Shown one piece after another: positions 1-57,625 of a DNA stretch of 57,625 bases. Location of the stretch: NCBI GenBank assembly GCA_002172675.1, contig NETF01000167.1:1-57625 (forward strand). Reading direction: 5' to 3'. This stretch comes from an unicellular cyanobacterium SU3 (GTDB taxonomy: Bacteria; Cyanobacteriota; Cyanobacteriia; Cyanobacteriales; Microcystaceae). Each line of letters opens with the position of its first letter. The first letter of the stretch is position 1. Under the pieces are notes generated by a model that saw only the letters and a list, made by a program, of their open reading frames with translations, was not told the DNA's origin and did not search any database. The position numbers and the translations under genes were made by a program.

Positions 1-128
1 TTAAGTCCAATCTTCTATTATATAAAACAAACTTATGTTTAAGGAGGTTTTTTGGGCTGTTTCAACGTAAATTGGCGATCGCAGATTAACGTTTCGCCTC
101 TCTGAAACTGAGTTTGTGATCTACTGAG
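1..128. mobile_element. probable end of an insertion sequence (rest lies left of window)
   Basis: No gene is visible in these bases. The last 16 bases (113-128, TTTGTGATCTACTGAG) recur in inverted orientation at 57498-57513, and the match extends to 20 of 21 positions. In both places the sequence abuts a coding region that breaks off exactly there: the FAD-enzyme gene resumes at 129, and a minus-strand membrane gene stops at 57497. That is what terminal inverted repeats of one IS family at two insertion sites would look like. The transposase is not in view, so the family is not named. The segment also holds a HIP1 site at 75-82. Confidence 0.45.
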
Positions 129-129
129 A

Positions 130-813
130 TTGTGTCATTCTCAACAGGTAAATTTAAACCAACTTAACGTAACAGGAGAAAGGATTTTAATTGTTGGTGG
201 TGGTTTAAGTAGCGGACATTTAGCCAAAGGTGCGATCAATCTGGGGGCAACTGTTACCTTGATGACGAGAAAGCAATTACAAGAGAAAATTTTTGATGCC
301 GATCCTGGTTGGTTAGGGCCAAAATATCTTAAAGACTTTCACGCTGAAACTGATTGGTATGTACGTTATCAGCAAATTCAGCAAGCGCGTAATGGTGGTT
401 CGATGACTCCTGAAATTATGCTACAATTAAAAAAGGCATCTCATGAAGGTAAAATACGGATCGAAGAATGCTGTCAAGTTAGCACTGCACATTGGCAAGA
501 TAATCTTTGGCAGGTTGGTTGTCATGATGGAAGCAAACATCAATTTAACCGTATCTGGTTGGCTACTGGTACGAGATTTAGTGCTATGGAACATCCTCTG
601 TTGCAAGATGTACTTGAGGTTTATCCGACAGAAATAGTTAACGGTTTGCCTGTACTAGATAAATATTTGCGTTTGCCTAAGTCTAACTTTTTTATTATGG
701 GTGGTTTAGCTGCTTTACAGATTGGCCCTGTTGCCAGAAATATTCATGGTGGGAAAATGGCTTGTCGACGCATTGTGCCAGCCATTGTTAAACCCAGTTT
801 GGGCATTGAATAA
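130..813 (+). pseudogene. 3' half of a FAD/NAD(P)-binding oxidoreductase gene
   Basis: The 227 codons contain an NAD(P)-binding dinucleotide fold near residues 18-30 (ILIVGGGLSSGHLA) and a late Gly-rich FAD-site element (IMGGLAALQIGP). They resemble the C-terminal half of cyanobacterial FAD/NAD(P)-binding proteins of the lysine/ornithine-monooxygenase-like class, usually around 380 residues or more. The first FAD-binding half is missing. An in-frame stop lies at 109-111. The only start available is TTG at 130, inside the conserved region, because homology appears to run back to the LRLCHSQQ codons at 124. An IS-like end stops at 128, so I read this as a gene cut by an insertion. The C-terminus looks intact. 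Substrate is unknown. Confidence 0.7.
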
Positions 814-956
814 TTTTTTCGTTGAAAAAGCGATTCTGAGTCTAGTCCACCTTACGGGGGGACAAGTTTGTGAAAAGGCTTGTGTGAAGGGCTTTCCAGA
901 GGTTGAGTTACCGTGAACAATTATCAGTAGCTTTCCGCTTATTGAGAAGAGTTTTG

Positions 957-1211
957 TTATTCTTCTAAAGTGATATCATTATTATCAGTAACTAATTTCT
1001 CAACCACCTGTGTATGCTGTTCTAGTTTCGCAATAAATCCTTTTCCACTCTTGCTAGGTTCTATTTCGTTAGTTTCGCGATATCGCTTCAATAATTTTTG
1101 GGTGAAGCTCAGACTCACTTTAAAACGTTTAGCTAACTGTCTTTGTGAACCTTCTTGGTTTTGGTAAGCTTCAATAATTTTTTGACGTAAATCAATAGAA
1201 TAAGGCTTCAT
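957..1211 (-). pseudogene. truncated IS630-family transposase, N-terminal HTH part
   Basis: From the ATG at 1211 the 84 residues start MKPYSIDLRQKIIEAY and contain the helix-turn-helix domain of IS630/Tc1-type transposases (QRQLAKRFKVSLSFTQKLLKRY). A full ORF of this family continues past the conserved DITLEEL region into a DDE catalytic domain, but this copy stops at 957 just after DITLEE. No DDE domain is found nearby. The 140 bases between it and the FAD-gene remnant (814-956) contain no recognisable gene. An upstream extension in frame to 1268 exists but is not family-like. This is a dead IS remnant. Confidence 0.75.
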
Positions 1212-1277
1212 TGAAGTATTTATTAAAATTATTATATTAACTTTTAAGTTTACTTCACTGAGTCGCAAACTGCTGTA

Positions 1278-1301
1278 AAAGGGAAAAGAGTTATCCCCTT
1301 T
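1278..1301 (-). terminator. weak hairpin downstream of metK
   Basis: On the minus strand AAAGGG and CCCTTT form a short stem about 30 bases after the metK stop codon, followed by TTTTAC. The stem is only six pairs with a twelve-base loop, so this is a tentative terminator. Confidence 0.3.
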
Positions 1302-1328
1302 CCCCTCAATGTTGTTGCCGAGTTAAGG

Positions 1329-2579
1329 TTAAACCCCAACTTTTAATAAAGCATCTTTAAGTAAAGCGGCTTTATCCGTTGCTTCCCAGGGAAGATCGAG
1401 ATCATTGCGTCCAAAATGTCCATAAGCGGCCACATCTTGATAGAAACGACCCCCTCTTTGTGAAGGAAGTTCACGGAGGTTAAGAGACTGAATAATACCA
1501 GCAGGGCGTAATTCAAAGAGTTCCTTAACAGCATCGAGTAACTTATTTTCATCTACTTTACCGGTGCCAAAGGTTTCCACTAAAATACTAACAGGACGAG
1601 CAACCCCAATGGCATAACTGAGTTGAACTTCGCACTTTTGGGCTAAACCAGCAGCGACAATATTTTTAGCGACGTAGCGACAAGCATAAGCAGCAGAACG
1701 ATCAACTTTTGTGGGATCTTTTCCTGAAAATGCCCCACCACCATGACGAGAGTAACCGCCATAGGTATCAACGATAATTTTACGACCGGTTAAACCGGCA
1801 TCCCCTTGAGGACCACCGATAACAAATTTTCCGGTAGGATTAACTAAAAAACGAGTTTCTTGAGACGGTTTAATACCAATATTGCCTAAAACAGGTATAA
1901 CTACAGCATCCCAGAGGTCAGATTTAATTTTAGCTTGCACGCCATCATTATCAGTAATCGAGCCGATGGTTTCATCATGTTGTGTGGAGATAAGAATTGT
2001 ATCAATACCCACAGGAATACCATCTTCATAGATAATAGAAACTTGGGTTTTACCATCCGGTCGTAAATAGCTTAAATCGCCGGTTTTGCGGACAGCGGCC
2101 AAACGACGGGCAAAACGATGGGCTAAACTAATGGGTAAAGGCATGAATTCAGGAGTTTCGTTACAAGCATAACCAAACATAATGCCTTGATCACCGGCAC
2201 CAATTTGGTCTAACTCATCGTCACTAAGTGCCTGACGTTGTTCGTGTGCTTGGGTAACTCCTTGGGCAATATCAGGGGATTGTTCGTCTAAAGCCACCAA
2301 AACTGAGCAACTATTAGCAGAAAAACCATTATCAGCATCAGTATAGCCAATTTCTGCAATTTTTTTGCGGGCAAGGTCAACAAAGTTAACATTAGCTTTA
2401 GAGGTAACTTCCCCAGTAATCAAGACTAAACCTGTATTGACGACTACTTCGGCCGCTACCCGACTTTGATCATCGTGGTAGAGGAGGGTATCAATAATAG
2501 TGTCAGAGATTTGGTCACAAACTTTATCGGGATGACCTTCAGTTACAGATTCGGATGTAAATAGATAACGACGAGACAA
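1329..2579 (-). CDS. metK: S-adenosylmethionine synthetase (methionine adenosyltransferase)
   Basis: It makes S-adenosylmethionine from methionine and ATP in the cytosol, the methyl donor for the cell. The 416-residue product is full length for bacterial MetK, which is commonly 380-420. Signature motifs are intact: [12 protein letters not shown] at 15-26 (N-terminal methionine/ATP site), [12 protein letters not shown] at 127-138, and the phosphate-binding loop [19 protein letters not shown] at 280-298. The ATG at 2579 gives the expected [15 protein letters not shown] start. The next gene upstream, a HAD phosphatase, is on the same strand 108 bases away. No SAM riboswitch was seen in that spacer. 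mtnP, which handles the methylthioadenosine derived from SAM, lies about 48 kb away in this window. Confidence 0.98.
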
Positions 2580-2687
2580 TGTTTTTTACCCTCTCTAAGT
2601 AACGATACGGATTAAAGCTGTTGTTAACCTCTGATCATACACCCTAAAATCCGAATTAGGAAATGTGAGGATTGTTGTTTAAGAATC

Positions 2688-3431
2688 TTATGCTTTTAAG
2701 GGTTGAATTGCTTCGATTTGAGTAATGATGATATCAGCTTCATCTAAATGAACCGTTGTTTGGTTAGCCCAACAAATACCGATAGTTCCTGCGACTCCTG
2801 CTTGTTTGGCCATAGTAATATCTCCTTGAGAGTCTCCTACCATGAGGGCTTTATTTGGTTTTGTTTTAAGGATTTCACAGGCTTTAATAAATAGTTGGGG
2901 ATCGGGTTTACTTAATCCTTGATCTCCTCCCATTATTAATTGAATATAATCAGACAGTTTATGTTCTTGAACAAAATGTTGAACGTCTTGAGTTGGGGCA
3001 GCCGAAAGAATTCCTAATTTTAATCCGGCCTCAGATAAGATTTTTAATACCTCTAAACTGCCTGTAAATAATGGGGAAGTGCTACCATCTTTTTTGAGAT
3101 ATTTATCAACTTCCTTAAAGCCATTTTCTGCAATTTCTAAAGCTTCAAACCAACTTCGTCCGGTTTCTGCAATATAAGCCGCCGCAGCAATTAAGTTTTC
3201 TTGACGACTCCCTACCGCCATTAAACCGGTAGGATCGAGTTGACCATCTTGGAGACCAAAGGCCATTAATAAAGGTTCCCCAATACCGGGTATTTCGGCA
3301 TCTAATAAACGGGCCCGACGAATACTTAATTCTCGCAAAAAGTTATTAGAATCTTCTAAAGTACCATCTTTATCGAAGATCATGGCTTCAATATGTTTAA
3401 ACTCAACGTCACCACAGCGAATGTTTACCAA
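2688..3431 (-). CDS. HAD-superfamily hydrolase, phosphatase type
   Basis: A 247-residue soluble HAD hydrolase. The nucleophile motif FDKDGTLEDS is at 19-28 with D20 and D22, the second motif is near LGILSAAPT, and the last motifs are KPDPQLF and MVGDSQGDITMAKQAGV with the metal-binding acidic pair. The helical insert between motifs 1 and 2 is a C1 cap, as in phosphoglycolate-phosphatase-like enzymes. The substrate cannot be told from sequence. It lies between metK and two mechanosensitive channel genes on the same strand, with 25 bases to the upstream channel gene, so co-transcription with the channels is possible. Confidence 0.88.
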   Translation of the reverse strand: MVNIRCGDVEFKHIEAMIFDKDGTLEDSNNFLRELSIRRARLLDAEIPGIGEPLLMAFGLQDGQLDPTGLMAVGSRQENLIAAAAYIAETGRSWFEALEIAENGFKEVDKYLKKDGSTSPLFTGSLEVLKILSEAGLKLGILSAAPTQDVQHFVQEHKLSDYIQLIMGGDQGLSKPDPQLFIKACEILKTKPNKALMVGDSQGDITMAKQAGVAGTIGICWANQTTVHLDEADIIITQIEAIQPLKA

Positions 3432-3456
3432 GATATGTACTCCTATGTCACACCAG

Positions 3457-4581
3457 TTAAATAGTAACAGGAGACTCTACATAAATTGTTGGTTCTTGCA
3501 CCGTAAATTCAATACCGTAGTTACTGAGTTTGTTGGTAATGGTTTCATTGGCTAATTCTAATAAACGTTTTCTTAATTCGATGGAATTTTCACTCGAACC
3601 TAGAATAAAAAAGGTAACTCTTGCGCGAATTCCATCACTGCCTTCTTTGGGAAATAAAGAGATTTTTGTACTCCCTGGATCAATGCCAAATAAAGCGTCG
3701 GTACTTTCTTTTACCACTTGTTCAACTAATGCTTGTTCTGAGTCTTCTAGTTTTTGAAGAAAGTCTAAATACAGTAAAACCATTACCTTTTTCCCACGGG
3801 TGACGTTCTCAATTTCTAAGTTAGCCATGATAGAGTTAGGGACAATCATCAGGGTACTTTTTGCGGCTGTTCTAATTTTTGTTGACCTTAAACCGATGGA
3901 TTCAACTCGACCAAATAAACCACTAGGAAGCCGTATATATTCTCCAGGAATAAACGGGCGATCAAGGTATAATACGCAGGTTCCTAATAGTTGTTCTAAG
4001 GTTTTTTGGGCTGCAAAAGCAATCGCTAAACCCCCGATCCCTAAACTGGCTAATAGTCCCACTAAATTAACTTGTTGACTTTGGGCAAAGGCTAAGACAG
4101 CAATAAAGCCAATCAGAACATTGGCAATCGTTTCAAAGACTAATAATAATTCATCAACTTGTCGACCTAGTTTTCTCACTAACTCAATGCCATAAAAGCG
4201 TACAAATTGACGAAAAAGTCGGGAACAAAGCCAAGCAAAACTACTAATTACGGCTAGATCAATGAAAAAGTTTAGAAATCGATAAATCCCCGTGTAGTTA
4301 ACTAAAAAATTAAGAGAAATCGAAACGAGAATTAAAGTTCCCGTAATACGGAATAAATGTTCAATGGGAGTAATTAAATTTTGATAAATACTAGCAACTT
4401 GTTTAGGAAAAAATCGTTGAATAATTAGCCTAGCTAACAAGGGTGTATAACGTCCAATTAATATGGATAAAAGGACGAAAACAAAAAAGATGAGTAATTG
4501 TAAGCCAAAGGTAATAATTCCCTTTTGGGCTGCTTCATCAAATTGAAATAAATTAGTGAAATATTCGATAACAACTGTCAT
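3457..4581 (-). CDS. MscS-family mechanosensitive ion channel (copy 1)
   Basis: An inner-membrane small-conductance mechanosensitive channel, expected to release solutes on hypo-osmotic shock. Several hydrophobic segments fill roughly the first 190 residues. The last is the pore-lining helix with the Gly/Ala pattern LLASLGIGGLAIAFAAQKTLEQLLG, followed by the MscS beta domain (DRPFIPGEYIRLPSGLFGRVESIGLRSTKIR). I chose the ATG at 4581; the frame extends two codons to a TTG at 4587, which is less likely. The upstream gene is a close paralogue ending 12 bases before, so the two form a tandem duplication. About 374 residues, with a longer membrane region than E. coli MscS. Confidence 0.9.
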   Translation of the reverse strand: MTVVIEYFTNLFQFDEAAQKGIITFGLQLLIFFVFVLLSILIGRYTPLLARLIIQRFFPKQVASIYQNLITPIEHLFRITGTLILVSISLNFLVNYTGIYRFLNFFIDLAVISSFAWLCSRLFRQFVRFYGIELVRKLGRQVDELLLVFETIANVLIGFIAVLAFAQSQQVNLVGLLASLGIGGLAIAFAAQKTLEQLLGTCVLYLDRPFIPGEYIRLPSGLFGRVESIGLRSTKIRTAAKSTLMIVPNSIMANLEIENVTRGKKVMVLLYLDFLQKLEDSEQALVEQVVKESTDALFGIDPGSTKISLFPKEGSDGIRARVTFFILGSSENSIELRKRLLELANETITNKLSNYGIEFTVQEPTIYVESPVTI

Positions 4582-4593
4582 GATCAATGATTA

Positions 4594-5694
4594 TTAAACA
4601 GTAATGGGTGAATCAACGTTAATGCTTCTATCTTCTATGTCAAAGCCGATACCATATTCTTTTAATTGACTGGTAATTTGTTGATTGGCAATTTCTAAAA
4701 ATTGACGGCGTAACTCCATAGACACTTCTCCTGATCCTAAGATAAAGAAGTTAATTTGTGCTTGAGTTACTAAAGCATTTCCATTCTGAATAGCCACTTC
4801 TTTAAAGATAACTTCGGTACTGCGAGAGTCAATGCCAAAAATGTCACTGGTACTATCTAATATGACTTGACGAATTAGTGCCTCTTCGTCTTTAGGAATT
4901 AAGCGGTAAAAGGTTAAATAAATTAGAGAAACTACTTTTTTACCACCAGTAAAATTCTCAATATTCATCTGCGTTAAGGAACTATTCGGTACGATCATTA
5001 GGGTTCCTTTCCCTGATGTTCTAATTTTTGTTGACCTTAACCCCACCGATTCTACCCTACCAAAAGTCCCATCGGGTAAGCCAATATAATCATCGGCAAT
5101 AAAGGGTTTATCTAAATAAAGAACAATTCCTCCTAATAGTTGTTCTAGACTTTTTTGTGCAGCAAAAGCGACTGCTAATCCTCCAATTCCTAAACTAGCT
5201 AATAACCCAAAAACATTAATATCATGGGTTTCTGCAAAGATGAATAAAACAATGAGAATAATAGCAGCTTTAGTGAGATATTTCGCAATAATAATAAATT
5301 CACTATTGAGTTTACTACTATTAGCGATCGCCAGTTGTAATAAATGGTCATCAAAAAAGGTTTGACAAATTTGTAACCCAAGCCAAATAACCGTAACAAC
5401 AATCACTAGACTTAAAGGAATTTCTAGTAATTTTAACCAACCGGGTAAGGAAAAAATTGAAAAACTAAGATCGGTAATGGTTAATAATCCTATTAATGCT
5501 AACCAGTTTTGATAAGGGGGAATAATCTTATCATAAATAACTTTGAAGTCACCAGAAAAAAACTTGGTGATAATATTACCCAAAATTCTAGGTAACAAAA
5601 ACAAGCCAATGGCCGCAATTATTAACATTAGGGTGACAACAGCGAAAATAATAATGCTATCTATATCGATACTGAATGAAATACTATCTGTCAT
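4594..5694 (-). CDS. MscS-family mechanosensitive ion channel (copy 2)
   Basis: A 366-residue paralogue of the gene immediately downstream. It has the same architecture: hydrophobic N-terminal half, then the pore helix LLASLGIGGLAVAFAAQKSLEQLLG, then the beta domain DKPFIADDYIGLPDGTFGRVESVGLRSTKIR. The two proteins are near identical across the pore and the start of the beta domain but diverge strongly in the first 150 residues, so they may sense different tension ranges or form mixed heptamers (inference). Starts at the ATG at 5694. The 268-base gap to divergent ligA must contain promoters for both directions. Confidence 0.9.
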   Translation of the reverse strand: MTDSISFSIDIDSIIIFAVVTLMLIIAAIGLFLLPRILGNIITKFFSGDFKVIYDKIIPPYQNWLALIGLLTITDLSFSIFSLPGWLKLLEIPLSLVIVVTVIWLGLQICQTFFDDHLLQLAIANSSKLNSEFIIIAKYLTKAAIILIVLFIFAETHDINVFGLLASLGIGGLAVAFAAQKSLEQLLGGIVLYLDKPFIADDYIGLPDGTFGRVESVGLRSTKIRTSGKGTLMIVPNSSLTQMNIENFTGGKKVVSLIYLTFYRLIPKDEEALIRQVILDSTSDIFGIDSRSTEVIFKEVAIQNGNALVTQAQINFFILGSGEVSMELRRQFLEIANQQITSQLKEYGIGFDIEDRSINVDSPITV

Positions 5695-5917
5695 TTTCTT
5701 ATTCTTATATCACTTCAAACTATTAACTATTTAACGAATGTCAAAGAATTAAAACACTGTTATCATAGCATATCTTAACAGATTGTAAAGAGTTAAAACT
5801 GCTTTGGAACGATAGATTAGCCGTTAAGATATAATTGAACAAGCAAAATTTATTAATTAATAATTCTTTGATTTAGTTGAAAAATCTCAGTAATATAAGA
5901 TCAATGCCAAATCTTAA

Positions 5918-7993
<2,076 letters not shown>

Positions 7994-8059
7994 TGATTAT
8001 CAGTTTAGTCTACTTTAAATTTGATAAATTGTTCTTCAAAAATCTATGATAACTGAACT

Positions 8060-11000
8060 ATGAATATGATTATTAATGATTGTCTTATTAAAGAAAAACT
8101 TTATGAAAGTCCTCATTCTTTAATTTATCGTGGTATTAGAGAAACGGATAACAAATCTGTTATCTTAAAAATTCTTCAAGATAGTTATCCAGATCCTGTT
8201 ACCTTATCACAATTTAAACAAGAATATAAAATCCTAAGTCAGCTAAATTCATCAAGAATAATTAAAACCTATGGTATTGATAAATATCAAAACACTTTGG
8301 TAATTAGTTTAGAAGATTTTGGCGGAATAGCTTTAAACTCTTTATTAGAAGATAATAGCTTAAATTTAGAATGTTTTTTGAAAATTGCTATAAAAATTGT
8401 TGAAGGATTAGAAGTTGTTCACCATTATAATATTATTCACAAAGATATTAATCCAACTAATATTATTATTCATCCCAAAACTCAAGAAATAAAATTAATA
8501 GATTTTGGTATTTCTACTCAATTAGCTTTAGAAACGACTCAGGAATTTAACCCTAACTTAATTGAGGGAACACTAGCTTATATGTCTCCCGAACAAACAG
8601 GGAGAATGAACCGTAAAATTGATTATCATACAGACTTTTATTCTCTCGGAGTCAGCTTCTATGAAATGCTAACAAAGCAACTTCCTTTTATTACAGAAGA
8701 TCCCTTAGAATTGATCCATTTTCATATTGCTAAAGAACCCATTTATCCTAATGAAATTAATGTAAATATTCCTGTAATTATTTCTAATATTATTATGAAG
8801 CTACTGGCAAAAACTCCTGAAGAAAGATATCAAAGTTCTATAGGAATTAAAGCCGATTTACAAAAATGTTTAAATCAATTAAAAGAGAAAAATTCAATTC
8901 AATCATTTTCATTAGGACAATATGATGTTTCTGATAAATTTCAAATTCCTCAAAAACTTTATGGAAGAGAACAAGAAATACAAACTTTAATCAATACTTT
9001 TGAAACAGTAACTAAAGGACACAATGCTATGATATTGGTGTCTGGATATGCTGGTATTGGTAAATCAGTTTTAATTCGTGAAATTTATCCATCTGTTACT
9101 CGAAAAAATGGATATTTTATTTCTGGAAAATTTGAACAGTTTCAACGGAATATTCCCTATGCCGCTATTATCCAAGCTTGTCAAGAATTAGTCAGTCAAT
9201 TACTAACAGAATCAGATCAAAATATTAGTCAATGGCGCGAACAATTACTAATCGCCTTAGGAGTCAATGGACAAGTCATTATTGATGTTATACCCGAAAT
9301 AGAGCAAATTATTGGGCTGCAACCACCAGTTATTTCATTAGAACCTAAAGAAGCACAAAATCGTTTTAATTTAGTGTTTCAAAACTTTTTGAAAGTCTTT
9401 ACTAAACAAGAGCATCCTTTAGTTATATTTCTAGATGATTTACAATGGTCTGATACAGCTTCATTACAATTAATACAGTCTTTAATTACCACATTAGACG
9501 ATCAATCTTTATTAATTATTGGTGCTTATAGAAATAATGAAGTTGATTTAGCTCATCCCTTAAAACTAACCTTGAATGATATTCATAATCAGGGAGTTAT
9601 TACTGAAGAAATTTCACTTAATAATTTAAAAATTTCTGAAATTGAAGTCTTAATTAAAGATACAATTAACCTAGAAGATATCGGTCATCAAAAATTGGCT
9701 GAATTAGTTAAGAAAAAAACTAACGGTAATCCTTTTTTTGTGAAAGAATTCTTGAGTTCTCTTTATCAAAATAGTATTTTAGTATTCGACTATCTAACAA
9801 GACAATGGGACTATAATGAAAGTAAAATTGAAGCCTTACAAATTACTGACAATGTTGTTGATTTAATGGCAAACAATATTAAAAATACGCCAGCAGAAAT
9901 ACAAGAAATTTTAAAAATAGCGGCCTGTATTGGTAGTAAATTTGATTTATTTACCTTGGGTATGGTTAATAATAACTCACAAATAACAACAGCAAATAAT
10001 TTATTACAAGCCTTAGAAAAAGGATTAATTTTACCCCTAAATAATAAATATAAATTAATTAATAATTATCAAGATGATCAAGAAATTCCTACTTCATTAA
10101 AAATTAGTTACAAATTTTCCCATGACCGAGTACAACAGGCAGCCTATTCTTTGTTATCCAAAGAAAAACAAGAAAAAATACATTTAACCATAGGAAACAT
10201 ACTATTAAATAATATACCAACATCAAAACAAGAAGAAAAAATATTTGATATTGTCAATCAAATTAATATTGGTTATAAGCTGATTAATGATCCCTTAGAA
10301 TATGAACAGCTATCTAGATTAAATTTAATGGCTGGAAAAAAAGCAAAAGCATCAGCCGCTTATGAAGTTGCTTTAAATTATTTACAATTTGCTATTAGTC
10401 TTTTAGAAAAAGATAAAATCTGGACAACTCAATATCAATTTACTTTAGAACTTCATTTAGAAGCAGCAGAATCTGCCTATTTAACTGGTAAGTTTGAAAT
10501 AATGGAAGCTTTAATTATAACTATTATTGAACATACTCCATTTTTACTTGATAAAGTTAAAGCTTATGAAATCAAAATAAAAGCGTACACTTCTCAAAAT
10601 AAGTTATTAGAGGCCATCGATTTATCTTTATCTACTTTAGCTTTATTAGAAATAATAATACCGAAAAATCCTACAATTATAGATGTAGAAAAATCTCTAG
10701 AAGAAACGAATAGTCTATTACAAACAACTGTTATTCAGGAGTTAGTTGATTTACCTCTTATAACTGATAGTAAAGCAATCGCTTCTTTAAGGATTTTGGT
10801 CAGTACGAGTATGGCGGCATTTTTGGCTAATACTCGATTATTTACCATAATTGTCACTCAACAAATTAAGCTATGTTTAAGTTATGGAAACTCTCCCGAA
10901 GCTTGTGTTGCTTATGCTTTTTACGGTGAACTTTTATGTCAAATTAGTGAAGATTTTGATGCCGGTTATGAATTTGGACAACTTGCGTTATCTTTATTAT

Positions 11001-13468
11001 CAAAACTTCAAGCCAAACGAGTAGAAGCACAAACCTCTTTTGTTGTTATTTTATCTATTAGACATTGGAAAGAACCTATACAAGAACTTATCAATCCTTT
11101 ACGACTAGGATATGAAAAGGGATTAGAAACAGGTAATATTGAGTATGCAATGTGGAATGCTCAACTATATTGTAATTATTTATTTGCGACAGGAAAAGAA
11201 TTAAATGAACTTAAAAATGAATTAAAAAAATATATTGAAGCTGCTAAAAAAATGCAAAGCAAAAATAGTTTGTATTTTTTAGCAATGAATTATCAACTTG
11301 TCCTTAACTTACAAAATGAATGTGAATTTCCTTGTCGTTTAGTTGGTAAAGCATTTAACGAAGATCAAATGCTTCCATTGTATAAAAAAGTTAACTATAA
11401 TCTAGCATTGTTTCATATTTACACTCATAAAACTACCATTTGTTATCTATTGGGAGATTTAGAAAAAGCCTTAGAATATGCTCTAGAAGGAGAAAAATAT
11501 ATAGGAGAAATGTTAACCGCAGGATCTCCAAAATTTCTGTTTTACTATTGCTTAACCCATTTAGCTATCTATGACCGAAAATCTGATGAGGAAAAACAGA
11601 ATATCGTTAAAAAAGTGACTCATCATCAGAGAACTATGAAACTTTTATCCACTCATAATCCTCAACATTATTTAGGTAAATTTTATTTAATTGAAGCTGA
11701 ATTATATCGCGTATTAAATGAAAATAAAAATGCTAGAGAATATTATGATCAAGGGATTAATGCTTTTGAAAAAAGTGATTATATTCATGAACAAGCCATT
11801 GCTTATGAATTAGCAGCTAAATTTTATTTGAAAAAAGAACATACTCATTTAGCTTATTACTATTTACAAAATGCCCATTACTATTATAAAGTTTGGGGAG
11901 CGATCGCCAAAGTAAAAGACCTCGAAGAAACCTATCCTCAGTTACTAGCAAAAGACAGTTTTTACCCTAACAAATTAACCACAAAAATAACTGAAAAAAG
12001 ATTAACGAAAGAGTTAGATTTTAATAGCATTTTAAAAGCCTCTCAAGTTATTTCTGGTGAAATTATTTTAAAAAACTTATTAGAGAAGTTAATGAGGACT
12101 ATTATAGAAAATGCTGGCGCACAAAGAGGATTTTTATTATTAGAAAATAATAGTAATTGGTTCATTGAAGCAGAAGGAAATATTGACGATAAAAATCTAA
12201 CTATATTACAATCAATTCCTATTAATCATTTTCATCAAACCTCTCACAATATTCAACTGTCAATTCCTATTATTAATTATGTGGCTCACACTCAAGAAAG
12301 TATTGTTTTGAATAATGCTACTCAAGAAGGTAAATTTACTCAAACTACTTATATTATCAACAATCAACCTAAATCAATTCTTTGTACCCCTATTATTAAT
12401 CAAGGAAAACTTAATGGAATTATTTATTTAGAAAATAACTTAACCACCGATGCTTTTACCCCACAAAGAGTAGAAATTGTCAAGATTTTATCCAGTTCTG
12501 CTGCTATTTCTATCGAAAACTCTCGTCTTTATGAACAACTAGAAGATTATAGTAAAACCTTAGAGAAAAAAGTAGAATTAAGAACTCAAGAATTACAAGA
12601 TAAAAATCAACAACTCAACGTAACCTTAGCCAAATTAAAAGCTACCCAAAATCAAATTATTGCTCAAGAAAAATTAGCTTCCCTTGGGGCGTTAACGGCT
12701 GGAATTGCTCACGAAATTAAAAATCCTCTTAACTTTGTCAATAACTTTGCAGAAATTTGTATCGAATTAACGGATGAATTACACGAAGAAGTAGAAATGC
12801 AAAAAGATAAATTAAACGAGGAAATTATCGAATATATAGAAGAAATTTTAGAAGATATTAAACAAAACTCTCAAAAAATTCATGAACATGGACAACGGGC
12901 AGATAAAATCGTTCATGGTATGTTAATGCACTCAAAAGGCAAACCAGGACAACGAAAACTGACCGATATTAATAATTTATTAGCCGAGTCTGTTAATTTA
13001 GCCTATCATGGAATGCGAGTTAAAGATCCTACCTTTAAAATAAAAATTAATACTCATTATGATAGTAATATTCCAGAAACTAATATCGTTCGCCAAGATA
13101 TTAGTAGGGTTTTTTTGAATGCTATTAATAACGCTTGTTATGCCGTTCATGAAAAGAATAAATCTTACCAGGAAAACTTTACACCGACTCTAACTGTCAC
13201 CACAGCTAATAAAAATGAAGAGATAGAAATTTTGATTCATGATAATGGTAAAGGTATTTCTCAAACGGTAATCGATAAAGTTTTTAATCCCTTTTTTACC
13301 ACGAAACCAACTGGACAAGGAACCGGATTAGGATTATCGATTAGCCATGATATTATTGTCCAAGGACATCAAGGACAAATTTTAATAGACAGTAAAGAAA
13401 ATGAGTTCACCGAATTAAAAATTATCCTACCAATAGTAAATCATATTAGCAAAACAACAAGTATTTAG
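8060..13468 (+). CDS. giant Ser/Thr kinase-ATPase-GAF-histidine kinase (HstK type)
   Basis: An 1802-residue cytoplasmic signalling protein joining two kinase chemistries. The N-terminal Ser/Thr kinase domain (about 5-275) carries HKDINPTN as catalytic loop, DFG in KLIDFGIST, and GTLAYMSPEQTGR. An AAA-type ATPase follows with Walker A near 328-337 (GYAGIGKS) and Walker B VIFLDDLQWSD. Then comes a long helical TPR-like region, a GAF domain (about 1340-1490), a coiled coil and a HisKA domain with His1551 in AGIAHEIKNPLNF. The ATPase domain at the end has DNGKGIS and GTGLGLS. This matches the HstK architecture described in Nostoc. No membrane segment is visible. The gene is very AT-rich and stands alone. 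Input signal and partner regulator are unknown. Confidence 0.93.
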   Translation: MNMIINDCLIKEKLYESPHSLIYRGIRETDNKSVILKILQDSYPDPVTLSQFKQEYKILSQLNSSRIIKTYGIDKYQNTLVISLEDFGGIALNSLLEDNSLNLECFLKIAIKIVEGLEVVHHYNIIHKDINPTNIIIHPKTQEIKLIDFGISTQLALETTQEFNPNLIEGTLAYMSPEQTGRMNRKIDYHTDFYSLGVSFYEMLTKQLPFITEDPLELIHFHIAKEPIYPNEINVNIPVIISNIIMKLLAKTPEERYQSSIGIKADLQKCLNQLKEKNSIQSFSLGQYDVSDKFQIPQKLYGREQEIQTLINTFETVTKGHNAMILVSGYAGIGKSVLIREIYPSVTRKNGYFISGKFEQFQRNIPYAAIIQACQELVSQLLTESDQNISQWREQLLIALGVNGQVIIDVIPEIEQIIGLQPPVISLEPKEAQNRFNLVFQNFLKVFTKQEHPLVIFLDDLQWSDTASLQLIQSLITTLDDQSLLIIGAYRNNEVDLAHPLKLTLNDIHNQGVITEEISLNNLKISEIEVLIKDTINLEDIGHQKLAELVKKKTNGNPFFVKEFLSSLYQNSILVFDYLTRQWDYNESKIEALQITDNVVDLMANNIKNTPAEIQEILKIAACIGSKFDLFTLGMVNNNSQITTANNLLQALEKGLILPLNNKYKLINNYQDDQEIPTSLKISYKFSHDRVQQAAYSLLSKEKQEKIHLTIGNILLNNIPTSKQEEKIFDIVNQINIGYKLINDPLEYEQLSRLNLMAGKKAKASAAYEVALNYLQFAISLLEKDKIWTTQYQFTLELHLEAAESAYLTGKFEIMEALIITIIEHTPFLLDKVKAYEIKIKAYTSQNKLLEAIDLSLSTLALLEIIIPKNPTIIDVEKSLEETNSLLQTTVIQELVDLPLITDSKAIASLRILVSTSMAAFLANTRLFTIIVTQQIKLCLSYGNSPEACVAYAFYGELLCQISEDFDAGYEFGQLALSLLSKLQAKRVEAQTSFVVILSIRHWKEPIQELINPLRLGYEKGLETGNIEYAMWNAQLYCNYLFATGKELNELKNELKKYIEAAKKMQSKNSLYFLAMNYQLVLNLQNECEFPCRLVGKAFNEDQMLPLYKKVNYNLALFHIYTHKTTICYLLGDLEKALEYALEGEKYIGEMLTAGSPKFLFYYCLTHLAIYDRKSDEEKQNIVKKVTHHQRTMKLLSTHNPQHYLGKFYLIEAELYRVLNENKNAREYYDQGINAFEKSDYIHEQAIAYELAAKFYLKKEHTHLAYYYLQNAHYYYKVWGAIAKVKDLEETYPQLLAKDSFYPNKLTTKITEKRLTKELDFNSILKASQVISGEIILKNLLEKLMRTIIENAGAQRGFLLLENNSNWFIEAEGNIDDKNLTILQSIPINHFHQTSHNIQLSIPIINYVAHTQESIVLNNATQEGKFTQTTYIINNQPKSILCTPIINQGKLNGIIYLENNLTTDAFTPQRVEIVKILSSSAAISIENSRLYEQLEDYSKTLEKKVELRTQELQDKNQQLNVTLAKLKATQNQIIAQEKLASLGALTAGIAHEIKNPLNFVNNFAEICIELTDELHEEVEMQKDKLNEEIIEYIEEILEDIKQNSQKIHEHGQRADKIVHGMLMHSKGKPGQRKLTDINNLLAESVNLAYHGMRVKDPTFKIKINTHYDSNIPETNIVRQDISRVFLNAINNACYAVHEKNKSYQENFTPTLTVTTANKNEEIEILIHDNGKGISQTVIDKVFNPFFTTKPTGQGTGLGLSISHDIIVQGHQGQILIDSKENEFTELKIILPIVNHISKTTSI

Positions 13469-13490
13469 AACTAACTTCTAAACCGCAACA

Positions 13491-14132
13491 TTAATTCAAA
13501 ACTAGGTCAGATTTAATAGCCCCATTAAACTTATCAGAAGTAATAATAATATGGCGATCGCTATCAAAACTCAGCCATCCTTGACGTTGAAATTCTCCTA
13601 ATAACCGAGTTACCGTTACCCTCGTTGTCCCGATCGCCCCGGCTAAATTTTGATGAGTTAAACGCACTTTGATACGGGTTCGGGTCTCAGTGGTTTCCCC
13701 TAATTCTTGCTTCAGTAAGCTCAGTAATTGTTGCAGACGATCCTCTACTCGTTTCAATCCAGAAATAGCTAATAATGCCTCTGTTTGACGCATTCGACGG
13801 GCTAATTGAGTCAAAGCCATTTGACTTAATTGAGCAGAGTTAGTTAACTCTTCTATAGGATGCCATTTCAAATAAAGATCCGATAACCCTTTCACTTGAT
13901 AAGAATCAACACAGGTTAACCAGGAACCAAAGAATGTGGCAGGTTGCGCCCATCCGAGTAAAATTTCTTCTCCTTGGGGCGATAACTGACTCAGTTGAGC
14001 AACACCTCGATAAACTTGCCATACACCTTCTGTTACTAAAGGAATCATTTCCCCTCGTTCATAAAAGTGTAGTCGTCGAGCCTCTGTATCTTCAAGGGAC
14101 AGAGGTTGAGTTGGGTTATAGGCTAACAGCAT
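13491..14132 (-). CDS. Crp/Fnr-family transcriptional regulator
   Basis: A 213-residue DNA-binding regulator. The first part is a cyclic-nucleotide-binding-like beta barrel (ERGEMIPLVTEGVWQVYRGVAQLSQ), followed by a long dimer helix and a C-terminal winged helix (LTHQNLAGAIGTTRVTVTRLLGEFQRQGWL). It is not NtcA: the sensor half lacks the NtcA signature, and the glycine-rich phosphate-binding cassette of cAMP receptors is not clear, so the ligand is unknown. I start at the ATG at 14132; a TTG at 14165 would add 11 residues. It converges with the giant kinase gene, with 22 bases between them. Confidence 0.88.
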   Translation of the reverse strand: MLLAYNPTQPLSLEDTEARRLHFYERGEMIPLVTEGVWQVYRGVAQLSQLSPQGEEILLGWAQPATFFGSWLTCVDSYQVKGLSDLYLKWHPIEELTNSAQLSQMALTQLARRMRQTEALLAISGLKRVEDRLQQLLSLLKQELGETTETRTRIKVRLTHQNLAGAIGTTRVTVTRLLGEFQRQGWLSFDSDRHIIITSDKFNGAIKSDLVLN

Positions 14133-14460
14133 CTTGATTTTAGTCTTCCCATCGTTAAACGACAATACTTTACGAGACAGTGTAAAAGATGAAGGTAAAC
14201 ATTAGGTAATCATCAGATTAAAACATTTAAGGCAATAGATTAAACTTTACAAAAGTCAAATTTCTGCTACAGTAGCTTACAACTCTTTAACTTTCTTTAC
14301 GAAGTGATCAAAGTTGTCACAAGTTAGGAGCTAGGAGCTAGGAGTGAGGTGTGAGTTAGTGAGGTGTGAGGAGTGTGGAGTTAAGAATCCCTCAAGGGGC
14401 AGAGTTTGACCCTTGATTTCCTCGTTAATCTGTATGTATCGCTAAACCATCAATTAATTT
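14133..14460. other. intergenic region with near-palindrome and tandem repeats
   Basis: Divergent promoter region between the Crp-type regulator and the M23 peptidase. It holds an imperfect palindrome at 14304-14320 (GTGATC...GTCAC, wider spacing than a standard Crp/Fnr site), which might be an autoregulatory operator, and the degenerate repeats listed separately. No gene was seen. Confidence 0.5.
14323..14382. repeat. degenerate short tandem repeats (GTTAGGAGCTAGGAG type)
   Basis: Seven-base units of the kind CTAGGAG drift into GTGAGGT and GTGTGGAG. Such low-complexity spacer repeats are common in filamentous and large unicellular cyanobacteria. Shorter, similar stretches occur at about 38517-38554 and 47499-47524. 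Confidence 0.75.
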
Positions 14461-15039
14461 ATGAAATTTTTATCAAATCGATTAATCATCGCGGTTGTAA
14501 GCATCTGCTTCTCTTTAACCTTCCATAACCTTGTCGTTGCTTCTGGAGATGGAGAAGCCGGCTCAAAGTTACGCCCTCTCCCTTCTGATAACTATTTACC
14601 TCAAACCCCCGAATCTGCTAAAGGTTATATTTGGCCGTCTCAAGGAAACTTAACCTCTGGCTATGGAATGCGTTTCAATAAATTGCACACAGGGGTTGAT
14701 ATTGCTGCAGCCATCGGCACTCCTATTGTTGCTGCTGCTTCTGGAGTCGTCATCTTTGCTGGTTGGAGTAACAAAGGTTTAGGTTATCAAGTCAGTATTC
14801 GTCATCCTGATGGTAATGTCAGTGTTTATGGTCACAATCAACGGCTTTTAGTGACTTCAGGACAAACCGTCGAAAGAGGTCAGCAAATTGCTGAAATGGG
14901 CAGCACTGGATTTAGTACCGGGCCTCATTTACATTTTGAAATTCGTCCTAACGGTAGGAAAGCTGTTAATCCTATTGCTTTTTTACCCGGTCAAAGACCC
15001 TCTTTAACCCCTGCTCAAGCTGAGATCGTTGGACGATAG
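14461..15039 (+). CDS. secreted M23-family peptidase (LytM-like)
   Basis: A 192-residue protein with an N-terminal signal sequence (hydrophobic to about residue 27, then VVASGDGEAG) and one M23 zinc endopeptidase domain. The metal ligands H76 and D80 (KLHTGVDIA) and H158 (GPHLHFEI) are present, as is H156, so it is probably active rather than an EnvC-like activator. Expected to act in the periplasm on peptidoglycan cross-bridges. No LysM or other wall-binding domain is present; the family is often larger. Convergent with the M56 gene, 143 bases downstream. Confidence 0.9.
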   Translation: MKFLSNRLIIAVVSICFSLTFHNLVVASGDGEAGSKLRPLPSDNYLPQTPESAKGYIWPSQGNLTSGYGMRFNKLHTGVDIAAAIGTPIVAAASGVVIFAGWSNKGLGYQVSIRHPDGNVSVYGHNQRLLVTSGQTVERGQQIAEMGSTGFSTGPHLHFEIRPNGRKAVNPIAFLPGQRPSLTPAQAEIVGR

Positions 15040-15182
15040 CAATTAATAATTAACAATGGATAATGAATAATTATTCGGTGACTGAATTAATTTAAAATGC
15101 TTTCCAGCTTGCTTTCTTTGAGAACAACAATAAAATGAATCTTTTATCTTAAGAAAAAAAATTATTAATTATTAAATGTTTT

Positions 15183-16034
15183 CTAACGATGAAAGGGAAT
15201 TGAAATCAATGGAAGTAAGGTGAATAATATACAATGCCAATCGATGCCCTCAAACCTGAAATAATCTGATTCACTAAATAAGGCATTAATTCTTTCTTCA
15301 AGGTGATTATTCATCTCAATATCATGAAACCCTGCTTCTACAACGCCTACAGAGTTGGTGGTAGCTATTTTTTGAACTTCTTGAGCAATAATTAATAAAG
15401 ATTCTGCTAACATCAAAGGATCAACAGTTTGAGCCGCTTGTTGATCTGCCCGAATTTCTCTTAATAGTAATAAATCTTGCCAAAGTTCATGGGTTTTAGG
15501 AAGCCAAAAACTAATTCGTTTTAACCAACCTAACCAGAAAAACCAAAATGTATCATGATAATGACTATGGGCTTTTTCATGGGCAATCACTGCTTTTAAA
15601 TGGTCATTATCTAGGGTTTCTAGTAACCCATTGCTCATAATTAACTCAGAATTCCAAAAGCCCACTTGTGCGCTGTAGGGTAAATTTATATTAATAATTC
15701 TGGCAATATTGTTGTTAATATTTTTTTGGGGATAATCCTTGATCTTTTGGGTAGCTAACCATCCGCGATAAGTAATTTCTAATAGCCTTATTAATGCAAA
15801 TCCCAAGAAAAAAATGGTTAATAGATAACTAAAACGACTAGCATGAAAGCCTAACATTTCCCCATGATAACCCATAGAGATAATGGCAACGGCTGTCATT
15901 AATAACAATAGAGGTGGCACAACAAAAGCAATCAGCGATCGCTGCCAACGACTCATTTGATAACACCATAAACTGTAAGATAATCGTATTCCTATTCCTA
16001 AAGCCAATGCAGTTACAATCATTATTAAGTGCAT
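15183..16034 (-). CDS. petP: M56-family membrane metalloprotease, BlaR/PetP-like
   Basis: A 283-residue membrane protease with hydrophobic segments around residues 1-20, 32-54, 66-88 and at the C-terminus. The HEXXH-type zinc motif HEKAH is at 152-156 and a second acidic ligand region is REIRADQQA. It lacks the penicillin-binding sensor of true BlaR1. It lies two bases downstream of a BlaI-type repressor. In Synechocystis an equivalent pair (PetR, PetP) controls the plastocyanin/cytochrome c6 switch, with PetP degrading PetR when copper is present. By gene order and domain match I infer the same role; the symbol is inferred, not proven. Confidence 0.8.
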   Translation of the reverse strand: MHLIMIVTALALGIGIRLSYSLWCYQMSRWQRSLIAFVVPPLLLLMTAVAIISMGYHGEMLGFHASRFSYLLTIFFLGFALIRLLEITYRGWLATQKIKDYPQKNINNNIARIININLPYSAQVGFWNSELIMSNGLLETLDNDHLKAVIAHEKAHSHYHDTFWFFWLGWLKRISFWLPKTHELWQDLLLLREIRADQQAAQTVDPLMLAESLLIIAQEVQKIATTNSVGVVEAGFHDIEMNNHLEERINALFSESDYFRFEGIDWHCILFTLLPLISIPFHR

Positions 16035-16036
16035 GG

Positions 16037-16456
16037 TTAAGGAGTCCCCCGTTGACGACGAATAGCCTGGAGACGAGTTGCGATCGCCTCCAATTGTTCT
16101 AAACTGGTTGTATCTAGACTATCAGCAAAGGAAGCTACCATATCAGGGTTACTAATAGCCAAAAATTGTTGTAATTGTTCATAAGCTTGGATCGTTTTCG
16201 CTTGTTCGCGGGACACTAACGCCTCCCAGATAAACGCTTTATTCGTTTTACAACATTTTAGCCAACCTTTCTTAGTCAAACGGTTTAATACTGTCGTCAC
16301 CGACGCATAGGCCAGTTCCCGTTCTGGATCAGCTAGAATGTGATCGTGGATTTGTTTAACTGTCGCTTGGCCAAAGTCCCAAACGATTTCTAAAATTTCT
16401 GTTTCTAAAGAGCCTAAAGACAGTTTTTGGGGTCTATACTCAGGTAAAGGGGACAT
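16037..16456 (-). CDS. petR: BlaI/MecI/CopY-family repressor, PetR-like
   Basis: A 139-residue winged-helix repressor (LGSLETEILEIVWDFGQATVKQIHDHI, then YASVTTVLNRLTKKGWL), a typical BlaI length. It is followed after two bases by the M56 protease gene, the usual repressor-protease operon. By analogy with Synechocystis it would act on petE/petJ-type genes under copper control. I chose the ATG at 16456 (MSPLPEYRP); the frame could extend 13 codons to a TTG at 16495. Targets are not visible here, although a cupredoxin gene lies at 50969. Confidence 0.83.
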   Translation of the reverse strand: MSPLPEYRPQKLSLGSLETEILEIVWDFGQATVKQIHDHILADPERELAYASVTTVLNRLTKKGWLKCCKTNKAFIWEALVSREQAKTIQAYEQLQQFLAISNPDMVASFADSLDTTSLEQLEAIATRLQAIRRQRGTP

Positions 16457-17213
16457 AACTTGATTATGGGGAAAATTGAATAAAAATGCAATCAACCAAC
16501 ACTGTTGTTGTTCGTTATTTTACTAAGCGTTCTTGGCTATTAATGGTAAATATAGTCAAATTTTAAGACTTGTGCATAATCATTCATTATTAACTGTAGC
16601 AATCAGGAAAGATTCATGAGATATGTTTTCTATCGTTTGACTTTTGCCTGCGACTCAAATTGAATTGTCGCAACTCAAAACTGATTGCTATAGTGCTACG
16701 CACTGGGGAATAGGGAATGGGCAATGGTTGATTAGATAATAGTTTCAGCGTTAACAAGTGTCCTAACCTTTGTTTGTACTGCTATATAAGAAATTATAGA
16801 TCATTTTTCCCTGCTCACTTCACAGTAACATTTATTTTTATCCAGATACTTAATTATAATAAATTAATAGAAATCAAACCACCTTATTATCTAGGTTAGT
16901 TAAATAAAGGTGGTACTTGACAGAGAATGGTAAGATATGAAGCAGTGAGCGCATATGATCAGAAAGCATTAGAAAGAAAAATGATTATTACCCTTATATT
17001 AAATTTATCAAATCAAGTTATCAAATCAAGAAAGACGAAAACAAGGTGATTTCTTTTGAGAAAGAATTAGAAACTGAACCTAAAGAACTATCGCAAAAGC
17101 TTCCCAAATACAGTAAAAATGATAAAAGTATAGCTTAATACCACCCTCAAATTGAATAACTAATATTATTCTCCTTCTACTGCTCAAAAATATTATATTC
17201 AACTAGATAATCT
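16457..17213. other. long intergenic region upstream of narB
   Basis: About 750 bases without an intact gene. It contains the inverted-repeat element at 16594-16693, a GGGAATAGGGAATGGGCAATGG-like purine-rich stretch near 16708, a 13-base direct repeat (TTATCAAATCAAG, around 17005-17032), and a stretch near 17040-17138 that reads like a decayed C-terminal coding remnant. I looked for the NtcA consensus GTA-N8-TAC expected upstream of a nitrate-assimilation gene and saw no perfect copy. Confidence 0.5.
16594..16693. repeat. MITE-like inverted-repeat element
   Basis: The ends CTGTAGCAATCAG (16594-16606) and CTGATTGCTATAG (16681-16693) are complementary at 12 of 13 positions. They enclose about 74 bases with a smaller GCGAC/GTCGC stem inside. 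There is no coding capacity. Size and structure fit a small non-autonomous element or a long transcript hairpin. Confidence 0.45.
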
Positions 17214-19439
17214 ATGACAAACCCAAGTAAAACTCTCTGTCCTTATTGTGGTGTCGGTTGTGGTTTAGAAGTGTTACCCCCGGCCCAACCTGGAAAACCC
17301 GTCAACCGAGATAGTGAAGGAACCCCCATCTGGCAAGTTAGAGGCGATCGCAACCATCCTTCTAGTTTAGGTAAAGTCTGTGTTAAAGGAGCAACGGTTA
17401 GTGAGTCGTTAGAAAAATCTCGTCTTAAATATCCGATGATGCGAGACAGTTTAGAGGAAGCGTTTCGTCGGGTGAGTTGGGATGAAGCAATAGATGCCAT
17501 TGTAAACCGTATGCAAACTGTACGCCTAACCCAAGGGCCGGACGCTTTATGTATGTACGGTTCCGGGCAGTTTCAAACCGAAGATTATTATATCGCTCAA
17601 AAACTCTTTAAAGGGTTCCTGGGAACCAATAACTTTGACGCTAACTCCCGTCTGTGTATGTCTTCTGCGGTGGCCGGTTATACCCAAAGTTTCGGCAGTG
17701 ATGGACCGCCTTGTTGTTACGAAGACTTAGAGTTAACGGACTGTGCATTTTTAATAGGAACCAATACCGCAGAATGTCACCCTATCGTCTTTAACCGTCT
17801 CCGTGTCCATCACAAAAAGAACCGTAAAGTTAAAATGGTGGTGGTTGACCCCAGATACACGAAAACCGCAGAAGCAGCCGACTTACACTTAGCTATTAAA
17901 CCCGGAACTGATATTGATCTCTTTAATGGCATTGCCTATTTACTCATGCGCTGGGGTCGTATGGATACGTTTTTCATCGATGAATGTACCCAAAACTTTT
18001 CGGCCTATGCTGATATTATCCGTCATTATCCCCCAGAATTGGTAGCCCGTAACTGTGGGATTCCTATCGATGAGTTAGAAAAAGCAGCCAAGTATTGGGG
18101 AGACTCGAAACGGGTGTTATCCTTGTGGTCCATGGGTATCAATCAATCTTCTGAAGGAACGGCGAAAGTTCGCACCCTGATCAACTTACATTTGATGACT
18201 GGAGATATTGGTAAACCGGGGGCCGGACCTTTTTCCCTCACTGGACAACCTAACGCGATGGGTGGCCGAGAAGCCGGGGGACTTTGTAATATTCTACCGG
18301 GCTATCGTGTTGTCAATAACCCTCAACACCGAGCCGAAGTTGAACAGTTTTGGAAGGTTCCTCAAGGAACAATTCCAGCGCAACGGGGTCGTACCGCATG
18401 GGAAATGATTCAAGGGTTAGAAACGGGAGACGTGGGGTTTTTATGGATCGCAGCCACTAACCCGGCGGTGAGTATGCCGGATATTAAACGCACTCAAGCA
18501 GCCTTGAAGCGATCGCCTTTCACCGTTTATCAAGACGCATATTATCCCACCGAAACCGCAGCCTATGCTCATATTCTACTTCCTGCAGCCCAATGGAGTG
18601 AAAAAACAGGGGTGATGACCAACTCCGAACGAGTCGTTACTTTATGTCCCCAGTTTCGTGATCCCCCAGGAGAAGCGAGGCCAGACTGGGAAATATGGGC
18701 AGAAGTGGGACGAAGGTTAGGGTTTGAAGAGGGGTTTAATTTTAAAAATTCCGCCGAGGTGTATGCAGAGTTTGTGCAAATAACCGACGGCCGTCCTTGC
18801 GACAGTTCGGGATTGAGTCACGACAAGTTACGCACCTATGGCCCTCTGCAATGGCCCTATCCTGATGCTTGGCCTTGGTTAGAAGGAGAGGACTTAGAGC
18901 AACACAACCGAACCGATAAGCGACTTTATACAGATTTTCGTTTCAACACCCCAGATGGACGGGCAAGGTTTGCCGCCTACCATTCTAAAGGGTTGGCCGA
19001 ACCCCCCGATGAAGCTTATCCTTTCGTGTTAACCACCGGAAGATTATACGGCCATTGGCACACCCAAACTCGCACCGGACGCATTCCTAAAATTCAAAAG
19101 ATGCACCCCGATCCGTTTATGGAAATTCATCCTAAAGATGCTGTAAAATTGAACATTGAAGAGAATACTTTAGTTGAAGTGCGATCGCGTCGAGGAAAAG
19201 CTCGTTTTCTAGCAAAAATAACTAAAGCGATCGCTCCTGGTACTGTCTTCATCCCCATGCACTGGGGCGCACTTTGGGCTTTGGATGCCGAAGCTAACGC
19301 TTTGACCCATCCTAATGCCTGTCCTACTTCTTTACAACCTGAGTTAAAAGCTTGTGCGGTACAGGTAAGGGTTGCTACTGAAGAGGAATGGGTTTTATTA
19401 TCTGAACAACCCTCTCAACACTCGGTAAGAACAGTTTAG
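17214..19439 (+). CDS. narB: ferredoxin-dependent assimilatory nitrate reductase
   Basis: Reduces nitrate to nitrite with electrons from ferredoxin, using a bis-MGD molybdenum cofactor and one [4Fe-4S] cluster, in the cytosol. The 741-residue length fits cyanobacterial NarB. Cluster cysteines C9, C12, C16 and C56 ([20 protein letters not shown]) are intact. C148 in SRLCMSSAV is the likely Mo ligand. The C-terminal molybdopterin dinucleotide-binding domain starts near residue 600 ([20 protein letters not shown]). nirA and the nitrate transporter are not in the window, so narB stands apart from the common nir-nrt-narB cluster. A palindrome follows the stop codon. Confidence 0.95.
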
Positions 19440-19466
19440 AGACTGTCAGGTTTAAATATAATCATT

Positions 19467-19494
19467 GTAGGGGTCAACGGCTGTTGACCCCTAC
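19467..19494. terminator. perfect 12-bp palindrome after narB
   Basis: GTAGGGGTCAAC and GTTGACCCCTAC flank a GGCT loop, 27 bases after the narB stop. The stem is strong, but there is no T-run after it. The sequence type (GTAGGGGT...ACCCCTAC) is a familiar dispersed cyanobacterial palindrome, so it may be both a mobile repeat and a transcript-end stabiliser. Confidence 0.6.
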
Positions 19495-19533
19495 GTTATC
19501 TAAAATGATAATTAGATTGTGTCAACATTTCTC

Positions 19534-20580
19534 ATGAGTAACCAGATCAGCGTAATTAAACATAGAAATAACAGTTATCTTCCTGAGTTATTAGAACGAA
19601 TGAATACCATTTATTGTTTTAATAATGATTGGAATAAAAAGAAGATTATTAAATTTGTCGATCTTTTTGCCGGTATTGGGGGGATGAGATTGGGGTTTTC
19701 TCGTTCTTTTACTCACTGTGTTTTTTCTTCTGAATGGGATAAATATGCACAGAAAACCTATGAAGCTAATTTCCAAGAAAAGCCGTTTGGAGATATTAAT
19801 GAGATCCATCCTCAAGATATTCCTGATCATGATATTTTGATAGGTGGGTTTCCTTGTCAACCGTTTAGTACGATTGGTAAAAGAGAGGGGTTTTTCCATG
19901 AAACTCAAGGCAATTTATTTGATAATATCGCTCAAATCTTACAAGCTAAAAAACCGTTTTCTTTCTTATTAGAAAATGTACCCGGTTTAGTGACTCATGA
20001 TAAAGGTAAGACTTTTGATATTATTCTCAAAACCCTTGATAGTTTAAATTATGATGTCAGATACAGTATTTTAGATGCTGCTTTGTTCGGTTTACCCCAA
20101 GTTAGAGAGAGAATTTATTTAGTAGGGTTTTGTCGAGAATATTTAAAAGAACGAGTGGACTTTACTTTTCCAATGGGTCAAACCAATGATGTTTATATTG
20201 ATCGATTTATTGAAAAAAACATTGAAGGATATTCTATTTCTAAACATCTTCAAAAAAGTTATTTATTTAAAAAAGATGATGGAAGACCGCAAATTGTTGA
20301 TCAAACTTCACAAGTAAAAGTCAAAACATTTGTTTCAACTTATCATAAAATTCAACGACTAACAGGCACATTTGTCAGAGATGGAGAAACAGGGTTAAGA
20401 TTACTCTCAGAAAACGAATGTAAAGCGATCATGGGATTACCTAAAGACTTTAAGTTTCCTGTTTCTAGAACCCAAATGTATAGACAAATAGGAAATTCTG
20501 TTGCTATTCCTGTTATTCATCAAATTGCTGAACAAATATATGATGTAATGAAACAACAATTACTAATTATCAATGATTAA
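19534..20580 (+). CDS. orphan C5-cytosine DNA methyltransferase
   Basis: A 348-residue type II m5C methyltransferase. Motif I is DLFAGIGGMRLGF (43-55), and motif IV GGFPCQPFS carries catalytic C108. ENVPGL (motif VI), QVRERIYLVGF (motif VIII) and the C-terminal RQIGNSVAIPV (motif X) are also present. The target-recognition region between VIII and X is short. No restriction endonuclease gene is adjacent, so it looks solitary. I start at the ATG at 19534; a GTG at 19519 adds five residues. The genome is rich in GCGATCGC, and solitary m5C enzymes acting on CGATCG are known in cyanobacteria, but the specificity of this one cannot be read from sequence. Confidence 0.93.
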   Translation: MSNQISVIKHRNNSYLPELLERMNTIYCFNNDWNKKKIIKFVDLFAGIGGMRLGFSRSFTHCVFSSEWDKYAQKTYEANFQEKPFGDINEIHPQDIPDHDILIGGFPCQPFSTIGKREGFFHETQGNLFDNIAQILQAKKPFSFLLENVPGLVTHDKGKTFDIILKTLDSLNYDVRYSILDAALFGLPQVRERIYLVGFCREYLKERVDFTFPMGQTNDVYIDRFIEKNIEGYSISKHLQKSYLFKKDDGRPQIVDQTSQVKVKTFVSTYHKIQRLTGTFVRDGETGLRLLSENECKAIMGLPKDFKFPVSRTQMYRQIGNSVAIPVIHQIAEQIYDVMKQQLLIIND

Positions 20581-20583
20581 TTA

Positions 20584-20814
20584 TTAATTATCAAAAGAGT
20601 CCCACAATACACCCTCATGGGGAACCGTTGGTGTTTCTGTTGAAGATGAAGTCAGAGTAAACCCATAAATAATAGGTAACGAACCTAGAACAAATGAACT
20701 TAACACTACGAGAAGGATCATCATCAGAGGGTTGTCTTTATGTTTGTGTAGAGTTCCGTTGGTGGCGACAATCTGATTTTTAGCGTTTTTGAGTTCATGA
20801 ATATTAACGTGCAT
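20584..20814 (-). CDS. small single-pass membrane protein, unknown
   Basis: A 76-residue protein with a polar N-terminus, one clear membrane helix at about 31-54 (MMILLVVLSSFVLGSLPIIYGF) and a short acidic tail ending in WDSFDN. It is not recognised as a known photosystem or NDH small subunit. The ATG at 20814 has no competing start. It converges with the methyltransferase gene, with only three bases between the stop codons. Codon use is ordinary and the hydrophobic pattern is coherent, so I consider it a real gene. Confidence 0.65.
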   Translation of the reverse strand: MHVNIHELKNAKNQIVATNGTLHKHKDNPLMMILLVVLSSFVLGSLPIIYGFTLTSSSTETPTVPHEGVLWDSFDN

Positions 20815-21054
20815 GAGCTTTTCCTGTTATGTTAATGTTCTCTGACTCTATTTTATAAAAAGTAACTTTAGTTACACTTTATTTTTACAAACTGTAATTA
20901 TTTATACAGAAAAACTATTGAATGCACAAATATATTCAATATATGAAAATTTTAATTGAAATTTTAGATTTAGGTAAATTATATTCTTTTTGAGGAGATG
21001 AGAAGTTAAGATGCGATCGCACTGAGAGATCCTTTTTGAGGTACGCCAAAATAA
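20815..21054. other. intergenic region, nothing recognised
   Basis: AT-rich spacer between the small membrane protein gene (its promoter side) and the purF terminator. It has one HIP1 site near 21012 and no open frame of interest. Confidence 0.5.
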
Positions 21055-21083
21055 AACCCTAGTAGATCAGGATGACTAGGGTT
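21055..21083 (-). terminator. Rho-independent terminator of purF
   Basis: On the minus strand AACCCTAGT and ACTAGGGTT form a perfect nine-pair stem with an 11-base loop, followed at once by TTATTTT. It lies about 30 bases after the purF stop, the right place and orientation for its terminator. Confidence 0.8.
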
Positions 21084-21114
21084 CAATAATCATTAATGAT
21101 TAATTATTCATTGC

Positions 21115-22608
21115 TTAAGCATTGACTTGTTCTAACATCAATTTAGACCGCTTGATATCGTCAGGAATCGTAATGGGGTAATCCCCCGTAAAACAAGCTG
21201 AACAAAAACTATCGGGATCTTCTCCTGTCACCTGTAACATTCCTTTCCAGCTTAAATAAGCCAAAGAATCAACTCCGATCTGTTCACAAATATCAGCAAC
21301 GGATTTTCTGGCTGCAATAAGTTGACTTTGGTTATCCGTATCAATGCCATAAAAACAAGGATGAGTAACAGGAGGAGATGAAATTCTCATGTGAACCTCT
21401 TTTGCCCCTGCATCTCGCAACGCTTTGACAATTTTTCGGCTGGTGGTTCCCCTAACAATCGAATCATCTACCATAATCACCCGTTTGCCATTTAAAACGT
21501 CTTTGAGGGGGTTTAACTTCATTTTAATTCCCGACTCTCTCATGTGTTGGGTGGGTTGAATAAAAGTCCGTCCTACATAACGATTTTTAATTAATCCTTC
21601 CCCGTAAGGAATGCCAGACACTTGAGAAAAGCCAATGGCTGCCGGAATACCAGAGTCAGGAACCCCCATAACTAAATCTGCTTTAACACAAGATTCTCTG
21701 GCCAGTTGCTGCCCTAACCGTACCCGATAACTATACAAGGTTTCATCGTGCATCAAGCTATCAGGACGAGCAAAATAGATCATCTCAAAAATACATAATT
21801 TTCGTTGGGGTTGTTTTGCCCAATGAAAAGAAGATAATCCTTCTTCTGTGATCCATACCAGTTCGCCGGGTTCAACATCTCGTAAATAGTCAGCCCCGAT
21901 AATATCTAAGGCGCAAGTCTCTGAAGCAAGAACATAACGATTAGTTTCTCCTTCTAAAAGACCAATCACCAAGGGACGAACGCCATTAGGATCTCTTGCC
22001 CCCATTAAACCTTGAGGGGTTCCAATCACTAAACTATAAGCCCCTGAACACAGTTGAAAGGCACTAGCAGCAGCTTCTAACCAGTCTTTTCCTTGATCCA
22101 CTTCTTGGGCGATCGCTACAGCAATCATTTCTGAGTCTGTGGTGGTATGAAAATCACAACCCCGTTGTTCTAAGGTTTGACGTAATTCTAAGGTGTTGAC
22201 AAGATTACCGTTATGTGCTAGGGCTAAATTACCGAGGCGGGTCGTTAAAACAGCCGGTTGAGCGTTGGCTTTATGGCTTGATCCGGTGGTGGAATAGCGA
22301 GTATGACCGACGGCTAAGGTTCCTGTTAGTTTCTTTAAAGTTTCTTCTTTAAAAACTTGAGACACTAAACCCATGTCTTTATGAACATGAATAATATCGT
22401 TTTCTAAAGTGGCAATGCCGGCTGATTCTTGGCCACGATGTTGCAAGGCATATAAACCAAAATAAGCAAGTTTAGCCACTTCCTTTTCTGGGGCCAATAC
22501 CCCAAAAACGCCACAAGCTTCTTCCGGCTTATCTAAGGGATAATCATCACCATCAAAAGATGAATCTAATAACTGATAGGTGGGGGAAGGTTTTTTTTTA
22601 GCAGTCAT
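21115..22608 (-). CDS. purF: amidophosphoribosyltransferase
   Basis: Catalyses the first committed step of purine synthesis, PRPP plus glutamine to phosphoribosylamine. The 497-residue product has an N-terminal class II glutaminase domain. The nucleophile cysteine is C32 after a short propeptide (KPEEACGVFGV). The C-terminal phosphoribosyltransferase domain has the PRPP loop VIMVDDSIVRGTTSRKIV around 370-387. Four spaced cysteines near the C-terminus (PPVTHPCF, SFCSACF) suit the Fe-S-containing B. subtilis-type enzyme. The start is ATG at 22608. purL is on the same strand about 820 bases upstream, separated by a toxin-antitoxin module. Confidence 0.97.
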   Translation of the reverse strand: MTAKKKPSPTYQLLDSSFDGDDYPLDKPEEACGVFGVLAPEKEVAKLAYFGLYALQHRGQESAGIATLENDIIHVHKDMGLVSQVFKEETLKKLTGTLAVGHTRYSTTGSSHKANAQPAVLTTRLGNLALAHNGNLVNTLELRQTLEQRGCDFHTTTDSEMIAVAIAQEVDQGKDWLEAAASAFQLCSGAYSLVIGTPQGLMGARDPNGVRPLVIGLLEGETNRYVLASETCALDIIGADYLRDVEPGELVWITEEGLSSFHWAKQPQRKLCIFEMIYFARPDSLMHDETLYSYRVRLGQQLARESCVKADLVMGVPDSGIPAAIGFSQVSGIPYGEGLIKNRYVGRTFIQPTQHMRESGIKMKLNPLKDVLNGKRVIMVDDSIVRGTTSRKIVKALRDAGAKEVHMRISSPPVTHPCFYGIDTDNQSQLIAARKSVADICEQIGVDSLAYLSWKGMLQVTGEDPDSFCSACFTGDYPITIPDDIKRSKLMLEQVNA

Positions 22609-22849
22609 GTTAGGGGTAAACTCCTGAAAACAGTGTTAGGGAGGATTTTAGGATAACTTGGACTAAAATAATAAAGAATTCTTAACAAATGTTTAACTGT
22701 ATCTTAGCAGGGGATTGGCAAATTTAGACGATAATAAAACATTTAATTAGGTTGGCGATCGCTTTATATTTTAACGAATTCGCTTAATTTAAGTGAGATT
22801 ACCTTGATCGTAACAAATATCTTAAGTTGGACTTTTAGTACAATAGTAT

Positions 22850-23122
22850 TTACTGGTAGTGATATCTGGCTGCTAAAAACTGAATACAATCATCTTGAAC
22901 CCGATAGATCAAACGATCTTCTTGAGTAATGCGACGAAACCAGGTATTGGCCTCAATATATTTTAAAGGTTCAGGTTTTCCTATTCCTGAAAAGGGATTT
23001 TGTGTAACTGCTTCTACTAAATCTAAAATACGATAAACGATTTTTTTATTTGTTTTATACCACCACATTAAATCCTCCCGAAACTGTTGATCAAAAACAA
23101 TAGCTCTAGGGTTCTCTTTCAA
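22850..23122 (-). CDS. yoeB: YoeB/Txe-family toxin
   Basis: A 90-residue RelE-superfamily endoribonuclease toxin that cuts mRNA on the ribosome. Family marks are FREDLMWWYKTNKK, NPFSGIGKPEPLKY and the C-terminal RRITQEDRLIYRV...ARYHYQ with catalytic Glu, Arg, His and Tyr positions. The start is a TTG at 23122 lying inside the antitoxin gene, and the two frames overlap by 17 bases (23106-23122), which implies translational coupling. It sits between purL and purF on the same strand. No internal stop or lost catalytic residue is visible, so it may be functional. Confidence 0.88.
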   Translation of the reverse strand: MKENPRAIVFDQQFREDLMWWYKTNKKIVYRILDLVEAVTQNPFSGIGKPEPLKYIEANTWFRRITQEDRLIYRVQDDCIQFLAARYHYQ

Positions 23123-23405
23123 TGCCTAATTCCTCACAAAGTTCCTCAACCGTTTGCCATTCTATAGCTTGAGAGTCTCGTTTCATAGAACGTTCAATAG
23201 CTGCAAATAAACGTTGAGCATTAGCTGGGTTTCTTAATAAATGAACCGTCTCTAATAAACTATTTAATTCCTCCGCCGGTAACATAGCAATATCCTTATG
23301 TCCAGGACGAGTAATGATAGCAATACTATTATCAACTTCAATTTGATTAAGTAAAATTTCTAAATTTTCTGATGCTTGTTGATATGTTTTTCCAATGGAT
23401 AACAT
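23106..23405 (-). CDS. yefM: YefM/Phd-family antitoxin
   Basis: A 99-residue antitoxin. The N-terminal Phd/YefM DNA-binding fold is visible in TYQQASENLEILLNQIEVDNSIAIITRPG and IAMLPAEELNSLLETVHLLRNP. The C-terminal half should wrap the toxin. The complex normally represses its own promoter, which would be between 23405 and the purL stop at 23430; with only 24 bases there, the promoter must lie inside purL or the module is read through from purL. ATG start at 23405. Confidence 0.88.
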   Translation of the reverse strand: MLSIGKTYQQASENLEILLNQIEVDNSIAIITRPGHKDIAMLPAEELNSLLETVHLLRNPANAQRLFAAIERSMKRDSQAIEWQTVEELCEELGIEREP

Positions 23406-23429
23406 AAGTGATTTTTTCCTAATTTAGCA

Positions 23430-25736
23430 TTAACTCTTTAATCTTCTTTCGATAGCATTTGACCACACATTAATCATGTCTTTGACTTCTAGATTAATGA
23501 TAGAGGAGTGATCAGATAACCTAACATTTAGTTTTTCAGTGTTAACCTGGCCAATTTTTTGCCAATTTTTACCTAAATTTTCCTGTAGATAACTTTCCCA
23601 TTCTTGCTGATTTGCAGGACTAACGGATACAATAATTTGTCCGCACACTTCGCCAAATAGTAAACTATCTAATCGTATTTTTTCTTTAGCATTTAGTTGA
23701 ATCTCTGCTCCTAAATTGCTACTTATACAACATTCAGCTAAAGCAACAGTTAAGCCTCCGTCTGCACAATCATGGGCAGATTTTATCCAACCTTGACGAA
23801 TCCCATCCCGACAAGTTTTTTGTACTAAACGTTCTCTTTCAAAATCAACTTTTGGAGGTTTTCCTGACACCATACTATGAAGACTTGCTAAATATTCAGA
23901 CGCACCCAAAGTAGGCTTATTGTCAACCCCTAATAAATAAATAATATCCCCTTCATTTTGCCAACCTTGTCCACAAACTTTGGTAATATCAGGTATTAAT
24001 CCCACCATTCCGATCACAGGTGTGGGATAAATTGGGGTGGGATTTCCTTGACTATCAACTGTTTCGTTATACAGGGAAACATTGCCCCCAGTAACTGGCG
24101 TATTCATTTCTTTGCACCCTTGAGAAATGCCCTGACAAGCTAAGGCTAATTGCCAATAACCAATGGAATTTTCAGGACTGCCGAAATTCAAATTATCTGT
24201 AATAGCTAAGGGTTCAGCCCCCACACAACTGAGGTTTCTGGCTGCTTCAGCTACCGCCGCTTTTGCTCCTTCTAAGGGGTCTAAATAAACATAACGGGAA
24301 TTACAGTCAGTAGTCGCTGCTACCCCTATTTTACAAGTATTTGGTTTAGCCTCAATGGGACGTACCCGAATGACCGCAGCATCAGCCCCACCTGGTAAAA
24401 TAACAGTGTTATTTTGTACTTGATGATCGTATTGACGATAAACCCATTTTTTAGAAGCAATAGAAGGAGTATCTAAGAGGGTTAATAGAATATCATTCCA
24501 AGTTTTTAATTCTCCTTTAATTTCTATGCCTTCTGGCGTACAATTGGATAAACTATCCTCTGTCCATTGCCAAGCTTTTTGGGCATATTCAGGAGGGTTT
24601 TCTATTAATTCTCGATGATAAATCGGGGTATTATCAGCTAACGCATTAGCCGGAATCTCCGCTGCAATTTCTCCTTTAAATAGTATTCTAACGATGGGAT
24701 CTTTTATGACTTCTCCTGCTACCACTGCTTGCAGTTCCCAACGATGAAAAATATCAATTAATTCCTGTTCTCTGCCTTTTTGAGCAACAAATAACATCCG
24801 TTCTTGAGACTCAGATAAGAGGTATTCGTAAGGAACCATTCCTGTTTCTCGCACGGGAATTTTATCTAAGTCTAATTCAATGCCAACCCCTCCATTTGCG
24901 GCCATTTCAGACGTGGAACAAGTAATTCCTGCTGCTCCCATGTCTTGGGCTGCTACTACTGCACCGGTTTTAAATGCCTCTAAACAAGCTTCAATTAAGG
25001 ACTTTTCTAAAAAAGGATCACCCACTTGTACCGCCGGGCGGTCATCCATAGATTGATCCGTTAATTCTGCACTGGCAAAACTTGCCCCACCCATGCCATC
25101 TCTGCCGGTGGTTGACCCTACATATAAGACAGGATTTCCTATTCCTGAAGCCCCAGATTTTACGATATCTTTTGTCTCCATTAAACCTAAGGCCATGGCA
25201 TTAACTAATGGGTTGCCATTGTAAGCAGAATTAAAGTAAATTTCTCCCCCAACCGTTGGCACTCCCACGCTGTTTCCGTAGTGGGATATTCCTTCAACAA
25301 CCCCTGCAAAAATACGCCTTGTTTTGGCATTTTCTAAGTCTCCAAACCGCAGGGAATTTAAACTAGCAATAGGACGGGCTCCCATAGTAAAAATATCCCT
25401 TAAAATACCTCCGACTCCTGTTGCTGCACCCTGAAAGGGTTCGACGGCAGAGGGGTGGTTATGGGACTCAATTTTAAAGGCTAATCTTAATCCTTCTCCT
25501 AGGTCTACAACCCCTGCATTTTCCCCTGGACCAACTAAAATGCGATCGCCTTCCGTGGGAAAATTTTTCAATAGGGGACGGGAATTTTTATAACAACAAT
25601 GTTCTGACCACATCACCCCAAACATTCCTAATTCTGCTTTGTTGGGGTGTCTTCCTAACCGTTTGACTATTTCTTCGTATTCAGAGGGTTTGATGCCTTC
25701 TGCTGCAATTTCTTCGGGGGTAAAGGGGGCGGTCAT
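23430..25736 (-). CDS. purL: phosphoribosylformylglycinamidine synthase subunit PurL
   Basis: Converts FGAR to FGAM in purine synthesis, working with the PurQ glutaminase and PurS. At 768 residues it is the small PurL form, so separate purS and purQ genes are needed; they are not in this window. [20 protein letters not shown] at 91-110 is the ATP/substrate signature, and [21 protein letters not shown] is also present. The second half repeats the fold with [15 protein letters not shown]. The ATG at 25736 is followed upstream by a run of AATTAATAATTAA repeats (about 25737-25769) rather than an obvious strong promoter. Confidence 0.97.
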
Positions 25737-25779
25737 AATTAATAATTAATAGTTAATAATTAATAATTTACATCTTAAA

Positions 25780-26064
25780 CTATAGCAGATTTTCCATTTC
25801 TTTCCAAGTTAATCCTTTTTCTATATAATTAGGATTGTTGGGGTTATAAGGGCTTTGAATGCGATCAATACTAATAATATTAGCTGTGTCTGATAGCATG
25901 GGAACGTCAGGGTTAAATTCTGTTGGTTTCATAATCGAACTAGAAAACCCTTTAAAAATCATTAATTGATCCATTTCTTCCTCAATTTTAATGGTTATTA
26001 ATAACACTTCTTGAGGATGTTGAATGGTATATTGTTCTAGTTGTTGTATTCTTGATAATGACAT
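25780..26064 (-). CDS. small conserved cyanobacterial protein, unknown function
   Basis: A 94-residue soluble protein with an opening helix (RIQQLEQYTIQHPQEVLLITIKIE), a central FKGFSSSIMKPTEFNPDVP and an ending SPYNPNNPNYIEKGLTWKEMENLL. I recognise this pattern as a widespread cyanobacterial/plastid-lineage conserved family, tentatively DUF7734, with no assigned function. It lies between ruvA (28 bases upstream) and purL on the same strand, so co-transcription with both is likely. ATG start at 26064. Confidence 0.75.
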   Translation of the reverse strand: MSLSRIQQLEQYTIQHPQEVLLITIKIEEEMDQLMIFKGFSSSIMKPTEFNPDVPMLSDTANIISIDRIQSPYNPNNPNYIEKGLTWKEMENLL

Positions 26065-26080
26065 TACTTATAACTTAAAA

Positions 26081-26100
26081 ACTGATCACTGATCACTGAC
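26081..26100. repeat. tandem ACTGATC heptamers
   Basis: Two full units and a partial third (ACTGATCACTGATCACTGAC) lie between ruvA and the small conserved gene, overlapping the ruvA stop region. A related ACTGATCACTGAGGACTGAT stretch precedes the DciA-like gene at about 48749. These are low-complexity spacer repeats. Confidence 0.7.
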
Positions 26101-26725
26101 TTAACCAAGCGATCGCTTCTTTAATCCATTCTTCTGTATTGGTATTTTGTAACATTAAATTGTCTTGACTTAAGGTAGAAATGGCTTTATTGATCTCTTC
26201 ATTAGTATAACCTAAAGCTAATAAGGTCATCTCAATATCTTCTAAAATGTCTAAGGATGGCATAGCAGAAGAAGAAGTAACAGTTACACCTACTAATTTC
26301 CGCCATTGTGATAGTTTGGTTCTCAACTCTAAGGCAATTCTTTCAGCAGTTTTTTTACCAATACCTGGGGTTTGGGATAAAATTCTAATGTTTCCTGTAA
26401 CAATAGCTTGGACTAATTCTTCTAATCCTAACGTATCAATTAAAGCAATGGCTGATTGTGCGCCAATTCCACTAACACTTATTAATTGACGGAATAATTC
26501 TCGTTCTGCTGTTGTTGAAAATCCATATAAAATTTGCTGATCTTCTTTGACTTGTACATGGGTAAAAACTTGAATGTTTTCTAATTTTTCTTGAGAGATT
26601 TCTCTGGCGAGTTTTGAAGGGATTTGCAATTCATAGCCAATGTCATTGACTTCTAACACCAACATTATCCGATTATTGGTATTTTTATTAACTTCAATGG
26701 GAGTGCCTTTTAAATAACTAATCAC
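26093..26725 (-). CDS. ruvA: Holliday junction branch-migration protein RuvA
   Basis: Binds four-way DNA junctions as a tetramer and loads the RuvB helicase. The 210-residue length is normal. The N-terminal OB fold begins MISYLKGTPIEV. Two helix-hairpin-helix motifs follow (FRQLISVSGIGAQSAIALID and LSQTPGIGKKTAERIALEL). The C-terminal third domain, which contacts RuvB, ends EEWIKEAIAWLSQ. It is 11 bases downstream of the sucrose-phosphate phosphatase gene on the same strand. Confidence 0.96.
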   Translation of the reverse strand: MISYLKGTPIEVNKNTNNRIMLVLEVNDIGYELQIPSKLAREISQEKLENIQVFTHVQVKEDQQILYGFSTTAERELFRQLISVSGIGAQSAIALIDTLGLEELVQAIVTGNIRILSQTPGIGKKTAERIALELRTKLSQWRKLVGVTVTSSSAMPSLDILEDIEMTLLALGYTNEEINKAISTLSQDNLMLQNTNTEEWIKEAIAWLSQ

Positions 26726-26736
26726 AGTCGTTTAAT

Positions 26737-27489
26737 TTAAGTTGTAATAAATCCAAAATGATTCAACCCTTCTAAAATTCCTTTAGCACAATCTTGTTTT
26801 GCTAAATAACGAAATGGGGTTTGATGTCGATCATACCATTGTAAAAGTTCTGATTTAGCATTGCCGACAATGATGCCTCTTTCTTCTCCTTGAAAGAGGG
26901 TAATATCGTTCCCAGAATCACCACATACAACAGTTTTATTAGCTGCTATTTGCCATTTTTCTCGTAAGTATTGCAGGGCTGATCCTTTGCCTCCATTTTT
27001 AGGTAAAATATCTAAGGCATAACTGGCACTATAGATGACTTGAGTTTCTAATTTTTCTCTGGCTAAATCGGCTTTTAATCGGGGTACAATTTCTTGGGCT
27101 ATTGTGTCAGATAAACAATAACTTACTTTAAAAGGAGTTTGTTCAGATGACGGTTGTAAAACTAAATCAGCAAAATGACTAGCAACAGAAAATACCGCTT
27201 CTCGATCCCAATTTTCAGAGACATTATTAGCCCATTGTAAGTCAAAATGATCTTTGATAGGATTAAAGTATATTTCGGTTCCCACAGAGGTAATTAGAGC
27301 ATCTGGAGATAAAAGAGATTTTTCTTGGTTAAGTTGCTTAAAAAGTTCTAGCGATCGCCCCGTAGAATAGACAATTTTTATATCTTCTTGCTGTCGTTTT
27401 TTTTCTAATACGTCATTAAGAGTAATTAATGACGTATCGTCACCGATAAGAGTATGATCAAGATCAGTGACTAATAAAAAATGTGTCAT
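26737..27489 (-). CDS. spp: sucrose-phosphate phosphatase
   Basis: Hydrolyses sucrose-6-phosphate to sucrose, the last step of synthesis of this compatible solute. The 250-residue length matches the Synechocystis enzyme. HAD motif I is DLDHT with D9 and D11. Motif II is YSTGRS, K168 lies in NGGKGSAL, and motif IV is GDSGND at 190-195. It belongs to the C2-cap SPP family. The separate sucrose-phosphate synthase is not nearby. It leads the minus-strand group ending at purF. ATG at 27489. Confidence 0.93.
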   Translation of the reverse strand: MTHFLLVTDLDHTLIGDDTSLITLNDVLEKKRQQEDIKIVYSTGRSLELFKQLNQEKSLLSPDALITSVGTEIYFNPIKDHFDLQWANNVSENWDREAVFSVASHFADLVLQPSSEQTPFKVSYCLSDTIAQEIVPRLKADLAREKLETQVIYSASYALDILPKNGGKGSALQYLREKWQIAANKTVVCGDSGNDITLFQGEERGIIVGNAKSELLQWYDRHQTPFRYLAKQDCAKGILEGLNHFGFITT

Positions 27490-27799
27490 CTAAAGTTTTC
27501 ATTTTGTAAGTTTTCTTTGATATCTTAGCATTAATCAAACTACCTGGTTCACTGTATGTTAAGGAATTTTACAAACTGTTCAGTGATTTTACTAGAGTCC
27601 GAAAACAACATAATTATTATACAATAAACAATCAGTTCAAACTAACTTTTCTATTTCAATGATACTGTTTGCTTCAAGAATCTATCATCATTTCTCAATC
27701 TTATTCTTTTTATTGGTATTAACAGTTTTTTCTTGAAAAAACTAGCTTGCTTCAAGACAATTTATATTTTTAAAGACAATTAGTTTTTTATCTAAAATA
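27490..27799. other. intergenic region upstream of spp and the broken receptor gene
   Basis: Divergent spacer. It contains a perfect palindrome AGTTTTTTC-TT-GAAAAAACT at 27724-27743 and two copies of TTGCTTCAAGA (27669-27679 and 27747-27757). Their position just before the receptor gene suggests old regulatory sites. No gene was seen. Confidence 0.4.
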
Positions 27800-28276
27800 A
27801 TGCAAGATTTTTTCACTCAACTCTTTTCCCATGATCAATATATTCCTCATGGACACTGTTATTTATGGCAACTGTCTTTGCTATGGTTACATATTATTTC
27901 TGATGGGTTCATTGCCATTGCTTATTTTTCTATTCCTCTTATTCTATTATATTTTATTCGTCAACGAAAAGATATGCCGTTTCAAGGCATTGTTATTCTA
28001 TTTGGGGCGTTTATTCTATCCTGTGGAACCACTCATATTTTTTCAGTTATCACCCTTTAATATCCCAGTGTATTGGCTATCAGGGGCAATTAAAAGCTTT
28101 ACTGCATTAGTTTCTCTTTATACAGCTATTAGTTTAGTTCCCATTGTTCCGAAAGCTTTAGCGTTACGTTCACCCTATGAATTAGAAGTTTTAAATCATG
28201 AATTAGAATCAAAAATAAAAGAAAAAGAAACAGCAGAAATAACCATTCGTCAACTTAATGAACAATTAGAAAGTAG
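27800..28276 (+). pseudogene. ethylene-receptor-like sensor, N-terminal part, frameshifted
   Basis: The first 86 codons encode the ethylene-binding domain known from plant ETR1 and Synechocystis SynEtr1: three membrane helices with ISDGFIAIAYFSIPLIL and LFGAFILSCGTTHIF. D35, C75 and H79 are the positions equivalent to ETR1 Asp25, Cys65 and His69, the last two being copper ligands. The frame stops at 28058-28060, but the +1 frame continues at once with NIPVYWLSGAIKSFTALVSLYTA and a coiled coil ending EQLESR, so one frameshift near 28057 broke the gene. At 28277 coding is cut by an IS66-type element, and the tail resumes at 29441 as a GGDEF remnant. All metal-site residues are preserved, so decay looks recent. 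Confidence 0.82.
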
Positions 28277-28290
28277 GTAAGGATTCAGGT
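28277..28290 (+). repeat. IS66-type element, left terminal inverted repeat
   Basis: GTAAGGATTCAGGT, exact inverse complement of 29427-29440. It begins right after the receptor coding sequence and creates the TAA that ends the open frame at 28280. Confidence 0.88.
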
Positions 28291-29384
28291 CTAGAAATTA
28301 GGAATTAGCGAAGGAACTAAAGAATCAGGATGACCAGCTTTTGCCATCAATGACTTCTCGAAGAAATCAATAACTGAACGTGCTTGACGACGACAAGTTT
28401 GCACCACAGTCAACAAGTTAGCTGTTTGTAAAAATCGTTCCATGCTTCTTGAACCCCCACTAACTTTTCGTTTCGTGATGGCTAATCTTAAGGATCTTTC
28501 GGCCAGATTATTATCAGGGGAGATTTCTGGATGATCTAGAAAATACCACCATTGCTCTGCCTTTTGTTGCAGGTTCCGCAAAAGTTTTCCTGCTTCATAA
28601 CCAGCTTTTGGTTTCCATTTTTCTCTGGCTATCTTTATCTTATCTTTGAATTGGTTTACCCACACTTGATAACTATGGCTATCCTTATCGTTTTGCCAAA
28701 TACGATAATGACGGAAAGCTTCATCAATTAAATTCAGGAAAGTTTCACCGATGATTTTATTATATTGACCTGGAGTTTTGGTTAATTTTTTGAAATGACG
28801 ACGTAAATGAGCCAAACACTTCTGTTGCGCTCTAACAGAGTAGCCATTGTAAACACCCAAATCATCACTGCTTAAAACGCCATCATATTCTGAGCCTAGT
28901 TGTGCTTGTAGTTCAGCCCGTCCTCTAGTATCAGCAGCCCGAAATAGGCAGAAAAGCTGATTGGTAAAGACCCAGAGCCATTCTTTAACGCCTTTTACTG
29001 GCCAAGGAGTTTCATCAACATGAATTGGGGGTTGTTCTACTTTAACCCACTTGGATAATTGTTCAACTGATGGATTAATGGCTGTTTCTACTCGTTGATT
29101 AGTAGCCACAATGGTTCCTACACCAATCTCAACTTTTCCTAACTCCCACAATAATTCTTGTTGCTTGGCGTAGGGTAGATGTCCATAATTTCCTAGCCAT
29201 CCCAGAAAAGCTTGCAACTTCACCCCTAAATCTTGTCCTGGGATGATCTTGGGCGACCAAGACGCTTTTGTCACTTGACCACAATAAGTTTTTGTTGAGT
29301 CAAGATAATATGCACCAACTCAGATTTTGACAGTTGGTTTAATTTTTCTGGCTTTAGTTCTACTCCTGGTTCACTTTGACTCAT
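28291..29384 (-). pseudogene. IS66-family transposase with internal deletion and frameshift
   Basis: The 37-residue N-terminus is readable from the ATG at 29384 (MSQSEPGVELKP ... LTQQKLIVVK) to a TGA at 29271-29273. A different frame then carries the catalytic part, readable from upstream of the GTG at 29274: a partial YCGQ zinc-site remnant, HVDETPWPVKG and SSDDLGVYNGY with DDE acidic residues, then ERSLRLAITKRKVSGGSRS near the end, a typical IS66 DDE domain. About 100 residues of the HTH/zinc-finger region are missing at the junction. It cannot make a full transposase, so movement would need help in trans. Confidence 0.88.
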
Positions 29385-29426
29385 ACCGTTACTTTAGCGT
29401 AGTCAGCCTGTTTGTCAATATCTGCT

Positions 29427-29440
29427 ACCTGAATCCTTAC
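29427..29440 (-). repeat. IS66-type element, right terminal inverted repeat
   Basis: ACCTGAATCCTTAC, exact inverse complement of 28277-28290. Coding sequence of the broken receptor resumes in frame at 29441. Confidence 0.88.
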
Positions 29441-29623
29441 CAATTACACATTCAATACGGTGATCAATCCCTAGGTTTAGTTACAGTTTCTTTAGGGGTT
29501 TCTGCATTTCCGAATCATGGAGACAATCCCAGAGAATTATTACAAAATGCTGACTTGGCTTTGTATAAAGCCAAAGAAGAAGGACGCGATCGCGTCATTT
29601 CAGCTGATTTACTCCCACAATAG
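29441..29623 (+). pseudogene. C-terminal remnant of a GGDEF (diguanylate cyclase) domain
   Basis: Sixty codons from QLHIQYGDQSLG through VSLGVSAFPNHGDNPRELLQNADLALYKAKEEGRDRVI are the last third of a GGDEF domain. The GGDEF signature itself and the first two-thirds are gone. It follows the right IS end with no start of its own. With the N-terminal part at 27800-28276 it shows the parent gene encoded an ethylene-binding membrane domain, a coiled coil and a diguanylate cyclase. The middle was lost with or after IS insertion. tatC starts 35 bases later. Confidence 0.85.
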
Positions 29624-29658
29624 TCGCAGAAACTAAACATTTTTTCTTACAATAGTTA

Positions 29659-30450
29659 ATGACTAACTCCATCCCAACAGATGTTATGACCCAAACCGAT
29701 AGTCAACCCCGTACCGAAGCTAAAAACAACCCTTATCTCGACGAAATCCCCGATGAACTAGAGATGTCATTGTTTGATCATCTTGAAGAACTGCGAATGC
29801 GTATTTTTTATGCTTTAATTGCCGTCGTTATTGCCATGATAGGCTGTTTTCTTGTAGTGAAACCCCTAGTCAGATGGCTAGAAATTCCGGCACAAGGGGT
29901 TGAATTTTTACAGTTGGCCCCTGGGGAGTTCTTTTTTGTTTCTATTAAGGTGGCAGGTTATAGCGGTATATTAGTGGCGAGTCCCTTTATTCTGTATCAG
30001 GTTATTCAGTTTGTTTTACCCGGTTTAACCCGTCGGGAACGGCGTTTATTAGGCCCTGTGGTGTTGGGATCAGGTGTTTTATTTTTTGCAGGTATTGGCT
30101 TTTCTTATTGGGCTTTAATTCCGGCTGCTTTAAACTTTTTTATTAGTTACGGGGCCGATGTTGTTGAACAATCTTGGTCGATTGATCGTTATTTTGAGTT
30201 TGTTTTATTGTTAATGTTTAGTACGGGTATTGCGTTTCAAATTCCTGTGATTCAATTAATTTTAGGACAGTTGGGCATTGTGTCATCAAACCAAATGTTA
30301 AAAGGATGGCGTGTTATTATTTTAGGTGCAGTTATTTTAGGGGCAGTGTTAACCCCTTCGACTGATCCGTTGACTCAATCTTTATTAGCTTCTGCTGTGT
30401 TAGGGTTATATTTTGGCGGTATTGGTTTAGTTAAATTAAGTGGTAAATAA
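29659..30450 (+). CDS. tatC: Sec-independent protein translocase TatC
   Basis: Core receptor of the twin-arginine pathway, exporting folded proteins across thylakoid and plasma membranes. The 263 residues include a polar N-terminus, the conserved [15 protein letters not shown] before the first helix, and six membrane helices. [38 protein letters not shown] and [19 protein letters not shown] are typical. tatA/tatB are not adjacent. With the receptor gene broken upstream, tatC needs a promoter in the 35-base gap or within the remnant. ATG at 29659; another ATG at 29686 is possible. Confidence 0.95.
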
Positions 30451-30461
30451 TTAATCATTCA

Positions 30462-30893
30462 TTAACGAATGGGAACAATTAAAATAGGACAATTAGCGTC
30501 AGAAATGACTCCTTTACTAACACTGCCTAAAAACAGTTCAGAAATGGGATTACGTCCATGTGACCCTATAATAATCATATCGACTGCTAATTTTTTCGCT
30601 TCATTGAGAATGGTTTCTGCTGTCGAACCTTGTATTAATAAAGCTGTTGTTTCTATGCCTTGATTTCGTAATTTTTCAGCTATTTCTTGAATCTGAGAAT
30701 GTTCTTCGTGGAAGGTTTCGGCAACATAATCTCTGACGGTTTGGGGTCCTGTCTCATACCCCACAAAATCTGGTTCTGGTTGGGCAACATGGATAAGCCA
30801 TAATTTTGCTGACAAAGCTTTAGCCATTTCTTGGGCTTTATTAACTATCTTTTCAGTAGATTCAGAACAATCAACAGCAACTAAAATATTCAC
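30462..30893 (-). CDS. universal stress protein, UspA family
   Basis: A 143-residue single Usp domain. It begins MNILVAVDCSESTEKIVNKA and ends with the ATP-binding motif GSHGRNPISELFLGSVSKGV followed by CPILIV, which fits the G-2x-G-9x-G(S/T) pattern of ATP-binding UspA/UspFG types. Role in stress signalling is general. It converges with tatC with 11 bases between, and lies 56 bases downstream of the alpha-mannosidase gene on the same strand. ATG at 30893. Confidence 0.92.
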   Translation of the reverse strand: MNILVAVDCSESTEKIVNKAQEMAKALSAKLWLIHVAQPEPDFVGYETGPQTVRDYVAETFHEEHSQIQEIAEKLRNQGIETTALLIQGSTAETILNEAKKLAVDMIIIGSHGRNPISELFLGSVSKGVISDANCPILIVPIR

Positions 30894-30949
30894 TATTTTT
30901 CAGTCTAATTATTCTATCTTTATTGTAACATGAATTTGAATAGCGATCG

Positions 30950-33900
30950 CTATTCCTTTTTAACTTCAAAACTCGCTATTTTCCAAGGTTGTATTTTATG
31001 ATCATCGTTGTTTTTTTCTTCTAATAAGTTGACACCTTGACCTAATGTTAAGTTTAAATCACTTTTAATCTCAATAGTTGCTGGTTTTCCCTCGCATTCA
31101 TAACAGCGCAAAATATAGTTATTGTTTCCCTCTTCTGCGGGTTTCAAGGCAGAGACAATTAAGTTATCAGCTTCTATGGTTAATCCTGAAAAAATGGGGG
31201 GTAATGTTCCTTGGTTATTTATTTTGTTGTTAGGAATTATCACTTGCAAAGGAATATTTAATTCACGGGCTTTTTGCACGGTTTTGGCTTCTTGCCAACT
31301 CCCTTGATGGGGATAGATAGCATAGGTGAATTCATGAGATCCAATGTCACAAGTGGGATCGGGCCATCGGGGACTTTTTAATAAAGTAAGTCTGAGGCGA
31401 TCGCTATGACTATCATAGCCATATTTACAGTCATTTAATAAGCTTACCCCATAGTTTTTACTATTATCAGTTAAATCTGCCCATCGTAAGGCCGGGACTT
31501 CCCATTTAGCTTTTTCATAGGCAGTCTGAGGAAAATTTGTTCGTTGAATGGTTCCAAAAGGAATCTCATAACTGGTATAGTCTGCTGTTAAGTTAAAAGG
31601 AAAGACTGCTTTAACTAATACATAGGTTTCTTGCCAATTAACTTGGGTTTTAATTTTCAATATTGCTGAATTTTTCTCTAATATATAATCTTGAGTAAAG
31701 TCTGAGTTACCTAATTTTCTATTGACTCTCAGTTTCCATCGCAAGGGACCTGTTTCTAAAGTTTCTATGAATTTTAATTCTGTATCAGGTAAGGGATAAT
31801 TATTATAATTGGGGTCAATATTCCAAGCATCCCAATATTGTCCTTGATCTTGAAAGCTTTGTAATTGGTTTCCTTGTTCTTTTAAAATTTCTATATCATT
31901 CATTTTGTCATAAATACTATCTATATTTCCTGTCTTGTCATTAATTATCACTTTCAGATATTTATTTTCTAAAATAGTTTTGTTTTGATACAATATTGTT
32001 TGTTCTTTTTTCTTACTTTTACAAGGCACTATCCAGAAAATACGATAACCCATAGAAGGAATTAATTCAGCAATAAATAAAAGCTTATTATCATGAGAAA
32101 CTTGACTTATTACCTGATTACCTTCTAAGTCATAAACTTCACAACTATTATTAATGTTGTCAACTTCTACTATTTCAGATCGTTGCCAGTTTAGGGAGTT
32201 GAAAATGATAACAGTTTTTGCTTCAATTGCACTATTAGCAGGTATTTTGACATAATGGGTAATCTTTTCTAAGGCTGCGTTTAAGATAGAGTTACCTATA
32301 GTTTGTACTTCTTCCCACTCTTTATTTGCTTGTACAAAAACATCGGTAATAGCGGTTCCTGGTAAAATGTCATGGAATTGATTAAATAAGACTTTTTTCC
32401 AAGCCAACTCTATGTTATTTTTCACTTCATTATCTATAGTTTTGCCTTCAATGATAGCTGCTAAGGATGACCACAACTCCGCTTCATATAATAATTCTTC
32501 ACTTCGACGATTATAATATTTTTGATCAGCGTGACTGGTATAATAACCCCGATGTAAATCTAAATAGAGTTCATCATCCCAAACAGGAATATCTAATCCC
32601 TTTTTAATGATATTGTGAACTTTATCTAGATAGCTTTTAGCGGTTAGAAAATCAACTTTAGGAAAAAAAGGAGACTTTTGCCAACGCTGACTTACTTCTA
32701 TCATGTCACGGGTTGGACCACCGCCATGATCTCCAACTCCTGGTATCCATAGTATTTCTTTTAACCCCGTTTGTTGTTCCCATTTCACACTATAATTCGT
32801 CATAGTAATGGGATGAGTTGTCATCACTCCTTCTACATTCGGGGGAGACATTACAGTTAATAATTCTGTGCCATCAAGCGATCGCCACCAAAAGACACCA
32901 TAGGGAAATTCTACCGTACTATTCCAGTGAAGTTTACCAGTAACAAAATAGTTGATCCCACTTTGTTTAAAAATTTGTGGTAACTGTAAACAAAATCCAA
33001 AACTATCAGGTAGCCAAGCCACTTCTGTGATACGTCCGAACTTTTCTTTAATATAGTTTTGTCCATACAAAAGTTGTCTCACGATAGATTCTCCTGAGAC
33101 TAAATTAACTTCTGGTTCGACCCACATCCCTCCTAAAATTTCCCATGTACCTGCTTTATATGAGGCTTGAATCTGTTTAAAAAGGTCAGGACGATGGTTT
33201 TCGATCCATTCATAAAGAACGGGGGTTGTATGACAAAATGTCAGATCATTAAATTCTTGTTGTAAGTTAATGACTGACCTAAATGTTCGTTCTGCAACTT
33301 CCCAGGTTTCGTCTACTGTCCATAACCAAGCCATGTCTAAATGAGCATGACCAACAATGTTAAAATTTCGTTGTTTAATCTCATAGCTTAAAGGTTGTAA
33401 TCGTTCTCTTACTTTATTTAATTCATTATTAAACTTATTTCTATTATCAATATAATTCCAATCAATCTCATTAACAGTCTTTTCTAAAAAATCTAATTTT
33501 TCAGGTTTAAACTTTGATAAATAGTTAAATAAAACAGCAATTTCGTCAGCTACAAAACCAGGATCAAGAGAATTATAATCACTTTCATATATTAATTGCG
33601 ACTTCATTAACGCACCAATATCATGACCTGGACTAACTAACTGCAAACAAACTAGAAATTCTTGACCTGGTTGAGAAAAACGAGTTAATAAAACTCTGGC
33701 TAAACTATCAAATAAATCCCCTTCTTGCACTAACTTACCATTAACAAAAATTTGTGCTATTTCTGCCCACCAAACCAGAGATAATCTTAAAGAAAGTCCC
33801 TGTAACGGATAACCTTGTAAGTCTTCAGGAATAACAAATTTTTGCACTAACCATTTTAATTGACTTCCTGCTTCCCAGATTAAATATTCTTTCTCATTAG

Positions 33901-34030
33901 CTGTTATTAATTCTAAGTTATTAACATTAATATTGTTGATGTCTATTTCTTCTGAAGTGCTTAACCAATTATCCTGTACATTAATTTGTGTCAGTTGACG
34001 TAAGTTATGAATAGTTTCAGTAATATTCAT
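30950..34030 (-). CDS. glycoside hydrolase family 38 alpha-mannosidase
   Basis: A 1026-residue GH38 enzyme cleaving terminal alpha-mannosyl residues. Zinc-site residues H228, H230 and D232 lie in VGHAHLDMAWLW, and the nucleophile D342 in WLPDSFGF. GMWVEPEVNLVSGESIVRQLLYG and the later FNQFHDILPGTAI are family hallmarks. The N-terminal 200 residues form the extra beta domain seen in bacterial and lysosomal-type members, and the C-terminal 450 are beta domains. No signal peptide is visible, so it is probably cytoplasmic and may turn over glycans or heteropolysaccharide. Its ATG overlaps the stop of an upstream membrane-protein gene (ATGA), implying coupling. Confidence 0.93.
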   Translation of the reverse strand: MNITETIHNLRQLTQINVQDNWLSTSEEIDINNINVNNLELITANEKEYLIWEAGSQLKWLVQKFVIPEDLQGYPLQGLSLRLSLVWWAEIAQIFVNGKLVQEGDLFDSLARVLLTRFSQPGQEFLVCLQLVSPGHDIGALMKSQLIYESDYNSLDPGFVADEIAVLFNYLSKFKPEKLDFLEKTVNEIDWNYIDNRNKFNNELNKVRERLQPLSYEIKQRNFNIVGHAHLDMAWLWTVDETWEVAERTFRSVINLQQEFNDLTFCHTTPVLYEWIENHRPDLFKQIQASYKAGTWEILGGMWVEPEVNLVSGESIVRQLLYGQNYIKEKFGRITEVAWLPDSFGFCLQLPQIFKQSGINYFVTGKLHWNSTVEFPYGVFWWRSLDGTELLTVMSPPNVEGVMTTHPITMTNYSVKWEQQTGLKEILWIPGVGDHGGGPTRDMIEVSQRWQKSPFFPKVDFLTAKSYLDKVHNIIKKGLDIPVWDDELYLDLHRGYYTSHADQKYYNRRSEELLYEAELWSSLAAIIEGKTIDNEVKNNIELAWKKVLFNQFHDILPGTAITDVFVQANKEWEEVQTIGNSILNAALEKITHYVKIPANSAIEAKTVIIFNSLNWQRSEIVEVDNINNSCEVYDLEGNQVISQVSHDNKLLFIAELIPSMGYRIFWIVPCKSKKKEQTILYQNKTILENKYLKVIINDKTGNIDSIYDKMNDIEILKEQGNQLQSFQDQGQYWDAWNIDPNYNNYPLPDTELKFIETLETGPLRWKLRVNRKLGNSDFTQDYILEKNSAILKIKTQVNWQETYVLVKAVFPFNLTADYTSYEIPFGTIQRTNFPQTAYEKAKWEVPALRWADLTDNSKNYGVSLLNDCKYGYDSHSDRLRLTLLKSPRWPDPTCDIGSHEFTYAIYPHQGSWQEAKTVQKARELNIPLQVIIPNNKINNQGTLPPIFSGLTIEADNLIVSALKPAEEGNNNYILRCYECEGKPATIEIKSDLNLTLGQGVNLLEEKNNDDHKIQPWKIASFEVKKE

Positions 34031-34472
34031 TTTTTAGCAAGGATTAAAATAACTAAAAGACTAATCAATACAATTTCAGTTCCCACTAACCCATTTAAAG
34101 TTTTTATATCTTCTGGGTTAACTATAAAATATTGACGAGCGACCCCGCGCGATTGAATCGCGCAAGGGAACGCGCGAGTTGACGAAAAAGCGTACAAGGA
34201 AGAATTTGTAAAACAAAAATTCCTATAATAATAAAGGCGATGATACCATAAAAAGATTGCAACCAAAGACTAACAGAAGTAGTAATATCAAAGATTAATA
34301 AAACCATATCCATTAATCGCCAATGAAACAGTGTATCTAACCAAGAGACATTACCTAAACTGAAAATATTGCTAATATGAACCAATGCGCCATAAACTAA
34401 ACAAATAGACAAAAATCGTACATAAATGCCTGTCCAATATTGAGGAAAAGACTCTTGTAAACCTTTAAACAT
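34027..34472 (-). pseudogene. membrane protein gene frameshifted by a 47-bp insertion
   Basis: From the ATG at 34472 the frame runs through two to three membrane helices (FLSICLVYGALVHISNIF, GIIAFIIIGIFVLQILPCTLF), then into the inserted palindrome, and stops at 34122. Removing 47 bases restores one open frame of 132 residues that goes LFRQ-YFIVNPEDIK and ends in a last helix (GTEIVLISLLVILILAKK). The restored stop overlaps the mannosidase ATG. I therefore read it as the first gene of a two-gene operon, broken by the insertion. The shortened 116-residue product may still be made. Family not recognised. Confidence 0.75.
34132..34184. repeat. 47-bp GC-rich palindromic insertion with 6-bp direct repeats
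   Basis: Direct repeats TTGACG at 34132-34137 and 34179-34184 flank a 41-base core that is far more GC-rich than its surroundings. It includes a perfect palindrome GCGCGATT-G-AATCGCGC. Core plus one repeat is 47 bases, which shifts the reading frame of the host gene; deleting it heals the frame exactly. This looks like a small transposed palindromic element with its target duplication. Confidence 0.75.
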
Positions 34473-34542
34473 TTTAAAGTTATACCTAATTTCTCTTTTT
34501 TGCTAAGATAAGCTAAAAAACCGATAGATAATACTTTAACCT

Positions 34543-35607
34543 ATGTCTCCCTCTGTCAATCAATCATCCCTTATTCCTCCTACTTTAATCGAAAATCGAA
34601 AAGCCGATCATATTAATATTGTTCTAGAACAAGATGTTAAAGGGAAAGGCATCACCACAGGGTTTGAAGAATTTTTTATTGAACATGATGCCCTTCCTGA
34701 CGTTAATCTTGATGAAGTCGATCTTAGCCTACAACTGTGGGGCAAAACGTTACAAGCTCCTCTCCTCATCAGTAGTATGACCGGCGGTACAGACTCGGCA
34801 CATACTATTAACCTCAATTTAGCAGAAGCAGCCCAAGCGTTAGGTATTGCTATGGGAGTCGGGTCTCAACGAGCTGCTATTGAACAGCCCAACCTAGGAA
34901 AAACCTATAAAATACGACAAGTTGCCCCGGATATTCTCTTATTTGCTAATTTAGGAGCAGTACAACTCAATTATGGTTATGGCATTGATGAAGCTAAAAA
35001 AGCGGTAGATATGATCGAGGCCGATGCTTTGATCCTCCATCTCAACCCCCTACAAGAAGCGGTACAAGCAGAAGGCGATCGCAACTGGAAAGGACTCTAT
35101 GATAAAATCGCTACTGTTGCCACTCAATTAGATGTCCCCATCATCGCCAAAGAAGTGGGGAACGGCATCAGTGGTAAAGTTGCCCGTCGTTTGGCGGACT
35201 GTGGTGTATCTGCCATTGATACTGCCGGGGCTGGAGGCACCAGTTGGAGTGAAGTCGAGGCACACCGACAACATGATCCTCGTCGTCGTCAAATTGCCCA
35301 TTGTTTCGCCAGTTGGGGCATTCCTACAGCCATGTCCTTGATGCAGGTACGTAAAGCAGTGCCGGAGTTACCCGTGTTTGCCAGTGGGGGTATTCGTAAC
35401 GGCATCGATGCCACTAAAGCGATCGCATTAGGAGCAACCTTAGTGGGCAGCGCAGCCCCTTTATTAGATGCTGCGACCCATCAATCTCAAGCGGTTTATG
35501 ATAAGTTCTCTATCTTACTAGAAACCCTCAAAATTGCTACTTTCTGCGCTGGAGTGTCTAATTTAACTGAGTTGAAACAAGTGACTTTACATCGTAGAAA
35601 TGATTAG
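34543..35607 (+). CDS. fni: type 2 isopentenyl-diphosphate delta-isomerase
   Basis: FMN- and NADPH-dependent interconversion of IPP and DMAPP for carotenoid, chlorophyll-tail and quinone synthesis. The 354-residue length is right for IDI-2. Motifs: N-terminal [42 protein letters not shown], the catalytic-loop [20 protein letters not shown], and the FMN phosphate site [17 protein letters not shown] followed by [19 protein letters not shown]. It is unrelated to type 1 Idi. ATG at 34543, 70 bases after the divergent membrane gene. It converges with the DUF29 pair. Confidence 0.96.
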
Positions 35608-35614
35608 TTTCTAG

Positions 35615-36070
35615 CTATTTCTTGGGCAACCAATCTTCATCCAATAATTGTTGTAAGGTGTAAGGACAGTCTTGAGGAAACGTATCTAAACCTGACTTAA
35701 GTTGTACATATTTACGTGCTTTTTGATAGATTTTTGTTACATTTTCCTCTAGATACTGATAAAAGTTAGTGGTTATGCGACCATTAAGCTGATCTCGAAA
35801 ATTGAAAACTTCTGATCTCCAATGTCGATAATTTCTTTCATATTCTGTATCCCAATACTCTAATAATAATAAATGACAAATTATCTGCTTTAATAAGCTT
35901 TCTACCTTATGTCGTTTTTCACTCCCCAAGTCCTCTAACTCCTCAATTAAATTTTCTAAGTCTAATTCATCAAACCGCTTCTCTTTCAACAATTTAACCG
36001 TTTCTTCTATCCACAGATAATCATCAATTTCATATAACTCCTTGAGTTGATGGAGAGTTAGTTCTGTCAT
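35615..36070 (-). CDS. DUF29 family protein (copy 2)
   Basis: A 151-residue DUF29 protein, a family abundant in cyanobacteria and without known biochemistry. Family marks are ELYEIDDYLWIEETVKLLKEKRFDELDLENLIEELEDLGSE and RHKVESLLKQIICHLLLLEYW, followed by NYRHWRSEV. Its ATG overlaps the stop of the upstream paralogue by four bases (ATGA), so the pair is translated together. The two share long identical blocks, indicating tandem duplication. It converges with fni with seven bases between the genes. Confidence 0.88.
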   Translation of the reverse strand: MTELTLHQLKELYEIDDYLWIEETVKLLKEKRFDELDLENLIEELEDLGSEKRHKVESLLKQIICHLLLLEYWDTEYERNYRHWRSEVFNFRDQLNGRITTNFYQYLEENVTKIYQKARKYVQLKSGLDTFPQDCPYTLQQLLDEDWLPKK

Positions 36071-36555
36071 AATTTTTCTTGACTCATTTTCGTGTAATTT
36101 TCATCGGTTATTAACCAATTTTCATCTAATAGTTGTCTTAATGTATAAGGACAGTCTTGAGGAAAAGTATCTAACCCTGATTTAGCTTTTACATATTTAC
36201 GTGCTTGTTGATAGATTTTTGATAAGTTTCCCTCAAGATAATTATAAAAGTTAGTTGTCATCCGTTTATTAATTTGAGTACGAAACCCTACAATTTCTGC
36301 TTGCCAATGTCGATAATTTCGATCATATTCTTCGTGCCAATATTCCAGTAACAGCACATGACGGATAATCTGTTCTAATAAGCTTTCTACCTTGTGCCGT
36401 TTCTCACTCCCCAAGTCTTCTAACTCCTCAATTAAATTATCTAAATCTAATTCCTCAAACTTTTTACGTTTCAACAATTTAACCGTTTCTTCTATCCACA
36501 GATAATCGTCAATTTCATATAATTCTTTCAATTTATCCACATTCTTGACTACCAT
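36067..36555 (-). CDS. DUF29 family protein (copy 1)
   Basis: A 162-residue paralogue of the gene it overlaps. It has the same blocks (LKELYEIDDYLWIEETVKLL, RHKVESLLEQIIRHVLLLEYW), differing mainly at the N-terminus (MVVKNVDK) and in an eleven-residue C-terminal extension, part of which is created by reading into the overlap. Highly charged and helical, with no membrane segment or signal. Some DUF29 genes occur with toxin-like modules, but nothing here supports that for this pair. ATG at 36555. Confidence 0.88.
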   Translation of the reverse strand: MVVKNVDKLKELYEIDDYLWIEETVKLLKRKKFEELDLDNLIEELEDLGSEKRHKVESLLEQIIRHVLLLEYWHEEYDRNYRHWQAEIVGFRTQINKRMTTNFYNYLEGNLSKIYQQARKYVKAKSGLDTFPQDCPYTLRQLLDENWLITDENYTKMSQEKL

Positions 36556-36944
36556 GATTAATCCATACCTATGTTTAAGCTGAAATACTTAGGAAGTGTT
36601 CCCTGTTTCCTGATGCACCTTCTAACCCACCTGAAAAGACTCTATAGGCAGACATACTTTTTACCCATACACCTAACACTGTAGAGAATTATATAAAAAA
36701 GTAGTACGGTTTGTCAACCCCATTTTCTCGTTTCTTAATCCAAAATTATCAAACATAATTATGTATCATATAGATACAGTTCTCATGGTATTTAGTAGTC
36801 TATGTTACTTTTTTTCGGAAAATGGCTCAAAAAAGCTAGTATTAAAAATACAAATATATTACAAAATAAACCTTATTAAACAGTTATTAATTGAAGAAAC
36901 AGAGTTAAACGATAAAATAGAAAAGAAGTAAATAATATATTTTT
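36556..36944. other. intergenic region, divergent promoters of DUF29 pair and gloB
   Basis: 389 bases, strongly AT-rich after 36670. I see no tRNA or open frame of interest. A TATA-rich stretch near 36686 and around 36850 could be promoter elements, but none can be called with confidence. Confidence 0.4.
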
Positions 36945-37718
36945 ATGGAAATTAAACGCTTACCTGCCTTATCTGATAATTATATTTTCCTTTTATATGA
37001 TGCCGATAATAACACGGCTGCTGTCGTCGATCCGGCAGAGGCCAAACCCGTGTTAAATTGCCTCGATCAATTAGGAGCAAAATTAGTCGCTATTTTTAAC
37101 ACTCATCATCACGCTGATCACGTGGGAGGTAATCAAAAATTAATGGAAAAATTCCCCGATCTTTGTGTTTATGGAAGCAAAGAAGATCAAGGAAGAATTC
37201 CAGGACAACAAGTTTTTTTAGAAGAAGGAGATACAGTGGAATTTGCCGGCAAAACAGCAAAAGTTTACTTTGTTCCGGGGCATACTCGTGGACATATTGC
37301 TTATTATTTTCCTCCTAGTGATTCAGAAGAAATAGGGGATTTATTTTGTGGGGATACTATCTTTGCTGGAGGCTGTGGCCGCTTATTTGAAGGTACACCA
37401 GCACAGATGGTTGAATCAATAGGTAAACTTAGGAATTTACCCGATCATACTCGTATTTGGTGCGCCCATGAATATACGTTAAATAACCTTAAATTTGCCG
37501 TCACAGTTGATAAAGATAATAATGAGTTACAGACTCGTTACCAAGAAGTTATTAAAGCCCGTGAAAATGAGCAAGCCACTGTTCCATCTCTATTAGGAGA
37601 AGAAAAGAAAACTAATCCTTTTTTAAGATGGGATCAACCCGCTTTGCAAATGGTAGCAGGGATGAATGATCCAGCAAGAGTATTTGGTAAGATTAGGGGA
37701 ATGAAAGATAATTTTTAG
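36945..37718 (+). CDS. gloB: hydroxyacylglutathione hydrolase (glyoxalase II)
   Basis: Splits S-lactoylglutathione to lactate and glutathione, completing methylglyoxal detoxification. The 257-residue metallo-beta-lactamase-fold enzyme has the metal motif THHHADH at 53-59, [32 protein letters not shown], and [10 protein letters not shown]. The C-terminal helical domain carries the glutathione-binding pattern ending [10 protein letters not shown] and [11 protein letters not shown]. The K+ channel gene begins six bases after its stop, so they are probably one transcript; in E. coli potassium efflux and methylglyoxal defence are linked, which makes this pairing notable. ATG at 36945. Confidence 0.95.
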
Positions 37719-37724
37719 GTAAAT

Positions 37725-38510
37725 ATGGAAGTCCCCAACTTCAACATTAAAGAAAAAATATCTTATTATTTAGATAATTTTAATAGCCCCATCGGAATCG
37801 CAGTTAATTTGACAATTTTGGGGCTTATTTTATTGTCTTCAGGTATCTTTGTTCTTGAAACTTATCCTTTGTCTGAGTCTAGTTTAAAATTATTAGCCCA
37901 ATTAGATGATGTTATTTTATACTTCTTTACTTTTGAATATTTAATCCGCTTTTGGTGTGCCAACTCTAAACTAAAATTTGTTTTTAGTCTTTTTTCTTTT
38001 ATCGATTTACTGTCTATCTTACCTTTATTTATTGGATTTGTTGATATTCGTTTTATTCGCATTCTTCGCTGGTTTCGGATTCTTAGACTGCTAAGATTGA
38101 TTAAATTTGAAACATCTTTATTTAGAGTAAAATCTGAAGATGGTGTTGTTTTAGTTAGAATATTTTTAATTTTATTTTCCTTAATTTTTATTTATTCTGG
38201 AGCGATTTATCAAGTTGAACATTATAGTAATCCAGAAGTATTTACAACCTTTTTTGATGCTTTATATTTTTCTGTTGTCACCATGACAACGGTAGGGTTT
38301 GGTGATGTGATTCCCTTGTCAGAAGCAGGGCGAATTTTAACAGTAATGATGATTTTTTCAGGTATTCTTTTAATTCCTTGGCAACTCGGGATTTTAACTC
38401 AAAAATTTTTACAAAGTAGTCAACAAGGTGATCAAGTTTGTAGTCATTGTGGCTTAAAATTTCATGATCGAGATGCTAACTTCTGTAAGATTTGTGGAAC
38501 TAAGTTATGA
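37725..38510 (+). CDS. voltage-gated-type K+ channel with C-terminal zinc ribbon
   Basis: A 261-residue six-helix ion channel. The voltage-sensor S4 (RFIRILRWFRILRLLRLIKFE) has regularly spaced arginines, and the pore loop VTMTTVGFGDVIPLSE carries a K+ selectivity filter. Right after S6 and a short linker comes CSHCGLKFHDRDANFCKICGTKL, a four-cysteine zinc ribbon (about 239-258) that would sit in the cytosol. The channel is otherwise like KvAP/Kch types. The gene follows gloB by six bases. The ribbon might gate the channel by zinc, redox state or protein binding (inference). Confidence 0.9.
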   Translation: MEVPNFNIKEKISYYLDNFNSPIGIAVNLTILGLILLSSGIFVLETYPLSESSLKLLAQLDDVILYFFTFEYLIRFWCANSKLKFVFSLFSFIDLLSILPLFIGFVDIRFIRILRWFRILRLLRLIKFETSLFRVKSEDGVVLVRIFLILFSLIFIYSGAIYQVEHYSNPEVFTTFFDALYFSVVTMTTVGFGDVIPLSEAGRILTVMMIFSGILLIPWQLGILTQKFLQSSQQGDQVCSHCGLKFHDRDANFCKICGTKL

Positions 38511-38555
38511 TTACGAGTTAGAAGTCAGAATACAGAATATGAGAGTTAGGAGTTA

Positions 38556-39191
38556 ATGATGGTAGAAACAATTGGCATATCTCAAGGAATTACCAGTTTA
38601 ACTGAAGTTCATTTGAAGTTTAATTTAACTCAAAATCAAAACAGTAACTTTTTTGGAGAATGGACTGATAATTTACCCGAACTTGATCATAGAGAGAAAC
38701 AAGTATTAGATAGTTTAAAAGAACGATATTTATATTATGCTGCTGATAATTCTATTACTGAGGGAACTCTGAATATTATTATGATTTCCCCTCTATTAGA
38801 ATTGGCTAACTTATGTGATCCTCCTTTTAAAATAAAAGCTGAACAAGCAGTTAAAATTGAGCTTAAAGACTCAGACATTATTTTACAAGGTTTTATTGAT
38901 GCTTTGGTCGTTAAAAAACAATTTTGGGTGATAGTTATTGAAGCAAAACGTTATGGTTTCAATGTCTCTCTAGCTATTCCTCAAGCTTTAACTTACATGA
39001 TGACTAATACTGAGCAAAACAGTCCTATTTTTGGTTTAGTAACAAACGGAGAAGATTATATTTTTATCAAAGTTAGTCATCAAGATAAACAATATGATAT
39101 TTCAGATAAATTAACCCTAGCCAAAAGAAATAACCAAGAATTTTATCAAGTTTTTCAAATCATCAAAAATATTAAACAATTCTTACTCTAG
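38556..39191 (+). CDS. PD-(D/E)XK nuclease-fold protein, type I R-subunit N-terminus-like
   Basis: A 211-residue protein whose middle is a restriction-nuclease-like core. E70 in ITEGTLN, D115 in GFIDALVV, and E129-x-K131 in WVIVIEAKRYG fit the PD-(D/E)XK active site. QALTYMMTNTEQ then FGLVTNGEDYIFIKV is typical of the type I R-subunit N-terminal-like family common in cyanobacteria, which stands alone without helicase or specificity partners. No methyltransferase or S subunit is next to it. Role unknown; possibly transposon-related or defensive. ATG at 38556, with a second ATG next to it at 38559. Confidence 0.72.
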   Translation: MMVETIGISQGITSLTEVHLKFNLTQNQNSNFFGEWTDNLPELDHREKQVLDSLKERYLYYAADNSITEGTLNIIMISPLLELANLCDPPFKIKAEQAVKIELKDSDIILQGFIDALVVKKQFWVIVIEAKRYGFNVSLAIPQALTYMMTNTEQNSPIFGLVTNGEDYIFIKVSHQDKQYDISDKLTLAKRNNQEFYQVFQIIKNIKQFLL

Positions 39192-39255
39192 TTTATAAGT
39201 TAAACCTACTATGATATGATGCAACACGAAAAGAGATTCTAGAGAAAACTATAAA

Positions 39256-40287
39256 ATGCACAAAATACCCGTTACAGTAATTACAGGCTTTTTAGGGGCA
39301 GGAAAAACGACATTAGTTCGTCATCTTTTACAAAATAATGAAAATCGACGCATTGCTGTATTAGTGAATGAATTTGGAGAGGTAGGAATCGACGGAGAAT
39401 TACTTAAAGATTGTCAAATTTGTGAAGAAGATAATAACCCCAACGAAAATATTATAGAACTGAATAATGGTTGTCTTTGTTGCACCGTTCAAGAAGAATT
39501 TTATCCCACCATGCAGCAACTTTTAGAACGACGAGATTCCCTCGATTGTATGTTAATAGAAACCTCTGGGTTAGCCCTACCTAAACCCCTTGTGCAAGCC
39601 TTTCGTTGGCCAGAGATTCGTAACAGTGCTACCGTTGATGGTGTGGTGACAGTAGTGGATTGTCAAGCCTTAGCTTCCGGCACTTTAGTAGGAGATTTAG
39701 ACGCATTAGAAGCACAAAGAAAAGCCGATCCTAACCTAGAACATGAAACCCCAATAGAAGAATTATTTGAGGATCAACTCGCTTGTGCAGACTTAGTCTT
39801 ATTAACAAAAACTGACCTAGTTGAAGCAACAGAATTAAACAAAATTAAAACCTGGTTAGCCCAAGAATTACGCCCCGGTGTTAAAGTGGTTTCTTGTGAT
39901 AAAGGTCAAATTAATCCTGATATTTTACTCGGCTTTAATGCGGCAGTAGAAGACAATTTAGAAACCCGTCCCTCTCATCACGATCACGAAGAAGAACACG
40001 ATCACGATGATGATATTAACTCAGTACAAATAACCCTAGAACAAGCTTATGAACCGAAAACATTAGTGAAAACGTTAACAAAATTAGTGCAAGATAACGA
40101 AATTTATCGCATTAAAGGCTTTGTTCATGTTCCCAATAAACCCATGCGTTTAGTGTTGCAAGGAGTCGGCGATCGCTTCGATTCTTTCTATGATCGTTTA
40201 TGGCGTGAAGATGAAGCCAAACAAACCCGTTTAGTGTTCATCGGAAAAGCATTAAATCAACAAACTATAGAACAATCAATTGAGTGA
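39256..40287 (+). CDS. cobW: CobW/COG0523-family metallochaperone GTPase
   Basis: A 343-residue G3E P-loop GTPase. Walker A is GFLGAGKTT (11-19), the metal-binding CXCC motif is C73-L-C75-C76 in NNGCLCCTV, and the guanine-specificity motif is TKTD. A histidine/acid-rich stretch at about 240-252 (HHDHEEEHDHDDD) should bind metal. The C-terminal CobW_C domain ends in VFIGKAL. Cyanobacterial members are usually annotated as cobalamin-synthesis CobW, but the family also includes zinc chaperones, so the symbol is provisional. No cobalamin genes or Zur box are visible around it. Confidence 0.85.
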   Translation: MHKIPVTVITGFLGAGKTTLVRHLLQNNENRRIAVLVNEFGEVGIDGELLKDCQICEEDNNPNENIIELNNGCLCCTVQEEFYPTMQQLLERRDSLDCMLIETSGLALPKPLVQAFRWPEIRNSATVDGVVTVVDCQALASGTLVGDLDALEAQRKADPNLEHETPIEELFEDQLACADLVLLTKTDLVEATELNKIKTWLAQELRPGVKVVSCDKGQINPDILLGFNAAVEDNLETRPSHHDHEEEHDHDDDINSVQITLEQAYEPKTLVKTLTKLVQDNEIYRIKGFVHVPNKPMRLVLQGVGDRFDSFYDRLWREDEAKQTRLVFIGKALNQQTIEQSIE

Positions 40288-40342
40288 GAGTGAGAAGTAT
40301 AAGGAGATGGAGAAACTAAAAATAAGCTATAAAATTATCAAG

Positions 40343-40924
40343 CTATCTTTCTAGAAATTTCTTGATGGGACGAATATCCCAGATTTGTGCCTCAATGAAG
40401 CGATCATAACGCCATGTTTCTTCAACCTTCCATCTATCTCCTGGTAATCCATACTTTTGAATAACTTTAATTATCTCGTCTTTAGTAAAAACTTGGCCAT
40501 GAAATGGTTTTAAATAGGGTTTTCCTCTTTCTGTCCGAGGAATATTAAAACTAGGCATACTATCAGGGTACGTGAAAGAAATTTGCTCACTATTAAAGAG
40601 GGACAAAGGAATTTTTAATTTAATTGGGTTAGCCGAAGAAAAGAAACCACCTTTTTGAAACAAGTCATCATGCTCTCCTAAAACGAAATAAATAGGATGA
40701 GGAAGATATGGTTTTTTACCTTTATTGACAAACTCATTGTAAAGCCATGCTTCAATTTCACGTCGTTCTTCAAGATACCCAAAATGCAACCAAGTTCTTT
40801 GACCTGATTCAAATAAATTGGTTAATATGGCTTCTGCTTCAGGATCATCGTAGCTACAAATATTCTTGAGCCGAATGTTTCCCTCTTGGTAGTAGTGAGT
40901 AAGATAGTCAGGAATACGATACAT
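40343..40924 (-). CDS. conserved-looking protein of unknown function
   Basis: A 193-residue soluble protein, not recognised. It contains RNICSYDDPEAEAILTNLF-like charged helices, a Pro/Tyr-rich middle (KPYLPHPIYFVLGEHDD) and a basic C-terminus WDIRPIKKFLER. No signal peptide, membrane helix, cysteine cluster or nuclease motif is evident. The coding pattern is coherent from the ATG at 40924 to the stop. It stands alone between convergent cobW and divergent hybrid kinase genes. Confidence 0.7.
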   Translation of the reverse strand: MYRIPDYLTHYYQEGNIRLKNICSYDDPEAEAILTNLFESGQRTWLHFGYLEERREIEAWLYNEFVNKGKKPYLPHPIYFVLGEHDDLFQKGGFFSSANPIKLKIPLSLFNSEQISFTYPDSMPSFNIPRTERGKPYLKPFHGQVFTKDEIIKVIQKYGLPGDRWKVEETWRYDRFIEAQIWDIRPIKKFLER

Positions 40925-41031
40925 TGTTTATCAAACTATAGAAAAATTAAATAATAGCTCGAGATAAGCAGATAATTGAGTGACTCTACACTCTCCCACT
41001 AGAAAGATACAGCAAAGCAGGGGCGGGTGCT

Positions 41032-44000
41032 ATGGTAGGTATATATGATTGGGGATTTTCCTACGAAGTAAAAGCCTCTCTATTAAACCGTTTCATGTCA
41101 ATTCAATTAGAAGATATTTTAATTACCAAAGAGCTATCTTTGCGATCGCCTCGTCAGACCAATTTACAGGCCGAAAATGAAGCATTGCGATCGCTGGCTC
41201 GACAATTAGTCCATAAACCCGAAAAGATACTGCAAAGCTTGGTAGAAATGGCCATAGAGCTATGCGATGCCGAAACGGCTGGCGTTAGTTTAATAGAAAC
41301 ACAGCCCGAAGGCGAAGAGGTTGTTCGTTGGGTCGCCATGGCCGGAACTCTGGCCGCCCAGGTAGGAGGCTGCACGCCACGTAATAATAGCCCCTGTGGA
41401 GTCTGTCTGGAGCAGGGAAGTCCGGTGCTATTTTCCCATCCTGAGCGGTATTTCACCTATTTTCAAGCAGCTAATATCCCCTTTGTAGAAGCGTTGGTGC
41501 TGCCCTTAATTTGCGAAGGACAAGCACTCGGCACGATTTGGATTATTACCCACGAGGAGGGACGGCAGTTTGATGGTGAAGATGTAAGGTTGATGAGTGG
41601 GTTAGCAGATTTGACAGCAGTGGCTCTATTGCAGCATCAGCAGCACACCCAAGTATTGAAAGCAACCAATGCTCGGCTGGCAGCAGAAGAATCTGAGCGT
41701 AAGCAGGCCGAAGCCAGAGCCGAGGCTTTAATTGCCAATCTGCCCGGTGGAGCAGCATTTGTGGTGGATCGGGAATTGCGCTATTTGTTAGCAACAGGAG
41801 AAGCTTTAGCAATGGCCAACTTCAAACCCGAAGATTTCATCGGACAGACCATTTTTGAAGTGCTACCGCCCGAACTGGCGGCCAGTTATGAACCGATGTA
41901 CCGTCAAGCCATTGCCGGTGAACCCTTTGAGCATGAACACCAAGCCCATGATCGCTGGTACATTTCCCGTGGTACGCCCATGTATGACAGCAATGGCGGA
42001 GTCTATGGGGTTCTGGTAATTTCCTATGACATCACTGAACGCAAACAGGCTGAAACTGCCCTGCGAAACTCCGAAGAAAAATATCGCGCCCTCTTTGAGT
42101 CGATAGATGAAGCCTATGCAGTGGTCGAAGTCATAGCCAATGATCAGGGTCAATGGAGCGATTTCCTGTTTTTAGAAGTGAATCCTGCGTTTGTGAAGCA
42201 GACGGGAATGGAGTACCCAGTTGGGCGCAAAGCCACAGAACTATTAGGGACACCCAACCCGAATTGGGCCAAGATATATGGACAGGTAGCTGAAACGGGT
42301 GAACCCACTCGCTTTGAAGAAAACGAAACTACCCTGGGTCGCGTTTTCGATCTGTATGTTTTCCGACTGGGGGAAGCAGGTAGCCGTCGCGTGGCTGTCC
42401 TGTTTACTGACATCACCGATCGCAAACATCGGGAAGCGAATCTCACGTTTCTCGCCGACTTGATGAATGATTTGTCGTCCCTCATCATTGCCGAAGAGGT
42501 CATGGAACTGGCGGGCAAACGCATCACCGAACATCTCGATTTGTCGCGCTTCATGTTCGTCGAGATTTTCCCGGAGGCGGGCATATGCACCTATCTGCTC
42601 CCCAGCCATCCCCCCGGTCAGCAAGAAATCAGCGGCAGCTTCGTACTCGCCGATTATCACACCGAAGCAGAACACCGTCTGCTCTGCTCCGGACATTCGA
42701 TGATCGTAAACGATGTCCGCGACGGAACCCGCACGCCCGAACAGATCGCAGCGTTTGAGGCGTTCGACATCGGTTCGATCGTTAACACGCCCTACATAAG
42801 CAATGGACGCTGGGTTTTCGATTTGGGTGTCGCTCGCAACAAGCCTTCGGTTTGGCGCGAGGACGAAATCGAGCTTTTACGGGAACTCTCCGCGCGGATT
42901 TGGCTAAGAATCGAACGCGCTCGTGCCGAAGCTGCCATGCGCGAATCGGAACTTCAGCGCGTTCAAGAACAAGCTGCTCGTGAACAGGAACGCCAACGTG
43001 CTGAATCCTTAGCTGAACTAAACCGCGCTAAAACTCAGTTTTTCAGTAATGTTTCCCATGAATTTCGTACACCCCTAACCCTGTTGTTAGGTCCGTTGGA
43101 AGATGCGCTCGCTCAGTTAGAAGTTAGGGAGAACCAAGGCACCCAGGAGACTATCAAACAACAACTACAACTAGCCTACCGCAATGCCTTACGGTTACTA
43201 AAACTGGTCAATACCCTGCTCGACTTTTCCCGTGTAGAAGCCCAGAAAATTCAAGGAAACTATCAACCAACGGATTTAGCAGCTTATACAACTGAATTGG
43301 CCAGTCTATTTCGTTCAACCATTGAAAGTGCAGGATTACAATTTATTGTTAATTGTCAGCCTTTGTCAGAACCGATCTGGATAGATCGAGAAATGTGGGA
43401 AAAAATTGTTCTTAACCTGCTCTCGAATGCTTTTAAATTCACCTTTGCAGGAAAAATTAGGGTAAGTTTACAAGAAGAAAGAGATAATGGAAATCCTAAA
43501 TTTGCGGTTCTCACCGTTCAGGACACCGGCATCGGCATCTCCACTGAAGAACTACCCCATATTTTTGAGCGATTTTATCAGAGTCAGAACCATCAGGGAC
43601 GGAGTTATGAAGGCTCAGGTATTGGTTTATCCCTGGTACAAGAATTAGTGAAACTCCATGACGGTACGGTTGAGGTGAGGAGTCAAGTGGGACAGGGAAC
43701 AACCTTTACAGTAACTTTACCCATCAATGAGCGATCTCATTCTTACTCTCAACATTCAGATAAACCATCGATCTCAAGCTCAACGACACAGGACAATACG
43801 TTCGTCGAAGAAGCTCAAAGTTGGCTATCAAAGAGAAATTTAACCTTAGAAGAAGTTCCTAACGCTGAGGCAAAGGCTAAAATTCTTATCGTCGAAGACA
43901 ATGCAGATATGCGCGACTATCTCAAAAAACTGCTCAATCCCTACTACGAGGTAGAAACGTCCAAGGATGGGTTAGAGGCTTTGACCTTGATTCGTAATGT

Positions 44001-45006
44001 TTCAGATCATAACAATCATGGTGCTATGTATGATCTGGTACTGACAGATGTCATGATGCCCAGGTTAGATGGTTTTGAGTTATTGCGATCGCTACGGGAA
44101 AATCCTCAGATGCCAAAAATACCGATTATTTTACTCTCGGCACGAACGGCGGAAGAATTCCAAGTAGAAGGATTAAAAGCAGGGGCCGATGACTATTTAG
44201 GGAAACCTTTCTCCGCAAGGCAACTCTTAGCACGAGTTGAGGCTCATTTGAAACTCACTCGGATGCGGAAAGTTCAGGCATTGAACGAGAGCCTAGAAAA
44301 ACAGGTACGAATGCGAACTGCTCAACTTGAAGCGATTAATCAAGAGTTAGAAGCCTTTTCCTATTCCGTATCCCACGACTTGCAAACTCCTCTGCGCTAT
44401 ATTAGCAGCTTTGTGGAACGGTTGGAGGGAAATCTGGACGGGAATGCTGATGCTAAGAGTCAACGCTATCTTAGTATTATTGACGAAGCAGCCAGTCAAG
44501 CCCATCAAATGATTGACGATCTGCTTCAATTCTCGCGCATGAGTAAAAATCAACTGGTTCTGACCTCAGTCTCCATGAATCAGTTGGTGCAAGAAGTGCG
44601 ATCGCAACTAAAACCAGAAATCGGCGCTCGCGTTGTTGAGTGGCACATTGAACCCTTACCAGAGGTTCAGGGCGATCCCCAAATGTTACGACTTGTTTGG
44701 CAGAATTTAATATCTAATGCGGTTAAGTATACTTGTAATTGTTCGACCGCAATTATTACTATCAGTAGTAAGACTGATAATCATGAGATCGTTTTCTTAA
44801 TTGAAGACAACGGAATCGGATTTGAGATGAAATACCAGGATCGTCTGTTTAGTCTGTTTCAACGGTTACATTCCCAGGAACAGTTTGCTGGCACTGGCGT
44901 GGGATTAGCGAATGTGAGACGGATTATTCATCGACATGGGGGACGGGTTTGGGCTGAAGGGACAATTGATCAGGGGGCAAAGTTCTACTTTTCCCTACCT
45001 AAATAA
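41032..45006 (+). CDS. multidomain hybrid histidine kinase: GAF-PAS-PAS-GAF-HK-REC-HK
   Basis: A 1324-residue cytoplasmic sensor. Domains: GAF about 60-200, two PAS about 225-465, a second GAF about 470-640, HisKA with H676 (SNVSHEFRTPL) and ATPase (VQDTGIGIS), receiver with phospho-Asp D1006 (LTDVMMP), then a second HisKA with H1115 (YSVSHDLQTPLRY) of the Cph1-like type and a second ATPase (EDNGIGF, GTGVGLANV). Two complete transmitters in one chain is uncommon. The second GAF (about 42430-42960) is clearly more GC-rich than its neighbours, so the gene looks mosaic. GAF1 lacks an evident bilin cysteine. The ATG at 41095 is an alternative start. Confidence 0.9.
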   Translation: MVGIYDWGFSYEVKASLLNRFMSIQLEDILITKELSLRSPRQTNLQAENEALRSLARQLVHKPEKILQSLVEMAIELCDAETAGVSLIETQPEGEEVVRWVAMAGTLAAQVGGCTPRNNSPCGVCLEQGSPVLFSHPERYFTYFQAANIPFVEALVLPLICEGQALGTIWIITHEEGRQFDGEDVRLMSGLADLTAVALLQHQQHTQVLKATNARLAAEESERKQAEARAEALIANLPGGAAFVVDRELRYLLATGEALAMANFKPEDFIGQTIFEVLPPELAASYEPMYRQAIAGEPFEHEHQAHDRWYISRGTPMYDSNGGVYGVLVISYDITERKQAETALRNSEEKYRALFESIDEAYAVVEVIANDQGQWSDFLFLEVNPAFVKQTGMEYPVGRKATELLGTPNPNWAKIYGQVAETGEPTRFEENETTLGRVFDLYVFRLGEAGSRRVAVLFTDITDRKHREANLTFLADLMNDLSSLIIAEEVMELAGKRITEHLDLSRFMFVEIFPEAGICTYLLPSHPPGQQEISGSFVLADYHTEAEHRLLCSGHSMIVNDVRDGTRTPEQIAAFEAFDIGSIVNTPYISNGRWVFDLGVARNKPSVWREDEIELLRELSARIWLRIERARAEAAMRESELQRVQEQAAREQERQRAESLAELNRAKTQFFSNVSHEFRTPLTLLLGPLEDALAQLEVRENQGTQETIKQQLQLAYRNALRLLKLVNTLLDFSRVEAQKIQGNYQPTDLAAYTTELASLFRSTIESAGLQFIVNCQPLSEPIWIDREMWEKIVLNLLSNAFKFTFAGKIRVSLQEERDNGNPKFAVLTVQDTGIGISTEELPHIFERFYQSQNHQGRSYEGSGIGLSLVQELVKLHDGTVEVRSQVGQGTTFTVTLPINERSHSYSQHSDKPSISSSTTQDNTFVEEAQSWLSKRNLTLEEVPNAEAKAKILIVEDNADMRDYLKKLLNPYYEVETSKDGLEALTLIRNVSDHNNHGAMYDLVLTDVMMPRLDGFELLRSLRENPQMPKIPIILLSARTAEEFQVEGLKAGADDYLGKPFSARQLLARVEAHLKLTRMRKVQALNESLEKQVRMRTAQLEAINQELEAFSYSVSHDLQTPLRYISSFVERLEGNLDGNADAKSQRYLSIIDEAASQAHQMIDDLLQFSRMSKNQLVLTSVSMNQLVQEVRSQLKPEIGARVVEWHIEPLPEVQGDPQMLRLVWQNLISNAVKYTCNCSTAIITISSKTDNHEIVFLIEDNGIGFEMKYQDRLFSLFQRLHSQEQFAGTGVGLANVRRIIHRHGGRVWAEGTIDQGAKFYFSLPK

Positions 45007-45016
45007 GAGGAAAAAA

Positions 45017-47476
45017 ATGAACAGGCTTGAGATTTTACTATTAGAAGATAATCCTCTAGATGCTGAAGTAGTGAGCCTTACCCTGGCTGAGGGTGGCATT
45101 GATTGTGATTTACAGGTTGTCAACAGTCGCGCCAAATTTGTAACAGCACTCGAGACAAACCAGTTTGCTCTGGTTTTAGCTGACTATGCCCTACCAGGAT
45201 TTGATGGTTTGACAGCATTAAGCATTATCCGTGAACATTATCCCCATTTGCCCTTTATTTTTGTTTCAGCCAGTTTGGGAGAAGAGTTGGCCATTGAATC
45301 ACTGAAAATGGGAGCCACCGATTATGTTCTCAAACAGCGACTAGAACGGTTAGTGCCTTGTGTGAAACGGGCGTTACAAGAAGCTGAAGAATATCGTAAG
45401 CGCAAGTCGGCTGAAACTGCCCTACGAGAAAGTGAAGCTAGATTACGTTTAGCCATTGAGTCTGCTCAACTGGGGACTTGGGACTGGAACCTGATCACCA
45501 ATGAACTAAAATGGGATGCAGGTTGTAAAGCGATGTTTGGCTTACCCCCTGAAGCAGAAACAAGCATTGATATTTTTTTTCAAGGATTACATCCCGATGA
45601 CCGCGAACGATTGTCTCAGGTGGTACAAGATTCTCTCAATCCTGCCAATGGGGGTGATTATGAGACAGAATATCGAACCATTGGCTTTCAGGATCAAGTT
45701 GAGCGCTGGATTAAAGCCAAAGGACAAGTTTATTTTGATGAAAGTGGAACACCGTTTCGCTTTATTGGTACCGTTTTAGAGATTACCGAACAAAAACAGG
45801 CACAAAGAAGAATGAATGCTGATCTCCAAGATACTCAAGTCTTGCAAGAACTCAGCACCCGTCTGATCTCTGAAAAAAATATTGAGGTCATCTACCAAGA
45901 AATTATCGAGGTTGCTATTGCTCTTTCACGGGCTGATGCCGGTTCGTTTCAATACTTTGATGTTAAAATCGACCAGTTGAAATTGTTGGCAACTCAAGGC
46001 TTTAGTCAGCGCATCATCGATCATTTTGATTGCGTTATGGCCACTTGCGAACAGACTTTACTTAACGGTGAACGGGCTTTTATTGATTTTGATACTCGAA
46101 AAGATACGGATGGCTGTTTTAAAATACATCTCGATGAAGGATTCTTTTCAGCTCAGTCAACTCCCTTAATCTCCCGGTCCGGTCAATTCATCGGTCTGTT
46201 TTCAACTCATTGGCGCAGACATCATCGTCCGAGTGAGCGAGAACTAAGGTTTCTCGATTTACTGGCTCGTCAAGCTGCCGATCTTATTGAGCAACGACAG
46301 GCTTTCGCTGAACGTCAACAACTCTTAGAACGAGAACAGGCAGCACGGGAAGATGCTGAACAGGCTAACCGTCTCAAAGATGAATTTTTGGCAATCCTAT
46401 CCCATGAGTTGCGATCGCCGCTTAATCCTATTTTGGGTTGGTCAACCCTACTTCAGACGAAAGACTTTGACCCCATCACCACGAAAAAAGGTCTTTCGAC
46501 CATTGAACGCAACGCTAAACTACAAACTCAACTGATTGATGATCTCCTCGATATTGCTCGCATTTTGCGCGGTAAGCTCAAGATAGAAGAGACGACAGTT
46601 AATCTGGTAACGGTGATTGAAGGGGCGATCGAAGTGGTCAGAACCACTGCTGAGGCAAAATCCATTGCTTTGCAGTTCGACAGAAGCAATGCTTGCCAAG
46701 TTAGAGGAGATGAAGGACGACTGGAGCAAGTGGTGTGGAATTTGTTGTCAAATGCCATTAAATTTACACCACAGGGGGGTCAGGTAGTGGTAGAGCTTAA
46801 AGTAAATGGTGATCAAGCTTGCCTAACCGTTAGGGATACTGGCAGAGGCATCAGTTCAGACTTTCTGCCCTATTTATTTCAATCGTTTCGTCAAGAAGAT
46901 GTTTCGATCACTCGTCACTATGGTGGGTTAGGGTTGGGACTTGCGATCGTTAAATATATTGTGGATGCCCATAATGGCAGTATTACTGCCTATAGCTTAG
47001 GAGAAGGACAAGGGGCTACCTTTACGGTACAGTTTCCTGTGTTACAAGAGCAAGGGAGAGCTTCTCCAATTTCCCTAAGCCCACTTAGCACTGATCTAAG
47101 AGGCATTAAAGTTATGGCGGTTGATGATAGCGCAGATACCCGTCAATTACTCAAGATGTTACTAACCTCTTATGGTGCTGAAACCAGGGTCGTTGCTTCT
47201 GGGACTGAAGTTTTAGCTAAATTAAGCACGTTTGACCCTGATGTACTGATTTGCGACATCAGTATGCCTGATATGGATGGTTACACCCTCCTTCAGCAAA
47301 TTCGAGTTTTACCCGATGCTCAGGGAGGCAATACCCCTGCGATCGCCGTTACTGCCTTTACCCGCCAAGAAGATCGTCAGATGGCTTTATCCCAAGGGTT
47401 TCAAGAACACATTCCTAAGCCCATTGACCCAGAAAAGTTAGCAATTGCGATCGTTCGGTTAGCTTCAGTCGATTAA
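45017..47476 (+). CDS. hybrid histidine kinase: REC-PAS-GAF-HK-REC
   Basis: An 819-residue protein beginning with a receiver domain (LLLEDNPLDAEVV; phospho-Asp D56 in LADYALPG). Then come PAS (SAQLGTWDWNL), a GAF domain, HisKA with H463 (ILSHELRSPLNPILGW), ATPase (RDTGRGISS, GGLGLGLAIVKYI) and a C-terminal receiver with D747 (ICDISMPDMDGY). I start at the ATG at 45017, ten bases after the stop of the preceding kinase, because AAGAGG lies just upstream. The open frame reaches back to 44936 inside that gene. The first receiver can accept phosphate from the kinase before it, suggesting a two-protein phosphorelay. Confidence 0.92.
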   Translation: MNRLEILLLEDNPLDAEVVSLTLAEGGIDCDLQVVNSRAKFVTALETNQFALVLADYALPGFDGLTALSIIREHYPHLPFIFVSASLGEELAIESLKMGATDYVLKQRLERLVPCVKRALQEAEEYRKRKSAETALRESEARLRLAIESAQLGTWDWNLITNELKWDAGCKAMFGLPPEAETSIDIFFQGLHPDDRERLSQVVQDSLNPANGGDYETEYRTIGFQDQVERWIKAKGQVYFDESGTPFRFIGTVLEITEQKQAQRRMNADLQDTQVLQELSTRLISEKNIEVIYQEIIEVAIALSRADAGSFQYFDVKIDQLKLLATQGFSQRIIDHFDCVMATCEQTLLNGERAFIDFDTRKDTDGCFKIHLDEGFFSAQSTPLISRSGQFIGLFSTHWRRHHRPSERELRFLDLLARQAADLIEQRQAFAERQQLLEREQAAREDAEQANRLKDEFLAILSHELRSPLNPILGWSTLLQTKDFDPITTKKGLSTIERNAKLQTQLIDDLLDIARILRGKLKIEETTVNLVTVIEGAIEVVRTTAEAKSIALQFDRSNACQVRGDEGRLEQVVWNLLSNAIKFTPQGGQVVVELKVNGDQACLTVRDTGRGISSDFLPYLFQSFRQEDVSITRHYGGLGLGLAIVKYIVDAHNGSITAYSLGEGQGATFTVQFPVLQEQGRASPISLSPLSTDLRGIKVMAVDDSADTRQLLKMLLTSYGAETRVVASGTEVLAKLSTFDPDVLICDISMPDMDGYTLLQQIRVLPDAQGGNTPAIAVTAFTRQEDRQMALSQGFQEHIPKPIDPEKLAIAIVRLASVD

Positions 47477-47533
47477 AAACTTACTTGTTTGGGCTGCAAG
47501 GGAGTACCGGAGCAGGGAGTAGGGGAGACTATT

Positions 47534-48673
47534 TTAATTGCTCAAAATTAATCGTGCTAAACCCACTCCAGGATAATAGTGATCTAAAATTTGTTGATAG
47601 TCATAACCTTTTTTAGCTAATCCATAAGCTCCTATTTGACTCATTCCTCGTCCTTTATGGGCCCGGGCAACAATTTCATCCGTAGCAGCATAGAGAGACT
47701 CTACGACACCTCCTTGATGGCTTAAAATCTCTCCCTTAGTGCTTCGTACTGCATGATGACCGGTATTATATTCACTGTTTAACCCCTTATACACCTGCCA
47801 ACGTTGAGTATTACCCAGATCGTACCAAGCACTAGCCGGGCGGATCATGTGAACTAAGGCATAGGAACGAGCAGCGATCGCTTGAGCTTTTAAGGCTTCT
47901 GTCGGTGCATTGGCGTGCATTTCACTACCAACAACACTATATAAATACTGCTCAAAATTAACATGATTGACCACCAATAAACTATTACCCTGAGATACCA
48001 GCAACATTTTGCCTCGATACCAGCGATCGCCCACATAGATCAAACTCCCTTCCGTAGGTTGCACCCAAACCACCCCAGGCAAAGACTGTCCCCCCACCGA
48101 TAACGATCCCCCATTGGGTGAAACATTCCACCCTTGCGAACCAGAGAGGGTTTTTAACTGTTTATTGTTGCGATCGCTCACCACTGCTTGTCCTGACACC
48201 CCGATAGTGGTTCCTGGGGCATCTCGTAAAATAGCCACACGAATTTCTAAAGGAGGGGGTTGATAGTCCACCGGCGCAGCATCCAAAGACTTAGGAGAGG
48301 GAGGAGGAAACGAGGGTGACATTTGAGATGGTGAAGGCTCAAGAGGCTTTTTTTCAACCTTTGGTGTTTCACTCTTATCTATGGGCTTTTCAGGTTCGGC
48401 CTTCGGTTTCTTCTGGGAAGGTGGTTTTAAATAAGGTTTTTGAACCTCTGACTCTGGTAGGGATGAACGACCATTTACCTCTACATCTGAGGACTTCTGA
48501 GAGGGTTGTAGTTGACTCAGAGGAGGTAAAGGGGTTGTCTGGGTTTCGGTGTCTACAGAAGGCTTAGAGGGTTGCCACTGAGTAACAATGATTGGAACCG
48601 TCAAAGCGCATACCACAGGAACTCCCCACAGTTGGGGACGGTTGACAAACAAGTTTTTTAATAACTTTTTCAT
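47534..48673 (-). CDS. SpoIID/LytB-domain protein
   Basis: A 379-residue envelope protein with an N-terminal membrane anchor or signal (about 13-30, WGVPVVCALTVPIIV). A long Pro/Ser/Lys-rich linker spans roughly 40-130, and a SpoIID domain follows: FEQYLYSVVGSEMHANAPTEALKAQAIAARSYAL, then HKGRGMSQIGAYGLAKKGYDYQQILDHYYPG. SpoIID is a lytic transglycosylase of denuded peptidoglycan in sporulating bacteria; cyanobacterial members probably remodel cell wall. The ATG at 48673 is chosen over a TTG at 48730 whose extra residues are not signal-like. Confidence 0.87.
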   Translation of the reverse strand: MKKLLKNLFVNRPQLWGVPVVCALTVPIIVTQWQPSKPSVDTETQTTPLPPLSQLQPSQKSSDVEVNGRSSLPESEVQKPYLKPPSQKKPKAEPEKPIDKSETPKVEKKPLEPSPSQMSPSFPPPSPKSLDAAPVDYQPPPLEIRVAILRDAPGTTIGVSGQAVVSDRNNKQLKTLSGSQGWNVSPNGGSLSVGGQSLPGVVWVQPTEGSLIYVGDRWYRGKMLLVSQGNSLLVVNHVNFEQYLYSVVGSEMHANAPTEALKAQAIAARSYALVHMIRPASAWYDLGNTQRWQVYKGLNSEYNTGHHAVRSTKGEILSHQGGVVESLYAATDEIVARAHKGRGMSQIGAYGLAKKGYDYQQILDHYYPGVGLARLILSN

Positions 48674-48769
48674 AGCACAACAAGAGTGACAACCTGTAAC
48701 AACAAAAATAGTTAGAATATGTAACGACAACTGCCTTCATTACTATAACTGATCACTGAGGACTGATGT

Positions 48770-49336
48770 ATGACCCTCTCCTCCCTAGATCATCTCCTTG
48801 AAGTGTTAGCTAAACAGCCGAAATGGGAAGAATATCGTCGCTATGTTGAAATTTGTGACATTTGGCCCACTATTATGCCTAAAAAAGCGGCCTCCCAAAG
48901 TCAACCCCTGTATATTCAACGAGATATACTTTGGATAGCGGTTTCTAGTTCAGTTTGGGCGCAACAATTATCGTTTGAAAGTTATTCTCTTCTGAAACAA
49001 CTCAATTATCATTTATCGGGTTCTCCCTTACACAAGCTTCGGTTTTCTCCTGCTCAATGGCATCCTCATCGAGATCAAGAACAACCATCTTCTCCAGACC
49101 AAGCTAGAAGTTTCTTTTCTTATATTGATGCGGTTAAACCTTCCCCTCAAACCCCCCAAACCCCAGAAGAGGCCTTTCAACGATGGACTAAGGCGATCGC
49201 ACAACACCTCGACACCCTTCCTTTGTGTCCTCAGTGTCACTGTCGAACCCCTGCGATCGAACTAGAAAGATGGTCTCAATGTTATCTTTGCATAACGCAA
49301 CATTGGCAAACAAAATCTCTGTCAAATTTAGAGTAA
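48770..49336 (+). CDS. DciA-like (DUF721) protein with C-terminal zinc ribbon
   Basis: A 188-residue protein whose first 95 residues match the DUF721/DciA fold (LEVLAKQPKWEEYRRYVEICDIWPTIM, LWIAVSSSVWAQQLSFESYSLLKQLN). DciA is the ancestral loader/operator of the DnaB replicative helicase in bacteria lacking DnaC, cyanobacteria included. A linker rich in Pro/Gln leads to four cysteines in CPQCHCRTPAIELERW then CYLC, a zinc-ribbon-like end. It is divergent from the SpoIID gene. ATG at 48770. Function inferred from family only. Confidence 0.8.
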   Translation: MTLSSLDHLLEVLAKQPKWEEYRRYVEICDIWPTIMPKKAASQSQPLYIQRDILWIAVSSSVWAQQLSFESYSLLKQLNYHLSGSPLHKLRFSPAQWHPHRDQEQPSSPDQARSFFSYIDAVKPSPQTPQTPEEAFQRWTKAIAQHLDTLPLCPQCHCRTPAIELERWSQCYLCITQHWQTKSLSNLE

Positions 49337-49634
49337 TTATTGAGTTTACAAAGGGATAACTCCTGTTTTTCTCCGTATAATCTCTGATTATTGATTAAGT
49401 TATCTTTCAATAGTTTCATTTTTATCCTTGATCCCCAGTATTTTCTTTAACAATTGACTCAATTTAAGAAAATTAATTTAATTAAGTTTCTTTGATTATT
49501 AGGAGATTTGATTGACTTTTGTAAAACAAATATAAAAAAAATCTAAAGCTACAGGGATCAAGGAAAACAGTGAAATCTAGACAGAGGCATCAGTAAGCAG
49601 ATTACATCCTACTTTAGAGATATTAGATAATGAA
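49337..49634. other. intergenic region with long inverted repeat
   Basis: Very AT-rich spacer. TCCTTGATCCC at 49425-49435 and GGGATCAAGGA at 49554-49564 are exact inverse complements enclosing 118 bases. They may bound a small non-autonomous element or fold in RNA. GGGATCAAGG also occurs at 52067-52076. No gene was seen. Confidence 0.45.
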
Positions 49635-49943
49635 ATGTGGAAGAAAAATCCTAAAAGTCCCATACACCCTTCCCTTAAAACTCCTATGAAAACTTCTAAT
49701 TTTTTGACTTCATCCTGTCGCTTTTGTCGTTACTATCAGACAGAAGGTCGTCGGGGGGGAATGTGCCAACAATTAGGTGTTCCGGTTCGTGCAGAATGGA
49801 AAGCCTGTAGCTTAGCAGCAGCACCTTTTACCCCTACTTGGGAAAGTTTAGAAAAAGTTGTTAAGTTAGAAAATTCTCTTGTTTTAGAATGTTCTACTGA
49901 TGTAGAAGCAGCAGAAGAGTTTAGTTCTTCAAAAAGTTATTAA
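49635..49943 (+). CDS. small Cys-rich conserved cyanobacterial protein
   Basis: A 102-residue protein with a conserved core CRFCRYYQTEGRRGGMCQQLGVPV then WKACSLAAAPFTPTWE. Four cysteines spaced CxxC-x14-C-x14-C could bind zinc or an Fe-S cluster. The pattern is familiar from many cyanobacteria but no function is assigned to it that I know. The start may be the ATG at 49635 or 49686 (MKTSNFL); the latter trims a basic, poorly conserved leader. A hairpin follows it before mtnP. Confidence 0.72.
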   Translation: MWKKNPKSPIHPSLKTPMKTSNFLTSSCRFCRYYQTEGRRGGMCQQLGVPVRAEWKACSLAAAPFTPTWESLEKVVKLENSLVLECSTDVEAAEEFSSSKSY

Positions 49944-50011
49944 TCTACATCAAATCCCTGATTAATATAACTTATAAAAAAATCCCTTTTTCTTTTTGTC
50001 AGTGTGCCGAG

Positions 50012-50042
50012 AATAACATCTTTGTTAACAAAAGATGTTATT
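50012..50042 (+). terminator. 12-bp hairpin with T-run between Cys-rich gene and mtnP
   Basis: AATAACATCTTT and AAAGATGTTATT pair perfectly around GTTAACA, followed by TTTAATAAG. It lies 69 bases after the preceding stop and 39 before the mtnP ATG. It is best read as a terminator of the upstream gene; an attenuator for mtnP is the alternative. Confidence 0.6.
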
Positions 50043-50080
50043 TTTAATAAGAGCATTTTTATCATAAAAATTCTGTATCA

Positions 50081-50956
50081 ATGGTCACTCAAGCAAAAAT
50101 AGGCATTCTCGGCGGTAGCGGTTTGTATAAAATGGACGCGCTTCAGGATGTACAAGAAATTAAGTTAGAGACTCCTTTTGGTAATCCTTCCGATGCGTTC
50201 ATTGTAGGCACGTTAGACGGGATGTCAGTGGCTTTTTTAGCCCGTCATGGTCGGAATCATCATTTAATCCCTTCAGAGTTGCCTTTTCGGGCAAATATTT
50301 ATGCAATGAAGCAGTTAGGGGTAGAGTATCTCATTTCAGCTTCTGCGGTGGGTTCTCTTAAAGAAGAAGTCAAACCCCTGGATATGGTTATACCAGACCA
50401 ATTTATTGATCGCACCCGTCATCGAGTCTCTACGTTTTTTGGTCAGGGAATTGTCGCCCACATCGGTTTTGGTCATCCTATTTGCCCACAACTGGCTGCT
50501 ATTTTAGGAGAGGCAGTGAAAAGTTTAGCTTTACCTAACATTGATTTACATCAGGGAGGAACCTATGTGTGCATGGAAGGGCCAGCCTTTTCAACTATCG
50601 CTGAATCTAATTTATACCGCAGTTGGGGTGCATCGGTTATTGGTATGACTAATTTACAAGAGGCAAAATTAGCCAGAGAAGCAGAAATTGCCTATGCTAC
50701 CTTAGCCTTAGTTACCGACTATGATTGTTGGCATCAAGACCACGATCATGTCACCGTAGAAATGATCATTGATAATTTACATAAAAATGCGATCAATGCT
50801 CAAAAAGTTATCTTAGAAACCGTGAAACGTTTAGATAAAAATTCCCCAGTTTCTGAGGCACATTCGGCCTTAAAACACGCTATTCTTACCCCCCGTGAGC
50901 AAATTCCAGCAGAAACCAAAGAGAAATTAGGTCTAATTATCAACAAATATTTATAA
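50081..50956 (+). CDS. mtnP: S-methyl-5'-thioadenosine phosphorylase
   Basis: Phosphorolysis of methylthioadenosine to adenine and methylthioribose-1-phosphate, the entry to methionine salvage. The 291-residue enzyme is a class I purine-nucleoside-phosphorylase-fold protein: [13 protein letters not shown] at the start, the phosphate-binding [62 protein letters not shown], and VTDYDCWH. It is followed after 12 bases by a cupredoxin gene with a strong AAGGAGG ribosome site. It links to metK, whose product is the source of MTA through polyamine synthesis. Confidence 0.95.
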
Positions 50957-50968
50957 GGAGGAAAAAAC

Positions 50969-51403
50969 ATGAAGCAGAAAATTTTAAACTTATTATTAAC
51001 TGTTTTATTATTGTGTGGTTTGTTCAATGTATCTGACACATTAGCGACGACAGAAACCACAGAAATTAATGTTAGTTTAGGTAATGAAGCAGGAGAATTA
51101 GTGTTTGAACCGAATCATCTAGAATTGGTAGCAGGAAAAAAGTATAAAATTAAATTAGATAATCCCAGTTCCACGAAACACTACTTTACCTCTAAAGACT
51201 TTGCCGATGCTAGTTGGACACAAAAAGTTGAAGCAGCAAAGGTAGAAGTAAAAGGGGCAATTCATGAGTTAGAATTAAAGCCATCAGCAGAAGCAGAGTG
51301 GGTTTTAGTTCCCATGAAACCAGGAAAGTATGAACTCCATTGTTCCATTTCTGGTCATGCGGAAGCAGGAATGGTAGGAGATATTGTTATCTTATCTGAA
51401 TAG
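50969..51403 (+). CDS. periplasmic cupredoxin (plastocyanin/azurin-fold copper protein)
   Basis: A 144-residue blue-copper-fold protein with a signal peptide (hydrophobic 5-22, cut near 27). The type 1 copper ligands are H71 (TKHYFTS), C125 (YELHCSIS), H130 and M135 (SGHAEAGMVGDI). The loop from Cys to Met differs from plastocyanin (CxPHxxxGM), so I do not call it petE; it resembles the free-standing cupredoxins found near oxidases and copper transporters. An AAGGAGG site nine bases before the ATG and a 12-base gap to mtnP suggest one operon. It could be under the BlaI/M56 copper switch, but no site is visible. Confidence 0.82.
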   Translation: MKQKILNLLLTVLLLCGLFNVSDTLATTETTEINVSLGNEAGELVFEPNHLELVAGKKYKIKLDNPSSTKHYFTSKDFADASWTQKVEAAKVEVKGAIHELELKPSAEAEWVLVPMKPGKYELHCSISGHAEAGMVGDIVILSE

Positions 51404-51424
51404 ATTCATTACTATTTGTGGGTT

Positions 51425-51691
51425 ATGGCAACTGCAAATTTATCTCGGTTTCGACTCCTAAAAAAACGCCGTCATTTTTATCAGTCTCGGTGTCAAGTTT
51501 TGCGTTCTCAATTAGGGTTTAATCAAGTTGAATCAACCCGTCCCAAAACCTGCATCGGTTGTGGTCATTATCATGGCCAATTTTACGGATATAATCGTAA
51601 CCAGAGAACACAATTAATTTGTGGATTTCATCCTAGGGGTTGGTTGGGTAATAATTCTTGTCCTGACTGGGAAAACAATTTAGATAGTTGA
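51425..51691 (+). CDS. small Cys-containing protein of unknown function
   Basis: An 88-residue basic protein. The N-terminal half is Arg/Lys/Phe-rich (FRLLKKRRHFYQSRCQVLRS) and the second half carries TCIGCGHYHGQFYGYNRNQ, then ICGFHPRGW and SCPDWE. CxxC plus two further cysteines suggest a zinc site. I start at the ATG at 51425; the frame opens three codons earlier with TTG. It is 21 bases after the cupredoxin stop and may be the last gene of that operon. The GFHPRGW and CPDWE tail echoes short cyanobacterial proteins of unknown role. Confidence 0.68.
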   Translation: MATANLSRFRLLKKRRHFYQSRCQVLRSQLGFNQVESTRPKTCIGCGHYHGQFYGYNRNQRTQLICGFHPRGWLGNNSCPDWENNLDS

Positions 51692-51744
51692 TAGTTAATA
51701 TAGCATTTCTCGAACTCATTAGGTACACCTAACTCCTGCCTTCT

Positions 51745-51905
51745 TCAAAGCAATAACAGCAACCAGACTGCTAGTCCCTTAGAGTTTTCCAGACTTCCGT
51801 TGAGATTCCATAGAGTTGCACTGAATTCATCGATTTCAGTTACCTTACTCCCTTGGTTCTACTTGAGGAAATATAAGCCTCTAGCTTGGTTGCTGTTATT
51901 GAGAG
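51745..51905 (+). ncRNA. ssaA: probable 6S RNA
   Basis: A long imperfect hairpin in a 600-base gene-free stretch. The closing stem CAATAACAGCAACCA (51751-51765) pairs exactly with 51887-51901. Next come GCTAG/CTAGC (51770-51774 with 51881-51885), CTTA/TAAG, TTTCC/GGAAA (51786-51790 with 51867-51871) and an apical ACTGAA/TTCAGT stem. A large central region stays open. CTAGTCCCTTAGAG on the 5' side and AAGCCTCTAGC on the 3' side resemble the conserved central-bubble sides of 6S RNA, which mimics an open promoter and binds RNA polymerase. Ends are approximate. Orientation is from that resemblance; recognition is from memory, not a covariance search. Confidence 0.65.
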
Positions 51906-52291
51906 TTAACGAGACAGACATAAACTGATACAGGGTTTTCTCCTTTGAATTTATTGGTTTACCTTGCTAGTTGATCTGCCAGGGAAGCTTTATTCATTAG
52001 CTTCATTCTCAATTTAACATCTTACTTTTATAATTCTGAGAATTTGCAACTAAACTTTACATCATAGGGATCAAGGCAATCTCATTTATTTTCTAGGTAT
52101 TTATTAAAATAGTCACAACTAAACTTAGGAAGCTATTTCATACGTTGCTTATCCTTTATTTTAAATGTATTAGATAGGTGTTTTCGGTTTTACTATTGCA
52201 ACTCTCTTAATTTACCTGTTTATCTTAAAATTTATATCATAATTATTTTATAATAGTAAAAGATAAATTGTTCAAATTGCGGAGAAAGCTA
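51906..52291. other. intergenic region downstream of the 6S RNA candidate
   Basis: AT-rich, no open frame or tRNA seen. It carries the promoter region of the DUF433/DUF5615 pair near 52230-52270 (TATCATAATTATTTTATAATAG contains a TATAAT-like element) and a ribosome site GGAG at 52281. Confidence 0.45.
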
Positions 52292-52573
52292 TTGACCACG
52301 CTTACTGATATCGGCCAACTTATCACAATTGAGCCTCACAATAATCGACCAGTTATTGCAGAAACTCGCACATCAGTTCGGAGAATTGCTGGTTTGTATA
52401 ATCAGGGTAATAATGCTGAAGAAATAGCGAGACGATTAAATCATTTAACGATTACTCAAGTGTATGCGGCATTAACCTATTATCACGCCAACCGAGAGGC
52501 AATAGATGAGGATATATTAGCAGAGAAAACGGCTTATGAAGAACTTGCTAAACAACATTATCAGCAACGTTAA
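52292..52573 (+). CDS. DUF433-domain antitoxin-like protein
   Basis: A 93-residue protein (from TTG at 52292, MTTLTDIGQLI) with the DUF433 helix-turn-helix pattern: HNNRPVIAETRTSVRRIAGLYNQGNNAEEIARRLNHLTITQVYAALTYYHAN. DUF433 proteins commonly pair with DUF5615 PIN-like toxins. I chose the TTG because GGAG sits eight bases upstream and no ATG is available; the frame reaches back to another TTG at 52268. Its partner begins eight bases after its stop. Confidence 0.85.
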   Translation: MTTLTDIGQLITIEPHNNRPVIAETRTSVRRIAGLYNQGNNAEEIARRLNHLTITQVYAALTYYHANREAIDEDILAEKTAYEELAKQHYQQR

Positions 52574-52581
52574 CCTTAAAA

Positions 52582-52944
52582 ATGACACAAATTCGTCTTT
52601 ATTTGGATGAAGATACCCAAGATACTGATCTGTTGATGGCTTTGCGATTTCGTAATATCGATGTTATTTCTACAACAGAGGCTAATATGTTAGCTTCTAC
52701 CGATGAAAAACAACTAAAATGGGCTTTGAATAATGCCCGTGTTATTTATAGTTTTAATGTTAGAGATTTTTATAGAATTCATACTAATTTACTAGAAAAA
52801 AAACAAGAACATGGGGGAATTATTTTAGGGGTTCAAAATTATTCAATTGGAGAGCAAATGCGTCGTATCTTAAGAATAATTTCGACTCAATCAGCAGAAG
52901 AAATGAAAAATAAAATAGAGTTTTTAAGTGCTTGGGGAGAATAA
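52582..52944 (+). CDS. DUF5615 PIN-like toxin
   Basis: A 120-residue PIN-like nuclease of the DUF5615 type. The acidic residues of the active site appear in RLYLDEDTQDTDL (Asp/Glu pair), ISTTEANMLASTDEKQLKWA and SFNVRDFYRIHTN. It probably acts as RNase toxin neutralised by the DUF433 protein encoded eight bases upstream. No truncation is visible. The pair lies just before the NAD operon. ATG at 52582. Confidence 0.85.
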   Translation: MTQIRLYLDEDTQDTDLLMALRFRNIDVISTTEANMLASTDEKQLKWALNNARVIYSFNVRDFYRIHTNLLEKKQEHGGIILGVQNYSIGEQMRRILRIISTQSAEEMKNKIEFLSAWGE

Positions 52945-53025
52945 AGGTTGTTATTTATTTCATCAAGGATGACAATTTTGGTGAAAGTTACTATAATTTA
53001 AAAAAATGAAGAAACAGCATGATAT

Positions 53026-54375
53026 ATGTTAACCCTCAATCCCTCTTTGACTCCATCACCCCAAGACAGTAGTTTGCTAACAGACTTGTATCAGTTAACC
53101 ATGGCTGCTTGTTACGCAGGGGAAGGCATCGCCGAAAAAAGAGCCAGTTTTGAACTATTTGTACGCAGTTTACCCGATAACTTTGGCTATCTAATCGCCA
53201 TGGGACTAGAGCAAGGGTTAAACTATCTAGAAAATTTGCGTTTTACCTCAGAACAAATAGATTATCTGAAAAATACAGGAATTTTTGACCATATAAGTCC
53301 TAAATTTTGGTCATTGTTAGAAAACCAAGGCTTTGCAGGAGATGTGTGGGCAGTTTCCGAAGGAACCGCTATCTTCGCCAATGAACCCTTGTTGCGCGTT
53401 GAGGCCCCATTATGGCAAGCGCAAATCGTCGAAACCTACCTATTAAACACCATTAACTATCAAACCTTAATTGCCACCAGAGCAGCGAGAATGCGCGATA
53501 TGGCAGGGAAAACCCCGGTTTTGTTAGAATTCGGCACACGGCGTGCCTTTAGCCCTCAAGGGGCAATGTGGGCAGCGAGGGCAGCCTTAGCAGCCGGCTT
53601 TAATGCAACCTCTAATGTGTTGGCGGCCAAGGAATTAAACCAACAACCCAAGGGAACCATGGCCCACGCCTTAGTTATGGCCTTTACCGCCTTATCAGGG
53701 AATGAAGATGAAGCGTTTACTGCCTTTAATCGTTATTTTCCAGGGGCAACCTTATTAATCGATACCTATGATACTATCGCTGCAGCCGAACGGTTAGCCG
53801 AAAAAATAGGAGCAGGAGAAGCAGAGGTTAAAGGGGTTCGTTTAGATTCTGGAGATTTAGGGGACTTGTCCAAAAAAGTGCGATCGCTACTTCCCGATGT
53901 GAAAATTGTTGCCAGTGGAGACATTGATGAATGGGAGTTGCAACGGTTGCGAAATGAAAACGCTAGTATTGATGGCTATGGGGTAGGAACCCGTTTAGTG
54001 ACAGGAAAACCCGTCAATGGAGTCTATAAATTAGTCGAAATCGATGACATTCCTACTATGAAAGAATCCAGCCACAAAATGACTTATCCAGGAAGAAAAC
54101 AGATATTTCGTCACCATGATAACGGAATTATTAAAAGCGATCGCTTAGCCTTAGCAGATGAAGAGATCGAATCAGGAGAAACACCCTTATTAGAGTTAAT
54201 GATGAAAGAAGGTAAAACTATCCAAGAACATGAATCTTTAGAAACCATTGCTCAACGGGTTCAAACTTCAGTGAAAAGTTTACCTCAAGTAACCCATAAT
54301 ATAACTAAACCCATGCCGATTAAGGTGAATATTTCTCAACCGTTAGAAAAGTTGCGTCAGTCTTTAGTTCATTAA
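53026..54375 (+). CDS. pncB: nicotinate phosphoribosyltransferase
   Basis: Converts nicotinate and PRPP to nicotinate mononucleotide, the salvage entry to NAD. The 449-residue length is typical. LLTDLYQLTMAACYAG near 19-34 is the family opening, followed by FGTRRAFSPQGAMWAARAALAAGFNATSN and the phosphate-site region VKGVRLDSGDLGDLSKKVR then IVASGDIDEWELQRL and GYGVGTRLVTGKPVNGVYKL. It is the first gene of pncB-nadD-nrtR-nadE, with 17 bases to nadD. Start ATG at 53026; the upstream gap of 81 bases should hold the operon promoter and any NrtR operator. Confidence 0.95.
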   Translation: MLTLNPSLTPSPQDSSLLTDLYQLTMAACYAGEGIAEKRASFELFVRSLPDNFGYLIAMGLEQGLNYLENLRFTSEQIDYLKNTGIFDHISPKFWSLLENQGFAGDVWAVSEGTAIFANEPLLRVEAPLWQAQIVETYLLNTINYQTLIATRAARMRDMAGKTPVLLEFGTRRAFSPQGAMWAARAALAAGFNATSNVLAAKELNQQPKGTMAHALVMAFTALSGNEDEAFTAFNRYFPGATLLIDTYDTIAAAERLAEKIGAGEAEVKGVRLDSGDLGDLSKKVRSLLPDVKIVASGDIDEWELQRLRNENASIDGYGVGTRLVTGKPVNGVYKLVEIDDIPTMKESSHKMTYPGRKQIFRHHDNGIIKSDRLALADEEIESGETPLLELMMKEGKTIQEHESLETIAQRVQTSVKSLPQVTHNITKPMPIKVNISQPLEKLRQSLVH

Positions 54376-54392
54376 TTTTAGGATAAAATACT

Positions 54393-54959
54393 ATGACAAA
54401 AATTGCTCTATTTGGAACCAGTGCTGATCCCCCAACAGCAGGACATCAATCCATTATTCGTTGGTTATCAACTCATTTTGACTGGGTGGGAATCTGGGCT
54501 TCTGATAATCCTTATAAAGATCATCAAACTTCTTTGGATCATCGTATCGCTATGTTGAAATTGTTAATTGACAATATTGATTCTCCTCGTCATAATATTT
54601 ATCTATCTAAAAAATTAAGTCATCGTCGCAGTTTAATTAGTGTGGCGAAAGCTAAGGAAATTTGGGGAGAAAATGCAGAGTATTATTTAGTTATTGGTTC
54701 CGATTTAGTGAAACAAATTCGTCAATGGTATCGTATTGATGAATTATTAGCTGAAGTCTCAATCTTAATTATCCCTCGTCCTGGTTATACTATCCATGAA
54801 TCTGACTTACACACTTTAAAAGAAATTGGGGGAAACTATGAAATTGCTGATCTCAATGCCCCTGAAGTTTCTTCTACTGCTTACCGAAAACATGGCAATA
54901 AAAATGTATTAATTCAACCGATTCAAGATTACATTCACCAAGAAAAATTATACGCATGA
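54393..54959 (+). CDS. nadD: nicotinate-nucleotide adenylyltransferase
   Basis: Adenylates NaMN to deamido-NAD. A 188-residue nucleotidylyltransferase with GTSADPPTAGHQSII (the GxFxPxHxGH-type loop, slightly altered at the first His), WGIWASDNPYKDHQT, YYLVIGSDLVKQI, and the SSTAYR motif for ATP phosphate binding near 160. It follows pncB by 17 bases and its stop overlaps the ATG of the Nudix regulator by four bases (ATGA), so translation is coupled. Confidence 0.93.
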   Translation: MTKIALFGTSADPPTAGHQSIIRWLSTHFDWVGIWASDNPYKDHQTSLDHRIAMLKLLIDNIDSPRHNIYLSKKLSHRRSLISVAKAKEIWGENAEYYLVIGSDLVKQIRQWYRIDELLAEVSILIIPRPGYTIHESDLHTLKEIGGNYEIADLNAPEVSSTAYRKHGNKNVLIQPIQDYIHQEKLYA

Positions 54960-55675
54960 ATTCCAATAATAATCAATTAATTTTAGAAGATTTTAAAGTA
55001 GGCGTTGATAATGTAATTTTTTCCATTGATTCTCAAAAAAATCGACTCTTAGTTTTATTGATTAAACGAACAGAGGAACCTTATATTAATCAATGGGGTT
55101 TACCAGGCACTTTAGTGAGAACGGGAGAATCTTTAGAAGCAGCATCTTATCGTATTTTATCGGAAAAAATAGAGGCTAATAATCTCTATTTAGAACAATT
55201 ATATACCTTCGGAGGTCCCAATCGAGATCCCAGAGAATCTCCTAATAGTTATGGGGTTCGTTATTTATCGGTAAGTTATTTTGCTTTAGTCCGTTTTGAA
55301 GAAGCAAAGTTAATCACGAATCATCATCAAACCACTTGGTATATAATAGAAAAAATCCCTTCCCTGGCTTTCGATCATAATGTCATTTTAGATTATGGTT
55401 ATCAACGATTAAAAAGTAAGTTAGAATATAGCCCGATTGCTTTTGATGTCTTACCAGAAATGTTTACTTTAAATGATTTATATCAATTTTACACTACTGT
55501 TTTAGGAGAAAATTTTGCTGATTATTCTAATTTTAGAACCCGTTTACTTAAGTTAGGTTTCTTGATAGATACTGAAAAAAAAGTATCGAGAGGTGCAGGA
55601 AGACCAGCTACGTTATATCGGTTTGATTCTGAAGCTTTTGCCCCTTTAAAAGATAAACCTTTTGTTTTTATTTAA
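54956..55675 (+). CDS. nrtR: NrtR-type Nudix transcriptional regulator of NAD metabolism
   Basis: A 239-residue protein with an N-terminal Nudix fold and a C-terminal winged helix (LNDLYQFYTTVLGENFADYSNFRTRLLKLGFLI, then GAGRPATLYRFD). The Nudix box (GTLVRTGESLEAASYRILSEKIEANN) lacks the catalytic REUXEE core, as expected when the fold has become a ligand sensor. NrtR repressors respond to ADP-ribose and control NAD synthesis genes. It sits inside the operon, with its start overlapping the nadD stop, so autoregulation of the whole operon is likely. Other Nudix proteins with this tail exist, so the regulator role is inferred. Confidence 0.86.
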   Translation: MNSNNNQLILEDFKVGVDNVIFSIDSQKNRLLVLLIKRTEEPYINQWGLPGTLVRTGESLEAASYRILSEKIEANNLYLEQLYTFGGPNRDPRESPNSYGVRYLSVSYFALVRFEEAKLITNHHQTTWYIIEKIPSLAFDHNVILDYGYQRLKSKLEYSPIAFDVLPEMFTLNDLYQFYTTVLGENFADYSNFRTRLLKLGFLIDTEKKVSRGAGRPATLYRFDSEAFAPLKDKPFVFI

Positions 55676-55704
55676 TCCTTAAATTGCTGAAAAGTATTAC
55701 TATT

Positions 55705-57393
55705 ATGAAAATTGCGATCGCTCAACTCAATCCTATTATTGGTGATATTGAAAACAACGCAGAAAATATTTACAGCGTAGCTAAAATAGCCGTAGAAAAA
55801 AAGGCACAATTATTATTAACCCCCGAACTATCTTTATGTGGCTATCCTCCCAAGGATTTATTGTTAAATGCTAGTTTTGTTAAAAATACATGGACACAGT
55901 TACAAGAATTAGCTAAAAAATTACCAGGGAATTTAGCAATTTTGGTGGGAACAGTTACCGAAAATCCCCATGCTTATCGTGAGGGAGAAAAATCCTTATT
56001 TAATAGTATTGTTTTAATCGAAAATCAAGCCATTAAAAAAATTTTTCATAAACGACTGTTACCCACTTACGATGTCTTTGACGAAGACAGATATTTTGAA
56101 CCAGGAAAAGAAAGTAATTTCTTTCAATTATGCTCTAATGATTCTAATTCTAAATCCATTAAAATTGGAGTCACAGTGTGTGAAGATTTATGGAATGATG
56201 AAGAATTTTGGGGCAAACGAAACTATGAAACGAACCCTATTCAAGACTTAGTTAAAAATGGGGTTGATTTAGTGGTTAATTTATCCGCTTCTCCCTATAG
56301 TATTGGTAAGCAAAAAATTAGAGAAGCTATGTTAAAATATACTGCAAACCGTTACCAAGTCCCTGTTATTTATACAAATCAAGTAGGAGGAAATGACGAT
56401 TTAATTTTTGATGGAAATAGTTTTGCAGTCAATAAAAATGGCGAAATTAGTTTAAGGGCGAAAGGGTTTCAAACAGCTATAGAAGTTATTGAATATGACC
56501 AAAAAAGTCAAGATTTACAAACAAGTTATGTTGCTAATTTTATAGAAACAGAAGAAGAAGAAATCTGGTCAGCTTTAGTATTAGGATTAAAAGATTATGC
56601 TTATAAATGTGGCTTTTCTAAAGCTATTTTAGGGTTAAGTGGAGGTATTGATTCATCTTTAGTTACGGCTATTGCTGCTGAAGCATTAGGCACAGAAAAT
56701 GTGCTAGGTATATTAATGCCTTCTCCCTATAGTTCAACTCATTCTATTAGCGATGCAGAAGCTTTAGTTAATAACTTAGGGATTAACAGTCATACTTTAG
56801 CCATTGGCGATGTAATGAAAGCCTATGATTCAGTCTTAAGCCCCCTATTTAAAGGGACAGAATTTGGTGTTGCCGAAGAAAATTTACAATCAAGAATTCG
56901 TGGTAATTTATTAATGGCTGTGGCTAATAAATTCGGACATTTACTATTATCAACTGGCAATAAATCAGAAATGGCAGTGGGTTATTGTACTTTATACGGG
57001 GATATGAATGGGGGGTTAGCTGTTATTTCAGATGTGCCTAAAACCCGTGTTTTTAGTCTTTGTAAGTGGTTAAACCGACATCAAGAGGTCATCCCCCATA
57101 ATGTCTTAATTAAGCCCCCTAGTGCCGAATTAAAACCCGATCAAGTAGATGAAGATTCGTTACCTTCCTATGATATTTTAGACGGTATTTTAGATAGATT
57201 AATTCATCGTCATCAATCCATCAAAGAAATTGAAGCAGCCGGTTTTGATTATAATATAATTTGTAAGGTAGTAAAATTAGTGACTCGTGCCGAATTCAAA
57301 CGGAAACAAGCCCCTCCGGGGTTGAAAGTAAGCGATCGCGCATTTGGTACGGGTTGGAGAATGCCCATTGCCAGTCGTTGGAAATTAGATTAA
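55705..57393 (+). CDS. nadE: glutamine-dependent NAD+ synthetase
   Basis: Last step to NAD, amidation of deamido-NAD using glutamine and ATP. The 562-residue enzyme has an N-terminal nitrilase-type glutaminase domain with the catalytic triad E41, K117 (FHKRLLP) and C159 (VTVCEDLW). A C-terminal synthetase domain carries the P-loop SGGIDSS at 312-318 and STGNKSEMAVGYCTLYGDMNGG. I start at the ATG at 55705 rather than the in-frame TTG at 55684. It ends the operon; its stop overlaps the stop of a minus-strand membrane gene at 57390-57393. Confidence 0.95.
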   Translation: MKIAIAQLNPIIGDIENNAENIYSVAKIAVEKKAQLLLTPELSLCGYPPKDLLLNASFVKNTWTQLQELAKKLPGNLAILVGTVTENPHAYREGEKSLFNSIVLIENQAIKKIFHKRLLPTYDVFDEDRYFEPGKESNFFQLCSNDSNSKSIKIGVTVCEDLWNDEEFWGKRNYETNPIQDLVKNGVDLVVNLSASPYSIGKQKIREAMLKYTANRYQVPVIYTNQVGGNDDLIFDGNSFAVNKNGEISLRAKGFQTAIEVIEYDQKSQDLQTSYVANFIETEEEEIWSALVLGLKDYAYKCGFSKAILGLSGGIDSSLVTAIAAEALGTENVLGILMPSPYSSTHSISDAEALVNNLGINSHTLAIGDVMKAYDSVLSPLFKGTEFGVAEENLQSRIRGNLLMAVANKFGHLLLSTGNKSEMAVGYCTLYGDMNGGLAVISDVPKTRVFSLCKWLNRHQEVIPHNVLIKPPSAELKPDQVDEDSLPSYDILDGILDRLIHRHQSIKEIEAAGFDYNIICKVVKLVTRAEFKRKQAPPGLKVSDRAFGTGWRMPIASRWKLD

Positions 57394-57497
57394 TGGAGTT
57401 TATAAAATAGCCAAGGGAAAACAGCAATGCAAATAGGGACAAAAATCCACACTCGTCCTGCTAATAAATTATAGTCTTGTAAGAGTTTTGCCCAAGA
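57390..57497 (-). pseudogene. C-terminal fragment of a membrane protein gene, cut at 57497
   Basis: Thirty-five codons read SWAKLLQDYNLLAGRVWIF and then one membrane helix ending FPWLFYKLH, with a proper stop overlapping the nadE stop codon. In the upstream direction the frame hits a TGA just past 57497, exactly where the IS-like end begins. It is therefore the tail of a larger gene interrupted by insertion. Family not recognised. Confidence 0.55.
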
Positions 57498-57625
57498 CTC
57501 AGTAGATCACAAAGTCAGCTTGAGACAAGCGATCGCCACCAAAATTCATAAGTTTAAATTATGTAGCAGGAGAAGGGAGAGGTAAAATATCATTGATGGG
57601 AATATAAACATCTTTTACTGTGCCA
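57498..57625. mobile_element. probable insertion sequence end (continues right of window)
   Basis: It begins CTCAGTAGATCACAAA (57498-57513), the inverse complement of 113-128. The match with the window's left end continues imperfectly for about a dozen bases more. A minus-strand frame ending 60 bases inside may be the end of its transposase. Only one end is visible, so the class is unknown. Confidence 0.45.
57559..57625 (-). CDS. C-terminal tail of an ORF running in from the right edge
   Basis: Twenty-one codons (TVKDVYIPINDILPLPSPAT and stop) are open up to the window edge. Their position inside the putative IS, near its end, suggests the last residues of a transposase, but the sequence is too short to identify. 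Confidence 0.3.
   Translation of the reverse strand, partial: GTVKDVYIPINDILPLPSPAT

Follow-up and report, generated by a model that had tools for sequence, protein, structure and literature searches.

Remnant of a cyanobacterial gene joining an ethylene-binding domain to a GGDEF domain, and its uninterrupted relatives

The window that we analyzed, a stretch of 57,625 nucleotides from the unicellular cyanobacterium SU3 (contig NETF01000167.1, C167 in our numbering, of a 5.6 Mb genome in 208 contigs), contains between 27800 and 29623 what is very probably a recently inactivated copy of a gene passed on by vertical descent. The parent gene encoded a membrane-bound protein with an ETR1-type ethylene-binding domain (EBD) followed by PAS, GAF, and GGDEF domains, and we hold this explanation with high confidence as a whole, including the mechanism proposed below. 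The window gene is dead; of more interest are its uninterrupted homologues, the way in which loss is distributed among relatives, and a second, two-gene route that is still in the genome.

Pieces of the remnant gene and its uninterrupted homologue

Three pieces of the gene are retained, all on the forward strand. The first (27800..28057) consists of 86 codons followed by a stop at 28058-28060, and it encodes the start of the EBD with transmembrane helices 1 and 2 (Pfam ETR1_N, PF25487, 2e-25). The second (28062..28276) lies in another frame and supplies the end of the EBD, with helix 3, and the start of a coiled coil; its translation (28062-28277) covers the remaining part of the same ETR1_N model at 1.5e-8. 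The third (29441..29623) is the end of a GGDEF domain, 60 codons long and closed by the stop codon, and its translation (29444-29620) matched positions 122-161 of the 161 in the GGDEF profile at 5.1e-9. The second and third pieces also align with the intact homologue described below. These ETR1_N and GGDEF matches are not due to chance. The GGEEF catalytic motif of the window copy falls within the missing part, and so the GGDEF remnant is predicted to be no cyclase, its active-site motif being gone.

D35, C75, and H79 were all found in the 5' piece. By eye, all seven AtETR1 ethylene-binding positions are kept in this piece, with the numbering shifted by +10, and likewise in the intact homologue; we take Y32, I35, P36, and I62 of AtETR1 to be four of the seven. 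D25, C65, and H69 are among the residues that AtETR1 needs for ethylene binding, according to the part of PMC11819568 available to us. The original prediction, made from the DNA alone, had read the 5' piece as an ETR1-type EBD with D35, C75, and H79 and the 3' piece as the end of a GGDEF domain, and the profile matches agree with it on both.

An EBD match was present in 36 of the 59 genomes searched (the window's own genome included). The best one after the window itself (92% over 86 aa) lay in a 676-aa open frame on contig C185 of genome G006. This contig is that of Cyanothece sp. BG0011 (NZ_PRLH01000001.1; 100% over a 190-residue query), and at the same place it carries a single uninterrupted gene of 667 codons, the nearest relative found. 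The surroundings are as in the window. On one side are a sucrose-6F-phosphate phosphohydrolase-type gene, which is the divergent neighbor (26737..27489 of the window, reverse strand; Pfam S6PP 6.9e-87), and the conserved neighbor ruvA (26093..26725, reverse strand); on the other side, as elsewhere in the genus, is tatC (29659..30450, forward strand). We assume the names ruvA and tatC from resemblance. In a genome of another genus of the same family (G021), ruvA is likewise the divergent neighbor of the homologue.

Pfam assigned four domains to the BG0011 protein (P0001), all above the cut-off: ETR1_N at residues 27-122 (4.1e-38), PAS_3 at 217-306, GAF at 365-489, and GGDEF at 501-658. A coiled coil lies between the EBD and the PAS domain, GGEEF is found at 579, and RQSD, an instance of RxxD, at 570. 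HisKA and HATPase were absent from the Pfam matches of this protein. An AlphaFold2 model of the intact homologue (mean pLDDT 67.9, pTM 0.36, both low) tentatively shows three helices at the N terminus, then a long coiled coil, then mixed domains, and this order is what the model supports. The GAF domain contains, at residues 411-450, a conserved Cys/His-rich motif (CWxLRRGxxH...LYCxH...LCxPM) that is perhaps a metal or redox site.

The claim that a parent protein had joined an EBD and a GGDEF domain thus stands, because the 667-codon frame contains both pieces in the same neighborhood; the same architecture occurs uninterrupted elsewhere, so the two pieces are not always separate genes. We weighed the view that they were never joined and that two genes, one with an EBD and the other with a GGDEF domain, flank an insertion element by chance. 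GGDEF genes are common, and most of the best 80 named EBD loci encode histidine kinases (66 by phmmer), as this view would have it. It is refuted by the single-frame homologues, by the shared neighbors, and by the DNA alignment, in which the pieces fall on opposite ends of a single gene, and its probability is close to nil.

Lesions, age of decay, and the IS66-family element

Our preferred reading, a single gene now broken, is specified further by the alignment of the window DNA with that of BG0011. The two ends of the window gene map onto the two ends of the BG0011 gene, with one difference in length, of a single base, in the left coding stretch. At the element site the window lacks 1345 bp of the BG0011 gene, which correspond to about residues 160-607 of 667. 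The lost middle comprises most of the coiled coil, the PAS and GAF domains, and most of the GGDEF domain. Three lesions had been predicted: a frameshift near 28057, an insertion at 28277, and loss of the middle of the coding region. In the assembly sequence, the one-base difference falls close to the first of these places, and the absent 1345 bp account for the third. An element is indeed present at the second, with the small corrections that the left junction follows 28276 and that the retained 3' part begins at 29441.

The one-base difference might stem from faulty base calling, but correcting it would not rescue the gene, because the element and the deletion remain. Were the break at 28057 unreal in this way, or read through by +1 frameshifting at CTT-TAA, the result would be a short stand-alone ethylene- or copper-binding membrane protein with a complete EBD, ending at the element. 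The CTT-T stop form is used in prfB frameshifting and is present at the break site; the second frame extends to the edge of the element and a stop, and low dN/dS is kept in both EBD pieces. However, the genes of G006, G002, and G008 read across the place corresponding to 28057 without a stop, the output domains of such a protein would all be gone, and recent decay explains the low dN/dS equally well. We consider a surviving short protein improbable.

The dN/dS values against BG0011 were 0.15, 0.25, and 0.14 for the three pieces in order, and those for the whole gene were 0.13 (G006-G008) and 0.21 (G006-G002). Because the retained pieces resemble the whole gene between relatives in this respect, the window copy is most probably a recent pseudogene. 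As a separate observation, the right-hand 240 bp (29441-29680) are ∼82-83% identical to the BG0011 DNA, compared to 91% for the left part and ∼94% for most of tatC, and the dS of the 3' piece is 0.69 versus 0.25-0.29 for the left pieces and tatC. Simple decay offers no explanation for this extra divergence; an older recombination is possible.

The insertion (28277..29440) is a shortened IS66-family element of 1164 bp with 14-bp terminal inverted repeats, bounded by the ends GTAAGGATTCAGGT and ACCTGAATCCTTAC, and copies or ends of it occur elsewhere in the same genome. On the reverse strand it carries a truncated transposase frame of 327 aa (28291..29274) that lacks the N-terminal part and matches DDE_Tnp_IS66 (PF03050) at 2.7e-37. 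The copy on contig C12 has both element ends, and other matches in the genome have one of them. From their coordinates, the C12 and C37 copies are ∼0.4 kb longer than the window copy, and that on C37 has an uninterrupted frame of 452 aa; the window element is therefore internally deleted and defective, as had been claimed for it. An assembly chimera at the element was considered and is unlikely, since the other copies are at most 84% identical to it over the main 1-kb part (91-92% in short end pieces), so that reads should not collapse.

An 8-bp target duplication is characteristic of the IS66 family. None was seen at the window element, where the 8-base flanks GAAAGTAG and CAATTACA differ, and the C12 copy likewise has none. 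The assignment to the family rests on the PF03050 transposase domain and the terminal inverted repeats, which the window copy shares with IS66-family elements, whereas it departs from them in its internal shortening and in having no visible target duplication. Absence of the duplication is expected if the DNA adjoining the element was deleted, and it would fit either a deletion next to the element after it had inserted or a recombination of two copies.

Apparent repeated loss in the genus and distribution beyond it

We compared the locus across the genus using the window's own genome together with G001-G008 (n = 9). An uninterrupted gene between tatC and ruvA was found in two of the nine, BG0011 and G002, the second of which thus provides another uninterrupted copy in the genus. 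The G008 copy has one internal TAG, a single stop that a draft-genome error could mimic. G007 retains no more than 99 bp from the 3' end of the gene and G003 no more than 49 bp from the 5' end, and no coding region was found by blastn at E 0.001 in G001, G004, and G005, the latter two of which keep part of the upstream gap. In G016, from another genus of the same family, the two ends of the gene lie in two frames and the middle is missing. Neighboring species thus seem to have lost the gene by several distinct routes, and this repeated loss, by differing lesions at a single place, suggests a value for the gene that varies with habitat. No EBD match whatever was detected in five of the nine genus members (G001, G003, G004, G005, and G007), an absence that is firm only for G007 (99% complete), as the other four genomes are 79-93% complete. 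The neighboring sucrose-phosphatase-type gene also varies among these genomes: it is whole in the window's own genome, BG0011, and G003, and in the other six of the nine it is a fragment (G001, G004, G005, and G008) or was not found (G002 and G007).

The same architecture occurs uninterrupted elsewhere in the family and the order. At least 14 of 388 genomes of the order yielded a match along nearly the whole intact protein (query start ≤11 and end ≥658; three candidates per genome were scored, which makes the counts lower bounds), one of them being G008 with its internal TAG. A draw of 388 genomes of the class, at a cut of 1e-130, gave at least four full-length matches, all from the window's own order and all among the order-level matches. 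In a named collection we counted 258 stretches that code for relatives of the EBD query, and our analysis covers the best 80 of them. By phmmer, the EBD loci among these 80 divide into 66 with histidine kinases, 6 with GGDEF, and 8 with neither. Four of these eight are kinases by Pfam, one (L112) is a stop-broken Crocosphaera copy with GGDEF behind the stop, and L146, L151, and L166 were assigned to neither class.

Among the best 80 of the 258, the order EBD-PAS-GGDEF was found in Cyanothece BG0011, Crocosphaera MO_202.B2, Aphanothece hegewaldii CCALA 016, and the uncultured PMM_0086, and a GAF domain was called in the first three. Two Xenococcaceae proteins are variants of this plan: that of MO_188.B19 (L154) is EBD-GAF-GGDEF and that of MO_188.B29 (L190) is EBD-GAF-PAS-PAS-GGDEF-EAL. 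A single origin of all EBD-GGDEF fusions was considered and rejected: an EBD tree built from 90 rows requires 6 label changes, compared to a mean of ∼15 after shuffling, although with an alignment of 130 columns the well supported branches force one change only.

Ethylene-binding positions were compared in 13 of the 14 homologues, G079 being left out because our script did not locate the motif. D25 and H69 are kept in 13/13, C65, Y32, I35, and I62 in 12/13 each, and P36 in 11/13. Departures from ETR1 are confined to G002, G053, and G250, each at two of the seven positions; G053 is without the Cys, and G002 differs at I35 and I62. The output end is similarly constant, with GGEE[F/L/I] in 12/12 readable homologues and RxxD in 11/12. 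From these substitutions, not every member of the family need bind ethylene. A broader form of this doubt is that the EBD of the parent family is no longer an ethylene sensor and serves as a membrane anchor or as a sensor of copper or another ligand, with the PAS and GAF domains carrying the signal. Such a change of role would accord with the three departing homologues and with the GAF domain having a conserved Cys/His-rich motif of its own. On the other hand, D, C, and H are kept together in 11 of the 12 uninterrupted homologue rows and in the window piece, and the same domain binds ethylene in SynEtr1, in Geitlerinema cells, and in AzoEtr1, as described in the parts of PMC6682694 and PMC11819568 available to us. 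We judge loss of ethylene sensing across the family unlikely, though a good deal less so than survival of a short protein in the window species.

Proposed links between ethylene and c-di-GMP, in one protein or in two

If the parent family senses ethylene, as we prefer to think, its action can be sketched by analogy with ETR1. In the intact relatives, the three transmembrane helices would bind ethylene through a copper ion held on Cys75 and His79. Binding would reshape the coiled coil, PAS, and GAF regions of a dimer, and this in turn would alter how the two GGDEF domains meet, setting the rate of c-di-GMP synthesis, which the RxxD motif, as a putative product-inhibition site, may limit. Ethylene would perhaps lower rather than raise the output, by a loose analogy with Azospirillum. 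In the window species the protein is predicted to have been lost, with the frame broken and the IS66-family element standing in place of residues 160-607.

SynEtr1/UirS (Slr1212) of Synechocystis sp. PCC 6803 has an EBD followed by cyanobacteriochrome and histidine kinase regions acting via response regulators (PMC6682694, PMC5812497; consulted in part). It and the parent protein alike are cyanobacterial membrane sensors with an N-terminal ETR1-type EBD, but the parent protein has its PAS, GAF, and GGDEF output in one chain and no histidine kinase. The contrast with SynEtr1 that had been drawn at the outset therefore holds for the parent protein, but the window's own genome also keeps an EBD histidine kinase (see below). 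In Azospirillum brasilense, ethylene lowers cellular c-di-GMP; AzoEtr1 resembles the parent protein in having an EBD followed by PAS, whereas its output is a histidine kinase, with an unknown route to c-di-GMP, in place of GGDEF (PMC11819568, in the part available). GeiEtr2 of Geitlerinema (Baaleninema) PCC 7105 has a neighboring gene with a diguanylate cyclase domain (PMC6682694, in part), and in the record of this strain (L119) the EBD kinase frame overlaps at its end with a REC-GGDEF-EAL frame. GeiEtr2 is thus a cyanobacterial EBD protein too, but its kinase and cyclase are separate genes. As for PleD/WspR-type cyclases, the GGDEF domain of the intact homologue matches PleD (1w25) at 7.3e-35 and has both GGEEF and RxxD, whereas the input domains are others and the BG0011-type protein begins in the membrane.

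In the sections of the surveyed literature available to us, bacterial ethylene responses run through histidine kinases. An EBD-GGDEF fusion was not found among the matches listed in our literature search, which included the accessible portions of PMC11819568, PMC6682694, PMC5812497, PMC8846402, and PMC12288463; earlier mention is possible, and we claim no priority. By a word search of the text available, the word "ethylene" is absent from a 2022 census of stimuli of c-di-GMP enzymes (PMC8846402). On balance we lean slightly toward a class of cyanobacterial ethylene receptors that sense and respond within a single protein, with c-di-GMP synthesis instead of a phosphorelay as the output (EBD-PAS-GAF-GGDEF, with EBD-GAF-GGDEF and EBD-...-GGDEF-EAL variants). 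This class would have been discarded repeatedly in the window genus, and in three of its nine genomes, among them that of the window, an EBD kinase and a REC-GGDEF-EAL protein would keep a link from ethylene to c-di-GMP. An ethylene sensor and a c-di-GMP enzyme in one chain would be the simplest possible route, and Cyanothece sp. BG0011 and Aphanothece hegewaldii CCALA 016 are named strains with this arrangement.

Contig C51 of the window's own genome (L043:83-4767) encodes an EBD hybrid kinase (P0008) in which Pfam recognized ETR1_N, GAF, HisKA, HATPase_c, and a receiver. Thus EBD proteins have not disappeared entirely from the window species. The kinase gene is followed immediately, on the same strand, by a REC-GGDEF-EAL gene, the two open frames being 77 bp apart; because the EBD kinase directly precedes this gene, a link from ethylene to c-di-GMP by phosphorelay may persist in the window species. 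An orthologous pair is present in G008 (L192), with 76% and 79% identity for kinase and REC-GGDEF-EAL protein, and BG0011 (L191) has a different EBD kinase (ETR1_N, several PAS, and HisKA_2) followed by a REC-PAS-GGDEF-EAL gene. The three kinase-type EBD loci that we examined among genus members (own genome, G008, and BG0011) thus all pair a kinase with a GGDEF-EAL neighbor. Further weak EBD matches in the genus were one at a contig end in BG0011 and one of 29% identity in G002.

Beyond the genus, only a minority of loci show this pairing. Neighbors were counted from 76 loci, in 4 of which the locus ends within 200 bp, several neighbors being cut. Of the 73 named loci outside the GGDEF class, 5 (L119, L124, L127, L153, and L186) have a REC-GGDEF or REC-GGDEF-EAL frame immediately downstream, and 21 others have a downstream receiver frame that lacks a GGDEF match.
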